Source of the DNA: Gemmatimonadota bacterium
GTDB taxonomy: Bacteria; Gemmatimonadota; Gemmatimonadetes; Gemmatimonadales; GWC2-71-9
Assembly (NCBI GenBank): GCA_020350425.1
Contig: CP070716.1
Location: forward strand, 1 to 53,306
DNA: 53,306 bases
Reading direction: 5' to 3'
The position numbers and the translations under genes were made by a program. Positions 1 to 53,306 of the stretch are shown one piece after another. Within the stretch, counting starts at the first letter, position 1. Each line of letters starts with the position of its first letter. The notes under the pieces are model-generated. The model did no database searches. It had not been told where the DNA came from and saw nothing but the letters and a program-made list of their open reading frames with translations.

Positions 1-354
1 GGGGCGACTGGCTTCGACGGGTCTGGTGAAGGTTTCGCAGCGTGTCCAGGATTCCCGGTGTCCTGGTCAAATCACTGGGGACTACACAACTGCCAATACT
101 GACTTGGCTCTGGCTGCGTAAGCTCTGCTTACAGCACCTGCCCGCGAGGTAGCCCGCCCGAGGCGGCACGCGGGTAACGCAAAATCGGGCTGGCGCGGCG
201 TGGCGCCTTCGCACGCAGCGTAAGAGCTTCTGAGGGCTTGTCCGCCGATTTGGCCGGCTGGGCGCCAGTCGGTGGAGACCGCAAGCGCAGCCTACACACG
301 TAGACGCGGATCTGGATCAAGGCTCGGACCGGGGTTCGATTCCCCGCGCCTCCA
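1..354 (+). ncRNA. ssrA: tmRNA (transfer-messenger RNA)
   Basis: Rescues stalled ribosomes by trans-translation. The 5' end reads GGGGCGACTGGCTTCGACGG, the hallmark tmRNA start. The 3' end has a T-arm CGGGG-TTCGATT-CCCCG (330-346), the acceptor strand CGCCTCC (347-353) and discriminator A354; CCA is not encoded. The acceptor strand pairs perfectly over 7 bp only if one extra G precedes position 1, so the true 5' end probably lies one base outside the window. The tag reading frame starts at Ala codon 92-94 and ends at TAA 119-121. This is the ordinary one-piece form, not the permuted two-piece form. Confidence 0.97.
92..121 (+). other. tmRNA proteolysis-tag reading frame
   Basis: Codons GCC AAT ACT GAC TTG GCT CTG GCT GCG TAA encode the tag ANTDLALAA. 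The hydrophobic ALAA end is the standard ClpXP degron. The charged/polar N-terminal part (ANTD) replaces the ANDN of the E. coli tag. The frame is inferred from the resume Ala codon and the in-frame stop. Confidence 0.92.
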
Positions 355-362
355 TCAGACGA

Positions 363-398
363 GCGGCCCCTGCACTTCGGCGCAGGGGCCGCTTTCTT
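363..398 (+). terminator. Rho-independent terminator of ssrA
   Basis: An 11-bp GC stem, GCGGCCCCTGC (363-373) with GCAGGGGCCGC (382-392), encloses a short loop containing TTCG and is followed by TTTCTT. It begins 9 bases after the tmRNA 3' end. Confidence 0.9.
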
Positions 399-683
399 CA
401 CAATTGTGCCGCCGCTGCCTACTTGGGTTGAAGGGTTCGCCGCTTGTGAACTGACATCGCATAAGTGGCTGTCAAACAAGCTATTGCCACGTCGTGCTAA
501 CGTGGTTTCTGAAGTTGTGGCCGAGACGGCCGCCCGCCGACCATCGTGCCGATGTGGAAAAGCGGGAATGTGGAGGCCTGCGGTCCGCCGGGGCACGCCT
601 CACTGCTGCCACGTTCGCTGCGGCGGGGATCGGAGGGCGCCACCGGACGGCGTCATTCTGGCAGCCCGCCGGAGGGCGCGGTG
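399..683. other. Non-coding gap between ssrA and ppdK
   Basis: No convincing gene on either strand; the open frames here are short or antisense extensions over ppdK. It holds a 10-bp palindrome CACAATTGTG (399-408), a small CCACG/CGTGG hairpin followed by TTT (487-508), and a 10-bp direct repeat CGGAGGGCGC at 631-640 and 670-679 just past the ppdK stop. None can be assigned a function. Confidence 0.5.
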
Positions 684-3305
684 CTACTCCAGGGCTACTT
701 GGGCGGCGGCCAGCCGGGCAATCGGGACGCGGAACGGCGAGCAGGAGACGTAGTTGAGGCCCTGGCGGTGGCAGAAGGCCACCGAGCGGGGGTCACCGCC
801 GTGCTCGCCGCAGATGCCTATCTTGAGCTTGGGGCTGGCCCGGCGCCCCAACTCCACCGCCATCTGGACCATGCGGCCGACCCCGGCCTGGTCGAGGGTC
901 TGGAAGGGGTCCTCCGGGAGAATCCCACGCGCCGCGTAGAGCGGGAGGAAACGTCCCGCGTCGTCGCGCGAAATCCCGAGAGTGGTCTGCGTGAGGTCGT
1001 TGGTGCCGAAGGAGAAGAACTCGGCGACCTGGGCGATCTCGTGGGCGGTGACACAGGCCCGGGGGATCTCGATCATGGTGCCGACCAGGAAGTCGACCCG
1101 CCGGCCGCGCTCCCGGAACACGGCCTCGGCCGTCTCCCGCACCAGCCCGGCCTGGTGCCGCAGCTCCTCCACGTGTCCCACGAGCGGCACCATCACCTCG
1201 GGATGGACTTCGACTCCGGCTTCGTCCGCCTCGCACGCCGCCTCCAGAATCGCGCGGGCCTGCATCTCGGTGATCTCGGGGTAGGCGATCCCGAGGCGGC
1301 AGCCCCGGTGGCCCAGCATCGGGTTGGTCTCGGCGAGGGTATCGACCGTGCGCCGCAGCCGCTCCACGGACACGTCCAGGGTGGCCGCCAGCTCTGTGAT
1401 CTCGTCGTCCTCCCGCGGCAGGAACTCATGGAGCGGGGGATCGAGCAGGCGGATCGTCACCGGGAAGCCATCCATGGCCCGGAAGATCCCGACAAAGTCC
1501 TCGCGTTGCATTGGGAGCAGCTTGGCCAGGGCCTTGCGGCGGCCCCCCTCGCTGTTGGCGAGGATCATTTCCCGCATGGATCGGATCCGATCCCCCTCGA
1601 AGAACATGTGCTCCGTGCGGCACAGCCCGATGCCCTCGGCGCCGTAATCTCGGGCGCGCGCGGCGTCGCCCGGAGTGTCGGCGTTGGTGCGCACCCTGAG
1701 CCGGCGATACTGGTCCGCCCAGCTCATCAGGCGGAGAAAATCGTCCCCGGGAGCGGGCTCGACCAATTCGGTCTGACCGACGATGACCCGCCCGGCGCTT
1801 CCGTCGAGCGTGAGCCAGTCGCCTTCCTCGACCGTGACCCCGTTGACCTCGAACCGGCGCTCCAGTTCGTGGACGTCCACCTCCTTGGCGCCCGCCACGC
1901 AGCACTTCCCCATGCCCCGGGCCACCACGGCGGCGTGACTGGTCATCCCGCCGCGCGAGGTCAGAATGCCCCTGGCCGCTGCCATCCCGTGGAAGTCGTC
2001 GGGGCTCGTCTCGCGCCGTACGAGAATCACCGCCTCCCCCGATTCGGCCTGACTGGCCGCTCGGTCAGCATCGAAGATCGCCCGTCCCACGGCGGCTCCT
2101 GGAGAGGCGGGGAGGCCTCTGGCGATCACCGTGACCTCGGCATCGGGATCCACCATGGGGTGGAGCAGCTGGTCGAGCTGGGCCGGGTCCACCCGCAGCA
2201 CGGCGGTCCGCTCGTCGATCAGGCCCTCGGCCACCATGTCCACGGCCACCCGGACCGCAGCGCGAGTGGTGCGCTTGCCCGTTCGGGTCTGCAGGATGTA
2301 GAGCTTGCGCCGCTCGACCGTAAACTCGAGGTCCTGCACGTCCGTGTAGTGGGCCTCGAGCGTCCGGCAATAGCCCTCGAACTCCTCGGCGACCTCGGGG
2401 AGCCAGTCGCGCATCTTCGCGATCGGCTGGGGATCCCTGATCCCCGCCACTACGTCCTCGCCCTGGGCATTGACCAGGAACTCCCCGAACACCTCCGGTG
2501 TGCCCGTGGAGGGATTGCGGGTGAAGGCCACCCCGGTGCCGGAATCCTCGCTCACGTTGCCGAACACCATGGCCTGCACGTTCACGGCGGTGCCGAGATC
2601 GTCGGGGATGTGGTGAACCCGGCGATAGTCCACGGCCCGACGGCCATTCCACGAGCGGAACACGGCCTCGATCGCCCCCCAGAGCTGCTCCCACGGGTCG
2701 TCCGGGAAATCCCGGCCCGCTTCCCGCCGCACGATCTCCTTGAAGGTGCCGACGAGGGCCTCGAGGTCTTCTGCCGCCAGATCGATGTCCCGCTCCACGC
2801 CGCGGTCGCGCTTGACGGCCTCCAACGCATGCTCGAACGGATCGCCGGTGGTTCCGGAGATGCCGTATACCACGCTGCCGTACATCTGGATGAGGCGACG
2901 GTAGGAATCGAAGGCGAAGCGGGCATTGCCCGACTCGTCCGCCAGCGCCCGAGCGGTGCGATGGTTGAGCCCCAGGTTGAGGATGGTTTCCATCATGCCG
3001 GGCATCGAGAACTTCCCGCCGGACCGCACCGAGACGAGCAGCGGCTCGACATCGGCCGCGAAGCGCCGTCCCATGGCGGCCTCGACCCGCTGCATGGCGG
3101 CCTCGACCTCGCCCCGGAGCGTGGCCGGGAACTCGCCCTTCTCGAGATAGGCGATGCACAGCTGCGTGGAGATCGTGAAGCCGGGAGGGACCGGCACGCC
3201 GAGATTGGTCATCTCGGCGAGGTTGGCGCCCTTGCCGCCGAGAATGTCCTTCATGCCGGCGTTCCCGTTGGCCTGCCCGTTTCCGAACGAGTACACGTCC
3301 GCCAT
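684..3305 (-). CDS. ppdK: Pyruvate, phosphate dikinase
   Basis: Cytosolic PPDK interconverts pyruvate + ATP + Pi with PEP + AMP + PPi. The 873-residue length matches the bacterial family. The N-terminal ATP-grasp region opens with GGKGANLAEM. The swivelling phosphohistidine domain has GGMTSHAAVVARGMG with the catalytic His near residue 454. The C-terminal PEP/pyruvate barrel has GTNDLTQTTLG and ends with ICGEHGGDP, whose Cys near 831 is the general acid/base. The start ATG follows a purine-rich GGGACAGGAC. It is the last gene of the minus-strand run, 137 bases after purF, so it may have its own promoter, though none is obvious. It could act in gluconeogenesis or PPi-dependent glycolysis. Confidence 0.97.
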   Translation of the reverse strand: MADVYSFGNGQANGNAGMKDILGGKGANLAEMTNLGVPVPPGFTISTQLCIAYLEKGEFPATLRGEVEAAMQRVEAAMGRRFAADVEPLLVSVRSGGKFSMPGMMETILNLGLNHRTARALADESGNARFAFDSYRRLIQMYGSVVYGISGTTGDPFEHALEAVKRDRGVERDIDLAAEDLEALVGTFKEIVRREAGRDFPDDPWEQLWGAIEAVFRSWNGRRAVDYRRVHHIPDDLGTAVNVQAMVFGNVSEDSGTGVAFTRNPSTGTPEVFGEFLVNAQGEDVVAGIRDPQPIAKMRDWLPEVAEEFEGYCRTLEAHYTDVQDLEFTVERRKLYILQTRTGKRTTRAAVRVAVDMVAEGLIDERTAVLRVDPAQLDQLLHPMVDPDAEVTVIARGLPASPGAAVGRAIFDADRAASQAESGEAVILVRRETSPDDFHGMAAARGILTSRGGMTSHAAVVARGMGKCCVAGAKEVDVHELERRFEVNGVTVEEGDWLTLDGSAGRVIVGQTELVEPAPGDDFLRLMSWADQYRRLRVRTNADTPGDAARARDYGAEGIGLCRTEHMFFEGDRIRSMREMILANSEGGRRKALAKLLPMQREDFVGIFRAMDGFPVTIRLLDPPLHEFLPREDDEITELAATLDVSVERLRRTVDTLAETNPMLGHRGCRLGIAYPEITEMQARAILEAACEADEAGVEVHPEVMVPLVGHVEELRHQAGLVRETAEAVFRERGRRVDFLVGTMIEIPRACVTAHEIAQVAEFFSFGTNDLTQTTLGISRDDAGRFLPLYAARGILPEDPFQTLDQAGVGRMVQMAVELGRRASPKLKIGICGEHGGDPRSVAFCHRQGLNYVSCSPFRVPIARLAAAQVALE

Positions 3306-3442
3306 GTCCTGTCCCTGCGGAGGTTTAATTGTCTCTGAAACTGAGGGCCCGAGGTGAAGCCGTTATGAAGATTGTGTGGGGTGCGCGTGGGGGGTAGGGG
3401 TGCCCGGACCGTTGCTGGCCGACGGTGTGCGCCGCGCGGAGC

Positions 3443-4843
3443 TCAGTCGATCAGTGCGGTGACGTGCTCCCCGGTCGCCGATCGGCTCTTGTGCTGGTCC
3501 TGCGGCACCTCGGTGGGGTAATCCCCGGAGAAGCAGGCGTGGCAGAACCGTTCGGTGCTGCCGGCCGCGGTGAGCATTCCCTCCAGCGAGAGGTAGCCGA
3601 GAGAGTCCACCCCTAGGTGCTGTCGGATCTCCTCGACCGAGTGCGTTGCCGCGATGAGCTCGTCGTGCCTCGGGGTGTCGATGCCGTAGAGGCAGGGTCC
3701 GGTGATGGGGTGTGACGCGACGCGCATGTGCACCTCGCGCGCGCCGGCCTGGCGGATCATCTGCATCAGGGAGCGCGATGTCGTGCCCCGCACGATGGAA
3801 TCGTCGACTACCACCACCCGCTTGCCGGCGATGACGTCCCGCACCGGGTTGAACTTGATGCGTACCTTGGCGGTGCGGCTGTTCTGCCCCGGGTTGATGA
3901 ACGTCCGGCCCACGTAATGGTTGCGGATGAGCCCGTGCTCGAGGGCTATCCCGCTCTCCTCGGCATACCCCAGCGCCATCGCGTTCGAGGAGTCGGGTAC
4001 CGAGAAGACGCAGTCGGCGCCTGGGGCCGGCTGCTCGCGGGCCAGCTGCCGTCCCAGCTCGCGGCGCACCCGATCGACTGACTGCCCGAACACGGTGCTG
4101 TCGGGGCGCGAGAAGTAGATCAGCTCGAACACGCAACGGCGGTGCGGCCGGGCCTTGAGCGGCGGGAGGTCCACCACCTTCCCGTCCTCGATCTTGAGCC
4201 ACTCGCCCGGTTCGAGTTCCCGCACGCGCGTGGCTCCCACGATGTCGAGGGCGCAGGTCTCCGAGGCCAACACCCAGCCATCCCCGAGCTTCCCCAGCAC
4301 GAGCGGTCGAAATCCCCTGGGGTCCACGATCGCATACACGGTTGTGCCGATGCTGAGGAGGAGGGTGTAGGCTCCCTCCACCCGCTCCAGCGCGTCGAGG
4401 ATCTGGTCCTCAGGCTCGCGGGCCTCGGATCGGGCGATCAGATGAATCAGGACCTCGGAATCCGAGGAGGACTGGAAGATCGAGCCCTTCCGCACCAGGT
4501 CGTCCCGCAGGGCCTGGGCGTTGGTCAGGTTGCCGTTGTGCGCCAGGGTGAGCGCACCGTGGTGGTAGTTCACGACGGCGGGCTGGGCGTTGGCGAGCAC
4601 CGAGCTCCCCGTGGTGGAGTACCGCGTGTGTCCGATCGCGATCGAGCCGGGCAGTTGGCGGAGCACCTTGGGGGGGAAGATCTCAGACACCAGCCCCATG
4701 TCGCGCCGCACGCTCGCATGCCCATCGGCATCCACGCTGACGATGCCGGCTGACTCCTGGCCGCGGTGCTGCAGGGCGTAGAGCCCGAGATAGGTGAGCT
4801 CTGCCGCCTGCTCGACGCCTACGACGCCGAAGATGCCGCACAT
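3443..4843 (-). CDS. purF: Amidophosphoribosyltransferase
   Basis: First committed step of purine synthesis: PRPP + glutamine to phosphoribosylamine. The 466-residue start is set by MCGIFGVVG, which puts the Ntn catalytic Cys at position 2; the open frame runs further upstream but encodes Pro/Arg-rich sequence unlike the family. The class II glutaminase domain (HTRYSTTG, HNGNLTN) is followed by the phosphoribosyltransferase domain with PRPP loop VVVVDDSIVRGTTS near 345. Cysteines in RRCVFELIYF, GPCLYGID and FCHACFSG sit where the Bacillus-type enzyme ligates a 4Fe-4S cluster, so it is probably the iron-sulfur, oxygen-sensitive class. Here there is no propeptide before the Cys. Confidence 0.97.
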   Translation of the reverse strand: MCGIFGVVGVEQAAELTYLGLYALQHRGQESAGIVSVDADGHASVRRDMGLVSEIFPPKVLRQLPGSIAIGHTRYSTTGSSVLANAQPAVVNYHHGALTLAHNGNLTNAQALRDDLVRKGSIFQSSSDSEVLIHLIARSEAREPEDQILDALERVEGAYTLLLSIGTTVYAIVDPRGFRPLVLGKLGDGWVLASETCALDIVGATRVRELEPGEWLKIEDGKVVDLPPLKARPHRRCVFELIYFSRPDSTVFGQSVDRVRRELGRQLAREQPAPGADCVFSVPDSSNAMALGYAEESGIALEHGLIRNHYVGRTFINPGQNSRTAKVRIKFNPVRDVIAGKRVVVVDDSIVRGTTSRSLMQMIRQAGAREVHMRVASHPITGPCLYGIDTPRHDELIAATHSVEEIRQHLGVDSLGYLSLEGMLTAAGSTERFCHACFSGDYPTEVPQDQHKSRSATGEHVTALID

Positions 4844-4907
4844 GGGTCGCTCGCGGGAAGCGCGTCGGGGTGGGGGAGGGGGGGGCGGCTCATGAGGCGC
4901 GGCCGGC

Positions 4908-5213
4908 TCAGCTGCCCACGCCGCGCATGATGGATTTGAAGATGTTGATGACCCCCGCGTCCTCCCTCGCCAGCAGTTCCTCGGCCTCGCCGGCATCCAG
5001 CCACATGCCCGCACACTCCGAGCAGCGGTCGACCTGAATGCCGTGATACTCCTCCGTGTGTAGGTCGGCGCCGCACTTGGGGCACTTCATGTAGTGCGAT
5101 CGCCGCTGCGCCTGCTTTGCCTCGCTCTGCGCGCGCTCCTTGCGCGCCTTGATCAGCTCGGCGGACTGCTTGACGAAGTACTCGTCTTCGTTGCGGCTCG
5201 GCTTGTCCGGCAT
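4908..5213 (-). CDS. TFIIB-type zinc-ribbon protein
   Basis: A 101-residue protein of unknown role. A charged, helical N-terminal half rich in Lys, Arg and Glu is followed by a zf-TFIIB domain: MKCPKCGADL then CSECAGMWLDAGEAEELL, with the usual CxxC...CxxC plus G-x-W-L-D-x-G-E ending. It ends in a short hydrophobic tail. The start ATG overlaps the stop of the upstream lipoprotein gene (TGATG), so the two are translationally coupled. Zn binding is expected from the motif; the partner and process are not indicated. Confidence 0.85.
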   Translation of the reverse strand: MPDKPSRNEDEYFVKQSAELIKARKERAQSEAKQAQRRSHYMKCPKCGADLHTEEYHGIQVDRCSECAGMWLDAGEAEELLAREDAGVINIFKSIMRGVGS

Positions 5214-5770
5214 CAGATCGCTCCCGGTACCTCCGCTCCCGGAACGGGAGGGGTGAACTGCGCCTCACGGTCCGGAGGGGATGACGACATCCCTGCATAG
5301 TTGTGTCCCCGGCCGCGCACGATCGCGTCCACGACCTGGTCGTTCTCGAGGAACACGACGTCATAGGTGCCGCACGTGACCTCGCACCCGTTGCGATAGT
5401 AGAGGTACGTGCGGTTGCCCGCGCTTCGCTCGACCACAGGCTCGCCCCACACCGCAATGACATCCATGCGCGTCATCCCGGGCCGGACGGTGCCGGTATC
5501 CGTGGGGAACCACGGCTCATCGACGAGCGAGCCCACCGGGCGCCGGCCCGCCGGCTGCGCGCGAGGCTCACGCTGGGGGGTGACGGGCTGCAGCTCCGTG
5601 GGTTCGGGAGCCGCCGCCAGCGCCGTCGTGTCGAGGGCGGGCTGGGTGACCGCGGTGTCGGCAGCCGTCGTGTCGGCGTCGCCCTTGCTCAAGAACGGCA
5701 GGGACACCCGGTCGCAGCCTACTGTGGCCAGGCAGAGCGCGGCCGTGGCTGCCAGTATGGGCCATTTCAT
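5213..5770 (-). CDS. Small lipoprotein with SmpA/OmlA-like C-terminus
   Basis: Predicted lipoprotein of 185 residues. The chosen start, MKWPILAATAALCLATVGC, gives a short signal peptide and lipobox ATVGC and is preceded by a strong Shine-Dalgarno (GGAGGAGGG). After a low-complexity Thr/Ala/Pro linker, residues ~95-150 (RPGMTRMDVIAVWGEP..., then YRNGCEVTCGTYDVVFLENDQV) resemble the SmpA/OmlA fold, where a GMT...V...G.P motif is followed by beta strands. Two Cys in NGCEVTCG could form a disulfide. Probably periplasmic, anchored to a membrane. The function is not recognised. Confidence 0.8.
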   Translation of the reverse strand: MKWPILAATAALCLATVGCDRVSLPFLSKGDADTTAADTAVTQPALDTTALAAAPEPTELQPVTPQREPRAQPAGRRPVGSLVDEPWFPTDTGTVRPGMTRMDVIAVWGEPVVERSAGNRTYLYYRNGCEVTCGTYDVVFLENDQVVDAIVRGRGHNYAGMSSSPPDREAQFTPPVPGAEVPGAI

Positions 5771-5824
5771 TGCGTCCCTCCTCCGAAGACCTCGGCGTGA
5801 TGCACCTTCAAAGATAGTGACTTT

Positions 5825-5839
5825 TGTGACGGTGTCACA
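5825..5839. promoter_or_regulatory. 15-bp palindrome upstream of the lipoprotein gene
   Basis: A perfect inverted repeat TGTGAC-GGT-GTCACA lies 55-69 bases before the lipoprotein start at 5770 and overlaps the pssA stop codon. It looks like a CRP/FNR half-site pair (TGTGA...TCACA) but with a 5-base rather than 6-base spacer. On the minus strand it sits about where the -35 region of a promoter with TATCTT as -10 would be. Confidence 0.4.
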
Positions 5840-6686
5840 CACCACCCCGCCGCCGCCGCCGCCGCTTCCCCCCGTCGGCGTCCCGCACGATGTGGGGATA
5901 TCCCATCTCGTCTCGCACTTCCTCGGGCATCGGGGGCTCCTCGCCCCGCTCCACGAACCCGATCACGGCTGCCCGTACGATGCCGTAGGCCAGGTACGTG
6001 ATGCCGAGGGGGAAGAAGAAGATGTCGCGGCTCCAGATCGCGAATCCGATGATCGTGAGATGGAAGGCGAGGCCAAGCAGCCCGCGCCACGACCGCACGC
6101 CGATGCGCGGGACGCGGGCGTACTGGATGTTGCTCACCATGGCCAGCGAGAGCGCGATCACCAGGAAGATCAGGATCTGGCTCCACGGCAGCGCGGCGAG
6201 CTGCGTCTGGTAGAACGCGGTTCTGGTGAACGGGTAGTACGTGGCCAGCGTCATCCCGGCCGCGGGCGACGGGAGGCCCGTGAAGGCGACCTTGGGGCCG
6301 TCGTCCGTATGGACGTTGAAGCGCGCGAGCCGCAGCGCCACGCACACCACGAAGGCGTAGAGGAAGACCCAGGCATACTGGCCCAACGTGGAGAAGTGCA
6401 GGAAGTACAGCACGAGCGCCGGTGCCACCCCGAAGCTCACGAGGTCCACCAGCGAGTCGAGCTCGGCGCCGAAGCGCGAGCCGGTCTTGCTCATCCGCGC
6501 GAGCTGACCGTCCAGCATGTCCAGCACGCCGGCGATCACGATCCACCAGCTGGCCAGGTAGAACTCGCCCTGTGAGGCGAGCACGATGGCCCAGATGCCG
6601 AACAGCAGGTTCGCCAGCGTGAAGATGCTGGGAACCACGATGATGGCCCGCCGCACGCGGCGGCGGCGCCTCGGTCCTCGCGTCAC
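5835..6686 (-). CDS. pssA: CDP-diacylglycerol-serine O-phosphatidyltransferase
   Basis: Makes phosphatidylserine from CDP-diacylglycerol and serine at the inner membrane. The CDP-alcohol phosphotransferase signature is complete: DMLDGQLARM, then G..F...LDSLVDL, with all acidic metal ligands. Multiple hydrophobic segments follow, and the C-terminus is a highly basic Arg/Lys tail. A GTG start at 6686 gives the 4-base GTGA overlap with psd used throughout this operon; GTG at 6695 is also possible. Placed directly after psd, it completes the phosphatidylethanolamine pathway. Confidence 0.93.
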   Translation of the reverse strand: MTRGPRRRRRVRRAIIVVPSIFTLANLLFGIWAIVLASQGEFYLASWWIVIAGVLDMLDGQLARMSKTGSRFGAELDSLVDLVSFGVAPALVLYFLHFSTLGQYAWVFLYAFVVCVALRLARFNVHTDDGPKVAFTGLPSPAAGMTLATYYPFTRTAFYQTQLAALPWSQILIFLVIALSLAMVSNIQYARVPRIGVRSWRGLLGLAFHLTIIGFAIWSRDIFFFPLGITYLAYGIVRAAVIGFVERGEEPPMPEEVRDEMGYPHIVRDADGGKRRRRRRGGV

Positions 6687-7330
6687 GACGGCCACTCCGC
6701 GATGACGGTCACGCCTGCCTTGGTCCGGTCACCCTGTCGCACCCGGATGCTTGCGCCCTGCGGAACGAACGTGTCCAGCCGGGATCCGAACCGAATCAGC
6801 CCCAGACGTTCACCCTGGTGCACCGGATCGCCGACCTGTGGGTCGGTCACGATGCGTCGGGCCACGAGCCCGGCAATCTGGCGAACCAGCACGGGGCCGC
6901 GTGGGCTGCGAATGCCGAGGGACATCTGCTCATTGTCCTCGCTTGCCTTGTCCAGCGTCGCGTTCACGAATCGGCCGGGTCGGTAGTTCCGGTAGCCAAC
7001 GGTGCCGTGCACGGGGTGCCGATTCACGTGGACGTTGAACACGTTCATGAACACCGACACCCTGGTCGCGTTCCCCTTCAGGAACTCTGGCTCCTCCACC
7101 TCCACCACCGATACCACCTTGCCGTCGGCCGGGGCCAGCACGAGCTGCTCGCCCCGGGGCCCGGCCCGGCTCGGATCACGGAAGAACCAGGGGATCCACG
7201 CCGCGACGGGCGCCCAGCCAATAGCTGGTGCCAGCCACCACCCGCCCATCCAGAAGCCGACGACGGCCAATCCGACGAGCGCCAGCACGCCGGCCAGGAC
7301 GAATGGGCGGCCCTCAGGGGCGATGCTCAC
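6683..7330 (-). CDS. psd: Phosphatidylserine decarboxylase (short, archaeal-type)
   Basis: Decarboxylates phosphatidylserine to phosphatidylethanolamine. It is 215 residues long, the short form. Two hydrophobic segments at residues ~10-45 anchor it in the membrane, followed by [13 protein letters not shown] and [14 protein letters not shown], all family hallmarks. The self-cleavage site is in [12 protein letters not shown], where the Ser of G-S becomes the pyruvoyl group. The GTG start overlaps the purC stop (GTGA). The pairing with pssA confirms the pathway. Confidence 0.94.
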
Positions 7331-8253
7331 AGGTCGGCCGGCAGGGTCTCGCCAGTGATCCGAAGGTAGGCATCCTGATAGCGGGTGCTTGTGGCCTGGA
7401 TCACTTCTGGCGGCAGCGACGGCGCCGGAGCATTCCCGTCCCAGTCTCCACGCTCTCGGTATCCGTCGAGGAAGTCCCGCAGGGGCTGCTTGTCGAAGCT
7501 GGGCTGTCCGCGACCGGCCTGGTAGCGGTCCAGCGGCCAGAATCGGGAGGAGTCGGGCGTGAGGACCTCGTCGATCAGCAGCAGCTCGCCCTCGGCCGTG
7601 TGACCGAACTCGAACTTCGTGTCGGCAATGATGATCCCGCGCCCGATGCTCTCCTCGGCGGCGCTCGTGTACAGCGCGATCGACAGGTCCCGAAGCCGAC
7701 GTGCCAGCTCGGGCCCGAGCCCCTCGCTCATCTGATTGAAGGTGATGTTCTCGTCGTGCCCGGTCTCGGCCTTCGTCGCCGGCGAGAAGATGGGCGGCTC
7801 CAGCTTCTCGCTCTCGACCAGGCCCTCGGGCAGGGCCTCGCCGGCGAGGGTGCCCGCCTGCCGGTACTCCTTCCACGCCGAGCCGGAGAGGTAGCCCCGC
7901 ACCACGCACTCGAACGGCACGGGGGTGGTGCGTCGGGCCAGCATCGCGCGGCCCGCCAGCACATCTCGATGCGGCGCCAGCTCGGGGACCCGCTCCACGA
8001 TCGCGTCGGCGTCGGCCGTCAGATAGTGACTGGGTGTGACGTCGGCAAGCCGCCGGAACCAGTAGGCGCTCATCTGCGTGAGCACCGCGCCCTTGCGAGG
8101 AATGGGCTCGGCGATGACGACGTCGAACGCGCTCACCCGGTCGCTCGCGATCAGCAGCAGGGTGTCGTCGTCGACGGTGTACACCTCCCGGACCTTGCCG
8201 CGTCGCAGCAGGGGAAGGGGCAGGGTACTCTCGGTCAGGGGAGTAGCGCTCAT
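7327..8253 (-). CDS. purC: Phosphoribosylaminoimidazole-succinocarboxamide synthase
   Basis: Eighth step of de novo purine synthesis, joining aspartate to CAIR with ATP. A 308-residue SAICAR synthetase. Visible family signatures are [23 protein letters not shown] at the N-terminus (the nucleotide-binding loop), [13 protein letters not shown], and the acidic [25 protein letters not shown]. Start ATG at 8253 is fixed by the 4-base overlap with the purB stop; upstream in-frame sequence is antisense-like Arg-rich junk. It lies between purB and psd. Confidence 0.97.
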
Positions 8254-9689
8254 ACGCTCACTTTCGCGTCGTCTGGGACGTCGTACGGTGAGAGGCCGGC
8301 GAGGCGCTCCCTCACCGGCCCGGTCAGAAACTCGGCGACCTGCTGCGGCGCCCGACCGATGTAGCGTGCCGGATCGAGCTCGCGGCGCAGGTCGTCGGCG
8401 GCGACCCCTCCGAACGCCGGATCCGCCGCCAGCCGGTCCAGCAGGTCGTTCGGTTTCCCCTCGGCCACAGCGGTGCTCGCCTCGAGGCTGTGGCGCCGCA
8501 TGACCTCGTGCAGCGCCTGCCGGTCGCCCCCAGCCTCCACGCCGAGCATGAGCCAACGCTCTACCGCCATGAAGGGCATCGCCTCCTCCACGTGGCGCCG
8601 CACCACGGCTTCGTTCACCTCCAGGCCCGCGCTCACGTTGGTGCAGAGCACCAGCACGGCGTCGGTCGAGAGGAAGGCCTCGGGCATGGCGAGGCGGCGG
8701 ATGGCGCTATCGTCCAGGGTGCGCTCGAGCCACTGCGTCGCCGCCGTGTAGTGGGCGGTCTCCTGTTGGGCCAGTACGTAGCGCGCCAGCGCGCAGATGC
8801 GCTCGGCCCGCATGGGGTTGCGCTTGTGTGGCATAGCGCTCGAGCCGATCTGGTCCGGCTCGAACGGCTCCAGCACCTCGCGCTCGTGCTGCAGCAGCCG
8901 CAAGTCGGTGCCGAACTTCGCCGCCGACTGCCCGATCCCACCCAGCGCATCCATCACCCGGCTGTCGATCTTGCGCGTGTAGGTCTGCCCGCTGACCGGA
9001 ATCGGCCGGGCGAACTCGAAGGCCTCGGCGACCCGCCGATCGAGCTCGCGCACCTTCTCGTGATCGCCGTTGAACAGCTCGAGATAGGTGGCCTGGGTGC
9101 CGGCCGTCCCCTTGCAGCCACGGAACGGAAGGCCGTCGACGGTCTCGTCGAGCGCCTCGGCGTCGAGCAGAAAGTCCTGCAACCACAGGGTGGCGCGTTT
9201 CCCCACGGTGGTGAGCTGCGCCGGCTGGAAGTGCGTGTAGGCGATCGCGGGGAGGTCTCGGTACCGCTCGGCGAATCCGCCGAGCGAGCGCATCACTGCG
9301 ACCAGGCGTCCGAGCAGCAGCCGCAGGGCGTCCCGCATCACGATGAGATCGGCGTTGTCGGTCACGTAGGCGCTGGTGGCGCCCAGGTGGAGGAACGGCT
9401 TGGCAGCCGGGGCCTGATCGCCGAAATGGTGAACGTGGGCCATCACGTCGTGCCGGAAGCGTTGCTCGTAGCGTCGCACGGCGTCGAGGTCCACGTCGTC
9501 GAGGTGCGCACGCATCTCGTTGAGTGCCGCATCGGGCACGGCGAGGCCCAGGCGATGCTGTTCCTCGGCGAGGACGAGCCACAGGCGACGCCAGATACCG
9601 GCGCGGTGCTCGGCACTCCACAGCCGTTGCATCGCCGGCGATGCGTAGCGCGATCCGAGCGGTGATTGGTAGCGTGGCTGATCAGTCAT
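8250..9689 (-). CDS. purB: Adenylosuccinate lyase
   Basis: Cleaves SAICAR and adenylosuccinate, serving both purine synthesis and the IMP-to-AMP branch. 479 residues, fumarase/aspartase superfamily. The signature loop [15 protein letters not shown] carries the catalytic Ser; [10 protein letters not shown] and [16 protein letters not shown] are the other two conserved regions, with the His general acid in the latter. The length and TVGKRA region favour the longer, eukaryote-like or gamma-type PurB. Overlaps htrA and purC by 4 bases on either side. Confidence 0.96.
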
Positions 9690-11128
9690 CGGACGTAGAA
9701 GTCGGTGTACCCCTGTGAGCCGCCGCGCTCGAAGTAGATGCGGACGGCACCTCGTCGCGCGACGTCGCGAATGATGTCGGGCACGTCCTCGGCGCGCGTG
9801 ACGCGCTGGCGGTTGATCTGATAGATCACGTCGCCGGAACGCAGGCCGGTGCTGCGCTGGGCGGATGCGCCGATGTCGAAGATCAGCGCGCCCCGGTCGC
9901 TCTGAATGTTCCGTTCCTGCCTGATGGCTGGCGTCACGGTCACGAGCTGCATCTCCCCGAGGACCTCCACCTTGTCGGCGATCGCCGTGGGAAGGTCCGC
10001 GACGACGACCGTCGCGCTGCGCTCCTGGCCGTCGCGGCTGTAGGTGAGCGGCAGCGTGTCGCCGGGGGCCACGTCCAACTTCACGGACTCCCAGTCGAGG
10101 AAGGTGCGCATGGGACGGCCCGCCGCCGTCAGGAGGACATCACCCTGCCGCAGCCCCGCTTCCGCCGCCGGGCCGTCGGGCGCCACGGCGGTGAGGGCCA
10201 CGCCGCCGGTCCGCTTCCAATCGCGCAGCCGGTCGGGGCCCGGCACGGTCAGCCCCACCCATGAGCGACGCACGGAGCCGTGCCGCCGGAGCTCGGCCGC
10301 GATGTGCACGGCGCGCTCGATCGGAATGGCGAACCCGATGCCCACCGAACCGCCGCTCTCGGAGAAGATGGAGCTGTTGACCCCTACTACCTCCCCGATC
10401 GCATTGACCAGAGGCCCGCCGCTGTTTCCGGGATTGATCGCGGCATCGGTCTGGATCATCCCGACGTAGATGCTGCGGTCGTTGCCCGAGGGAAGCAGGT
10501 TCCGGCCTACGGCGCTCACCACCCCCGCGGTGACCGACGGCTCCGTATTGCCCAGCAGGTAGCCGTAGGGATTCCCGATGGCCACGACCCACTCGCCAAT
10601 CATGAGGTTCTCGCTCGATCCCACGGCCGCGCGCGGGGCGGCGTTCGGGTCGATCCGCAGCACGGCGATGTCGGTGAGGGGATCCTCTCCCAGCAGCGCA
10701 GCCTGGTAGTCCACGCCCTCGCGGGTGGTCACCACGATCTCCTGCGCCCCGGCAGTGACGTGCTGGTTCGTGATCACGAGGCCGTCATTGGAGATCACGA
10801 ATCCAGAGCCCAGCCCCTGCACCTCACGCTCGACGCCCGGCGGCATGAAGAACAGGTCCCACGCCGTGCGCGCGCGCTGCCGCACGCGGCGCACGACGTT
10901 CACGCTCACCACCGACGGCGCCACGAGCTCCGCCGCCCTGGCAATCGCCGAGTAGCGCGAGCGGTCGATGCTGTCCGTCAGCGCCGCGCCGCCGCTCGGC
11001 CTCTGGAGTGCGGGGCCGGGACGGATGGGTGCCGCGGTGTCGGGGGTCTGCGCCGCGGCCTCGGCCTGGGGCGTCGGGTCGCTGCAGGCCAGGACCACGG
11101 CGAAGAGGAATGCGAGTACGGTCCTCAA
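9686..11128 (-). CDS. HtrA/Deg-family serine protease, predicted lipoprotein
   Basis: Periplasmic quality-control protease. The S1C catalytic triad is visible as NQHVT (His ~121), LTDIAV (Asp ~152) and NPGNSGGPL (Ser ~235), followed by two PDZ domains (ending GDVLLTAAGRPM and GDVIYQINRQRV). I prefer the TTG start at 11128, which overlaps the upstream stop as TTGA and yields MRTVLAFLFAVVLAC, a compact signal peptide with lipobox VVLAC. A start at 11164 is possible but would put a charged extension before the signal. Lipid anchoring is therefore likely. Substrate unknown. Confidence 0.9.
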   Translation of the reverse strand: MRTVLAFLFAVVLACSDPTPQAEAAAQTPDTAAPIRPGPALQRPSGGAALTDSIDRSRYSAIARAAELVAPSVVSVNVVRRVRQRARTAWDLFFMPPGVEREVQGLGSGFVISNDGLVITNQHVTAGAQEIVVTTREGVDYQAALLGEDPLTDIAVLRIDPNAAPRAAVGSSENLMIGEWVVAIGNPYGYLLGNTEPSVTAGVVSAVGRNLLPSGNDRSIYVGMIQTDAAINPGNSGGPLVNAIGEVVGVNSSIFSESGGSVGIGFAIPIERAVHIAAELRRHGSVRRSWVGLTVPGPDRLRDWKRTGGVALTAVAPDGPAAEAGLRQGDVLLTAAGRPMRTFLDWESVKLDVAPGDTLPLTYSRDGQERSATVVVADLPTAIADKVEVLGEMQLVTVTPAIRQERNIQSDRGALIFDIGASAQRSTGLRSGDVIYQINRQRVTRAEDVPDIIRDVARRGAVRIYFERGGSQGYTDFYVR

Positions 11129-11793
11129 GCGTTGACCTTCGCGCGCGCGACCAACTTGCTCCAATCGTTGAGGAACTGATCGAGCCCGCGGTCGGTGAGC
11201 GGGTGCAGCAACAGCTTCTTGAGCACGGCGGTCGGCATCGTGGCCACGTCGGCGCCAATCAATGCAGCCTCAGCGACGTGCCGCGGGTGCCGGATGGAAG
11301 CGGCGAGAATCTCCGTCTCGAGGCCGAAGTTGTCGAACATCTGGCGGGCCTCACGCACGATCTCCATGGCGTCGTGTCCGATGTCGTCGAGCCGGCCCAG
11401 GAATGGGGAGACGTAGGTGGCGCCGGCCTTGGCCGCCAGCAGGCACTGCACCGAGCTGAACGCGAGGGTCACGTTCACCTTGACCCCGTCGGCCACGAGC
11501 CGCCGCGTGGCGAGCATGCCGTCCTCGAGCATGGGGATCTTCACCACGATGTTGTCCGCGAGCTTGGCCAGCTCGCGGCCCTCGCCGTACATGCCATCGG
11601 CGTCCACCGCCACCACCTCGGCACTCACCGGGCCGTCCACCAGCGAGCAGATCTCCTGCAGGACGTCTTGCGGATCGACGTCGCCCGCATGCTTCGACAG
11701 CAGAGTCGGGTTGGTCGTGACGCCGTCGATCAGACCGGCCTGCGAGGCCCACCGAATGTCGCTGAGGTCGGCGGTGTCGAGGAAGATTTTCAT
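11125..11793 (-). CDS. tal: Transaldolase, TalC/FSA-type
   Basis: Small transaldolase of about 222 residues, a class I aldolase of the pentose phosphate pathway. MKIFLDTADLSDIR begins the barrel, GVTTNPTLLSK is the family fingerprint, and the Schiff-base Lys is in NIVVKIPML. YVSPFLGRLDDIG has Phe where fructose-6-phosphate aldolases have Tyr, favouring true transaldolase. ATG 11793 overlaps the truA stop (TGATG); an ATG three codons upstream is possible. Confidence 0.93.
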   Translation of the reverse strand: MKIFLDTADLSDIRWASQAGLIDGVTTNPTLLSKHAGDVDPQDVLQEICSLVDGPVSAEVVAVDADGMYGEGRELAKLADNIVVKIPMLEDGMLATRRLVADGVKVNVTLAFSSVQCLLAAKAGATYVSPFLGRLDDIGHDAMEIVREARQMFDNFGLETEILAASIRHPRHVAEAALIGADVATMPTAVLKKLLLHPLTDRGLDQFLNDWSKLVARAKVNA

Positions 11794-12566
11794 CAGATGC
11801 ATCCCTCTCCAAGTTGGGGGTAGCGTACGCCAACGAGATAGAGCCCCTGTGGCGGGGCCGGGGGGCTCGCCTCTTCGTTGCTCGTGCTCTGGAGCAGCTG
11901 GGCCGCAGTGGCCAGCGGCCGCCGATCCCGCGCCACATCCACCATGGTGCCGACCAGGAAGCGCACCATGCGGTGGAGGAAGCGGTCGGCTTCGATCGTA
12001 AAGATAAAACCTTCGTCATTCGGGCGCGTGTCCCACTGCGATACCGTCACCCTGCAGCGATAGTGCGGCTTCGTCTGCCCCACCGCCGAGTAGGCGCGGA
12101 AGTCGTGCTCACCCAGATACAGGGCGGCGGCAGCGGCGAGCTTGCCGCCATCGAGCGGAACGCCGAGCGCCCACTCGTACGGCCGTCGGAACGGCGAGCG
12201 GGCAGCCGCGTCGCAGCCCACCGCGTAGCGGTACCGCCGCGTGAGCGCGTGCTTGCGCGCGTGGAAGCCGGGCGGGGCCAGGCCCACCCGGGCGACCCAG
12301 ACGTCGTCAGGGGTGAGGGCCCGCAGGGCCCTCAGCAATTCGCACGGTTCCCATTCGCGCGGCAGGTGGAAGCTCACGAGCTGGCCCAGTGCGTGCACCC
12401 CAGCGTCGGTACGGCCCGCCGCGTGCGCCACCACTCGGCGGCCCGCCAACCGCTCGAGCGCCTGCTCGAGCTCCCCCTGCACAGTTCGGTCGGAGGCCTG
12501 TCGCTGCCACCCGGAGAACCCGCCACCGTCGTAGTGCAGCACCGCGTAGAATGGGGTGCCCGGCAT
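11793..12566 (-). CDS. truA: tRNA pseudouridine(38-40) synthase
   Basis: Modifies U38-U40 in the anticodon arm of tRNAs. 257 residues. The catalytic Asp is in AGRTDAGVHALGQ. FYAVLHYDGGGFSGWQRQ is the conserved N-terminal strand and YRCRVTVSQW and FLHRMVRFLVGTMVDV are further TruA signatures. Start ATG 12566 matches the family N-terminus and lies 7 bases after a good promoter -10, suggesting a leaderless mRNA. It is the first gene of the long minus-strand operon. Confidence 0.96.
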   Translation of the reverse strand: MPGTPFYAVLHYDGGGFSGWQRQASDRTVQGELEQALERLAGRRVVAHAAGRTDAGVHALGQLVSFHLPREWEPCELLRALRALTPDDVWVARVGLAPPGFHARKHALTRRYRYAVGCDAAARSPFRRPYEWALGVPLDGGKLAAAAALYLGEHDFRAYSAVGQTKPHYRCRVTVSQWDTRPNDEGFIFTIEADRFLHRMVRFLVGTMVDVARDRRPLATAAQLLQSTSNEEASPPAPPQGLYLVGVRYPQLGEGCI

Positions 12567-12573
12567 GGGCGCC

Positions 12574-12602
12574 AAGATACCGGCGGCGTGCCCTAGCGGC
12601 AA
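12574..12602 (-). promoter_or_regulatory. Candidate sigma70 promoter for truA operon
   Basis: On the minus strand, TTGCCG (12597-12602) and TATCTT (12574-12579) are separated by exactly 17 bases. The -10 ends 7 bases before the truA ATG, so transcription would begin at or next to the start codon. Confidence 0.5.
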
Positions 12603-12623
12603 GCGAGACAAGCACTTGCGTCG

Positions 12624-12652
12624 TTGACAAACGGCTGGGGATCAGAGATTCT
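12624..12652 (+). promoter_or_regulatory. Candidate sigma70 promoter for trpD
   Basis: A perfect -35 TTGACA (12624-12629), a 17-base spacer and a weak -10 GATTCT (12647-12652), ending 39 bases before the trpD GTG. No leader peptide with Trp codons or attenuator hairpin is evident. Confidence 0.45.
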
Positions 12653-12691
12653 ACCTGCTTCATCCAACCCCCGGCTCACGACGGAGTTGCC

Positions 12692-13741
12692 GTGTACGAC
12701 CATCTCACGCCGATCACCGCAGCCCTCCGGACCCTTGCGCGCGGCGATCGCCTCGGCGAGACGCTCACGCACGAGGCGTTCGAGCAGGTCATGCGGGGCG
12801 AGGCGACCGCGGCGCAGGTCGGGGCGTTCCTCATGGGGCTGAGGGTGCAGGGAGAGGGAGCCGATGAGATCGCCGGCGCGGTGCGCGCGCTGCGTACGGT
12901 CATGGTGCGGGTCGATGCGAGCGGCTGCTCGCACCTGGTCGACACGTGTGGGACCGGCGGGGGAGGCGTCACCACCTTCAATATCTCGACCGCCGCCGCG
13001 TTCGTGGCGGCCGGCGCCGGCGCGATCGTGGCGAAGCACGGAAACCGCTCGTACACCTCGAAGTGCGGTTCGGCGGACGTGCTCGAGGCCCTGGGCGTGC
13101 AGGTCGCGGCCGCCCCCGTGGACGCGGCGCGCCTGTTGCGGGACACCGGCATGGCCTTCCTGTTCGCTCCCGCCTTCCATCCGGCGATGCGGCACGTCGC
13201 GCCGGTCCGGCGTGAGCTGGCGACCGCCACGATCATGAACATCGTGGGCCCCCTGGCGAATCCGGCGGGTGTCAGGTGCCAGCTGGTGGGCGTGGCCGAT
13301 CCGGAGCGGGGGCCGGTGATGGCGGAAGTGCTCGCGCGCCTGGGAGCGGAGCACGCGCTGGTGGTGCACGGGGACGTCGGCATGGACGAGATCGCTCCGA
13401 CGGGACGCACCAGGGTGTGGGAGGTGGAGCAGGGCCGGGTCACCGCGAGGAGTATCAGCCCCGAAGAGTTCGGGATGGGCGATGCGGACCTCGCGGCGCT
13501 GGCGGGTGGGGAGCCACCGGGCAACGCCATGCGGATCGAGCGCCTGCTGCAGCGGCCGTCGGGCGATGGGGCGGGCCGGGCCGCCGTGGCGCTGAACGCT
13601 GGTGCGGCGCTCTACGTTGCCGGGCTGGCAGGGACCTTAAGGGAGGGCGTGGACCGAGCGCTGGAAACGCTCGACGCGGGCGCGGGGATGGCGGCGCTGG
13701 AGCGGCTCAGGGCCGCCGCGCCGCTCAGTACTTCCGAATGA
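12692..13741 (+). CDS. trpD: Anthranilate phosphoribosyltransferase
   Basis: Second step of tryptophan synthesis: anthranilate + PRPP to phosphoribosylanthranilate. 349 residues. The PRPP/Mg site is DTCGTGGGGVTTFNIST followed by AKHGNRSYTSKCGSADVLE; the N-terminal helical domain has FLMGLRVQGE. A GTG start at 12692 has ACGGAG 5 bases upstream; longer in-frame extensions cross the truA promoter. The 3' end overlaps the 3' end of lexA by 17 bases on the opposite strand. It stands apart from trpC/B/A, with lexA between. Confidence 0.95.
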   Translation: MYDHLTPITAALRTLARGDRLGETLTHEAFEQVMRGEATAAQVGAFLMGLRVQGEGADEIAGAVRALRTVMVRVDASGCSHLVDTCGTGGGGVTTFNISTAAAFVAAGAGAIVAKHGNRSYTSKCGSADVLEALGVQVAAAPVDAARLLRDTGMAFLFAPAFHPAMRHVAPVRRELATATIMNIVGPLANPAGVRCQLVGVADPERGPVMAEVLARLGAEHALVVHGDVGMDEIAPTGRTRVWEVEQGRVTARSISPEEFGMGDADLAALAGGEPPGNAMRIERLLQRPSGDGAGRAAVALNAGAALYVAGLAGTLREGVDRALETLDAGAGMAALERLRAAAPLSTSE

Positions 13742-14333
13742 CTCCGACCACCACACCCTGAATCAGGACGTTATCCTCGTGCACCCGGATGGGACGGATG
13801 GTCTCGTTGGCCGGCTGGAGGCGGATCCACCCGCCCGGTTCGCGGTAGAGCCGCTTCACGGTGGCCGACGTGCCGTCCACGAGAGCGACGACCATCTCGC
13901 CGTTGTCGGCGCTGTCGCGTCCGTGCACGACCACGAAATCGCCGCTCTCGATATGCTCGTCGATCATCGACTCCCCGCGCACGCGCAGCACGTAACAGTT
14001 GCCGCGCCGCGGGATCAGGTCGTTCGGCACCGCAATGCTCTCGGGCGTGACCACGGCCTCGATCGGCTCGCCGGCGGCGACCTGGCCCAGCAGCGGCAGC
14101 TCCGTGGCCCCGGCCTGTCCGAGAAGCGGCATCACCTCGATCGCGCGGCTCTCGTTGTGGCCGCGCTGGATGTAGCCCTTCCGCTCCAGGTTGGTGAGGT
14201 GCTCGTGCACCGTGGCGAGCGAGCGAAACGCAAAGTGCTCGGCGATCTCCTCAAACGACGGCGCGTACCCCCGCTTGTGGATGTAGCTTTGCAGGTAGTC
14301 CAGAATCTCCTTCTGCCGCCGGGTAAGGGGCAT
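13725..14333 (-). CDS. lexA: LexA SOS repressor
   Basis: DNA-damage response repressor, 202 residues. The winged-helix N-terminus (MPLTRRQKEILDYL, GYAPSFEEIAEHF, LERKGYI) is followed by the self-cleavage site Ala87-Gly88 in QVAAGEPIE and the S24 Ser/Lys dyad, Ser122 in RGESMIDEHI and Lys160 in SATVKRL. All parts needed for RecA-stimulated autocleavage are present. The start is chosen at the canonical MPLT; an upstream in-frame Met would cover the promoter. It converges on trpD and diverges from trpC. Confidence 0.96.
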   Translation of the reverse strand: MPLTRRQKEILDYLQSYIHKRGYAPSFEEIAEHFAFRSLATVHEHLTNLERKGYIQRGHNESRAIEVMPLLGQAGATELPLLGQVAAGEPIEAVVTPESIAVPNDLIPRRGNCYVLRVRGESMIDEHIESGDFVVVHGRDSADNGEMVVALVDGTSATVKRLYREPGGWIRLQPANETIRPIRVHEDNVLIQGVVVGVIRKY

Positions 14334-14375
14334 GGCGCGCTCCTGGCCGTGTCCGACCGAAAAAAGGCCGAAGCG

Positions 14376-14404
14376 AATATACCCGAACACACCCCGAAGC
14401 GCAA
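14376..14404 (-). promoter_or_regulatory. Candidate lexA promoter with repeated TTCGGG
   Basis: On the minus strand, TTGCGC (14399-14404), a 17-base spacer and TATATT (14376-14381) form a good sigma70 promoter. The spacer carries TTCGGGG and TTCGGG with CTTCGG just downstream of the -10, a direct-repeat arrangement that could hold a LexA operator of the GTTC...ATTC kind. No palindromic E. coli or GAAC-N4-GTTC box is present. Confidence 0.5.
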
Positions 14405-14413
14405 CACGGCACC

Positions 14414-15211
14414 GTGACGACGACGCTGGACAGCATTCTCAACGCAGCCCGGGAGCGGGTGCGCACCCTCAAGGGGGAGCGCGCAGCGCTGGAGGCGGCG
14501 GCGCGTGCCGCGCCGAGGCCCCCGGGCTGGTCGGGCGTGTTCGGCGGCGCGCAGGTGGCGGTGATCGCCGAGGTGAAGCGGCGGTCCCCGTCGGCGGGCG
14601 CCATCGCCGAGGGGCTCGAGCCGGCGGACCTGGCGCGGAGCTATGCCGCCGGAGGGGCAAGCGCGATCTCGGTGCTGACAGAGGGGGAGCACTTTGGGGG
14701 CTCGCTCGCCGACTTGGAAGCGGTGCGGCGGGCGGTCCGTATGCCAGTTCTGCGGAAGGACTTCGTGGTCGACGCGCTGCAGCTGTATGAGGCACGGGCG
14801 GCCGGGGCCAGCGCCGTGTTGCTGATCGTGCGGGCCCTGGATCAGGGGCGGTTGGTCGAGCTGGCCGGGGCGGCGGGCGAGTTGGGGCTGGGACGGCTGC
14901 TGGAGGTGCACGATGCGAGCGAGCTCGAGCGGGCCCTGGCGGTGGAGGCCGAGTCCATTGGGGTGAATAGCCGAGACCTCGATGACTTCAGCGTGGACGT
15001 GGCGCGGATCGAGCAGGTCGTGCGTCTCGTTCCCCCGGGGGTGGCGGTGGTGGCCGAGAGCGGCATGAGCGGCCGCAGCGATGTGGAGCAGGTGGCCGCG
15101 TGGGGAGCTGACGCGGTGTTGGTGGGTACGGCGCTCGCGGGCGCGGCCGACCCCGAGGGAGCGGTGCGGTCCCTGGCGGGGGTGGCGCGAGTGACGAGGG
15201 GCCCGCGGTGA
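14414..15211 (+). CDS. trpC: Indole-3-glycerol phosphate synthase
   Basis: Fourth reaction of the tryptophan pathway, closing the indole ring. A monofunctional 265-residue TIM barrel with no fused TrpF. Key motifs: [13 protein letters not shown] (catalytic Glu/Lys), VLRKDFVVD (catalytic Lys), [14 protein letters not shown] (usually NNRDL) and VVAESGM. GTG start, with no clear Shine-Dalgarno; it diverges from lexA across 80 bases and overlaps trpB as GTGA. It begins a long plus-strand run. Confidence 0.95.
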
Positions 15212-16401
15212 CGGCGCGTCACGCCGAGAGGACAGCGGCGCGGTTTGGGCCATATGGCGGCCGCTACGTGCCGGAAACGCTCGTGGCGGCGCTGGAGGAG
15301 CTCACCGTGGTCTACCACGAGGCGGTGTCCGATCCGGCCTTCCGCGACGAGCTGGAGCGACTGCTCCGCACGTACGTCGGGCGCCCCACACCGCTCTCCG
15401 AGGCGCCGCGATTGTCCGAGCGTGTCGGCTGCCGCGTCCTGCTCAAGCGGGAGGACCTCACTCACACCGGCGCGCACAAGATCAACAACACGCTGGGGCA
15501 GGTGCTGCTGGCCCGGCGGATGGGGAAGCGCCGCATCATCGCCGAGACGGGAGCCGGGCAGCACGGGGTCGCCACGGCAACCGCCTGCGCCCTGTTCGGC
15601 TTGGAGTGCGTGGTCTACATGGGCGAGGAGGACATGACCCGGCAGCGGCTCAACGTGTTCCGCATGGAGGTCATGGGCGCGACGGTGGTGCCGGTCGGGT
15701 CCGGCACCCGCACACTGAAGGACGCGACCAACGAGGCGCTGCGCGACTGGGTCACGAACGTGGACAGCACGCACTACGTGCTCGGATCGGTCGTGGGTCC
15801 CGATCCCTTCCCCCGCATCGTACGGGACTTTCAGAGCGTGATCGGTCGCGAGGCGCGTGCCCAGGTGCTGGAGCGGATCGGCGGGCTCCCGGACTGGGTC
15901 GTGGCCTGTGTGGGAGGGGGCTCGAACGCGATCGGGATGTTCCACGACTTCCTCGAGGACGCAGCGGTGAAGCTCGTCGGGGTGGAGGCCGGCGGTTCCG
16001 GGCTCGACACGGGCCGGCACTCCGCCTCGCTGACGGCGGGACGGCCCGGTGTGCTACACGGCTGTCTGAGCTATGTGTTGCAGGACACCGACGGACAGGT
16101 ACAGCCCGCCCATTCTGTGGCGGCTGGGCTGGACTATCCTGGTGTGGGACCTGAACATGCATACTTGCGCGATTCCGGGCGAGTGCAGTATTACACGGTG
16201 ACCGACCGGCAAGCGGTCGCAGCGTTTTACGCTCTCGGTCGAATGGAGGGCATTCTGCCGGCCCTGGAGAGCGCGCACGCCCTGGCGTGGATCTTGGAGT
16301 CTGGGACGCGGTGGTCAGCAACGGACGTGGTGCTCTTCACGCTTAGCGGGCGCGGCGATAAGGACGTTCAGCATGTGGCCAGCCTGGCGGAGCGCGAATG
16401 A
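15208..16401 (+). CDS. trpB: Tryptophan synthase beta chain
   Basis: Condenses indole with serine using PLP. 397 residues. PLP Lys91 is in [18 protein letters not shown] contains the catalytic Glu; [10 protein letters not shown] is the phosphate loop. [14 protein letters not shown] marks the N-terminus of the TrpB1 type that pairs with TrpA. GTG start with GTGA overlap. The partner trpA lies 3.2 kb downstream rather than adjacent. Confidence 0.97.
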
Positions 16402-18137
16402 CTGACGCGACCACGCGAGACCAGGAGCAGCTCCAGGACGCCACGGCGGTCGTGCACCTGATGCAGGCCATGGTCAAGGGCCTGCGCGCCGTTCAGCTCT
16501 ATCTCCCGAACAACCCCGTGTACCAGCGTGCCATCGACAACGTCAAGCGGGCATTCGATTCCATCTGGGCGGAGTTCGTGGAGCTGGATCTCGTGGTGGC
16601 CGAGACCGACCTGCTGCTGGGCGAGGAAGTCGTCCTCGCGCAGCCCAACAAGTCCGAGAGCATCGCGTGGGTCCTGTTCAAGGATGGGCTGCGCAGCCTG
16701 AGCTTCGCGCCGGGCGTCCAGGACGATGAGGTGATCAGGTTCCTGAACGTGATTCACAAGGTCCGGACGCTTCCCGCCGATGCCGCCGACGACCTGCTGA
16801 CGCTCCTGTGGGACGAGGACTTCCAGTTCATCCGCTATCACGCGGTCGAGCTCGCAATCGACGAGGTGCCCACCATCGTCTCGCCCGACGCGCCGACCCA
16901 GGACAAATGGGGCTACGGCGGGGCCCCCGCCAAAACCGAAGTCGAGATGAAGCAGGCCGTGGCCGAGGAGGCCGCCAGCGCCAAGGAGGAGGCAGCGGCG
17001 GAGGGCGAGCCGCCGCCGGGGGTCGTCCGCGTCGAGGATTTCGACTCCACGCTGTACTTCCTCGACGAGACAGAGATCGGATACCTCCGCCAAGAGATCG
17101 AGCGCGAATACTCGCGCGACCTGCGCGAGAACACGCTCTCGATGCTGTTCGACCTGCTGGAGCTGCAGACCTACAGCACGGTGCGGGCCGAGCTGATTTC
17201 GATCGTGGAGAACTTCATCCCGTACCTGCTGGCGGTGGGCGACTTCAATTCGGTCGCCTACGTCCTGCGCGAGATCCGAGTGGTGCTGCAGCGGGCGCGG
17301 GAGCTTCTGCCGGAACATCGGGAGACCCTGCAGCACCTGCCGAGCCGGCTGTCCGAGGCGGATGCCCTGGGACAGCTGCTGCAGTCGCTCGACGAGGCCA
17401 TGGTGCACCCGTCGGAGGAGGAACTCGCCGAGTTGTTCCGCGAACTGCGGCCCGATGCCCTGGAAGCGGTCTTGGCCTGGCTGCCCAAGCTCACCAACGA
17501 GCGCGTGCGCGCGCTGTTGGATGCGGCGGCGCGGCGGCTGGCGCAGGCCCATCCGGAGGTCATGGTCAACGCCCTGAAGAACCCCGACGAGGTCGTACTG
17601 CTGGAGGCGATCCGTCTGGCCAAACAGTCCAAGCTGCCGCCCACGGTGCCGGCACTGGGGGCGCTCGTGGTGAAGGGGAGCGTACCGGTGAAGCGGGCGG
17701 CCGTGGACGCGTTGGCCGCCATCGGGTCGACGGGCGCGATGCAGCAGCTCGAGCGAGCGATCGATGACCGGGACCGGGACGTCCGGGTGGCGGCGGTGCG
17801 GGTGATGGCCAACCAGGGGTATCGGGGGGCGTTCCCGGCCGTCGAGGCGGCGATTTCAGGCAAGTCGCTGAAGGATGCCGACCTGACCGAGCGGACCGTG
17901 TTCTTCGAGGCCTACGGGGCCCTGGCCGGCGCGGCCGGTCTTGAGAAGCTGGAGCCGATGCTGCAAGTGGGCGGGTTCATGCGGCGCAAGTTCGAACCCC
18001 AGATCCGGGCCTGTGCAGCGATGGCGATCGGGAAGATCGGCACGCCCGAGGCGCGCAGGGCGCTCGAGAAGGTGACCAGCGACAAGGATCCCCTGGTGCG
18101 CAACGCGGCGGTCAAGGCCCTGCGGGAGATGCGGTGA
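16398..18137 (+). CDS. HEAT-repeat protein with unassigned N-terminal module
   Basis: 579 residues, probably cytosolic. Residues ~15-115 ([45 protein letters not shown]) match spaced residues of the next gene's N-terminus, so both carry one module. A charged acidic linker (residues ~185-215, rich in Glu/Ala) precedes a helical middle region. Residues ~395-579 form HEAT-like repeats ([64 protein letters not shown]). HEAT arrays usually mediate protein binding; no catalytic site is seen. ATGA overlap with trpB, and one base from the HD-GYP gene, suggest co-expression. Function unknown. Confidence 0.85.
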
Positions 18138-18138
18138 G

Positions 18139-19623
18139 ATGAGCGAGGCTGACGCACGGACGGGCGCCAGGCGACGGTCCATCGTCGACACGATGCAGTC
18201 GACCGACCAGCGCGTGCGCCAGGCCGGGCGCGATTTTCTGGTCGCGTTCTACACGGCACTGCGCAGCTTCAAGCTGTACCCGGTCGAGAACGAGCAGGTG
18301 CAGCGCGCGCTCGACGACCTGCTGGGGCGCGCCAACGTGATCTTCGAGCTGGAACAGGAGCTCGAAGTCCGCGTCGCCAGCGAGTTCCTGTTCGTGAATG
18401 CCATCAGGCTACGACTCGATCTCGACAACTTCGCCTCGTTCAGCCACGTCCTCACCACGCTGCGGCAGGCGGGCGTCGGCACGCTGCAGGTGGAGTCTTC
18501 GGCCGAGCGGCGCGAATGGCAGGTCGTGATCTCCCTGCTCCTGGCCTTTGCCACGAAGGAGGCGATGGCCAACAAGCTCTACGAACTGCAACAGAAGCTG
18601 ATACAGGGCGGGGTCACGCACATCATGGTCGCGCCCCCGGTGGAGAGCGACGACGAGCTCGAGGACGAGGAGAGAGCCAAGGAGGTGGCCAAACGGACCT
18701 ACGAGCGGACCGTGGCAGTCACCAAGGAGGTCATCAATTCGGTGCGCATGGGCCGGAGCGCGAGCGTGAAGAAGGTGAAGCGTGCCGTGCAGAGCATCGT
18801 CGACCAGGTACTCAAGAACGAGGTGTCGCTCATCGGCCTCACGACGATCCGGCATTACGACGAGTACACGTTCACGCACTCGGTGAACGTGACGATCTTC
18901 AGCGTGTCGATAGGCAAGCGGCTGGGACTCTCGAAGCTGCAGTTGTACGACCTCGGGCTGTGTGCGCTCTTCCATGACGTCGGGAAGAGCCGAGTGCCCA
19001 TCGAGGTGCTCAACAAGGAAGGCCCGCTGAGCGATGACGAGTGGCGCATCATGCAGGCCCATCCGTGGCTCGGCGTACTGACGCTGTTCGGCCTGCGGGG
19101 GTACGGCGAGATCCCCTACCGCGCGATCATCACGGCGTTCGAGCACCACATGAAGATCGACCTCACGGGATACCCGAAGACGATTCGCCCGCGAAAACTC
19201 TCGGTGTACTCCAAGATCGTGGCGGTGGCCGACGCGTTTGACGCCGCCACGACGCGCCGGTCCTATCAGACGGAGCCGCTGCAGCCGGATCAGGTGCTGC
19301 GCGAGATGTGGGAGAACCCGAGGCGCGGGCAGGATCCGGTGCTGGTGAAGGCCTTGATCAACCTCACCGGCGTCTATCCGGTGGGCACCTGCGTGATTCT
19401 GGATTCGTACGAGGTAGGGGTGGTGCACTCGGCCAATCCCGACGCGGCACAGCTTCACCGGCCCATCGTGCGAGTGGTGATCAGCGCGGAGGGTGTCCGG
19501 CTCGAGGATGGATTCCTCGCGGACCTTGCCGACACGATGCAGGATGGGACCTTCCGCCGGTCAATCATCAAGGTGAGCGACCCGGCCAAGTACGAGATCA
19601 ATCCGTCCGACTACTTTGTCTGA
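18139..19623 (+). CDS. HD-GYP-type phosphohydrolase, divergent GYP motif
   Basis: 494 residues. The N-terminal ~125 residues (FKLYPVENEQVQRALDD, ELEVRVASEFLFV) are the module shared with the preceding HEAT protein. Residues ~210-420 are an HD-GYP domain: THSVNV, HDVGKSRVP (His279-Asp280), AHPWLG, EHHMKIDLTGYP (335-346) and VADAFDA. The metal-binding His/Asp set H-HD-H-HH-D is intact, but the canonical HHE..DG.GYP has Met for Glu and Leu-Thr for Gly-x. HD-GYP proteins typically degrade cyclic-di-GMP; these changes leave activity uncertain. Located between trpB and trpA; its 3' end overlaps trpA by 8 bases. Confidence 0.9.
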   Translation: MSEADARTGARRRSIVDTMQSTDQRVRQAGRDFLVAFYTALRSFKLYPVENEQVQRALDDLLGRANVIFELEQELEVRVASEFLFVNAIRLRLDLDNFASFSHVLTTLRQAGVGTLQVESSAERREWQVVISLLLAFATKEAMANKLYELQQKLIQGGVTHIMVAPPVESDDELEDEERAKEVAKRTYERTVAVTKEVINSVRMGRSASVKKVKRAVQSIVDQVLKNEVSLIGLTTIRHYDEYTFTHSVNVTIFSVSIGKRLGLSKLQLYDLGLCALFHDVGKSRVPIEVLNKEGPLSDDEWRIMQAHPWLGVLTLFGLRGYGEIPYRAIITAFEHHMKIDLTGYPKTIRPRKLSVYSKIVAVADAFDAATTRRSYQTEPLQPDQVLREMWENPRRGQDPVLVKALINLTGVYPVGTCVILDSYEVGVVHSANPDAAQLHRPIVRVVISAEGVRLEDGFLADLADTMQDGTFRRSIIKVSDPAKYEINPSDYFV

Positions 19624-20425
19624 TGCCGTCCTCCGGGCGCGGTGGGAGCGCCTGCGTCACGCGGGCCGCGTCGCCCTCATTCCCTATCTCACTGCCGGGT
19701 TTCCCACGCGCGACTTGAGCCTCGCGGCCCTCACCATGGTGGCCGAGGCCGGGGCCGACTTCGTGGAGGTCGGCATCCCGTTCACCGACCCCGTCGCCGA
19801 CGGCCCCGTGATTCAGAAGTCCACGCAGGTGGCGCTGGAGCAGGGGATGACGGTCGGCGGGGTGCTCGAGCTGGTGCGGGCAGCCGCCCTCGAGATCCCC
19901 GTCATCGCGTTCGGCTACCTGAATCCGATCCTCGCGTTCGGCCTGGACCGGTTCCTCGCCGAGGCGGCGGATGCGGGGGTCGCGGGCCTGCTCCTCACCG
20001 ATTTGCCCGCCGGAGAGGATCCGGCGCTCGAGCGGACGGTGCGCGAGAGCGCGCTGGCGCAGATCTCCCTCGTCGCTCCGACGACCACCGGCGCGAGACT
20101 GCGGGCGGTACTGGCGCACGCCGAGGGATTCGTGTATCTGATCTCGCGTCTGGGCGTCACGGGGGCCGCCACCGCGCTCGACGCGACGCTGGAGGGCGCG
20201 GTCGGGAGGGTGCGGGAGGTGACCGACCTGCCAGTGGCTGTGGGCTTCGGGATCGGCAGTGGGCCGCAGGCGGCGCTGGCCGCCGCACACGCCGACGGCG
20301 TGGTGGTGGGGAGCGCACTGGTACGGCGGCTGGAGCAGGGATTGGGGCCGGCACGGGAGCTGATCGAGGAGCTGCGAGGCGCGATGGACCGCGGGAGGGA
20401 CGGGAAAGGAGACCGACGATCGTGA
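19616..20425 (+). CDS. trpA: Tryptophan synthase alpha chain
   Basis: Cleaves indole-3-glycerol phosphate to indole and G3P; partners TrpB. 269 residues. Catalytic Glu and Asp are in [26 protein letters not shown] and GFGIGSGPQ (phosphate loop) are conserved. The best start is TTG 19616, overlapping the HD-GYP gene end; it gives [14 protein letters not shown], matching the family helix 0. The GTGA overlap with the downstream signalling gene is tight. Confidence 0.95.
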
Positions 20426-22506
20426 AAGTCAGCGCACAGCGGCTGAGCGTCTTGTACGCCCAGGGGCTCGCCGTCACCGGGACCCTGATCGTCGGCGCGG
20501 TCCTGGTCCGCACCTCCAACCTCAGCCAGAGCCTGCCCACGCTGCTGACCGTCGCCCTGCTGGCGCTGGCCCTGCGCATTCCGCAGCTCTCCCTCGGCAA
20601 GTACAGCTACGTCTCGCAAGTCGGGATCGTCTCGCTGTCGGCTGGCCTGCTCGTGGGTCCAGACCTCACGGCGCTGGGTGCCGGCATCGGGACCTTTGTC
20701 GCGGATGTGCTGATCCTGCGTAAGGGTCGACAAGCGGCGGCGATCAACGCGGGCCGCGAAATCGTGAGCGTGGCGGCCGCCTTCGGGTTTTACGCGGCGA
20801 CCATGGCATGGTTGGGCGCGACCGACCCGCTCTCGGCCGAGGGGATGGCGGCGGCGGCCGTGCTGGCGGCGCTGTACTTCGTCCTCTCCCGCACGCTGTT
20901 CTACTACACGCTCACCGTGCGCGGAAAGCTGACGCTGGAGGAGCAGGCGTTCCTTCAGCGCTACGAGGTGGTCACCTACGGCACGACCCTCGCGGGGGCG
21001 GGCACGGCTGTGTTCGCCTTTTCCGTCATGCCGCCGCTCGCCTGGCCGTTCGTCGCTGGCCCCATCCTGCCTGCGGCGTTCGTGCTGCGGCGCATCCTGC
21101 AGCAGGCGGTTCAGGCGGAGGAGATGATCAAGATCCAGGGGATGGAGCAGGTAATCACCAGGTTCGTCGGGTTGAAGGATGCCCTGCAACAGATCGAGCG
21201 GTACGCCGATCAGGTTCTGGACTGGCGCGAGTTCAGGGTGTTCGAGTGGAGCGACGGCGCGTTTCGGCTGGCGTACCGCGGCTCCCTGGGTCGGGGCTGG
21301 TCGGAGGATCGCGCCGCCGACTACGACGACATGCGAAAGGAGGCGTGCGACAGCCGCGAAGCCGTGGTGGTGACTGACACGGAGAAGGACCTGCGCGCCA
21401 TGGACCTCGCCTCCGGCGTCCGGTCGCTGGTGATCCAGCCCCTCGTGTTTGGGGAGGAGGTCCTCGGGACGTTCGAGCTCGACCACCACAAGCCGCGCGT
21501 ATACGGCAAGTGGTCGTTGGCGCTCGCGGAGACGGTAGCTCGGCGCATCGCCACGCTGCTGCACATCGCGGACCTGCGTGCCCCGCTCTTCGACACGGTC
21601 GGCCGTGTCAATCGGCAGGTGGAAGACCTTGCCGGGTTGACGGAGGCCCTCACCGCCACGGTTCAGGTGATGCGCGAGTCGGCGGGGGCGATCGAGAAGG
21701 GGCTCTCCGAGGAGGACGTCGCCGTGCGGGAGGGTCTCGATGCCGCCCAGGAGCTGAGCCGTGCGACCCAGGAGGTGGTGGGCGAGAGCGGGGAGGCGGC
21801 GACCGCAAGCGCGACGGCCAGCTCGGTGGCGCAGCAGCACCAACGCACCATCGGTGACGCGATGGAGCGGCTCGTGGGGCTCAAGGCATTCGTGGCGGAG
21901 AGCTCGGGCAAGGTGGGTGAGCTCGGGACCTCGGCCCAGGGGATCGTGAAGTTCCTCGCCTCGATCCGCGAGCTCGCCGAGCTCACGAACCTGCTCGCGC
22001 TCAATGCGGCGATCGAGGCAGCGCGGGCTGGCTCCCACGGGCGGGGATTCGCCGAGGTGGCCCGAGAGGTCCGCACGCTGGCCGAGCAGAGCGCCGCGGC
22101 GGCCAGGGAAGCCGCCGGGTTGCTGCAGGAGATGCAGATCCGGCTGGGCGAGGTGACGGAGCAGATGCGGCGCGGCGAGACCGCGGTGGCGGGGGTCGAG
22201 AAGCTGAGCGCGGAAGCGCTCGACGCCCTGGCCGCCATCGTGGAGGCGACGCGCGGCGCGACCAACCACGCGCAGCAGATCGCCGAAGTGGCGCAGGGAC
22301 AGCGCGCGGCGCTGGGACGACTGGACGAACGCATTGCCACGGTGGCCAACGTGGCGGCGCGCAACCGCAGCGGTGCGGATACCGTCGGTGAGAGGGCCGA
22401 CGTGGTCGCCCGAGGCGTGGAGCAGATCGGGGCCGCCACGCGCGAGCTGGAATCGGTGGTGACCATGCTCTCCGACATCACGCACCGGTTCGCAACTGGC
22501 GAATAG
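20422..22506 (+). CDS. Membrane protein with GAF-like and MCP signalling domains
   Basis: 694 residues. The first ~225 residues contain about six to eight hydrophobic segments. A GAF-like region spans ~265-390 ([36 protein letters not shown]). The C-terminal ~290 residues form a long coiled coil with the receptor hairpin tip [17 protein letters not shown] and [17 protein letters not shown]. No HAMP domain and no periplasmic sensor loop are evident, unlike classical chemoreceptors. GTG start in a GTGA overlap with trpA, with AAGGAGA ~10 bases upstream. Likely a sensory protein for a chemosensory pathway; no che genes are in the window. Ligand unknown. Confidence 0.85.
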
Positions 22507-22531
22507 TCCCGGTCTGCGGTACCATTCCGCC

Positions 22532-22909
22532 GTGACCGCGAACGACTGCATCTCCCTCAAGGGCATGCGGTTTCACACGTGCGTCGGCCTGCTGCCGCAC
22601 GAGAAGCTGGTGCCCCAACCGCTGGAGCTGGACCTGACCGCCTGGCTCTCCCTGCGAAGTGTGGGCCGCACGGACTCTCCCAGTGATCTGCTCGACTACC
22701 GGGACCTCTACACGCTCGTCGCCGATACCGTGGGGACGAGCCACCACCGCCTGCTCGAGGCGCTCTGCGCAATGATCGCCCAGCGCACACTCGAGTTGCC
22801 GTCCGTCGAGCGCGTTCGCGTGGCGGCGCGCAAGCCACACGCCCCCCTCAGCGGGCCGGTCGACTACGTGGAGGTCGTACTGGAGCGGGCGCGTGACGAC
22901 GAGCGCTGA
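22532..22909 (+). CDS. folB: Dihydroneopterin aldolase
   Basis: Folate pathway enzyme converting dihydroneopterin to 6-hydroxymethyl-dihydropterin and glycolaldehyde. 125 residues. Conserved residues are CVGLLPHEK (catalytic Glu region), DYRDLY, LLEALC and the catalytic Lys in AARKPHAPL. GTG start 25 bases after the preceding stop; the 3' end overlaps folK by 17 bases. Confidence 0.93.
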   Translation: MTANDCISLKGMRFHTCVGLLPHEKLVPQPLELDLTAWLSLRSVGRTDSPSDLLDYRDLYTLVADTVGTSHHRLLEALCAMIAQRTLELPSVERVRVAARKPHAPLSGPVDYVEVVLERARDDER

Positions 22910-23315
22910 GTGGGCCTTCGTGGCGCTGGGATCCAACGTGGGGGACCGGGCCGGCTGCCTCGCCTTTGCCAGGCAACGGCTGGCGATGCTGCCGGGCACG
23001 CAGCTGACCGCCGAGAGTGCGGTTGAGGAAACGGAGCCCCTTGGGCCGGTGCCGCAGGGGCCGTTCCTCAATCAGATGGTCCTGCTGCGGACGCGGCTCA
23101 CGCCGCACGAGCTTCTCAAACACTGCCGGCAGATCGAGCGTGCGTGTGGGCGCGTGAGGCGCGAGCGCTGGGGCCCGCGCACGCTCGACATCGACATCGT
23201 GCGGTACGGCGACCACCGCACGCACGACGAGACGCTCACGCTGCCGCACCCCGAGCTGCCGAACCGGCCGTTCTGGCAGCGTGAGGTCGAGGAGTTGGAG
23301 GCCCATGTCGGCTAG
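22893..23315 (+). CDS. folK: 2-amino-4-hydroxy-6-hydroxymethyldihydropteridine pyrophosphokinase
   Basis: Transfers pyrophosphate from ATP to 6-hydroxymethyl-dihydropterin. 140 residues, a slightly short HPPK. FVALGSNVGDR begins the fold, FLNQMVLL is a core strand and the signature RWGPRTLDIDI carries the Mg-binding Asp pair. LPHPELPNRPF follows as in the family. GTG start within folB; overlaps panB by 11 bases. The bicistronic folB-folK order is typical. Confidence 0.94.
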   Translation: MTTSAEWAFVALGSNVGDRAGCLAFARQRLAMLPGTQLTAESAVEETEPLGPVPQGPFLNQMVLLRTRLTPHELLKHCRQIERACGRVRRERWGPRTLDIDIVRYGDHRTHDETLTLPHPELPNRPFWQREVEELEAHVG

Positions 23316-24120
23316 CCCCAAGTCGAGGACCACGTTCGACCTGGCGCGCATGAAGCGCGACGGGAAGAAGATCGTGATGCTCACCGCCTACGATGCCCTG
23401 TTCGCCTCGCTCGTGGATGCCTCGGGGGTGGATGTGGTGCTCGTGGGGGACTCGGTGAACACGGTCCTGTGCGGGGAGGACACGACCCTCTCCGCGACGC
23501 TCGAGCAGATGCTCTACCATGGCCGGATCGTGCGCGCCGGCGTCGAGCGAGCGCTCGTTGTCGTGGACATGCCGTTCCTGAGCTACCAGGTGTCCGTCGA
23601 GGATGCCAAGCGCAACAGCGGCCGGGTACTCAAGGAAACCGGGGCGCACGGAGTGAAGCTGGAGGGTGGGGCGGCCATGGCCGATACCATCCGTGGGCTG
23701 ACCGGGATCGGGATTCCGGTCATGGGCCACCTCGGGTTCACGCCGCAGTCGGTGCACCAGGTGGGAGGCTATCGGGTTCAGGGGCGGGGCACGGCGGCGG
23801 CAGATCGAATCGTGGCTGATGCGGAGGCTCTGCAGGAGGCGGGCGTCTTCAGCATCGTGCTCGAGCTCATGCCCTCCGAGGTCGCGCACCGCGTGACCGA
23901 CGCGGTGACCGTGCCCACCATCGGTATCGGCTCGGGGCCGTACTGTGACGGGCAGGTGCTGGTCCTGCATGACATGCTCGGCCTGAACCAGGGCTTCGAG
24001 CCCAAGTTCCTGAAGCGGTACGCAGACCTCGCCCCCGCGGTCCGGCAGGCCGTCGAGACGTTCGCGGCGGACGTGCGGGCAGGTCACTATCCCGACGCCG
24101 CGCACAGCTACGACGAGTGA
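23305..24120 (+). CDS. panB: 3-methyl-2-oxobutanoate hydroxymethyltransferase
   Basis: First step of pantothenate synthesis: ketoisovalerate + methylene-THF to ketopantoate. 271 residues. Mg ligands lie in VLVGDSVNTVLCG, VVDMPFLSY and KLEGG; the catalytic Glu is in IVLELMPSE. GFTPQSVHQVGGYRVQGR is a strong PanB fingerprint. The ATG at 23305 (MSASPKSRTTFD) fits the family. Coupled to panC by GTGA. Its folate-cofactor need makes the folBK neighbourhood sensible. Confidence 0.97.
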   Translation: MSASPKSRTTFDLARMKRDGKKIVMLTAYDALFASLVDASGVDVVLVGDSVNTVLCGEDTTLSATLEQMLYHGRIVRAGVERALVVVDMPFLSYQVSVEDAKRNSGRVLKETGAHGVKLEGGAAMADTIRGLTGIGIPVMGHLGFTPQSVHQVGGYRVQGRGTAAADRIVADAEALQEAGVFSIVLELMPSEVAHRVTDAVTVPTIGIGSGPYCDGQVLVLHDMLGLNQGFEPKFLKRYADLAPAVRQAVETFAADVRAGHYPDAAHSYDE

Positions 24121-24992
24121 TCGAGCTCGCGGAGCCACGGCGCATGCGCCTGTGGTCCCGGTCGCGGCGCGACGAGGGCCTCACCGTGGGACTCGTTCCC
24201 ACCATGGGGTACTTCCACGAGGGCCATCTGCGCCTCATCGAACAGGCCAAGGCCATCGCCGACACGGTGGTGGTGAGCCTGTTCGTGAATCCGATTCAGT
24301 TCGGTCCGCAGGAAGACCTGGCGGCATATCCGCGAGACCTGGCGCGAGACCGAGCCGCGGCGCTGGCCCGAGGGGCCGACTGCCTCTTCGTGCCTACCGA
24401 AGGGGACATGTATCCCGCGCCTCAGGTGGTCCGCGTGGTGCCGGGGAGCCTGGCCGATCACCTGTGCGGTGCCCGCCGCCCGGGGCACTTCGAGGGCGTG
24501 CTCACCGTCGTGCTCAAGCTGCTCAACATCGTGGAGCCGCAGGTGGCCGTGTTCGGCCGCAAGGACGTGCAGCAGGCAGTCCTCATCCGCCGCATGGTCG
24601 GCGACCTCAACGTCGCCACCGAGATCGTGATCGCTCCGACGGTGCGCGAAGCCGACGGCTTGGCCATGAGCTCCCGCAATGCCTACCTCACGCCCGAGGA
24701 ACGGCGTGTCGCCCCGGCGCTCGCGCGGGGCCTGGAGGCCGCGCACGCGGCGTTCGCGGCCGGCGTCCGTGACGTCGGGGCACTGCTGGCGGCCGCGCGT
24801 GCGCCGATCGAGGAAGTCGGGGCGCTGGCGCTCGAGTATCTCGAGATCGTCGACCCGGTTTCGCTCGCGCCCTCCGACGCGCCGGGCGAGGAGAGCATCG
24901 TTGCCGTCGCGGCCCGGCTCGGTGCGGCGCGCCTCATCGACAACGTGACGTTGGGGGAGGGGACATCGGGGGACGTCCGGGTGGGGGCTTGA
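24117..24992 (+). CDS. panC: Pantothenate synthetase
   Basis: Joins pantoate and beta-alanine with ATP via a pantoyl-adenylate. 291 residues. The HIGH-like nucleotidyl motif is PTMGYFHEGHLRLI (usual PTMGALHEGH, so two substitutions before the HEGH). FVNPIQFGPQEDL, VFGRKDVQQ and the KMSKS-equivalent AMSSRNAYL are intact. GTG start overlaps panB. panD is not in the window. Confidence 0.96.
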   Translation: MIELAEPRRMRLWSRSRRDEGLTVGLVPTMGYFHEGHLRLIEQAKAIADTVVVSLFVNPIQFGPQEDLAAYPRDLARDRAAALARGADCLFVPTEGDMYPAPQVVRVVPGSLADHLCGARRPGHFEGVLTVVLKLLNIVEPQVAVFGRKDVQQAVLIRRMVGDLNVATEIVIAPTVREADGLAMSSRNAYLTPEERRVAPALARGLEAAHAAFAAGVRDVGALLAAARAPIEEVGALALEYLEIVDPVSLAPSDAPGEESIVAVAARLGAARLIDNVTLGEGTSGDVRVGA

Positions 24993-25561
24993 TGGCGGAG
25001 CGCTCGGAGCAGATCTCAGCGGTCGAGCTCCCGTCCTGGGCGCAGGTGACGCAGAAGCGGCTCGGCCACATCCAACGGGTCGCCGCTCTGGTGACGCAGT
25101 GGGCCGTGGCGCTGCACGTCTCTCCGGAGGAGCGGGAACGTTGGGTGCGAGCGGCGAGCCTGCACGACGCACTGAAGGACGCCTCGCCGGAGTTGTTGCG
25201 CGAGCTCGCTCCCGATAGCTGGGGCGCCGACAGCCTGCGGCACGGACCGGCCGCGGCGGCGATGGCGGCGCGCGAGGGCGAGCGGGACCAGGGGGTGCTC
25301 GACGCCGTCCGGTACCACTCGGTTGGCTGCGCGCGTTGGGACGACGCGGGGCGGATGCTCTACCTCGCTGATTTCCTGGAGGGACGCCGCCGCAAGGCCG
25401 GAGACGACCGGGAGGCACTGGTGCAACGGGTGCCGAGCGACCCCCGTGGTGTGCTGCGAGAGGTGGCGCGGCGCCGGCTCCTCCTCACCATCCGCGCGGG
25501 TCACCCGCTGCTCGCCGAGACCACCGCGTTCTGGAACGACCTGGCGTGCCCCGGCGGATAG
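24992..25561 (+). CDS. yqeK: HD-domain hydrolase, YqeK-like
   Basis: About 189 residues with an HD fold: GHIQRVAALV, ASLHDALKD, LRHGPAAA and AVRYHSVG, then MLYLADFLEG. This order of His/Asp ligands and the YLADF.E.gR ending match YqeK, a symmetric diadenosine tetraphosphate hydrolase normally beside nadD and rsfS. Here nadD is replaced by panC, also a nucleotidyltransferase. ATG 24992 overlaps the panC stop (TGATG); TTG three bases earlier is possible. Confidence 0.82.
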   Translation: MAERSEQISAVELPSWAQVTQKRLGHIQRVAALVTQWAVALHVSPEERERWVRAASLHDALKDASPELLRELAPDSWGADSLRHGPAAAAMAAREGERDQGVLDAVRYHSVGCARWDDAGRMLYLADFLEGRRRKAGDDREALVQRVPSDPRGVLREVARRRLLLTIRAGHPLLAETTAFWNDLACPGG

Positions 25562-25953
25562 GCTGGGCCGTCTTGGCGGCAGTGGTGCTGATCGCCGTGT
25601 GGTGGGCGTGGTACCGCTCCGGGCAGCCCGGGGGGGCCTATCCGGTGCCGGGTGACGGGGTGCGCATCACCGTGGAGGTGTTGAACGCGACCGGGGTGGA
25701 TGGGCTCGCCCGCGCGAGCACCCGTCAGCTGCGTCGTCGCGGCATCGATGTCGTGTACTTCGGCACGGCGGCGACGGATACCCTGCGTGAGACGCTGATC
25801 GCCGTGCGGCGAGGTGACACCGCGAGGGCCGCTCGAGTGCGCGAGGCGCTGGGGATCGGGAGGGTGGTCGTCGAACCCGACCCGCGCCTACTCCTCGATG
25901 CCAGCGTCTTTCTGGGATACGATGCCGTTCCCCTGGTCAACTTGCGTCCGTAG
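25546..25953 (+). CDS. Membrane-anchored LytR_C domain protein
   Basis: 135 residues: one N-terminal membrane helix (WAVLAAVVLIAVWWAWY) and an extracytoplasmic LytR_C domain of ~90 residues starting ITVEVLNATGVDGLA and ending DASVFLGYDAVPL. LytR_C domains occur at the C-terminus of LCP cell-envelope ligases and alone near yqeK/rsfS. GTG start inside yqeK. Its last 66 bases overlap the 3' end of rlmN on the opposite strand. Probably envelope-related; role unknown. Confidence 0.82.
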   Translation: MPRRIGWAVLAAVVLIAVWWAWYRSGQPGGAYPVPGDGVRITVEVLNATGVDGLARASTRQLRRRGIDVVYFGTAATDTLRETLIAVRRGDTARAARVREALGIGRVVVEPDPRLLLDASVFLGYDAVPLVNLRP

Positions 25954-26952
25954 CTGGCCGCACGCCGCGCTGATATCGAGCCCGCGGCTTCGGCGGACGG
26001 TCGCGTTGACTCCGCGATCACGCAGCAGTTGGGCGAAGCGCTCGATATCGGCCGGCGCGGTCGCCTCCATCCCGGGGGCGCCGCCCGGGTGCAGCGGCAG
26101 CAGATTCACCATTGCGCCCAACGCCCGTGCGTGACGGGCCAGTTCGGCGGCGTCTTGGGGCCGGTCGTTCACCCCACGGATCATCACGTACTCGAACGTC
26201 ACGCGGCGCGGGAATCGTTGCAGCACCTCCAGCACGTCTTTCAGCGGGTACTTCCGCTCGACCGGCATCAGGAGCTGACGCCGCGCACCGGTGGGGGCGT
26301 GGAGCGAGAGGGCGACGCGGAACTGTTCCGGACGGGCGGCGAGCTTCTCGAGCTTGGGGATCAGGCTGACGGTACTCACCGTGATGTGCCGCGCCCCGAT
26401 CCCCATGCCCTGCGGGTCGTTGAGAACGGTCAGCGCGCGATCCACCGCGTCCCAATTGTGCAGCGGCTCGCCCATCCCCATGAAGACCACGTTGCTGGGG
26501 AGCCCGATGTCCGGATCGAAGGCCATCTCGCGGACCTGCGCCACGATCTCCCAGGTGGCGAGGTGCCGAATGAAGCCCATGCGGCCCGTAGCGCAAAACG
26601 TGCAGCCGTAGGCGCATCCCGCCTGGCTGGAGATGCACAGCGTGCGACGGGTCCCTTCCGGTATGAGCACGGACTCGACGGCTCCGCCCTCGGGAAAGTC
26701 CCACAGGAACTTTACGGTGCCGTCGGTGGAGACCTGCCGGGCGGCCATGGCCGGTCGTGGAAGTGGGTGCTCCTCATCCAGCGCGGCGCGGAGCGTCTGC
26801 GGCAGGTCGGTGGCGTCTCGCCAGGTGACGACGGGACGCTGCCACAGGCGTGGCAGGATCTGGCGCGACCGATACGTGGGCTCGCCCCGGTCCGCCAGCC
26901 ACCGCTCGACGGCCGACGCCGCCTCGGCCGGCGTACGATCGAGCAGGTTCAC
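25888..26952 (-). CDS. rlmN: 23S rRNA (adenine2503-C2)/tRNA methyltransferase
   Basis: Radical SAM enzyme that methylates A2503 of 23S rRNA and A37 of some tRNAs. 354 residues. The 4Fe-4S motif is CAYGCTFCATG; FMGMGEPLHNW and SLHAPTGARRQLLMP are family markers; the methyl-carrier Cys is in LDISAACGQL, followed by a ~20-residue tail. GTG start at 26952 overlaps the upstream stop as GTGA; longer frames are antisense. Its 3' end is embedded in the LytR_C gene. Confidence 0.95.
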   Translation of the reverse strand: MNLLDRTPAEAASAVERWLADRGEPTYRSRQILPRLWQRPVVTWRDATDLPQTLRAALDEEHPLPRPAMAARQVSTDGTVKFLWDFPEGGAVESVLIPEGTRRTLCISSQAGCAYGCTFCATGRMGFIRHLATWEIVAQVREMAFDPDIGLPSNVVFMGMGEPLHNWDAVDRALTVLNDPQGMGIGARHITVSTVSLIPKLEKLAARPEQFRVALSLHAPTGARRQLLMPVERKYPLKDVLEVLQRFPRRVTFEYVMIRGVNDRPQDAAELARHARALGAMVNLLPLHPGGAPGMEATAPADIERFAQLLRDRGVNATVRRSRGLDISAACGQLRTQVDQGNGIVSQKDAGIEE

Positions 26953-27854
26953 CGGAGGATGTCGACGTCGAGGCCCACCCGGTACGTGGCCCCGATGTCG
27001 TTGAGCCCGCTGCCCCGGGCGACGGAGATCACGTAGCGGCCGATCTGCACGCCCAGGCCCAAGCCCAGCCGCCACGCCCGCTCGCCGTACGCCGACTCGC
27101 TGGTCGCGGCGAAGTCGACGCGCACCTGCCGGTTGATGAGCACGCCGCCGGCGAGCGTGTGCTCGAGGTCGCCGGAGGCGCGGTAGGTGGTGCCGTACCG
27201 CAGCGCGAGCAGCGTCGACGTGCCGGCAATGCCCGCGCTCTCGACAGGTACGGCCTCGATTCCCACGTAAAGATCGGTGCCGTCGGTTGTGCTGAAGTCG
27301 AACGGAAAGAAGTGGCTGGCGGCCGCCACGGTGATGCGGCGGTGGAGCTGCAGCCGGAATCCGGCGTCGAGCGTGAGGCCACCGTCGCGCTCGGTGTCGA
27401 ATCGCGCATCGTGCATCTCGAGCATGGCACCCACGGCCAGCGCGCCACGCCGGTACGACGTTCTGAGTCCCAGCAGCTGTTCGTAGACGGGAATCGACCC
27501 GTCCTCGCTGCTGGGCGACGTCGTCGTCCGCACCAGATCGCGGACGTCAATGCGACCGTACAGCAACCCAACGCGCCACCCCGCGCCGAGCGCCTTGTCC
27601 GCTCCCACCAGCACCCCGCCCATCTTGAGAGCCTCGGGCGTCTGCACGACCTGCACTCCTGCAGCCAGGCTGGCGTCACGGACCGGGGCCGCGGGGTTCC
27701 AGAAGGCCGCCGTGACGCCCGTCTCCAGCGCCGCGGGTGTCGAGAGCGATGTCGCCGTCACGCGCCAGAGGTCGGCAGCGGATGGCGCCTGCGCGAAGAG
27801 GGGTGCCGGTGCCGTACCCAGCGCAACGAAGAGGATCAGAGAGGGCCGTCCCAC
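26949..27854 (-). CDS. Predicted outer-membrane or periplasmic beta protein
   Basis: About 301 residues from the GTG start, which gives a Sec signal (SLILFVALGTAPAPLFAQA) and follows a G-rich GGGAGGGGGG. The mature part has alternating hydrophobic/polar stretches ending in Leu/Arg (e.g. LGLGLGVQIGRYVISVARG) typical of outer-membrane barrels, and an N-terminal AAFWNPAAP motif seen in barrel proteins of the FadL/PorV-like kind. No Pfam family is recognised with certainty. TTG at 27890 is an alternative start. Overlaps rlmN by 4 bases. Confidence 0.7.
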   Translation of the reverse strand: MGRPSLILFVALGTAPAPLFAQAPSAADLWRVTATSLSTPAALETGVTAAFWNPAAPVRDASLAAGVQVVQTPEALKMGGVLVGADKALGAGWRVGLLYGRIDVRDLVRTTTSPSSEDGSIPVYEQLLGLRTSYRRGALAVGAMLEMHDARFDTERDGGLTLDAGFRLQLHRRITVAAASHFFPFDFSTTDGTDLYVGIEAVPVESAGIAGTSTLLALRYGTTYRASGDLEHTLAGGVLINRQVRVDFAATSESAYGERAWRLGLGLGVQIGRYVISVARGSGLNDIGATYRVGLDVDILR

Positions 27855-27895
27855 GCGGGAAGGTTGCCCCCCCTCCCAGCCGGGTGTCAAGCGGC

Positions 27896-27924
27896 TTGCT
27901 GGGCTCCCGGGGCGCCATTATGTT
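27896..27924 (+). promoter_or_regulatory. Candidate sigma70 promoter for aspS operon
   Basis: TTGCTG (27896-27901), a 17-base spacer and TATGTT (27919-27924), about 137 bases upstream of the aspS ATG. The leader between them shows no obvious tRNA-responsive or riboswitch structure. Confidence 0.45.
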
Positions 27925-28061
27925 CAACCAGGAACAGGACTTGGGCGATCTTGCCATTGCATCGATTCGTGAGCTGCCGGCAGCCAGAACGGACCAGCCC
28001 CGCCCCCGCGCGGCTTCCCTCCGCCCGTCTGTGCCACCCCCAGGGCCACTAGCCTGAGAGC

Positions 28062-29831
28062 ATGACCGCAACGGCGATGCGTACGCACCGGGCCGGTGCG
28101 CTCCGCGCGGAGCACATCGGTGCCCAGGTGAGGCTCGGAGGGTGGATCCACCGCCGCCGGGATCTCGGCGGGCTGATCTTCCTCGACCTGCGGGACCGGG
28201 ACGGGATCGTGCAGGTGTCGGTCGGGCCCGACTGGACGCCCTCCGACGTCATCGAGTCGGTCCTCGAGGTGACGACCGAGTCGGTGATCCTGGTGCGCGG
28301 CAAGGTGGTGGGCCGGCCGCAGGAGGCCCGCAACCCCGAGATGGCCACCGGCGACGTCGAAGTGCACGCGGACGCGATCCAGGTCGTGGGGCCGGCGCAC
28401 CTCGAGGCGCTGCCGATACCGGTCTGGCGCACCAAGGGCGAGGATCCGCCGTCGGAGGAGTTGCGCCTGCTGCACCGCCACCTCGACCTGAGGCGACCCG
28501 AGCTGCAACGCAACCTGGCGCTGCGGCATCGCCTGCTGCAGCGCACCCGCGCCACGCTCACCGACCTCGACTTCTACGAGGTGGAGACGCCGATCCTCAC
28601 CAAACCGACGCCCGAGGGCGCGCGGGACTATCTGGTCCCGTCGCGCGTGCACCGGGGGCAGTTCTACGCGCTCCCGCAGTCGCCCCAGCTCTACAAGCAG
28701 CTCCTCATGGTGGCGGGGTTCGACCGGTACTTCCAGGTGGCGCGCTGCTTCCGGGACGAGGATCTGCGAGCCGACCGCCAGCCGGAGTTCACGCAGATCG
28801 ACCTGGAGGCCTCGTTCGTCTCGCCGGAGGATGTGTACGGCGTGCTGGAGACGCTGTTCGTGGCGCTGTGGGAGGAGGCGGGATTCGCCGTGAGCGCACC
28901 GTTCCGGCGGCTGCCCTTCGACGAAGCGATGGAGCGGTACGGCACCGACAAGCCGGACCTGCGGTTCGGGCTCGAGCTGGAGGACGTGAGCGAGTTGGTG
29001 CGGGGCTTCCGGGCGTTCGAGCAGATCCTGAGTGAAGGCGGGCGCGTCCGCGGCATTCGGGTGCCGGGAGGTGCCGTGCTCACGCGCAAGGACGTGGATG
29101 CGCTGACCGAGCTGGCCAGGCATGCGGGCTTGGGCGGGCTCGCCACGCTCAAGCACCAGGATGGGAAGCTCAGCGGGCCGCTCTCCAAGATCGACGGCAT
29201 GTCGGCCGGTGCGGCGCGGCTCGAGGATGGTGACCTGCTGGTGGCGACGGCCGGGCCGGACAGCCTCACGTCGGTGGTGCTCGATCGGGTGCGGCGCGCC
29301 GTGATCGCACGCCTGGCCCTCGTGCCGACGCAGGAGCACGGCTTCGCGTGGGTCTACGACTTCCCGCTGTTCGAGTGGGACCGCGAGAGCCAGTCGTGGC
29401 TCGTCGCCCACCACCCCTTCACCGCACCCCATCCCGACGACGTCGAGCGCCTCCTCCAGGGAGATCGCTCCGCCGTGCGCGCGTTGCACTACGATCTGGT
29501 GTACAACGGCCACGAACTCGGAAGCGGGTCAATCCGCATCACCGACTCGGAAGTACAGCTGCTCGTTCTCGATCTCCTCGGGATCTCCCAGCAGGAGGCC
29601 GAGCGCCGCTTCGGCTTCCTGCTCCGAGCGCTGCGTGCCGGCGCGCCCCCGCACGGCGGGTTCGCCGTCGGGTTCGACCGGGTGGTGATGCTCCTTGCCG
29701 GCGCCGACAACCTGCGGGACGTGATCGCATTTCCCAAGACCACCGCGGCGCGGGCGCTGTTCGAGGACGCTCCCACGGAGCTTGACCCGGCGGAGTTGAG
29801 CGAGCTCGCACTCAAGGTGGATAACGCGTGA
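28062..29831 (+). CDS. aspS: Aspartyl-tRNA synthetase
   Basis: Charges tRNA-Asp. 589 residues, bacterial type: N-terminal anticodon-binding OB fold (VRLGGWIHRRRDLGGLIFLDLRD), class II core with motif 2 FRDEDLRADRQPEFTQ and motif 3 GFDRVVML, and the bacterial GAD insertion at ~290-415. Whether it is strictly discriminating or also charges tRNA-Asn cannot be read here; no gatCAB or asnS is in the window. Overlaps phoH as GTGA. Confidence 0.97.
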   Translation: MTATAMRTHRAGALRAEHIGAQVRLGGWIHRRRDLGGLIFLDLRDRDGIVQVSVGPDWTPSDVIESVLEVTTESVILVRGKVVGRPQEARNPEMATGDVEVHADAIQVVGPAHLEALPIPVWRTKGEDPPSEELRLLHRHLDLRRPELQRNLALRHRLLQRTRATLTDLDFYEVETPILTKPTPEGARDYLVPSRVHRGQFYALPQSPQLYKQLLMVAGFDRYFQVARCFRDEDLRADRQPEFTQIDLEASFVSPEDVYGVLETLFVALWEEAGFAVSAPFRRLPFDEAMERYGTDKPDLRFGLELEDVSELVRGFRAFEQILSEGGRVRGIRVPGGAVLTRKDVDALTELARHAGLGGLATLKHQDGKLSGPLSKIDGMSAGAARLEDGDLLVATAGPDSLTSVVLDRVRRAVIARLALVPTQEHGFAWVYDFPLFEWDRESQSWLVAHHPFTAPHPDDVERLLQGDRSAVRALHYDLVYNGHELGSGSIRITDSEVQLLVLDLLGISQQEAERRFGFLLRALRAGAPPHGGFAVGFDRVVMLLAGADNLRDVIAFPKTTAARALFEDAPTELDPAELSELALKVDNA

Positions 29832-30781
29832 GTCAGGACGTCACGCATCGCATCTCGGCCGAGGGCGCCGACCTGCTGGCGCTCGCAGGCGTCAACGACG
29901 GTAACCTGCAGCAGCTCGAAGAGGTAACCGGGGTGCGCGTCACGCTGCGCGGCGAGCGGGTCACGCTCGCGGGGGAGCTGGAGGCGGTGGAGCGCGCGAC
30001 GCGCATTGCCACGGCGATGATCGACCTGGCACGCATGGGGGAGACGGTGAGCCCGGAGGACGTACAGCGTTTGGCGGCCAACGGTGGAAGGGACGCTGCC
30101 CAGCTGGCCAACGGCAACTACAAGATTGCGCTGCCCGGGATGCGCCGCGTGGTGCAACCCAAGTCAGCCGGCCAGCAGGCGTACGTCGAAGCGATGCGGG
30201 ACAACGACATCGTGATCGGCGTGGGCCCGGCGGGAACGGGGAAGACCTACCTAGCGGTGGCGATGGGGGTCGAGGCCCTCGCCCGCAAGCGCGTGCGGCG
30301 GCTCGTGCTGGCCCGACCCGCCGTGGAGGCCGGGGAGCGATTGGGGTTCCTGCCGGGAGACCTGCAGGCCAAGGTCGACCCGTACCTGCGTCCCCTCTAC
30401 GATGCGCTGGAAGACATGATGCCGTACGACCGCATCCAGCGGGCGTTGGAGACCCGGACGATCGAGATCGCTCCCCTCGGCTACATGCGGGGTCGCACGC
30501 TGCAGGACGCCTTCGTGATCCTCGACGAGGCGCAGAACGTGAGCGGCGGACAGATGAAGATGTTCCTCACCCGGCTCGGCCTCAACTCACGGGCCGTGTT
30601 GTGCGGCGACAAGACACAGGTCGACCTGCCGAGCCGAGAGGAGTCGGGCCTGATCCAGATCGAGCGCATTCTTCCCGGGATCGATGGGGTGGCATTCTGC
30701 TACCTGGACGAGCGCGACGTGGTGCGGCACAGGCTGGTCCGGGAGATCATCCGGGCCTACGCGGAGGATGAGGAGGCATGA
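29828..30781 (+). CDS. phoH: PhoH-family ATPase
   Basis: 317 residues. N-terminal KH-like segment (~1-90), then a P-loop domain with Walker A GPAGTGKT (~134-141) and Walker B AFVILDEAQN. LARPAVEAGERLGFLPGD and LTRLGLNSRAVLCGDKTQVDLP are PhoH signatures. Bacterial PhoH proteins are RNA-related ATPases and often neighbour ybeY, as here; the precise job is unsettled. GTG start in aspS stop. Confidence 0.95.
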   Translation: MSQDVTHRISAEGADLLALAGVNDGNLQQLEEVTGVRVTLRGERVTLAGELEAVERATRIATAMIDLARMGETVSPEDVQRLAANGGRDAAQLANGNYKIALPGMRRVVQPKSAGQQAYVEAMRDNDIVIGVGPAGTGKTYLAVAMGVEALARKRVRRLVLARPAVEAGERLGFLPGDLQAKVDPYLRPLYDALEDMMPYDRIQRALETRTIEIAPLGYMRGRTLQDAFVILDEAQNVSGGQMKMFLTRLGLNSRAVLCGDKTQVDLPSREESGLIQIERILPGIDGVAFCYLDERDVVRHRLVREIIRAYAEDEEA

Positions 30782-32982
30782 GTCGCGACGGACGCCCCAC
30801 ACTCAACCTGGAGCTCGCGCCGAGCCGGATTCCGGCCGCGGTCGCGTTCCACGGGTTGCGCTGGGGGCTCATGGTGCTGCTCGGGGTGCTGACCTACCTC
30901 GCGTTTCCGGTCGCTGGTGGAACGCAGGCGCCCGTGCTGCAGCCCGGGGACGTGGCGCCCGAGCGCGTCATCGCGCCGTTCGAGTTCGACGTGCGGAAGT
31001 CTTCTGCGGAGATCGAGCGGGAGGCGGCGGCGCTGGAGGCGACCGCTCGTCCCATCTATGAATTCCGGGCGGCCGTGGTGGACACCGTGCTGGCGGCCGC
31101 CGACTCGCTGTTCGCCGCGCTGCAGGCGGCGGCGCCCGAATCGCTGGTGGCCGGGGCGCAGGTACGCGGCGTGCGCCTGACGCCGGAGGAGGTGAGCTAC
31201 CTGACGGGTGCGGCGCGGCTCGCGGCGTTCGGCGAGGCCTCGCGCCGGTTCCTGCGGCGCCAGCTGCGGCGGGGGGTCGCCGAGTCCCGGTCCCTGGGGG
31301 CCGAGATCGTTCCCGAGGTGATCGTGCGCCGCAACGGTTCCGAGGGGGTCGCGCGACGCGATACGCTCCTGACGTACGAGCAGGTGCTGCAAGCGCGCTC
31401 CGCGGGGCACCCCGATCCGAACTCGCCGGTGGGTGATCAGATCTACGTGAAGCTGATCAACGGGCTGTTCCGGCCGACCTTGATCCCAAACACCACGGAA
31501 TACGAGATCCGGAAGCAGGAGCTGAGGGCGAGCGTCGATACGGTCAAGTATCACGTGCGGGAGAACGAGCGCATCGTGGACGCCAATGAGGTCGTGACGG
31601 ACGAGGTCTACGGGCGCCTCTTCGCCCTGAATCAGGCGCAGCTCGAGCGCGGTGGCGGTGCGGGCGCGACCGCGACCGGTACCCTCGGCCAGATGCTCAC
31701 GAATGGCCTGGTTCTCACGGTGTTCTGGTTGCTCGTCATGCTCTACCGACCGGACACCTACCGTGTCTTCAGGCGCATTCTGGTGCTGAGCGTCCTGTTC
31801 GGGCTCGTGATTGCCGGCGCCGCCGTCAACCGGGCGTTCATCACGGACTCCCCCGAGCTCATTCCGATCCCGTTCGCGGCGATGCTGGTCACCGTGCTGT
31901 TCCGGGGGCGCGTCGCCATGGTCGGGGCCATGGTGCTGGCGATCCTGATCGGATCGCAGGCGGCCTACGCCGGAGTGGACTCGCTGTTCATCGCGCTGGT
32001 GGGCGGCGTGGCGGCGGCGGTCAGCGTGCGGACCATGCGCCGACGCAACCAGTTTCTCACGGCGGTCGTGCTGGTCGCTGCCGCGTACCTGCTCGCCGGG
32101 GTGGCCGTGGGACTTCGGTTGGATTGGTCCGCCGTCGAGATGGGCCTGACCGGGCTGCGGGGCGGCCTGAATGCGCTTGCGTCGGGGGCCCTCGCCTTCA
32201 TGCTGCTTCCCGTGGTGGAGTCCGTCAGCGGGGTGACGACCGACGTCACGCTCCTCGAGCTCTCGGATCCGGATCGCTCCCTGCTGCGGCGGCTCGCCAC
32301 GGAAGCGCCCGGCACGTACGCCCACAGCATCGCCATGGCGAACCTCTGCGAACCGGCGTGCAACGCCGTCGGCGCCAACGGCCTGTTGGCCCGCGTGGGG
32401 TGCTACTATCACGACGTCGGCAAGCTCAAGAAGCCGCAGTTCTTCGTCGAGAATCAGACCCCGGGGATGAACCCGCACGACAAGCTCAAGCCCGAGGTGT
32501 CCGCGGGCATCATTCGCAACCATGTGCGGGACGGCCTCGCCCTGGCTGACGAGTACAAGCTCCCCGACGTCGTGAAGAGCTTCATTCCTGAGCACCACGG
32601 AACGATGGAGATCACCTACTTCCTCGAGCGGGCGCGCAGCCGGGAGGGAGGCGGGGGGGTCCGGCCCGAGGACTTCCGCTACCCGGGGCCGCGCCCGCGC
32701 ACCGTGGAGACTGCCTGTGCACTGCTCGCCGACGGAGTCGAGGCGGCGATTCGGGTGCTGGCCGAGCCGACGGCCGAGAAGGTGAGTGATGCCATCGAGC
32801 ACATCATTCGACACCGCATCGAGGCGGGACAACTGGAAGAGGCACCGCTCACGTACGCCCAGCTCGCGCGGATGAAAGAGGAGTTCGAGCGAGTGCTGGG
32901 CGGGGCGTACCACAATCGGATCGATTACCCGGCGGAAGGTGGTGGGATCGGCGCGGAGTGGGAAGCGGCGTCTGAGGCGTGA
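30778..32982 (+). CDS. 7TM-HD membrane phosphodiesterase, PgpH-like
   Basis: 734 residues. N-terminal membrane helix (~25-43), a large extracytoplasmic 7TMR-HDED domain to ~295 (VAPERVIAPFEFDV, ENERIVDANEVV), about seven membrane helices to ~465, then a cytosolic HD domain: TYAHSIAMANL, CYYHDVGKLKKPQFFVENQ (~540) and FIPEHHGT. This layout matches PgpH, which hydrolyses cyclic-di-AMP, important for osmotic and envelope control. All HD metal ligands appear intact. No c-di-AMP cyclase is in the window. phoH-pgpH-ybeY is a conserved gene order. Confidence 0.92.
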   Translation: MSRDGRPTLNLELAPSRIPAAVAFHGLRWGLMVLLGVLTYLAFPVAGGTQAPVLQPGDVAPERVIAPFEFDVRKSSAEIEREAAALEATARPIYEFRAAVVDTVLAAADSLFAALQAAAPESLVAGAQVRGVRLTPEEVSYLTGAARLAAFGEASRRFLRRQLRRGVAESRSLGAEIVPEVIVRRNGSEGVARRDTLLTYEQVLQARSAGHPDPNSPVGDQIYVKLINGLFRPTLIPNTTEYEIRKQELRASVDTVKYHVRENERIVDANEVVTDEVYGRLFALNQAQLERGGGAGATATGTLGQMLTNGLVLTVFWLLVMLYRPDTYRVFRRILVLSVLFGLVIAGAAVNRAFITDSPELIPIPFAAMLVTVLFRGRVAMVGAMVLAILIGSQAAYAGVDSLFIALVGGVAAAVSVRTMRRRNQFLTAVVLVAAAYLLAGVAVGLRLDWSAVEMGLTGLRGGLNALASGALAFMLLPVVESVSGVTTDVTLLELSDPDRSLLRRLATEAPGTYAHSIAMANLCEPACNAVGANGLLARVGCYYHDVGKLKKPQFFVENQTPGMNPHDKLKPEVSAGIIRNHVRDGLALADEYKLPDVVKSFIPEHHGTMEITYFLERARSREGGGGVRPEDFRYPGPRPRTVETACALLADGVEAAIRVLAEPTAEKVSDAIEHIIRHRIEAGQLEEAPLTYAQLARMKEEFERVLGGAYHNRIDYPAEGGGIGAEWEAASEA

Positions 32983-33412
32983 CCTGCGGGTGACCGATCC
33001 GGACGCGACGCTCGGAGTTTCAGCGGCGACCGTGCAGCGCTGGGCTAGGCGCGTGCTGGACGGTGAGGGCGTGGGCGATGCCGCGCTCAGCATCACCTTT
33101 CTAGGCGGCCCCAAGATGCGCGGAATGAATCGACGCGCGCTGGGGCGCGATCGGGCCACCGACGTGATCGCCTTCAGCCTGCCTCACGTGGGTTCCGTGA
33201 CCGGAGACATCTACATCTGTCCCCCGGTGGCACGGCGTGCCGCCCGGGAGGCAGGCGTGACGGAGCGGGAGGAAATGCTGCGCCTGGTCGTGCACGGCGT
33301 GTTGCACGTCGTAGGGTACGACCACCCCGGTGGGGCGGGGCGCACCCGCTCGGCGATGTGGCGGCGCCAGGAGGGGTACGTGGAGCGGCTGATGAGCCGG
33401 CCTGCCCGATGA
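32939..33412 (+). CDS. ybeY: Endoribonuclease YbeY
   Basis: Zn-dependent rRNA maturation and quality-control endonuclease. Up to 157 residues. The metal site is HGVLHVVGYDH; ATDVIAFSLPH and GDIYICPPVARR are standard YbeY motifs. The start is uncertain: GTG 32939 keeps the first beta strand (DLRVTDP) but overlaps pgpH by 44 bases, whereas GTG 32990 sits 7 bases after the pgpH stop but would lose that strand. Next gene overlaps as ATGA. Confidence 0.9.
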   Translation: MVGSARSGKRRLRRDLRVTDPDATLGVSAATVQRWARRVLDGEGVGDAALSITFLGGPKMRGMNRRALGRDRATDVIAFSLPHVGSVTGDIYICPPVARRAAREAGVTEREEMLRLVVHGVLHVVGYDHPGGAGRTRSAMWRRQEGYVERLMSRPAR

Positions 33413-34614
33413 GCGGGACCTGGACGGTGTGGGGTGAACTCCTGGTGGTGGCGGCCGCCGCCGTGTGGGCCGGGCTCTTGGTGCTGGCCGACGAGGCCCC
33501 TGCGCTGCCGCGGGCGCTGGGAGATCCGCCAGGGGCACCCCGCGAGCCCATTCCCTTGCACCGGGCGCTCCAGGTAGGGCGGGTGGCGTTGCTCACGGTG
33601 GCCGGGGTGGCGGCGGCGAGTGCGATCGAGTGGTGGCGGCGCCCCACTGGCGAGGCGGTGACCGCTCTGGCCCTGACCGGCGCGCTGCTCTACCTGGTGA
33701 CCGACGCGCTTCCCCGGGGCATCGGCGTGCTGCTTCCGCGCCGCGCCTCGGCGGTGGTCCCTGCGGCGCGCCGTAGCCTGGTCGTGTTTGCGCCACTGCT
33801 GGACGTCGCCACTGGCATGGTGCGGCTGCTGCAGAGGCTGCTCCCGGCGCGCGCACCGACCATTCGGGGGCTGGGTGAGGGAGAGCGGGACGTGCTGGCC
33901 AGTGTGGCCTCGCTGCGCGACGGCATCGTCGCGGAGGCGATGACGCCGCGACTGGACATTGCGGCCATCGACGTGGCGTCCGACTGGCGCGAGGTGGTCG
34001 AGACCCTCCGCCGTCAGGAGCGGGCGCGACTGCCCGTCTACGAGGGTGATCTCGACAAGATCACTGGCGTCCTGTATGCCAAGGACCTCACGCCGGTGGC
34101 GGCAGGAATATCCCCCCGGCCCAAGCGGTGGCAGGACCTCGTGCGCGCGGCGCAATTCGTGCCGGAATCGAAGTCGCTCGTGAGCCAGCTCAGGGACTTC
34201 CAGCGTGGTCCGAGCCACATCGCGATCGTGGTGGATGAGTTTGGCGGCACCTCAGGACTCATCACCCTGGAGGACGTGCTCGAGGAGATCGTCGGTGAGA
34301 TCTACGGGGAGTACGATCGCGAGGAGCGACCCCCGGTCACGAGCGAGGGAGACGACAAGTTCTGGGTGGACGGCACGGTCACGCTGGATGACCTGTCGGA
34401 ATCCCTCGCCACCACGATCGACCGGCAGGACGTGAGCACCGTCGGGGGCCTGATCTACTCGGAGCTGGGGCGGGTGCCGCGGCCGGGAGAGGAGCTGCGC
34501 ATCGGCGAATTCCGCGTTGTCGTGGAGCAGGTCATCCGGCGCCGGATTCGGCGGGTGTACTTCGAGCGGCGGTCTGGGGCGGCGGTCGACGACGGGGGGA
34601 AGGTGGCGCCGTGA
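33409..34614 (+). CDS. CorC/HlyC-type CBS membrane protein (first of two)
   Basis: 401 residues. A divergent DUF21/CNNM-like membrane region (~1-150; VTDALPRGIGVLLPRRAS resembles the conserved PK loop) is followed by EAMTPRLDIAAID, a CBS pair (RARLPVYEGDLDKITGVLYAKDL, HIAIVVDEFGGTSGLITLEDVLEEIVGEIYGEYD) and a C-terminal CorC_HlyC domain. Such proteins are linked to Mg/Co efflux or membrane repair. A paralogue follows directly and mgtE is two genes on, pointing to divalent-cation handling. Confidence 0.88.
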   Translation: MSGTWTVWGELLVVAAAAVWAGLLVLADEAPALPRALGDPPGAPREPIPLHRALQVGRVALLTVAGVAAASAIEWWRRPTGEAVTALALTGALLYLVTDALPRGIGVLLPRRASAVVPAARRSLVVFAPLLDVATGMVRLLQRLLPARAPTIRGLGEGERDVLASVASLRDGIVAEAMTPRLDIAAIDVASDWREVVETLRRQERARLPVYEGDLDKITGVLYAKDLTPVAAGISPRPKRWQDLVRAAQFVPESKSLVSQLRDFQRGPSHIAIVVDEFGGTSGLITLEDVLEEIVGEIYGEYDREERPPVTSEGDDKFWVDGTVTLDDLSESLATTIDRQDVSTVGGLIYSELGRVPRPGEELRIGEFRVVVEQVIRRRIRRVYFERRSGAAVDDGGKVAP

Positions 34615-35801
34615 CGGCCTGGATCCTCGTGGCTGCCGGCGCGCTGGTGGCCGGACTCGGCATGCTGGCAGCGGTGGCGGCCGGCGCGGTGCGGCGCGTG
34701 GAGCTGTACCGTTGGGCAGCGCGCGGCAAACCGGGGGGAGGTGCCGCGGGCGTGCTGCTGGCTGCGCCGGGCCGGATCGTCCGCACCGCACAGGGGCTGG
34801 TGACCGGTGGGGCACTGCTGGCGGGCTTCGGGCTGGCCGCGCTGACCGCCCGGCTACCGGCTCCGCTGGGGGCGGCGGCGATCCTGCTGGTGGGGATCCC
34901 GGCGGTGCTCGCGGCGTGCTACTCCGTACCCCGCGTCGCCGGGCGACGCTGGCCGGAGGGAGTCCTGCGACGCATGGTCCCGTGGCTCGGCAGGATCGGA
35001 GTGTTGTTCGCCCCGTTTGCCCCGAGGGCGCCGCAGTCGCGGGGCCGCGCGGCCCTCGACCAAGGTCTGCAGCCCGCCCGCGCGGACGAGCCCGATGACG
35101 GTGCCGAGCTGCCGGAGCTCTCGGGCATTCTCGCGTTCATCGAGCGGCCCGTGCGCGAAGTGATGACGCCGCGCACCGAGATCGTCGCCGTGCGGGAGGG
35201 GACCTCCGTCGAGGACGTAGGCCGGGTGTTCACCGAGTCGGGATACTCTCGCCTCCCGATCTACAGTGAGTCGCTCGACAACATTCGCGGAATGATCTAC
35301 GCCTTCGACTTGCTCAAGATCACGCCGGGAGCGGAGTTGCCGCTCAGGCCGGTGACGACTGCTCCGGGCTCGAAACGCTGTTCCGACCTGCTGTTCGAGA
35401 TGCAGGGCGAGCGGCACCAGGTGGCGGTGGTGCTCGACGAGTACGGCGGCACGGCGGGCGTGGTCACGTTCGACGACCTGTTGCGGGAGTTGGTGAGCGA
35501 CCTCTTCGGGGAGCAGACCGTGCGAGCCGGGGAGCGGAGCGCAGCACCGGAGCTGGTCGAGGCCACGGGTGCGACGCCGACAGATGACATCGCCGCGCGA
35601 TTCGACGTCGAGCTGCCGGCGGACACCGAGACGCTCGGGGGCTTGCTGGCGCAGGCGGCCGGACGTATTCCCCAAACGGGGGAGCGCTATGCGCTCGGTG
35701 GGCTGGAGTTCGACGTACTGGAGGCGACGCCGACGCGGCTCGTGCGGGTCCTGGTACGGCGCGGACCCGTACGGACGATTTCACTTGGAGGAGGAGCGTG
35801 A
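34611..35801 (+). CDS. CorC/HlyC-type CBS membrane protein (second of two)
   Basis: 396 residues, paralogous to the preceding gene. Hydrophobic N-terminal region (~1-140) with a degenerate DUF21 pattern, then REVMTPRTEIVAV, the CBS pair (YSRLPIYSESLDNIRGMIYAFDLL, VAVVLDEYGGTAGVVTFDDLLRELVSDLFGE) and CorC_HlyC domain. It retains the cytosolic part better than the membrane part. GTG start in a GTGA overlap. Two diverged copies could form a heteromer; this is inference. Confidence 0.88.
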   Translation: MTAWILVAAGALVAGLGMLAAVAAGAVRRVELYRWAARGKPGGGAAGVLLAAPGRIVRTAQGLVTGGALLAGFGLAALTARLPAPLGAAAILLVGIPAVLAACYSVPRVAGRRWPEGVLRRMVPWLGRIGVLFAPFAPRAPQSRGRAALDQGLQPARADEPDDGAELPELSGILAFIERPVREVMTPRTEIVAVREGTSVEDVGRVFTESGYSRLPIYSESLDNIRGMIYAFDLLKITPGAELPLRPVTTAPGSKRCSDLLFEMQGERHQVAVVLDEYGGTAGVVTFDDLLRELVSDLFGEQTVRAGERSAAPELVEATGATPTDDIAARFDVELPADTETLGGLLAQAAGRIPQTGERYALGGLEFDVLEATPTRLVRVLVRRGPVRTISLGGGA

Positions 35802-36463
35802 CGGTGAAGCCCAGGGCGAAGAGGCTGCGGCGCTATTTCTTCACTGGCCTCGTCGTGATCGCGCCGGTCGGCGTCACGGCCGTCGTGCTCGTGTGGCTGT
35901 TTCGCCAGATCGACAACATTCTCGGCACGCCCCTGCAGACGATGCTGGGATTCCGCATCCCGGGCCTCGGACTGGTGCTCCTGGTGCTCGCCGTCACGGT
36001 TGTGGGATGGGCGGTGCACCGGGCGGCGGGGCGCCAGTTTCTGCATTTCTGGAACGAGGCGTTGGCGCGCTTCCCGCTGACGGGTCGGATCTACAACGCG
36101 ATCAGTCAGATCGTCCAGGCCGTCGTCGGCGAGCGGCGCAGCTTCTTCCAACGCACGGTGCTCATCCCATACCCCACTGAGGGGCTCTGGGCGGTGGCCT
36201 TCGTGACGAACGAGGACGCTCCGGTGATGTCGGCGCTGGTCGGTGAACCTTGCGTCAACGTCTTCGTACCCACGACACCGAATCCCACGTCAGGCTTCAT
36301 GCTGGTGGTACCGAAGGGGCGGGTGCGGGACGCCCCCATCAGCATCGACGACGCGATCAAGCTCATCATCTCGGCCGGGGCCGTAAGTCCGCTGGGTGGG
36401 CCACCCTCGATCAAGCGACGCGGGCTCGATCTGGAGTCGCTGCTCAAGGACACTCAGGGATGA
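35798..36463 (+). CDS. DUF502 family membrane protein
   Basis: 221 residues. Two membrane helices (YFFTGLVVIAPVGVTAVVLVWLF and GLGLVLLVLAVTVVGWAV) followed by a cytosolic or peripheral domain with PLTGRIYNAISQIVQAV, VLIPYPTEGLWAVAFVT, VFVPTTPNPTSGFMLVVP and a late SIDDAIKLIISAG, all characteristic of DUF502. In plants homologues are the LAZ1-unrelated COV family. The bacterial function is unknown. GTG start overlapping corC2, and ATGA overlap with mgtE. Confidence 0.93.
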   Translation: MTVKPRAKRLRRYFFTGLVVIAPVGVTAVVLVWLFRQIDNILGTPLQTMLGFRIPGLGLVLLVLAVTVVGWAVHRAAGRQFLHFWNEALARFPLTGRIYNAISQIVQAVVGERRSFFQRTVLIPYPTEGLWAVAFVTNEDAPVMSALVGEPCVNVFVPTTPNPTSGFMLVVPKGRVRDAPISIDDAIKLIISAGAVSPLGGPPSIKRRGLDLESLLKDTQG

Positions 36464-37809
36464 ACGAGCAGCAGGAGCACGTACTGGACGAGCTGCGACA
36501 GCTGGCGGCGTCGGGCGAGGTGGCGCGCTTCCTGGCGGTGGCGCGGGAGCTCCAGCCGGCGGACCTGTCGGACGTGCTCGCCGGGCTTGAGCCCGATCTG
36601 CAGCTCCGCGTGGTGCAGACGCTCCCGCCGGAGGTGGTGTCGGAAGCGCTCGCCGAGATGGAGGAAGAGGAGCACCCGGAGGAGCTTCTCGCCGCGCTCC
36701 ACCCGGAGGACGCGGCCGATATCGTCGAGGAGCTGGAGGACGACGACGCCGTCGATCTGATCGCCGAGCTCCCGGTCGAGCAGGCGGCACGGATCCTGAC
36801 GCACGTGGCCGATCGGGCCGACATCGAGCGGCTCCTCGTGTACGACGAGGAAACCGCGGGAGGCCGGATGACGGCCCACGTCGTCGCGGTGCCCGATCGC
36901 GTCTCCGCGGGGCAGGCGATCGACGAGGTGCGGCGCCAGGCCGAGCATGTGGAGGAGTTCTACCAGATCTTCGTGGTGGACGACGAGCACCGCCTGGTAG
37001 GGATCCTGCCGCTGCAGCGCATGGTCGTGGCGAAGCCTGCGACCCTCGTGCGGGATCTGATGGAGCCGCCGCCCGTGTCCGCGGCGCCGGAGCTCGATCA
37101 GGAGGAGGTGGCCCGCCTGATGAGCCGCTACAACGTGCCCGCCGTGCCGGTGGTGGGACCCGATGGCAAGCTCCTGGGGCGCGTCACGTTCGACGACGTG
37201 ATTGACGTGGTCGAGGCGGAGCAGACGGAAGACCTTCTCAAGTTCGGCGGCGGGGCCGGTGACGAGCAGCTCGCCGGTACGTGGCAGCATGCGGTGCGCA
37301 GCCGGCTGCCCTGGCTCTATCTCAATCTGTTCACGGCGCTCTTCGCCGGGGCGGTCGTGCTCGCGTTCGAGGACACGATCAGCCAGATCGTGGCGCTGGC
37401 GGCCGTCATGCCCATCGTCGCCGGCTTGGGCGGCAGCGCGGGGACGCAGGCGCTCGCCGTGACGGTACGGCGTATCGCCCTGGGACTGATCCCCGCCCGA
37501 AGCGGCGTCACGCTGGTGGGAAAGGAGATGCTGGTTGGGTTGATCAACGGCCTCGCCATTGGTGCTGCGGTGGGTCTGGTGACGGTGGCGACCGGTCGAC
37601 CGTGGGAGCTCGCACTGGTGGTGATGGCGGCCATGTGGGGCAGCCTCATCGTCGCGGCGACCGTCGGCGCGGCCGTTCCACTCATGCTGCAGCGCCTGGG
37701 TGTGGATCCGGCGGTGGCGAGCTCCGGATTCGTGACCGCGGTGACCGATATCGCCGGCTTCTTCATCCTGCTGGGGCTGGCCGCGACACTGCTGCTCCCC
37801 GGCACCTAG
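36460..37809 (+). CDS. mgtE: Magnesium transporter MgtE
   Basis: Mg2+ channel of the inner membrane. 449 residues: N-terminal superhelical domain rich in Glu/Asp (LEPDLQLRVVQTLPPEVV, HPEDAADIVEELEDDDAVDLIAELP), two CBS domains (EFYQIFVVDDEHRLVGILPL, NVPAVPVVGPDGKLLGRVTFDDV), a plug helix and five membrane helices with the pore motif PIVAGLGGSAGTQALAV. The acidic and CBS parts gate by cytosolic Mg. Last gene of the aspS operon before a 48-base gap. Confidence 0.96.
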   Translation: MNEQQEHVLDELRQLAASGEVARFLAVARELQPADLSDVLAGLEPDLQLRVVQTLPPEVVSEALAEMEEEEHPEELLAALHPEDAADIVEELEDDDAVDLIAELPVEQAARILTHVADRADIERLLVYDEETAGGRMTAHVVAVPDRVSAGQAIDEVRRQAEHVEEFYQIFVVDDEHRLVGILPLQRMVVAKPATLVRDLMEPPPVSAAPELDQEEVARLMSRYNVPAVPVVGPDGKLLGRVTFDDVIDVVEAEQTEDLLKFGGGAGDEQLAGTWQHAVRSRLPWLYLNLFTALFAGAVVLAFEDTISQIVALAAVMPIVAGLGGSAGTQALAVTVRRIALGLIPARSGVTLVGKEMLVGLINGLAIGAAVGLVTVATGRPWELALVVMAAMWGSLIVAATVGAAVPLMLQRLGVDPAVASSGFVTAVTDIAGFFILLGLAATLLLPGT

Positions 37810-37857
37810 GAGCCTGGGTTGCGAGCCCGACCGGGCAGGCGCGAAGTTACATACGAC

Positions 37858-38897
37858 ATGCACGCCAACGGCCTCGTCGAAGGCATCCGGCAGCGGAACA
37901 TCCCCTCGCTGGCACGCGCCATCTCGCTGGTCGAAAACGGGCGGAACGGGTACGAAGAGCTCCTATCGGCCCTCCATCCCACGGTGGGCCGGGCGCACCG
38001 CATCGGGATCACTGGGCCGCCCGGCGCGGGGAAGTCCACGCTCATCGAGCGGCTGGTCCAGGCCTACCGGGCGGCCGACGTCACGGTCGCGGTGGTCGCG
38101 GTGGACCCCACGAGCCCGTTCACCGGCGGCGCGCTGCTCGGTGACCGGATCCGAATGGACGCGCTGACGCTCGATCCTGGTGTCTACATCCGCTCGATGG
38201 CGTCGCGCGGAGGGGTTGGAGGGCTCGCCACCACGACGCGGGAAGTGTGCGACGTGCTCGACGCCTTCGGCTTCCAGCGCATCATCATCGAGACCGTGGG
38301 TGTGGGCCAGTCGGAGCTCGCCATTGCCGGAAGCGCCGACACGACGGCGCTGGTGTTGGTGCCGGAGTCGGGCGATGGGGTGCAGGTGCTCAAGGCTGGC
38401 GTGATGGAGATCGCGGACCTCTATCTGGTCAACAAGGCCGACCGGCCCGGCGCCGACCGCCTGGTGCAGGAGGTCGAAATCATGCTGGGGATCCGGCGGG
38501 GGAACGCGTTTCGGCACGTGGCGCCGCATCATCGGCCCACCGCACACCCCACCCCCGGAACGGCGAAGGGGGAAGGGGAGGCGGGAAGCGGCGCGTGGGA
38601 GCCGCCGGTACTGTCGTCGGTAGCGGTGAAGGGCGAGGGGGTCGAGCAGCTCATTACTGGGTTCGACGCGCACTACGCCCACCTCGAGCGCTCGGGGCAG
38701 CTGGTGGCGATGCGCAGGGAGCGGTTGGCGCGACACACGCGCGAGGTCGTGGATCGCGCGCTGAGCAATCTCGTCTGGCACGACCGGGATGGTGAGGCGC
38801 GCCTGGCGGCCGGGCTGGACGACGTGGTGCAGGGGCGAACGAGTCCCTACCGCCTGGCCCACGACATCGTGAGAGACCTGCAGGAGGGTAGTCGTCG

Positions 38898-38901
<4 letters not shown>
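37858..38901 (+). CDS. meaB: Methylmalonyl-CoA mutase-associated GTPase
   Basis: G3E GTPase chaperone that loads and protects the B12 cofactor of methylmalonyl-CoA mutase. 347 residues from ATG 37858. Walker [10 protein letters not shown] (~53-60), switch region [31 protein letters not shown] and the base motif [10 protein letters not shown] Pro/Gly/Glu insertion of ~25 residues (~220-245) is low in complexity. Directly coupled by ATGA to the mutase gene, its partner. Confidence 0.95.
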
Positions 38902-40512
<1,611 letters not shown>

Positions 40513-40541
<29 letters not shown>

Positions 40542-41760
40542 GCGACTGACCGTGTCTCGAGGCGGCCCGGCGGCGAGCGCCGTCGGCCATGCCACTGCGC
40601 TGCAGCCGATCGTGGACTGGTTGACCAACCTCGGGATCAGTGAGCACTGGGTGGTGTCGTGCTACCTCAAGCTCGAGCCTCGCGACCGCAGCCGGGGCAA
40701 GTACCTGATCAAGCTCAAGAACCGAATCAAGGAGCAAGTCAGGTGGTTGGAGCAGCGAGGGGTGACGCGGAATGAGCGCGACACGGTGGAGCGGGACCTG
40801 GAGCGCATCCGCGAGTACCTCGAGCACCCGGGCAACCTGGGTGAGGGGCAAGGGATTGCCCTCTTCGCGTGCGAGCCGCTGAACCTGTTCGAGGCCATTC
40901 CTTTGCCGTCGGTGTTCCGGTCGCGCCTCTCTGTGGACCACTCGCCGCTCATCCGTGAGGCAGCAGCGCTGAATGACGAGTTCGGCCGCGTGCTCTGTGC
41001 GGTCTACGATCGAACGACGGCGCGTCTCTTCGCCGTGACGGCGTTCGGCGTCGAGGAACTTCCGACCCTCACCGCGAGCGACACGACGCGGTCCGGTCGA
41101 TTCCACGGACCCTCGGGCGTGGCGGGTCCCGGGTTCGGCGCCGCGGGTGAGCACCGCTATCACCAGCGGATCCGGGAGGAGAAGCAGCGGCACTACGCCC
41201 ACATCGCGCAGCGACTGTTCGATGCCGCGCGGGAGCAGGCGGTCCGAGGCGTGGTCCTGGCGGGCATGGGCGCGGATGCCGACGCCGTGGAGCCGCACTT
41301 GCACCCGTATCTCGCGACGCAGGTGCTCGGCACGGCGAAGCTCAATCCGAAGACCGCAACGCCCGCGGAAGTGATGAAGGCCGTGCTGGCGGTGCGCCGC
41401 CGGTCGGAACGTCAGCTGGAAGCCGGATACGTCGACGCGCTGCACGAGCGGCTGGGCACGGGGTGGGCCGTGAACGGCGTGGAGCCCGTGCTCAAGTCAC
41501 TGGCGCACGGACAGGTGCGCACGCTGTTCGTGGATCCGACGGTCGAGCAGGCTGGCTTCCGGTGCGAGCGCTCCGGCCGTCTCACCACGGACGCGGACGC
41601 CTGCGATGGGGAAGGGGACCCCGAGGCGGTGCCAGACGTCGTGGACGAGGCGATCGAAGAGGCGCTGCGGCAGGGTAGCACCGTCGAGGTCGTCGAAGAT
41701 GATGCGGCGCGGAACCGTGTCGACGGGCTCGCCGCCGTGTTGCGATTCAAGATGTCGTGA
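40513..41760 (+). CDS. Vms1/eRF1-like (baeRF) release factor-type protein
   Basis: 415 residues. Domain pattern of the archaeo-eukaryotic release factor superfamily: an N-terminal region with [13 protein letters not shown], a middle Vms1-like domain ([15 protein letters not shown]..., a Gly-rich loop at ~198-217, then [13 protein letters not shown] and [10 protein letters not shown]) and a C-terminal L7Ae-like part with [12 protein letters not shown], a CE.SG..T.DADAC quasi-zinc site, and [18 protein letters not shown]. The Gly-rich loop, where eRF1 has GGQ and Vms1 has GSQ, lacks Gln. Vms1 homologues cleave peptidyl-tRNA on stalled ribosomes. The role here is unproven. Confidence 0.85.
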
Positions 41761-41818
41761 GCCGATGAACTCGCTCCCGCTTGTTTCGGGTTTCACTGCC
41801 CGCTAGGTTGCGCGCACC

Positions 41819-42241
41819 ATGAGCCAACAGGCGCAGGTCTCTCGTCCCATCCGCATCCTGGTCGGCAAGCCGGGTCTCGACGGCCACGATCGGGGCGCCA
41901 AGGTCGTCGCCGCCGCCCTGCGCGATGCGGGCATGGAGGTGATCTACACCGGGCTGCACCAGACGCCCGAGATGATCGCGACGGCGGCCGTGCAGGAAGA
42001 CGTCGACGTCGTCGGCCTGTCGATTCTCTCCGGTGCCCACATGACGCTCTTCCCGCGAGTGCGCGCCCTGCTCGACGAGGCGGGTCGCGGGGACGTGCTC
42101 CTGATCGGCGGCGGCATCATCCCCGGCGAGGAAATCGAGTCGCTCGAGGGGCAGGGTGTCGCGAAGCTGTTTGGGCCGGGGACCCCAACCCAAGAGATCA
42201 TCGACTACATCGTCTCGTGGTCGGAGAATCGCTCCGAGTGA
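41819..42241 (+). CDS. mutB: Methylmalonyl-CoA mutase, B12-binding subunit
   Basis: 140-residue cobalamin-binding domain. The B12 motif DGHDRGAK (His ligates Co), GLSILSGAH and [12 protein letters not shown] are complete. [15 protein letters not shown] identifies the methylmalonyl-CoA mutase branch. With the catalytic subunit at 38898 it forms the split mutase. Coupled downstream to the carboxyltransferase by GTGA. The 58 bases upstream contain no clear promoter. Confidence 0.95.
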
Positions 42242-43857
42242 CCACCGGCGAGCCCACTACGCGGCATGGGCGGCTTCGAGAGCTCACCGAGGAGTACCGC
42301 GAGCTCGCCGTGCGCCTCGAACAGGGCGGCGGGCCGGCCAAGATCCAGAAGCAGCACGACCAGGGCAAGCTGACGGCTCGGGAACGGATCGGCCGGCTGC
42401 TCGATCCGGACACGCCGTGGCTGGAGATCGGGCTGCTGGTGGCCTACGACCGCTACGACGGTCAGGCGCCGGGGGCTGGCGTAGTGACCGGGGTCGGGAT
42501 GGTGGCTGGGCGGCACGTCGTGATCGTGGCCAACGACGCGACCGTGAAGGCGGGCTCCTGGTGGCCCGAGACGATCAAGAAGATGCTGCGCGCTCAGGAA
42601 GTGGCGATGCGGGAGCGCATTCCCATCATCTACCTGGTCGACTCGGCCGGTGTGAACCTGCCCTACCAGGAAGGGGTGTTCCCGGGCCAGTACGGTGCTG
42701 CACGCATCTTCTACTACAACTCGCTGATGCGGCGCTTCCTGCACGTGCCGCAAATCAGTGCCGTGATGGGACCCTGCGTCGCAGGCGGCGCGTACCTCCC
42801 GGCGCTGTCTGACGTGATCTTCATGGTCGAGGGAACGTCCTTCATGGGCCTCGGAGGCCCCAACCTGGTGAAGGGGGCGACGGGGCAGAAGGTCGACGGC
42901 GAGATGCTCGGGGGCGCGGTGACCCACACCGCGGTCAGCGCGGTGGCGCACTACCGGGCCCATGACGATCCGGACTGCATCGAGCGGATTCGCAAGTACG
43001 TGGAGCGGCTCCCCGGTCCGGTGCACGGGCTGGGCGGTGGAAACCGCGGAGCCGTGCGACCTCCGGCCCGCCCGCCGGCGGAGCTGTACGATCTCCTGCC
43101 GCCCGATCACCGCATGGCGTACGACATGCACGACGTCCTGCAGTGTCTGCTCGACGGCGGAGACTTCGACGAGTTTCAGCCCGACATTGCCGAGGAGATG
43201 CTCTGCGGACACGGGACGATCGAGGGCTTCCAGGTGGCGGTGATCGCCAATCAGCGCGGTCTGATCCGGAAGCCCGGCGAGACTCCGCGCGTTGGCGGCA
43301 TCGTGTACACCGAGAGCGCCGAGAAAGTCGCGTACTTCATTGACACGGCGAGCCGCGAGCGGATTCCACTGCTGTTCGTACAGGACGTGAGCGGGTTCAT
43401 GGTGGGTCCGGAGGCGGAGCACTCCGGGATCATCCGCGCCGGTGCGATGTTCGTGGAGGCGATGGCGGCGGCGGTCGGGCCCAAGCTGGTGCTCACGGTC
43501 AACCACGCCTCCGGCGCCGGCTACTACGCCATGGCAGGGCAGGGATTCGATCCGGACTTCATCTTCTCGCTTCCCACGGGCCGCATGGGCGTGATGGAGG
43601 GGGAGTCGGCGATCACGGCGGTGTTCGGCGAGCGGGTGCGCGATCCCGAGGTCGCCGGCGCGGTCGAGAAGATGCGAGCCGACTACGAGCACAACCTCGA
43701 CGCCAAATACGCGGCCGCGCGAGGGTTCGTCGACGCCATCGTGGTGCCGGAGGAGATCCGCACCATGCTGGCGTTTGCGCTGGGCGCCGTGCAGTACTAC
43801 CGGGGACCACATCTCGGAGCCTTCGTTCTCCCACCGATCGACTACGTGACATCGTGA
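42238..43857 (+). CDS. Acyl-CoA carboxylase carboxyltransferase subunit, MccB-like
   Basis: 539 residues, crotonase-fold carboxyltransferase. Transfers carboxyl from biotin to an acyl-CoA. Motifs [34 protein letters not shown] and [19 protein letters not shown] resemble methylcrotonyl- or geranyl-CoA carboxylase beta subunits more than PccB. C-terminal domain has [11 protein letters not shown]-like acyl-binding site [13 protein letters not shown]. The biotin carboxylase/BCCP partner is not in the window. Linked to the mutase genes it could be a propionyl-CoA carboxylase, or, with the downstream AtuA and hydratase, a branched acyl-CoA carboxylase. Confidence 0.9.
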
Positions 43858-46715
43858 CACCATTCCCCAGTTGGAGCCGGACGGCGGCGGCGCTGCTGTC
43901 CGTCACGCTGTGCACCGGCGCCGCGCGCACCGCCACGGCACAGACCGACCCGGAGCGGTCCGGGCCGCCCGCGGCGACGCAGGGTGCGGCCCCGGCCGAC
44001 CAGACGGGGGTCGAGCCGCGCGAGCCGGTGCTGCAGCCGCAGCTCGCGATGCTCGCGGGGCTCATGCCGCGGCGGAGCGTCGGCGCCGATCAGTTCCTGG
44101 CCGAGCACCCGACGTACGATGGGCGCGGCGTGCTGATCGCGATTCTCGACAGCGGCCTCGATCCGGCCGTGCCGGGGCTGGCGACGACCAGCACCGGCCG
44201 CCGCAAGGTGCTCGACCTGCGGGATTTTTCGGCGGAAGGCCGCGTGGAGCTCCAGCCGGTGGAGCCGGACGGCGACGGCGTCGTGGACGTCCTGGGGCAC
44301 CGGCTGGAGGGCTTCGGTCGAGTCGCACGACTCGCGAGCGGACCCTACTACGGCGGGGTGTTCCGCGAGATTCGGCTGGGCGCGGCGCCCGCCGCTGACA
44401 TGAATGCCGATGGCTCCATCCGCAACGAGTTTCCACTGGTGGTGGCCCGGGCGAGCGACGGCTGGGTGGTCGTGACCGACACCGACGGAGACGGGCAGCT
44501 CGACGACGAGCGGCCGGTGCACGACTACGCCGTGGCGGGCGAGACGTTCACCTTCCGCACGCCGCGCGGAGACGAGGGGCCCATGACCGTTGCGGTGAAC
44601 TTCGCGGAAGTCGATGGCGCGCCCGTGCTCGATCTCTACATGGACGGCTCGGGACACGGCACGCACGTCGCCGGGATCGCGGCGGGTCACAACATGTTCG
44701 GCGTGGAGGGCTTCGACGGCATCGCCCCCGGCGCCCAGCTCCTCGGACTCAAGATCTCGAACAACTCACGCGGGGGCATCTCGGTGACGGGGAGCATGCT
44801 CCGCGCCATGCGCTACGCCGCTGACTACGCGGAGCAGCGCGGTCTCCCGCTCGTGCTGAACCTGAGCTTCGGCGTGGGCAACGAAGTGGAAGGGGCCGCG
44901 GCGATCGACTCACTGATCGACGCGTACGCGCTGGAGCACCCGGACGTGCTGTTCGTGATCAGTGCTGGGAACGACGGACCAGGGCTCTCGAGCCTCGGCT
45001 TCCCCGGCTCGGCCGAGTATGCCCTTTCCGTGTGCGCCCTGTTCCCCGGCGTGTTTACGCCGCCCGAGCCCGGTAGACCACCCCCGAGCGACATCCTGGG
45101 GTGGTGGAGCGCGCGCGGTGGAGAGATCGCGAAGCCCGACGTCTGCGCCCCCGGCGTGGCGTACTCCAATGTGCCCGCGTGGCAAACCGGTGAGGAGATC
45201 TCCGGCGGGACCTCGATGGCAGCGCCCCAGATCGCGGGCGTGGCGGCGCTGCTGCTCTCCGCCGTCCATCAGAACGACGGTGCGGTGCGCGCCATCGATC
45301 TCAAGCAGGCCCTCAAGGCGACGGCGCGCCCGCTCGCAGGCACTACGATCCTGGACGAGGGGGCGGGCGTGCCCAACGTGAGCGCGGCCTACCGCTGGCT
45401 CCGGGCGTCGCACCAGACCGGTATCTACCGCGTTCAGGCGCTGGCCGACGGCGGCAACAGCTCGCTGGGCTCGGCGGCGTACCGGCGACGCGGGCTCACC
45501 TCGCCGCGAGATACCGTGCAGCATTTCATGGTGACCTCGGTGGGAGGACAGCCGGCCGCCCGGCTCCTCCTGCAGTCGGATGTCCCGTGGATCCACGCCC
45601 CGCCCGTGATCGAGCCTGGCGGGGGAGCGCTGACGGTGCGGCTGGGGTATGACGCTGCGCAGCTGACCGAGCCGGGCTTGTACGTGGGTACCGTGTGGGC
45701 GCGCCCCGCCACGGACACCGCCGCCGGCCCGTCCTTCGGGTTGACGAATACGGTGGTGGTTCCGCACCCGCTCGACGAACCGTTCAGTGTGCGCGGGATG
45801 CTCACGCCGGGAGCGGCGGTGCGCTACTTCCTCGACGTTCCCCCTGGAGCCGGCGGCCTCGCCATCTCGCTCGCCGTATCGCACCGAGTGGACGAGGCGA
45901 CGCTCTACCTGTTCGAGCCGTCGGGTCAACCGTTCCGTGGGGGCGCGAGCCGCACTGCGGGGGGCGGTGACTCGACCGTCGTCACCCTCGCCGTGCGCGG
46001 CGAGGATGTGGTGCCCGGAGTGTACGAGGCGGTCGTGGTGGCGCCCGAGCTCCGCGCGGTGAGCTACCGGCTCTCGGCGACCCTGCCCGCCGTGAGCGTG
46101 GAGAACGTGGGGACCGGTCCCTCGGCCGCCTTCCGCAACACCGGAGCGGCTGACGTGAAGGCCACGGTGCGGGCTGCGTTGGTGGGGGCGATGCGCCGAC
46201 TGGCGCCACTCGGCACCGGCGCCGCGCCGATTCTGATCGAGACCGTGGTGCCAGCGTGGGCCACCGCGATGGTGGTGGACGCGGCGCTGCCGGTCGAGAC
46301 GTGGCATCGCCTCACCGACTTCGGCGTGACCGTGTTCGACTCCACGGGCGAGCGGCGGTCGGACTCCCCGATGAACTACGCCGTCCAGCGGCACACGCTG
46401 GAGCTCGAAGCGGCTGATGCGGGTGCCAAGCTCACCATCGAGCTGCTGCCGGCGTTTGCACGTCCGGAGGTGCCGGAATCATGGACCGCACAGGTGCGGG
46501 TGAGCTACCTGGCGGCCAAGCCGGTCGAGGTGCAGGCGCTGGGCGACAGCGGCGCCGCCGAGATCCGACTCGCTCCCTCCGCGAGTGTGGGCCTCCAGTT
46601 CGCACCCGTCCCGCTCGATTTCGAGCTGCCGGAGGGCTTCGCACCCCTGGTGGAAGTGAGGGCCAAGCCCGTCACGGGACCCGTCGCCATCCGGCGGGGA
46701 TCCGCCGAGCGCTAG
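43854..46715 (+). CDS. Secreted S8 (subtilisin-like) peptidase, large
   Basis: 953 residues with a signal peptide ending ARTATAQ. The catalytic triad is intact: ILDSGLD (Asp ~99), GHGTHVAG (His ~267) and [12 protein letters not shown] (Ser ~454). Between Asp and His there is a ~165-residue insertion and after the Ser ~500 residues of beta-rich domains, a layout resembling tripeptidyl-peptidase II-like S8A enzymes. Sits with a 4-base overlap after the carboxyltransferase and 4 bases before the AtuA gene, an unexpected place for a secreted protease. Confidence 0.9.
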
Positions 46716-46719
46716 CGCG

Positions 46720-48084
46720 ATGCGCACCATCCGCATCGCCTCGGGCCAGGGCTTCTGGGGAGACTGGCTCGAAGCGCCTCTGCGCCAGGTGCAGGGCGGT
46801 CCGATCGACTACCTCATGATGGACTACCTGGCGGAAGTCACCATGTCCATCATGCAGAAGCAGCGGGCGCGCGACCCGGCCATGGGTTACGCCAGAGATT
46901 TCGTACCGCTCGTGGCGCGACTCCTCCCGGACCTCGTGGAGCGGGGCATCAGGATCACCTCCAATGCAGGCGGCGTGAACCCCCGCGCATGCGCCGACGA
47001 GGTGGTCGAGCGCGCGCAGGAGTTGGGGTTGCAGGGCAAGGTGCAGGTCGGGGTCGTGACGGGCGACGACATCCTCGATCGCCTCAGTGAGCTCGCTGAT
47101 CGCGGTCACCTGCTCGCCAACCTCGACACGGGCGAGCCGCTCGAGGCGATACGCGACCGGGTCCAGAGCGCCAACGCCTATCTCGGCGCCCAACCGGTGG
47201 TTGAGGCCTTGCGGCGAGGGGCGCAGATCGTGATTACGGGACGCGTGACCGACACCGGACTCACCCTCGCCCCCATGATCCACGAGTTCGGCTGGGCCGC
47301 CGACGATTGGGACCGCATCGCGGCCGGTACGGTGGCGGGCCACATCAATGAGTGCGGTGCCCAGTGCACGGGGGGGAACTGTCTCGTGGACTGGGAGCGC
47401 CTACCCAACATGGCCGATCCGGGATACCCCATTGTGGACGCGCGCGACGACGGCACGTTCGTCGTGACGAAGCATGAGGGCACGGGAGGGCGGGTCACGG
47501 TGGCGAGCGTGACGGAGCAACTGCTCTACGAGATGGGTGACCCCTCGACCTACATCACCCCCGACGGCGTCGCCGACTTCACGACCATTCGGTTGAAGCA
47601 GGACGGCAAGGATCGTGTCTTCGTCTCCGGGGTGCGCGGTCGGCCCGCCACCGACTCGCTGAAGGTCTCCCTCTCCTATCTTTACGGGTACAAGGCCGTC
47701 GGCACACTGGTCTACGCGTGGCCCGACGCCTACAAGAAGGCCAAGAAGGCCGACCGGATTCTGCGGGAGCGGCTCGCGCGCCTGGGCCTCGAATTCGAGG
47801 AGATTCTCACGGAGTTCGTCGGCGTGAACGCCACACACGGCCGGCTGGCTGGAGAGCCCGATCCGAATCTGGCCGAGGTGCAGTTACGCATCGGCGTGCG
47901 CGCCCGGGAATCGGCTCCCGTGCGGCGGTTCACGCGGGAGATCGCACCGCTCATTCTGAATGGACCGCCGAGCGTGACCGGCTTTGCGGGCGGACGGCCC
48001 AAGGTCGAGGAGATCGTCGCGTACTGGCCGGCGCTCATTCCCAAGACGGAGATCCAGACCCAGGTGGAGATCCTCGAGGCGTAG
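46720..48084 (+). CDS. atuA: AtuA-family protein (acyclic terpene utilisation)
   Basis: 454 residues. [71 protein letters not shown] and [16 protein letters not shown] are strong AtuA/DUF1446 signatures. In Pseudomonas atuA lies in the citronellol/geraniol degradation cluster but its exact chemistry is not settled. Followed by its usual small partner and an enoyl-CoA hydratase. The symbol marks family membership, not proven terpene use. Confidence 0.85.
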
Positions 48085-48088
48085 CGAG

Positions 48089-48475
48089 ATGTCACCCACG
48101 CGGAGGCCCAGAACCGCGAAGCGCGGACCCAAGGGCGGCGGGCGGCGGATGCCGCTCCTGCGGTTGGCGCATGCCCGCTCCGGGGACAAGGGCGATACCG
48201 TGAACGTCGGTCTCATCGCGCTCAGGCCGGAGTTCTACCCGCTGCTCGAGCGGGAGGTGAGCGCCGCCCGGGTCGCGCGCCACTTCCGCGGCATCATCAA
48301 GGGGAAGGTCGAGCGGTTCGAGCTGCCCAACGTGAGCGCCCTGAACTTCCTGCTGCACGGTGCCCTGGGCGGTGGTGGAACGCTCTCACTCAAGACCGAT
48401 GCACAGGGCAAGGTGTTCTCGACGGCGCTGCTGCGAATGGAGATTCCCGTGCCGCGAGGTCTGGATGTCGAATGA
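48089..48475 (+). CDS. AtuA-associated ferredoxin-fold protein
   Basis: 128 residues. A basic N-terminal tail (~20 residues, Arg/Lys/Gly) precedes LLRLAHARSGDKGDTVNVGLIA, VARHFRGIIKGKVERFELPNVSALNFLLHGALGGGG, the AtuA-like ferredoxin-fold domain often fused to or adjacent to AtuA. ATG 48149 (MPLLRLAH) is an alternative start that removes the tail. Four bases after atuA; overlaps the next gene by 11. Confidence 0.82.
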   Translation: MSPTRRPRTAKRGPKGGGRRMPLLRLAHARSGDKGDTVNVGLIALRPEFYPLLEREVSAARVARHFRGIIKGKVERFELPNVSALNFLLHGALGGGGTLSLKTDAQGKVFSTALLRMEIPVPRGLDVE

Positions 48476-49226
48476 GCGTGTCCTGGCCGAGCTGAAGGGC
48501 CGGGTACTGACCCTCGTCCTCAACCGGCCCGACAAGCGCAACGCCATCGATACGCCGATGGTGGACCAGCTCCTCCGGCACCTGGAGCGCGCCGATCTCG
48601 ACGCGCAGGTCGGGGTGGTGGCGCTACGCGGGGCGGGGAAGGACTTCTGCGCCGGCGCGGATCTGGCAGAGATGCTCGAGTCGGTGGATCGGTCGCCCGC
48701 CGAGAACGAGGCGAGCGCGCGCCGCTTGGGCGAGGTCTTCATCGCCATGCGGCGGCTCCCGAAGCCGGTCGTCGCCGTGGTACACGGCAGGGCGTTGGCC
48801 GGCGGGTGCGGCCTCGCCAGCGCCTGCGACCTGGTGTTCGCCCACGCCGATGCCAGCTTCGGCTATCCCGAGGTGCGGCGGGGATTCGTGCCGGCGATGG
48901 TGATGGCGATGTTGCGCCGGTCGGTCGGTGAGAAGGTCGCCTTCGACCTGGTTGGGACGGGGCGGGTGCTCACGAGCGACGAAGCGCGGGGCGTGGGCCT
49001 GGTTGCGCGGGTGCTGCCCGACACCAGCTTCGAGGAAGAGGTGGCGGGGCTGCTGAGCGAGCTGGCGGCGGCGAGCGGGTCGGCGTTGGCGTTCATCAAG
49101 CGCCAGCTGTACGAGATCGACGGGCGCAGCTTCGAGGAGGCGATCGACCTGGGCGCCAAGGTCAATGCGACCGCGCGCGCCACGCCCGATTTCAGGCAGG
49201 CCGTGTCGCGCTTTCTGGAGAAGTAG
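48465..49226 (+). CDS. Enoyl-CoA hydratase/isomerase, LiuC/AtuE-like
   Basis: 253 residues, crotonase fold. The CoA oxyanion-hole segments are GAGKDFCAGADLAEM and HGRALAGGCGLASACDL. Of the two catalytic glutamates of mitochondrial enoyl-CoA hydratase, the first is Gly here (GGCGLA) and the second is kept (SFGYPEVRRGFVPA). That pattern, with EVRxGxVPA, is like methylglutaconyl- and isohexenylglutaconyl-CoA hydratases. It fits the adjacent carboxyltransferase/AtuA genes for leucine or isoprenoid-type acyl-CoA catabolism. Confidence 0.88.
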   Translation: MSNERVLAELKGRVLTLVLNRPDKRNAIDTPMVDQLLRHLERADLDAQVGVVALRGAGKDFCAGADLAEMLESVDRSPAENEASARRLGEVFIAMRRLPKPVVAVVHGRALAGGCGLASACDLVFAHADASFGYPEVRRGFVPAMVMAMLRRSVGEKVAFDLVGTGRVLTSDEARGVGLVARVLPDTSFEEEVAGLLSELAAASGSALAFIKRQLYEIDGRSFEEAIDLGAKVNATARATPDFRQAVSRFLEK

Positions 49227-49239
49227 GGAGGGCCACAGC

Positions 49240-49797
49240 ATGAAACCACGGGTGATGATCCTACTGGCGGCGGTGGGCCTGGCGGCGCCGGCATGTGGCG
49301 ACACGTCCGGCCCCCACAACGGCAACGGGAATGAGGACCGGGGCAGCTTCCAGGCGACGGCCTCCGGCGACCTCAATCTGAGCTTCTCTGGCGAGGCGGT
49401 GTTCGGCATCCAGACCGCGGACGGGAGCTCGGCCTTCGTGGTCGCGCTCATGCACGGCACGCTTGGGGGAGACAATTCAGACTACGTGTTCATCGGACGC
49501 GACAACACGACCGCCCCCGGGGCCGGCACCTACCCGATCCATCCGTCGACCTGTGGCAGCTGCACGGCCGACGACTTCACCGCAGCCTACCTGCACCAGG
49601 TCACCGTCGTCGACTACGGAGTCTTCTTCAGCGACACGGGCACCTTCACCATCAGCGCGGCCAGCGCCGACACGCTGCGCGGCACGTTTGACCTCACGAC
49701 CAGCGCGTTCCTGACAATCGGCAGCGTGACGGCCGATTCGGTGCGGCTGCAGGGCACCTTCACGGCGGTCGCTGGGCAGGTGCCCTCCGCCCCTTGA
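49240..49797 (+). CDS. Hypothetical lipoprotein
   Basis: 185 residues beginning MKPRVMILLAAVGLAAPAC, a lipoprotein signal with lipobox AAPAC, and preceded by GGGAGGG. The mature part is rich in Ser/Thr/Asp/Gly with beta-strand spacing and a CGSC pair near the middle (STCGSCTADDF). No family recognised. Likely surface or periplasmic. Confidence 0.7.
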   Translation: MKPRVMILLAAVGLAAPACGDTSGPHNGNGNEDRGSFQATASGDLNLSFSGEAVFGIQTADGSSAFVVALMHGTLGGDNSDYVFIGRDNTTAPGAGTYPIHPSTCGSCTADDFTAAYLHQVTVVDYGVFFSDTGTFTISAASADTLRGTFDLTTSAFLTIGSVTADSVRLQGTFTAVAGQVPSAP

Positions 49798-49824
49798 ACG
49801 CGGCACAGCGGGGCAATAGCGCAG

Positions 49825-50367
49825 ATGCCGTTGACCACCCTCACCTCCGCGCGCCTCACGCTGCGCCCCCCGCAGCGGGTCGACGCCGAGGCCATCTTCA
49901 CGGGATACGCCACGGATCCCGCGGTGGCGCGCTTCGTGGTGTGGACTCCCCACCAGTCCATCGCGGAGACCGAGGCGTTCCTCGCCCATTTCCTGGAGCA
50001 CGGCGCGGAGGACGACAACTACCCCTGGGTGATCACCCGCACGGCCGACGCCGTCCTCCTCGGCGCGGTGCACCTGCGTGTCGAGCCCCCGCGGGCTGAG
50101 CTGGGGTTCAACCTGGCGCGGGAGCACTGGGGCCGGGGCTACGGGACCGAGGTGGTGCAGACGGTGATGGCGTTTGGATTCGGTCACGCCGGCGTGCATC
50201 GGGTGCAGGCCGTGTGTCACGTGGACAACGCCGCCTCCGCACGGGTGCTCGAGAAGGCCGGCATGCGACGCGAGGGCCGGCTGCACCGCTACATGCTGTT
50301 CCCCAACCTCGGTACCGAGCCTCAGGACGTCTACCTCTACGCCGCCACGACGCCGACCGTGATCTAG
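49825..50367 (+). CDS. GNAT acetyltransferase, RimJ/RimL-type
   Basis: 180 residues. SARLTLRPPQRVDAEAIFTGYA is the usual beta1-alpha1 start; the acetyl-CoA loop is GRGYGTEVVQTV; VHRVQAVCHVDNAASARVLEKAGM is the alpha4-beta6 signature (N.AS..vlEK.Gf) and EGRLHRYML follows. This subfamily acetylates ribosomal proteins, amino groups or small molecules; the substrate is not indicated. Compare with the lipoprotein upstream: 27 bases separate them. Confidence 0.88.
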   Translation: MPLTTLTSARLTLRPPQRVDAEAIFTGYATDPAVARFVVWTPHQSIAETEAFLAHFLEHGAEDDNYPWVITRTADAVLLGAVHLRVEPPRAELGFNLAREHWGRGYGTEVVQTVMAFGFGHAGVHRVQAVCHVDNAASARVLEKAGMRREGRLHRYMLFPNLGTEPQDVYLYAATTPTVI

Positions 50368-50504
50368 GCCGCAGCGCCTCACGGCACTCTGATGGCATGC
50401 TGCGATCGTAGCGCTGGCAGGATCGCTGGCGGGGACGCAGCTTTTCGCCGATCGGCGGCGAGTGCGCCCGCGCCGATGCCATTTCTCACGCAGGCGGGAA
50501 CGCT

Positions 50505-51218
50505 GTGGCCGACGGCAAGGGCACGGAACGGCGCACACGAGAGCGACGCACGGATTCGGAACGGCGGGCCGGACACGACCGGCGCGTCGGGGCGAATCGT
50601 CGCGTGGCCGACGCGGGCCCTCCACCCGGGGTGCGGGAGCGACGCACGGGCTGGGACCGCCGTATCGCCGACCGGCGCACCGGCGGCGACCGCCGCAGCG
50701 GACTCGACCGCCGAGACCCCACACCGGCGGTGCTGTTGCGCGCCGTCGCCGTCCAGACGGCTCGGCAACTCGTCAGCCGGCTCTACCTGCAGGTGACCAG
50801 GTCGCCCAAGGCCTCGGCGCGCGCGCGCGAGCGTATCGCCGCCGCCCGCGCGGAGTTGTTGACGCGGCGCCCCGACCTGGAACGGGTCGGCAAGGCGCTC
50901 GACGACCTCAAGTCCACGGCGGCGGCCAAGTTCCCGGAGTACGGGCTGGCCAGAGAGCTGCTGCGCCCGCTGCGCGGCAACCACAAGGGGAAGGCGGCGT
51001 CGAAGGCCGACACCCCAGCCCTCAAGCGGCGCGACTCGCTCGAGCAGCTCCGAGCCACACTCGCGGCTCCGCTCACGCCGTCAGTTCCTTCCAACGGTGC
51101 CACCCGCTCCCGCAGCGCCTCGGGCAACCGGAAGAAGAAGGGCAAGCAGAAGACGCCCAAGCAGCCCGCCAGGAAGAAGCAGGCCAGCGCGAAGAAGCGA
51201 GGCCGGTCCGCGCAGTAA
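50505..51218 (+). CDS. Highly basic protein with repeated RR motifs
   Basis: 237 residues, GTG start with AGGCGGG upstream. Residues ~8-70 contain about ten Arg-Arg pairs at 4-8 residue spacing (ERRTRERRTDSERR, DRRIADRRTGGDRR). A helical middle (~75-130) has AVQTARQLVSRLYLQV. The C-terminal tail (~200-237) is Lys-rich with Ala/Pro/Ser, like histone H1 or HU-tail sequences (KKKGKQKTPKQPARKKQ). No catalytic domain. A nucleic acid-binding role is plausible but inferred from composition only. Confidence 0.55.
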   Translation: MADGKGTERRTRERRTDSERRAGHDRRVGANRRVADAGPPPGVRERRTGWDRRIADRRTGGDRRSGLDRRDPTPAVLLRAVAVQTARQLVSRLYLQVTRSPKASARARERIAAARAELLTRRPDLERVGKALDDLKSTAAAKFPEYGLARELLRPLRGNHKGKAASKADTPALKRRDSLEQLRATLAAPLTPSVPSNGATRSRSASGNRKKKGKQKTPKQPARKKQASAKKRGRSAQ

Positions 51219-51269
51219 TCCGCACCCTCAAGCACGGCAACGAGAGCGAGCGACCCGTCGACCCGACGC

Positions 51270-52553
51270 ATGGTGCGTGGTGCCCTCCTGCACGCGTCTG
51301 CGCCTGCGATGGGTGTGACCGCGCCCCTCCGGCCGGGCATGGCCTCCGCCCGGTCCGTTCTGCGACGGGTGTGGGGATACGAAGACTTCCGCCACCATCA
51401 GCGGCGCGCCGTCCTTGCGGCGCTTCGCGGACGGGATTGTCTGGCCGTTCTCCCTACCGGCGGCGGCAAGTCCCTCTGCTACCAGGTGCCCGCCATGGTG
51501 CTGCCGGGCCTCACCATCGTGGTCTCCCCCCTGATCTCCCTCATGCAGGATCAGGTCGCCGCGCTTAGGCGGCGGGGCGTGGCCGCCGCCTACCTCAGCA
51601 GCACCCAGCCCCGCTCCGTGCAGTCGGCCGTATGGACCGCGCTCCGTTCGGGGCACGTGCGGGTGCTGTACCTGGCCCCCGAGCGCCTGGCGCAGCTGGC
51701 GGCGAGGTCGGGCCGGGAGGTGTCCTTGCTGGCGGTCGACGAAGCCCATTGCATCAGCGAATGGGGACACGACTTTCGTCCCCACTATCGAGCGCTCGGC
51801 CGGTACCGCCAGATGCTGGGTCGTCCCCCCACCATGGCGCTCACCGCCACCGCCACGCGGTCTGCCCGCGACGACGTCGTGCGTGTCCTCGGGCTGCGAC
51901 GTCCTGTCCGGATCGTGCGGGCGTTCGATCGCGCCAACCTGTACTTCGCCGCCCGGCGCTGTGGCACCGAACCCGAGCGCCTTCGGGCCCTCGCGGCGCT
52001 GCTGCGCGGTTGCCCGGCCAGCACCGTGGTGTACGTCCCGACACGCAGCCGTGCGGACGGCGTGGCCGCAGTGTTGGGCCGCTGGGGGTTCAGCGCGCTC
52101 CCCTATCACGCCGGACTTCCGGGCCCGGAGCGACGGGCGCTCCTCGAGCAGTTCTTACGGGGCCAGGTGACGGTCATGGTGGCGACCAACGCGTTCGGCT
52201 TGGGCATCGACAAGCCCGACGTGCGCCTGGTGGCCCACCTGGGCATCCCGCCGCGTCCGGAAGCCTACTTCCAGGAAGCCGGGCGCGCCGGGCGTGACGG
52301 GAAGCCGGCCCGCTGTGTCATGCTGTGGCTTCCCGCCGACCTCGTGCTGGCCCGCCATCTTGCGGGTCTGGACGCCCCCGTCGGGGCCCGGGAGGGCGCC
52401 ACCGTGCGCCAGGCACGGCTGGCCGGGCTGCGCGCGATGCAGCGCTACGTGGAGACGCGCGGCTGCCGCCGGCGCGTGCTGCTGCATTACCTGGGTGAGC
52501 GCGGGGGGCGGTGCGCCGGGTGCGATCGGTGCGGCTGCCAGGGTGACCGGTGA
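51270..52553 (+). CDS. recQ: RecQ-like DNA helicase, short form
   Basis: Up to 427 residues. Walker A PTGGGKSLCYQVP, DEAH box AVDEAHCISEWGHDFRPHY, motif III TATATRSARDD, motif VI EAGRAGRDGKPA. The C-terminus has the RecQ zinc-binding Cys set (GCRRRVLLHYLG...CAGCDRC) and then stops, so the winged-helix and HRDC domains are absent. The start is uncertain; ATG 51309 or 51339 (MASARSVLRRVWGYEDFR) also fit the family. DNA repair or replication restart role. Confidence 0.9.
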   Translation: MVRGALLHASAPAMGVTAPLRPGMASARSVLRRVWGYEDFRHHQRRAVLAALRGRDCLAVLPTGGGKSLCYQVPAMVLPGLTIVVSPLISLMQDQVAALRRRGVAAAYLSSTQPRSVQSAVWTALRSGHVRVLYLAPERLAQLAARSGREVSLLAVDEAHCISEWGHDFRPHYRALGRYRQMLGRPPTMALTATATRSARDDVVRVLGLRRPVRIVRAFDRANLYFAARRCGTEPERLRALAALLRGCPASTVVYVPTRSRADGVAAVLGRWGFSALPYHAGLPGPERRALLEQFLRGQVTVMVATNAFGLGIDKPDVRLVAHLGIPPRPEAYFQEAGRAGRDGKPARCVMLWLPADLVLARHLAGLDAPVGAREGATVRQARLAGLRAMQRYVETRGCRRRVLLHYLGERGGRCAGCDRCGCQGDR

Positions 52554-52852
52554 GGTGTCCGAATATGGTGACATGACGGCCCAGTTGGGGGCGACGGGGT
52601 AAATCCTAACCAGTTGTCTAGCAATGCTTTAGACGTCTTGTGACTGATGGCACGGATTTTCCGTCGGAGATGTGCAGGAATACACTGTGGCCTGCTGAGC
52701 GCCTTGTCGCCAGGCAAGCATCTCGTCGGGAGGGGACGAGCGGGACCACGCTAAGCCCGGGCTCAGCAGGCCGCAGAGTATCTCCCCCAAGGCATTTCGC
52801 GACTCTCCCCCCTCGCCTAACTTCCAACGACGACCTTCACGCGGGGGACGCT
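52554..52852 (+). other. Structured non-coding region upstream of the NfeD-like gene
   Basis: A ~300-base gap with no gene and unusually rich in inverted repeats. A small hairpin GTCT-AGC...GCT-TT-AGAC (52616-52634), a second ACGGA-TTT-TCCGT (52652-52664) and a long one at 52677-52785 (separate entry). Two pyrimidine tracts, TCTCCCCC (52781-52788) and CTCTCCCCCC (52803-52812), follow. No sigma70 promoter could be matched with confidence. Confidence 0.6.
52677..52785 (+). ncRNA. Candidate structured RNA or long hairpin
   Basis: A 16-bp helix with one G-U pair, CTGTGGCCTGCTGAGC (52685-52700) with GCTCAGCAGGCCGCAG (52761-52776), extends past one A-A mismatch with ATAC/GTAT and, beyond a bulged C, GGA/TCC. 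It encloses three small hairpins: GCCT/AGGC (52701-52715), CTCGTC/GACGAG with loop GGGAGGG (52722-52740) and CGGG/CCCG (52741-52759). The cloverleaf shape is not a tRNA; no T-loop is present. It matches no riboswitch consensus I recall. The strand follows the downstream gene and is not proven. Confidence 0.5.
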
Positions 52853-53306
52853 GTGTCTCGTTGGCCCGTTGCGCTGGCGACCGCCCTTCTAGCTGCGCAG
52901 CCCGTACCGGCCTCGGCCCAGCAGGTGCTGGTGTACCGCATTCCGGTCACGGGCACGATCGAGTTGGGCCTGGCTCCCTATGTCGAGCGCGCGATCGAGG
53001 AAGCGCACACGGCGGGCGCCGCTGTGATCGTGCTGGATATCGACACGCCCGGCGGCCGCATCGACGCCGCCCAGCAGATCGTCAAGGCGGTGACCGGCAG
53101 CGAGCTGCCCATCTACGCCCTCGTGAACACCCACGCGTGGAGCGCGGGGGCGATCATCGCGCTGGCCGCCGATTCCATCTACATGACGCCGGCGTCCTCG
53201 ATCGGTGCGGCGACGCCGGTGACCGGAGGAGGGGAGAAGGCCCCGGAGAAGATCGTCTCCGCCATGCGGAGCGAGATGCGCGCCCTCGCGGAGCGGCGCG
53301 GCCTCG
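52853..53306 (+). CDS. NfeD1b/ClpP-class membrane serine protease (5' part)
   Basis: Partial, cut by the window end; 151 codons visible. GTG start with GGGGGA 6 bases before it. A signal peptide (VALATALLAAQPVPASAQ) is followed by VYRIPVTGTIELGLAPYVERAI, VIVLDIDTPGGRIDAAQQI and NTHAWSAGAIIALAAD, whose Ser is the nucleophile of the Ser/Lys dyad. This is the N-terminal protease domain of the long NfeD family, found with stomatins and membrane quality control. The catalytic Lys and the membrane/NfeD domains lie outside the window. Confidence 0.88.
   Translation, partial: MSRWPVALATALLAAQPVPASAQQVLVYRIPVTGTIELGLAPYVERAIEEAHTAGAAVIVLDIDTPGGRIDAAQQIVKAVTGSELPIYALVNTHAWSAGAIIALAADSIYMTPASSIGAATPVTGGGEKAPEKIVSAMRSEMRALAERRGL

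Follow-up and report, generated by a model that had tools for sequence, protein, structure and literature searches.

The element upstream of nfeD in the window (the whole stretch of 53,306 nucleotides analyzed in this study) is very likely a conserved structured RNA. The reading that we prefer, to which we assign a probability of roughly 0.6 on the basis of sequence comparison, is that it represents one member of a new family of structured small RNAs that occurs in multiple copies and acts mainly as free sRNA. The family has 36 or more copies, distributed over 15 genomes of a single GTDB family of Gemmatimonadota, with one to six copies per genome. In all copies, the RNA takes the shape of a four-way junction, in which a closing stem (P1, at least 16 bp) is joined to three hairpins (P2, P3, and P4).

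Four-way junction maintained by compensatory changes

The predicted RNA fold of positions 52660-52800 has an energy of -70.9 kcal/mol, compared with a mean of -53.6 for shuffled sequences (z = -4.13; 0 of 200 shuffles were as low), and the minus strand of the element folds more weakly (z = -2.96). As described in an earlier sequence-only reading of this DNA, the 5' arm (52685-52700) and the 3' arm (52761-52776) of P1 pair over 16 bp with a single G-U, and the helix continues outward past an A-A mismatch through ATAC and GTAT (52680-52683 and 52778-52781, respectively). Including the mismatched adenines, these outer extensions occupy 52680-52684 on the 5' side and 52777-52781 on the 3' side, and the resulting 21-nt arms are 90% complementary. 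In the family consensus, the 60-nt interior of the window copy is composed of the P2 hairpin (52703-52718; 6 bp with the 4-nt loop GCCA), the P3 hairpin (52722-52740; 6 bp with the 7-nt loop GGGAGGG), and the P4 hairpin (52741-52759; 4 bp with the 11-nt loop ACCACGCTAAG), all on the + strand, as is P1. The three interior hairpins of the sequence-only reading are therefore present, but the loop sizes that it gave were slightly off, as the consensus puts a 4-nt loop on P2. The nfeD gene (52853-53306, + strand; NfeD1b-type membrane protease, Pfam PF25145, 1.6e-40) is cut at the window end (53306) because 100 N, an assembly gap, come next in the genome.

In the alignment of 36 copies, 90.5% of the cells pair and double-sided changes are found at 31 of the 32 pairs, with 164 compensated cells compared with 49.4 in shuffles; fitting this alignment to the model favors the structure somewhat, and the slid controls and the members read by hand agree with it. 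None of 500 shuffles reached any of the covariation measures, and slid pairings fall to approximately 40%. The two arms of P1 covary, with double-sided changes at 15 of the 16 pairs; all six pairs of P2 covary, and all six pairs of P3 have double-sided changes. In P4, the loop ACCACGC is conserved, the two central GC pairs are kept in every scored copy, and the outer pairs vary in register. The seven orthologous copies on the argH side (described below) covary among themselves (13 pairs; 21 cells vs 7.5 in shuffles), and the signal is thus no artefact of pooling unrelated copies. Conservation of the helix in relatives had been set beforehand as a check; the helix is conserved and its covariation is strong. 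G-U cells are commoner than A-C cells (85 vs 31), and the + strand folds better in 28 of the 36 copies, which identifies the + strand as the RNA strand.

A DNA repeat, either mobile or similar to REP and MITE elements, could form the hairpin from its inverted arms and have no function as RNA; it would also be dispersed in such numbers and carry inverted arms at its ends. This explanation is very improbable, because the arms vary among the copies but remain complementary, the sites are conserved across genera, and the G-U/A-C asymmetry is that of an RNA. Copies at other sites maintain their stems by compensation and not by a common arm sequence, which answers the check for a repeat element. No match was found in phage records, plasmid records, or viral contigs, and no transposase was present among the neighbors that were read; a transposable repeat is disfavored on these grounds.

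The conserved unpaired bases are located in the terminal loops, as GCC in P2, GAGGGG in P3, and ACCACGC in P4. In the P2 loop, the G is kept in 30 of 34 copies, the first C in 35 of 35, and the second C in 29 of 36, and each base of the G/A/G/G/G run of the P3 loop is kept in 31-35 of 35-36 copies. A pseudoknot between the P3 loop and CTCCC just past the helix had been considered possible. The CTCCC is present at 52782-52786, but the pseudoknot finds no support in the family: across the 36 copies, the mean longest match of the P3 loop is 4.22 with its own downstream 60 nt and 4.31 with the downstream sequence of other copies. In L092, L097, and L099, which belong to genus g54, the P3 loop AACGGGGA replaces GGAGGGG and the P4 loop is altered too; the two loops may change together in this subgroup.

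The P3 loop usually contains GGA, as would be the case for a CsrA-binding sponge RNA similar to CsrB or RsmZ. However, there is a single such loop per RNA, and its conserved part is GAGGGG rather than GGA. CsrA is encoded in only 7 of the 102 genomes of the GTDB family, all of them non-carriers, and none was found in any carrier. A sponge for CsrA, to which we attach next to no probability, is refuted in the carriers within the completeness of their genomes.

Distribution and genomic settings of the copies

A DNA search of the source genome gave two copies, the second of which is a partial match 1.26 Mb away (about 1315690-1315830 on the contig), and DNA searches gave more copies in relatives. 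When ten true members were compared, the inside of the element was common to them, and the outer stem varied in sequence but stayed paired. Of the 102 genomes in the GTDB family, 16 gave a match (in one case a marginal one) to a first covariance model built from six members, and a second model confirmed 15 carriers. The second model was also run on the remainder of the order, for a total of 288 genomes, and on 346 genomes sampled evenly from the phylum, and no convincing match was obtained in either.

The core pattern was also searched over approximately 85,000 species genomes, and matches were found in Gemmatimonadota MAGs and in four other contigs, one of which, labeled Myxococcota (L119; JASJCT010000196.1), scores with the model (78.8 bits). 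The TyrRS on this contig is 72% identical to that of G021, a genome of the carrier GTDB family, and several carriers have the TyrRS gene no more than about 7 kb away from the argH-side copy; this likeness and proximity suggest that the contig is probably misbinned Gemmatimonadota. The pattern matches in Streptomyces and L117 were rejected, as the covariance model does not fit them. Matches of approximately 35 bits at L061 and L062, in a sister family and at the same places as L107 and L108, were taken as chance, with a tRNA-like sequence directly after them and a different fold, and the weak matches at L063 and L064 were likewise taken as chance.

Four places recur among the copies, and the copies outside these places are scattered. 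At place A, in four genomes, the element is upstream of nfeD; in G001, another gene is inserted between the two. The gene that follows nfeD is identical in kind in G001 and G007 and appears flotillin-like from reading its sequence, without a family search. At place B, five genomes have the element facing the 3' end of argH, and two have it at the equivalent spot facing the 3' end of an amidohydrolase-like gene. Place C, found in three genomes or more, lies upstream of genes for TonB-dependent receptors, and place D, in three genomes of one genus, is between HlyD-type and MacB-type ABC genes; a copy upstream of a second ABC gene is also found in this genus. Places A and B recur in several genera, an indication of vertical inheritance at these places. 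An nfeD-specific element is not supported, as the majority of the copies are elsewhere, including the conserved argH-side site.

Matches to the c-di-GMP-I riboswitch are located approximately 300-700 nt from argH-side copies, in L026 (800-896, - strand), L002 (989-1072, - strand), and L005 (1879-1971, + strand; below the gathering score). Those in L026 and L002 lie toward a PilX-like gene on the strand opposite to the element.

Many copies, including that of the window, have a leader-like position about 70-200 nt before a same-strand gene (nfeD, a TonB-dependent receptor, or ABC ATPases), with no T-run after P1. Such positions would suit a cis-regulatory leader, either riboswitch-like or protein-binding, in which P1 and a U-run would form a regulated terminator for the downstream gene. 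As a general explanation we consider a leader rather unlikely, since the downstream genes have no common theme except the envelope, G001 has a gene between the element and nfeD, and the conserved bases sit in terminal loops. Moreover, at place B, which is conserved more widely than any other site, the element is turned to the 3' end of argH and there is no nearby same-strand gene that it could regulate; this favors a free RNA. The copies at places A, C, and D could be leaders as well, and the window copy may be an nfeD mRNA leader instead of, or in addition to, a free sRNA.

Putative promoters, transcript ends, and mode of action

As a free sRNA, the RNA would be about 110-180 nt long, would start shortly before P1, and would be made from stress-type promoters, resembling those of ECF sigma factors at the argH and HlyD/MacB sites and those of sigma-54 at the nfeD site. 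The motif TGAAAC-N15/16-CGT, which we take to be the classical form of a sigma-W-like ECF promoter, is located 12-25 nt upstream of six copies in two unrelated settings (places B and D); the nfeD site lacks it. A second motif, CAAC(C/G)-N15-18-N(G/A)TCTA, is found only upstream of place-B copies, and L119 has both of the argH-side motifs. All four nfeD-side copies have TGGCA(C/T)...TTTC/TTCC 16-25 nt before the element, which in the window is the putative promoter motif TGGCACGGATTTTCC (52648-52662, + strand). Because the motifs were spotted by eye and counted afterwards, and because orthologous copies are not independent, their counts are descriptive and not blind tests: 6 of the 11 occurrences of the first motif in 330 kb are near copies (0.13 expected), 5 of 5 occurrences of the second are at place B, and 4 of the nfeD-side motif are near copies (0.12 expected).

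The nfeD-side motif resembles a sigma-54 promoter, although its -12 box is atypical, and is best termed sigma-54-like; sigma-54 is encoded in all seven of the carriers tested. Upstream of this motif, the window contains an imperfect dyad, CTAACCAGTTGTCTAGCAATGCTTTAG (52606-52632, + strand), which may be a regulator site, and imperfect dyads resembling it are found at the same position in the other three nfeD-side copies.

Immediately after P1, 9 of the 36 copies have a T-run (at least six T within 10 nt), compared with 0.43% of background windows, which suggests that P1 probably doubles as a terminator. An A-run precedes P1 in 4 of the 36 copies, and a strong separate hairpin is found shortly after P1 in other copies, among them L071 and L073. 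These runs, and the intergenic position of several copies, would also be expected of a bidirectional transcription terminator with a decorated tip, the function of which would be limited to ending transcripts. We regard this as highly unlikely, since a plain terminator has no need of three covarying side hairpins and conserved loops, the majority of the copies lack a T-run, and putative promoters are located just upstream.

In the preferred reading, that of a free sRNA, the transcript would fold into the four-way junction with its ends tied by P1, and transcription would end in many copies at P1 followed by a U-run or at a separate hairpin just past P1. The three conserved loops (GCC, GAGGGG, and ACCACGC) would be the likely contacts for mRNAs or a protein, and the window RNA may extend into nfeD as a leader. 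Regulation in trans through the loops or a bound protein, an envelope-stress theme, and the targets are guesses. It is a tentative proposal that the copies are paralogous stress-induced, Hfq-independent sRNAs with a rigid four-way-junction body, in which the loops serve as fixed mRNA or protein contacts and the copies are placed under different sigma factors. If this were true, several stresses would converge on one kind of RNA.

Partner proteins and known RNA classes

Searches for Hfq and TROVE/Ro in the 102 genomes of the GTDB family gave no match, and matches to both were obtained in control genomes. Together with the lack of CsrA in the carriers, these results argue against those partners within the completeness of the genomes, and an Hfq-dependent sRNA and a bacterial Y RNA (YrlA) were rejected. 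The Qrr1-5 RNAs of Vibrio differ from the present family in that they have another fold and depend on Hfq, for which no gene was found in the carriers' GTDB family. They resemble it as paralogous sRNA copies within a genome that are sigma-54-driven, a sigma-54-like motif being present at the nfeD-side copies (PMC10162802, PMC8043402).

The envelope-stress sRNAs that depend on sigma-E or ECF factors, MicA and RybB (PMC1804206) and FoxI and FoxJ (PMC11005410) are likewise short RNAs with ECF promoters, to which the ECF-like motifs found here may be compared; they have no four-way junction and have known targets, and they show no relation in sequence or structure to the family. FoxJ of Fusobacterium is an ECF-driven sRNA that was initially annotated as a 5' UTR, and its host lacks both Hfq and ProQ (PMC11005410). 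Such an arrangement therefore exists, and FoxJ serves as an analogy, not as a relative.

The Rfam search that had been suggested as a check gave no Rfam 15 match at the element, either in the window at the gathering score or, with the cutoff relaxed to E = 10, in ten member loci. ARAGORN and Rfam found no tRNA or tmRNA at the element, in agreement with the sequence-only reading. The undescribed RNA or cis-regulatory element that it proposed is now a covarying family that is absent from Rfam and from the literature searched, which yielded no account of small regulatory RNAs in the Gemmatimonadota. The type of evidence, a conserved covarying intergenic motif, is the same as for the structured RNA candidates that comparative genomics has produced (PMC2864571, PMC6429828), from which the window element differs in having no Rfam family match; PMC2864571 contains no mention of Gemmatimonadetes. 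In this family, which is new to Rfam, a defined RNA can be studied that has a well-supported structure and occurs in many natural copies.

An integron attC site (5' RYYYAAC ... GTTRRRY 3') was rejected by inspection: GTTGGGC/GCCCAAC occurs in some P1 arms, but the order is reversed, and the candidate cores sit inside the stem without consistent extrahelical bases. Likenesses to the T-box, twister, and HDV seen by eye were dropped, as the layout differs and there is no Rfam match. At the other end of the window, where ARAGORN is silent, a tmRNA match (RF00023, 132.7 bits) occupies positions 1-357 on the + strand, and its 5' end is cut by the window start.
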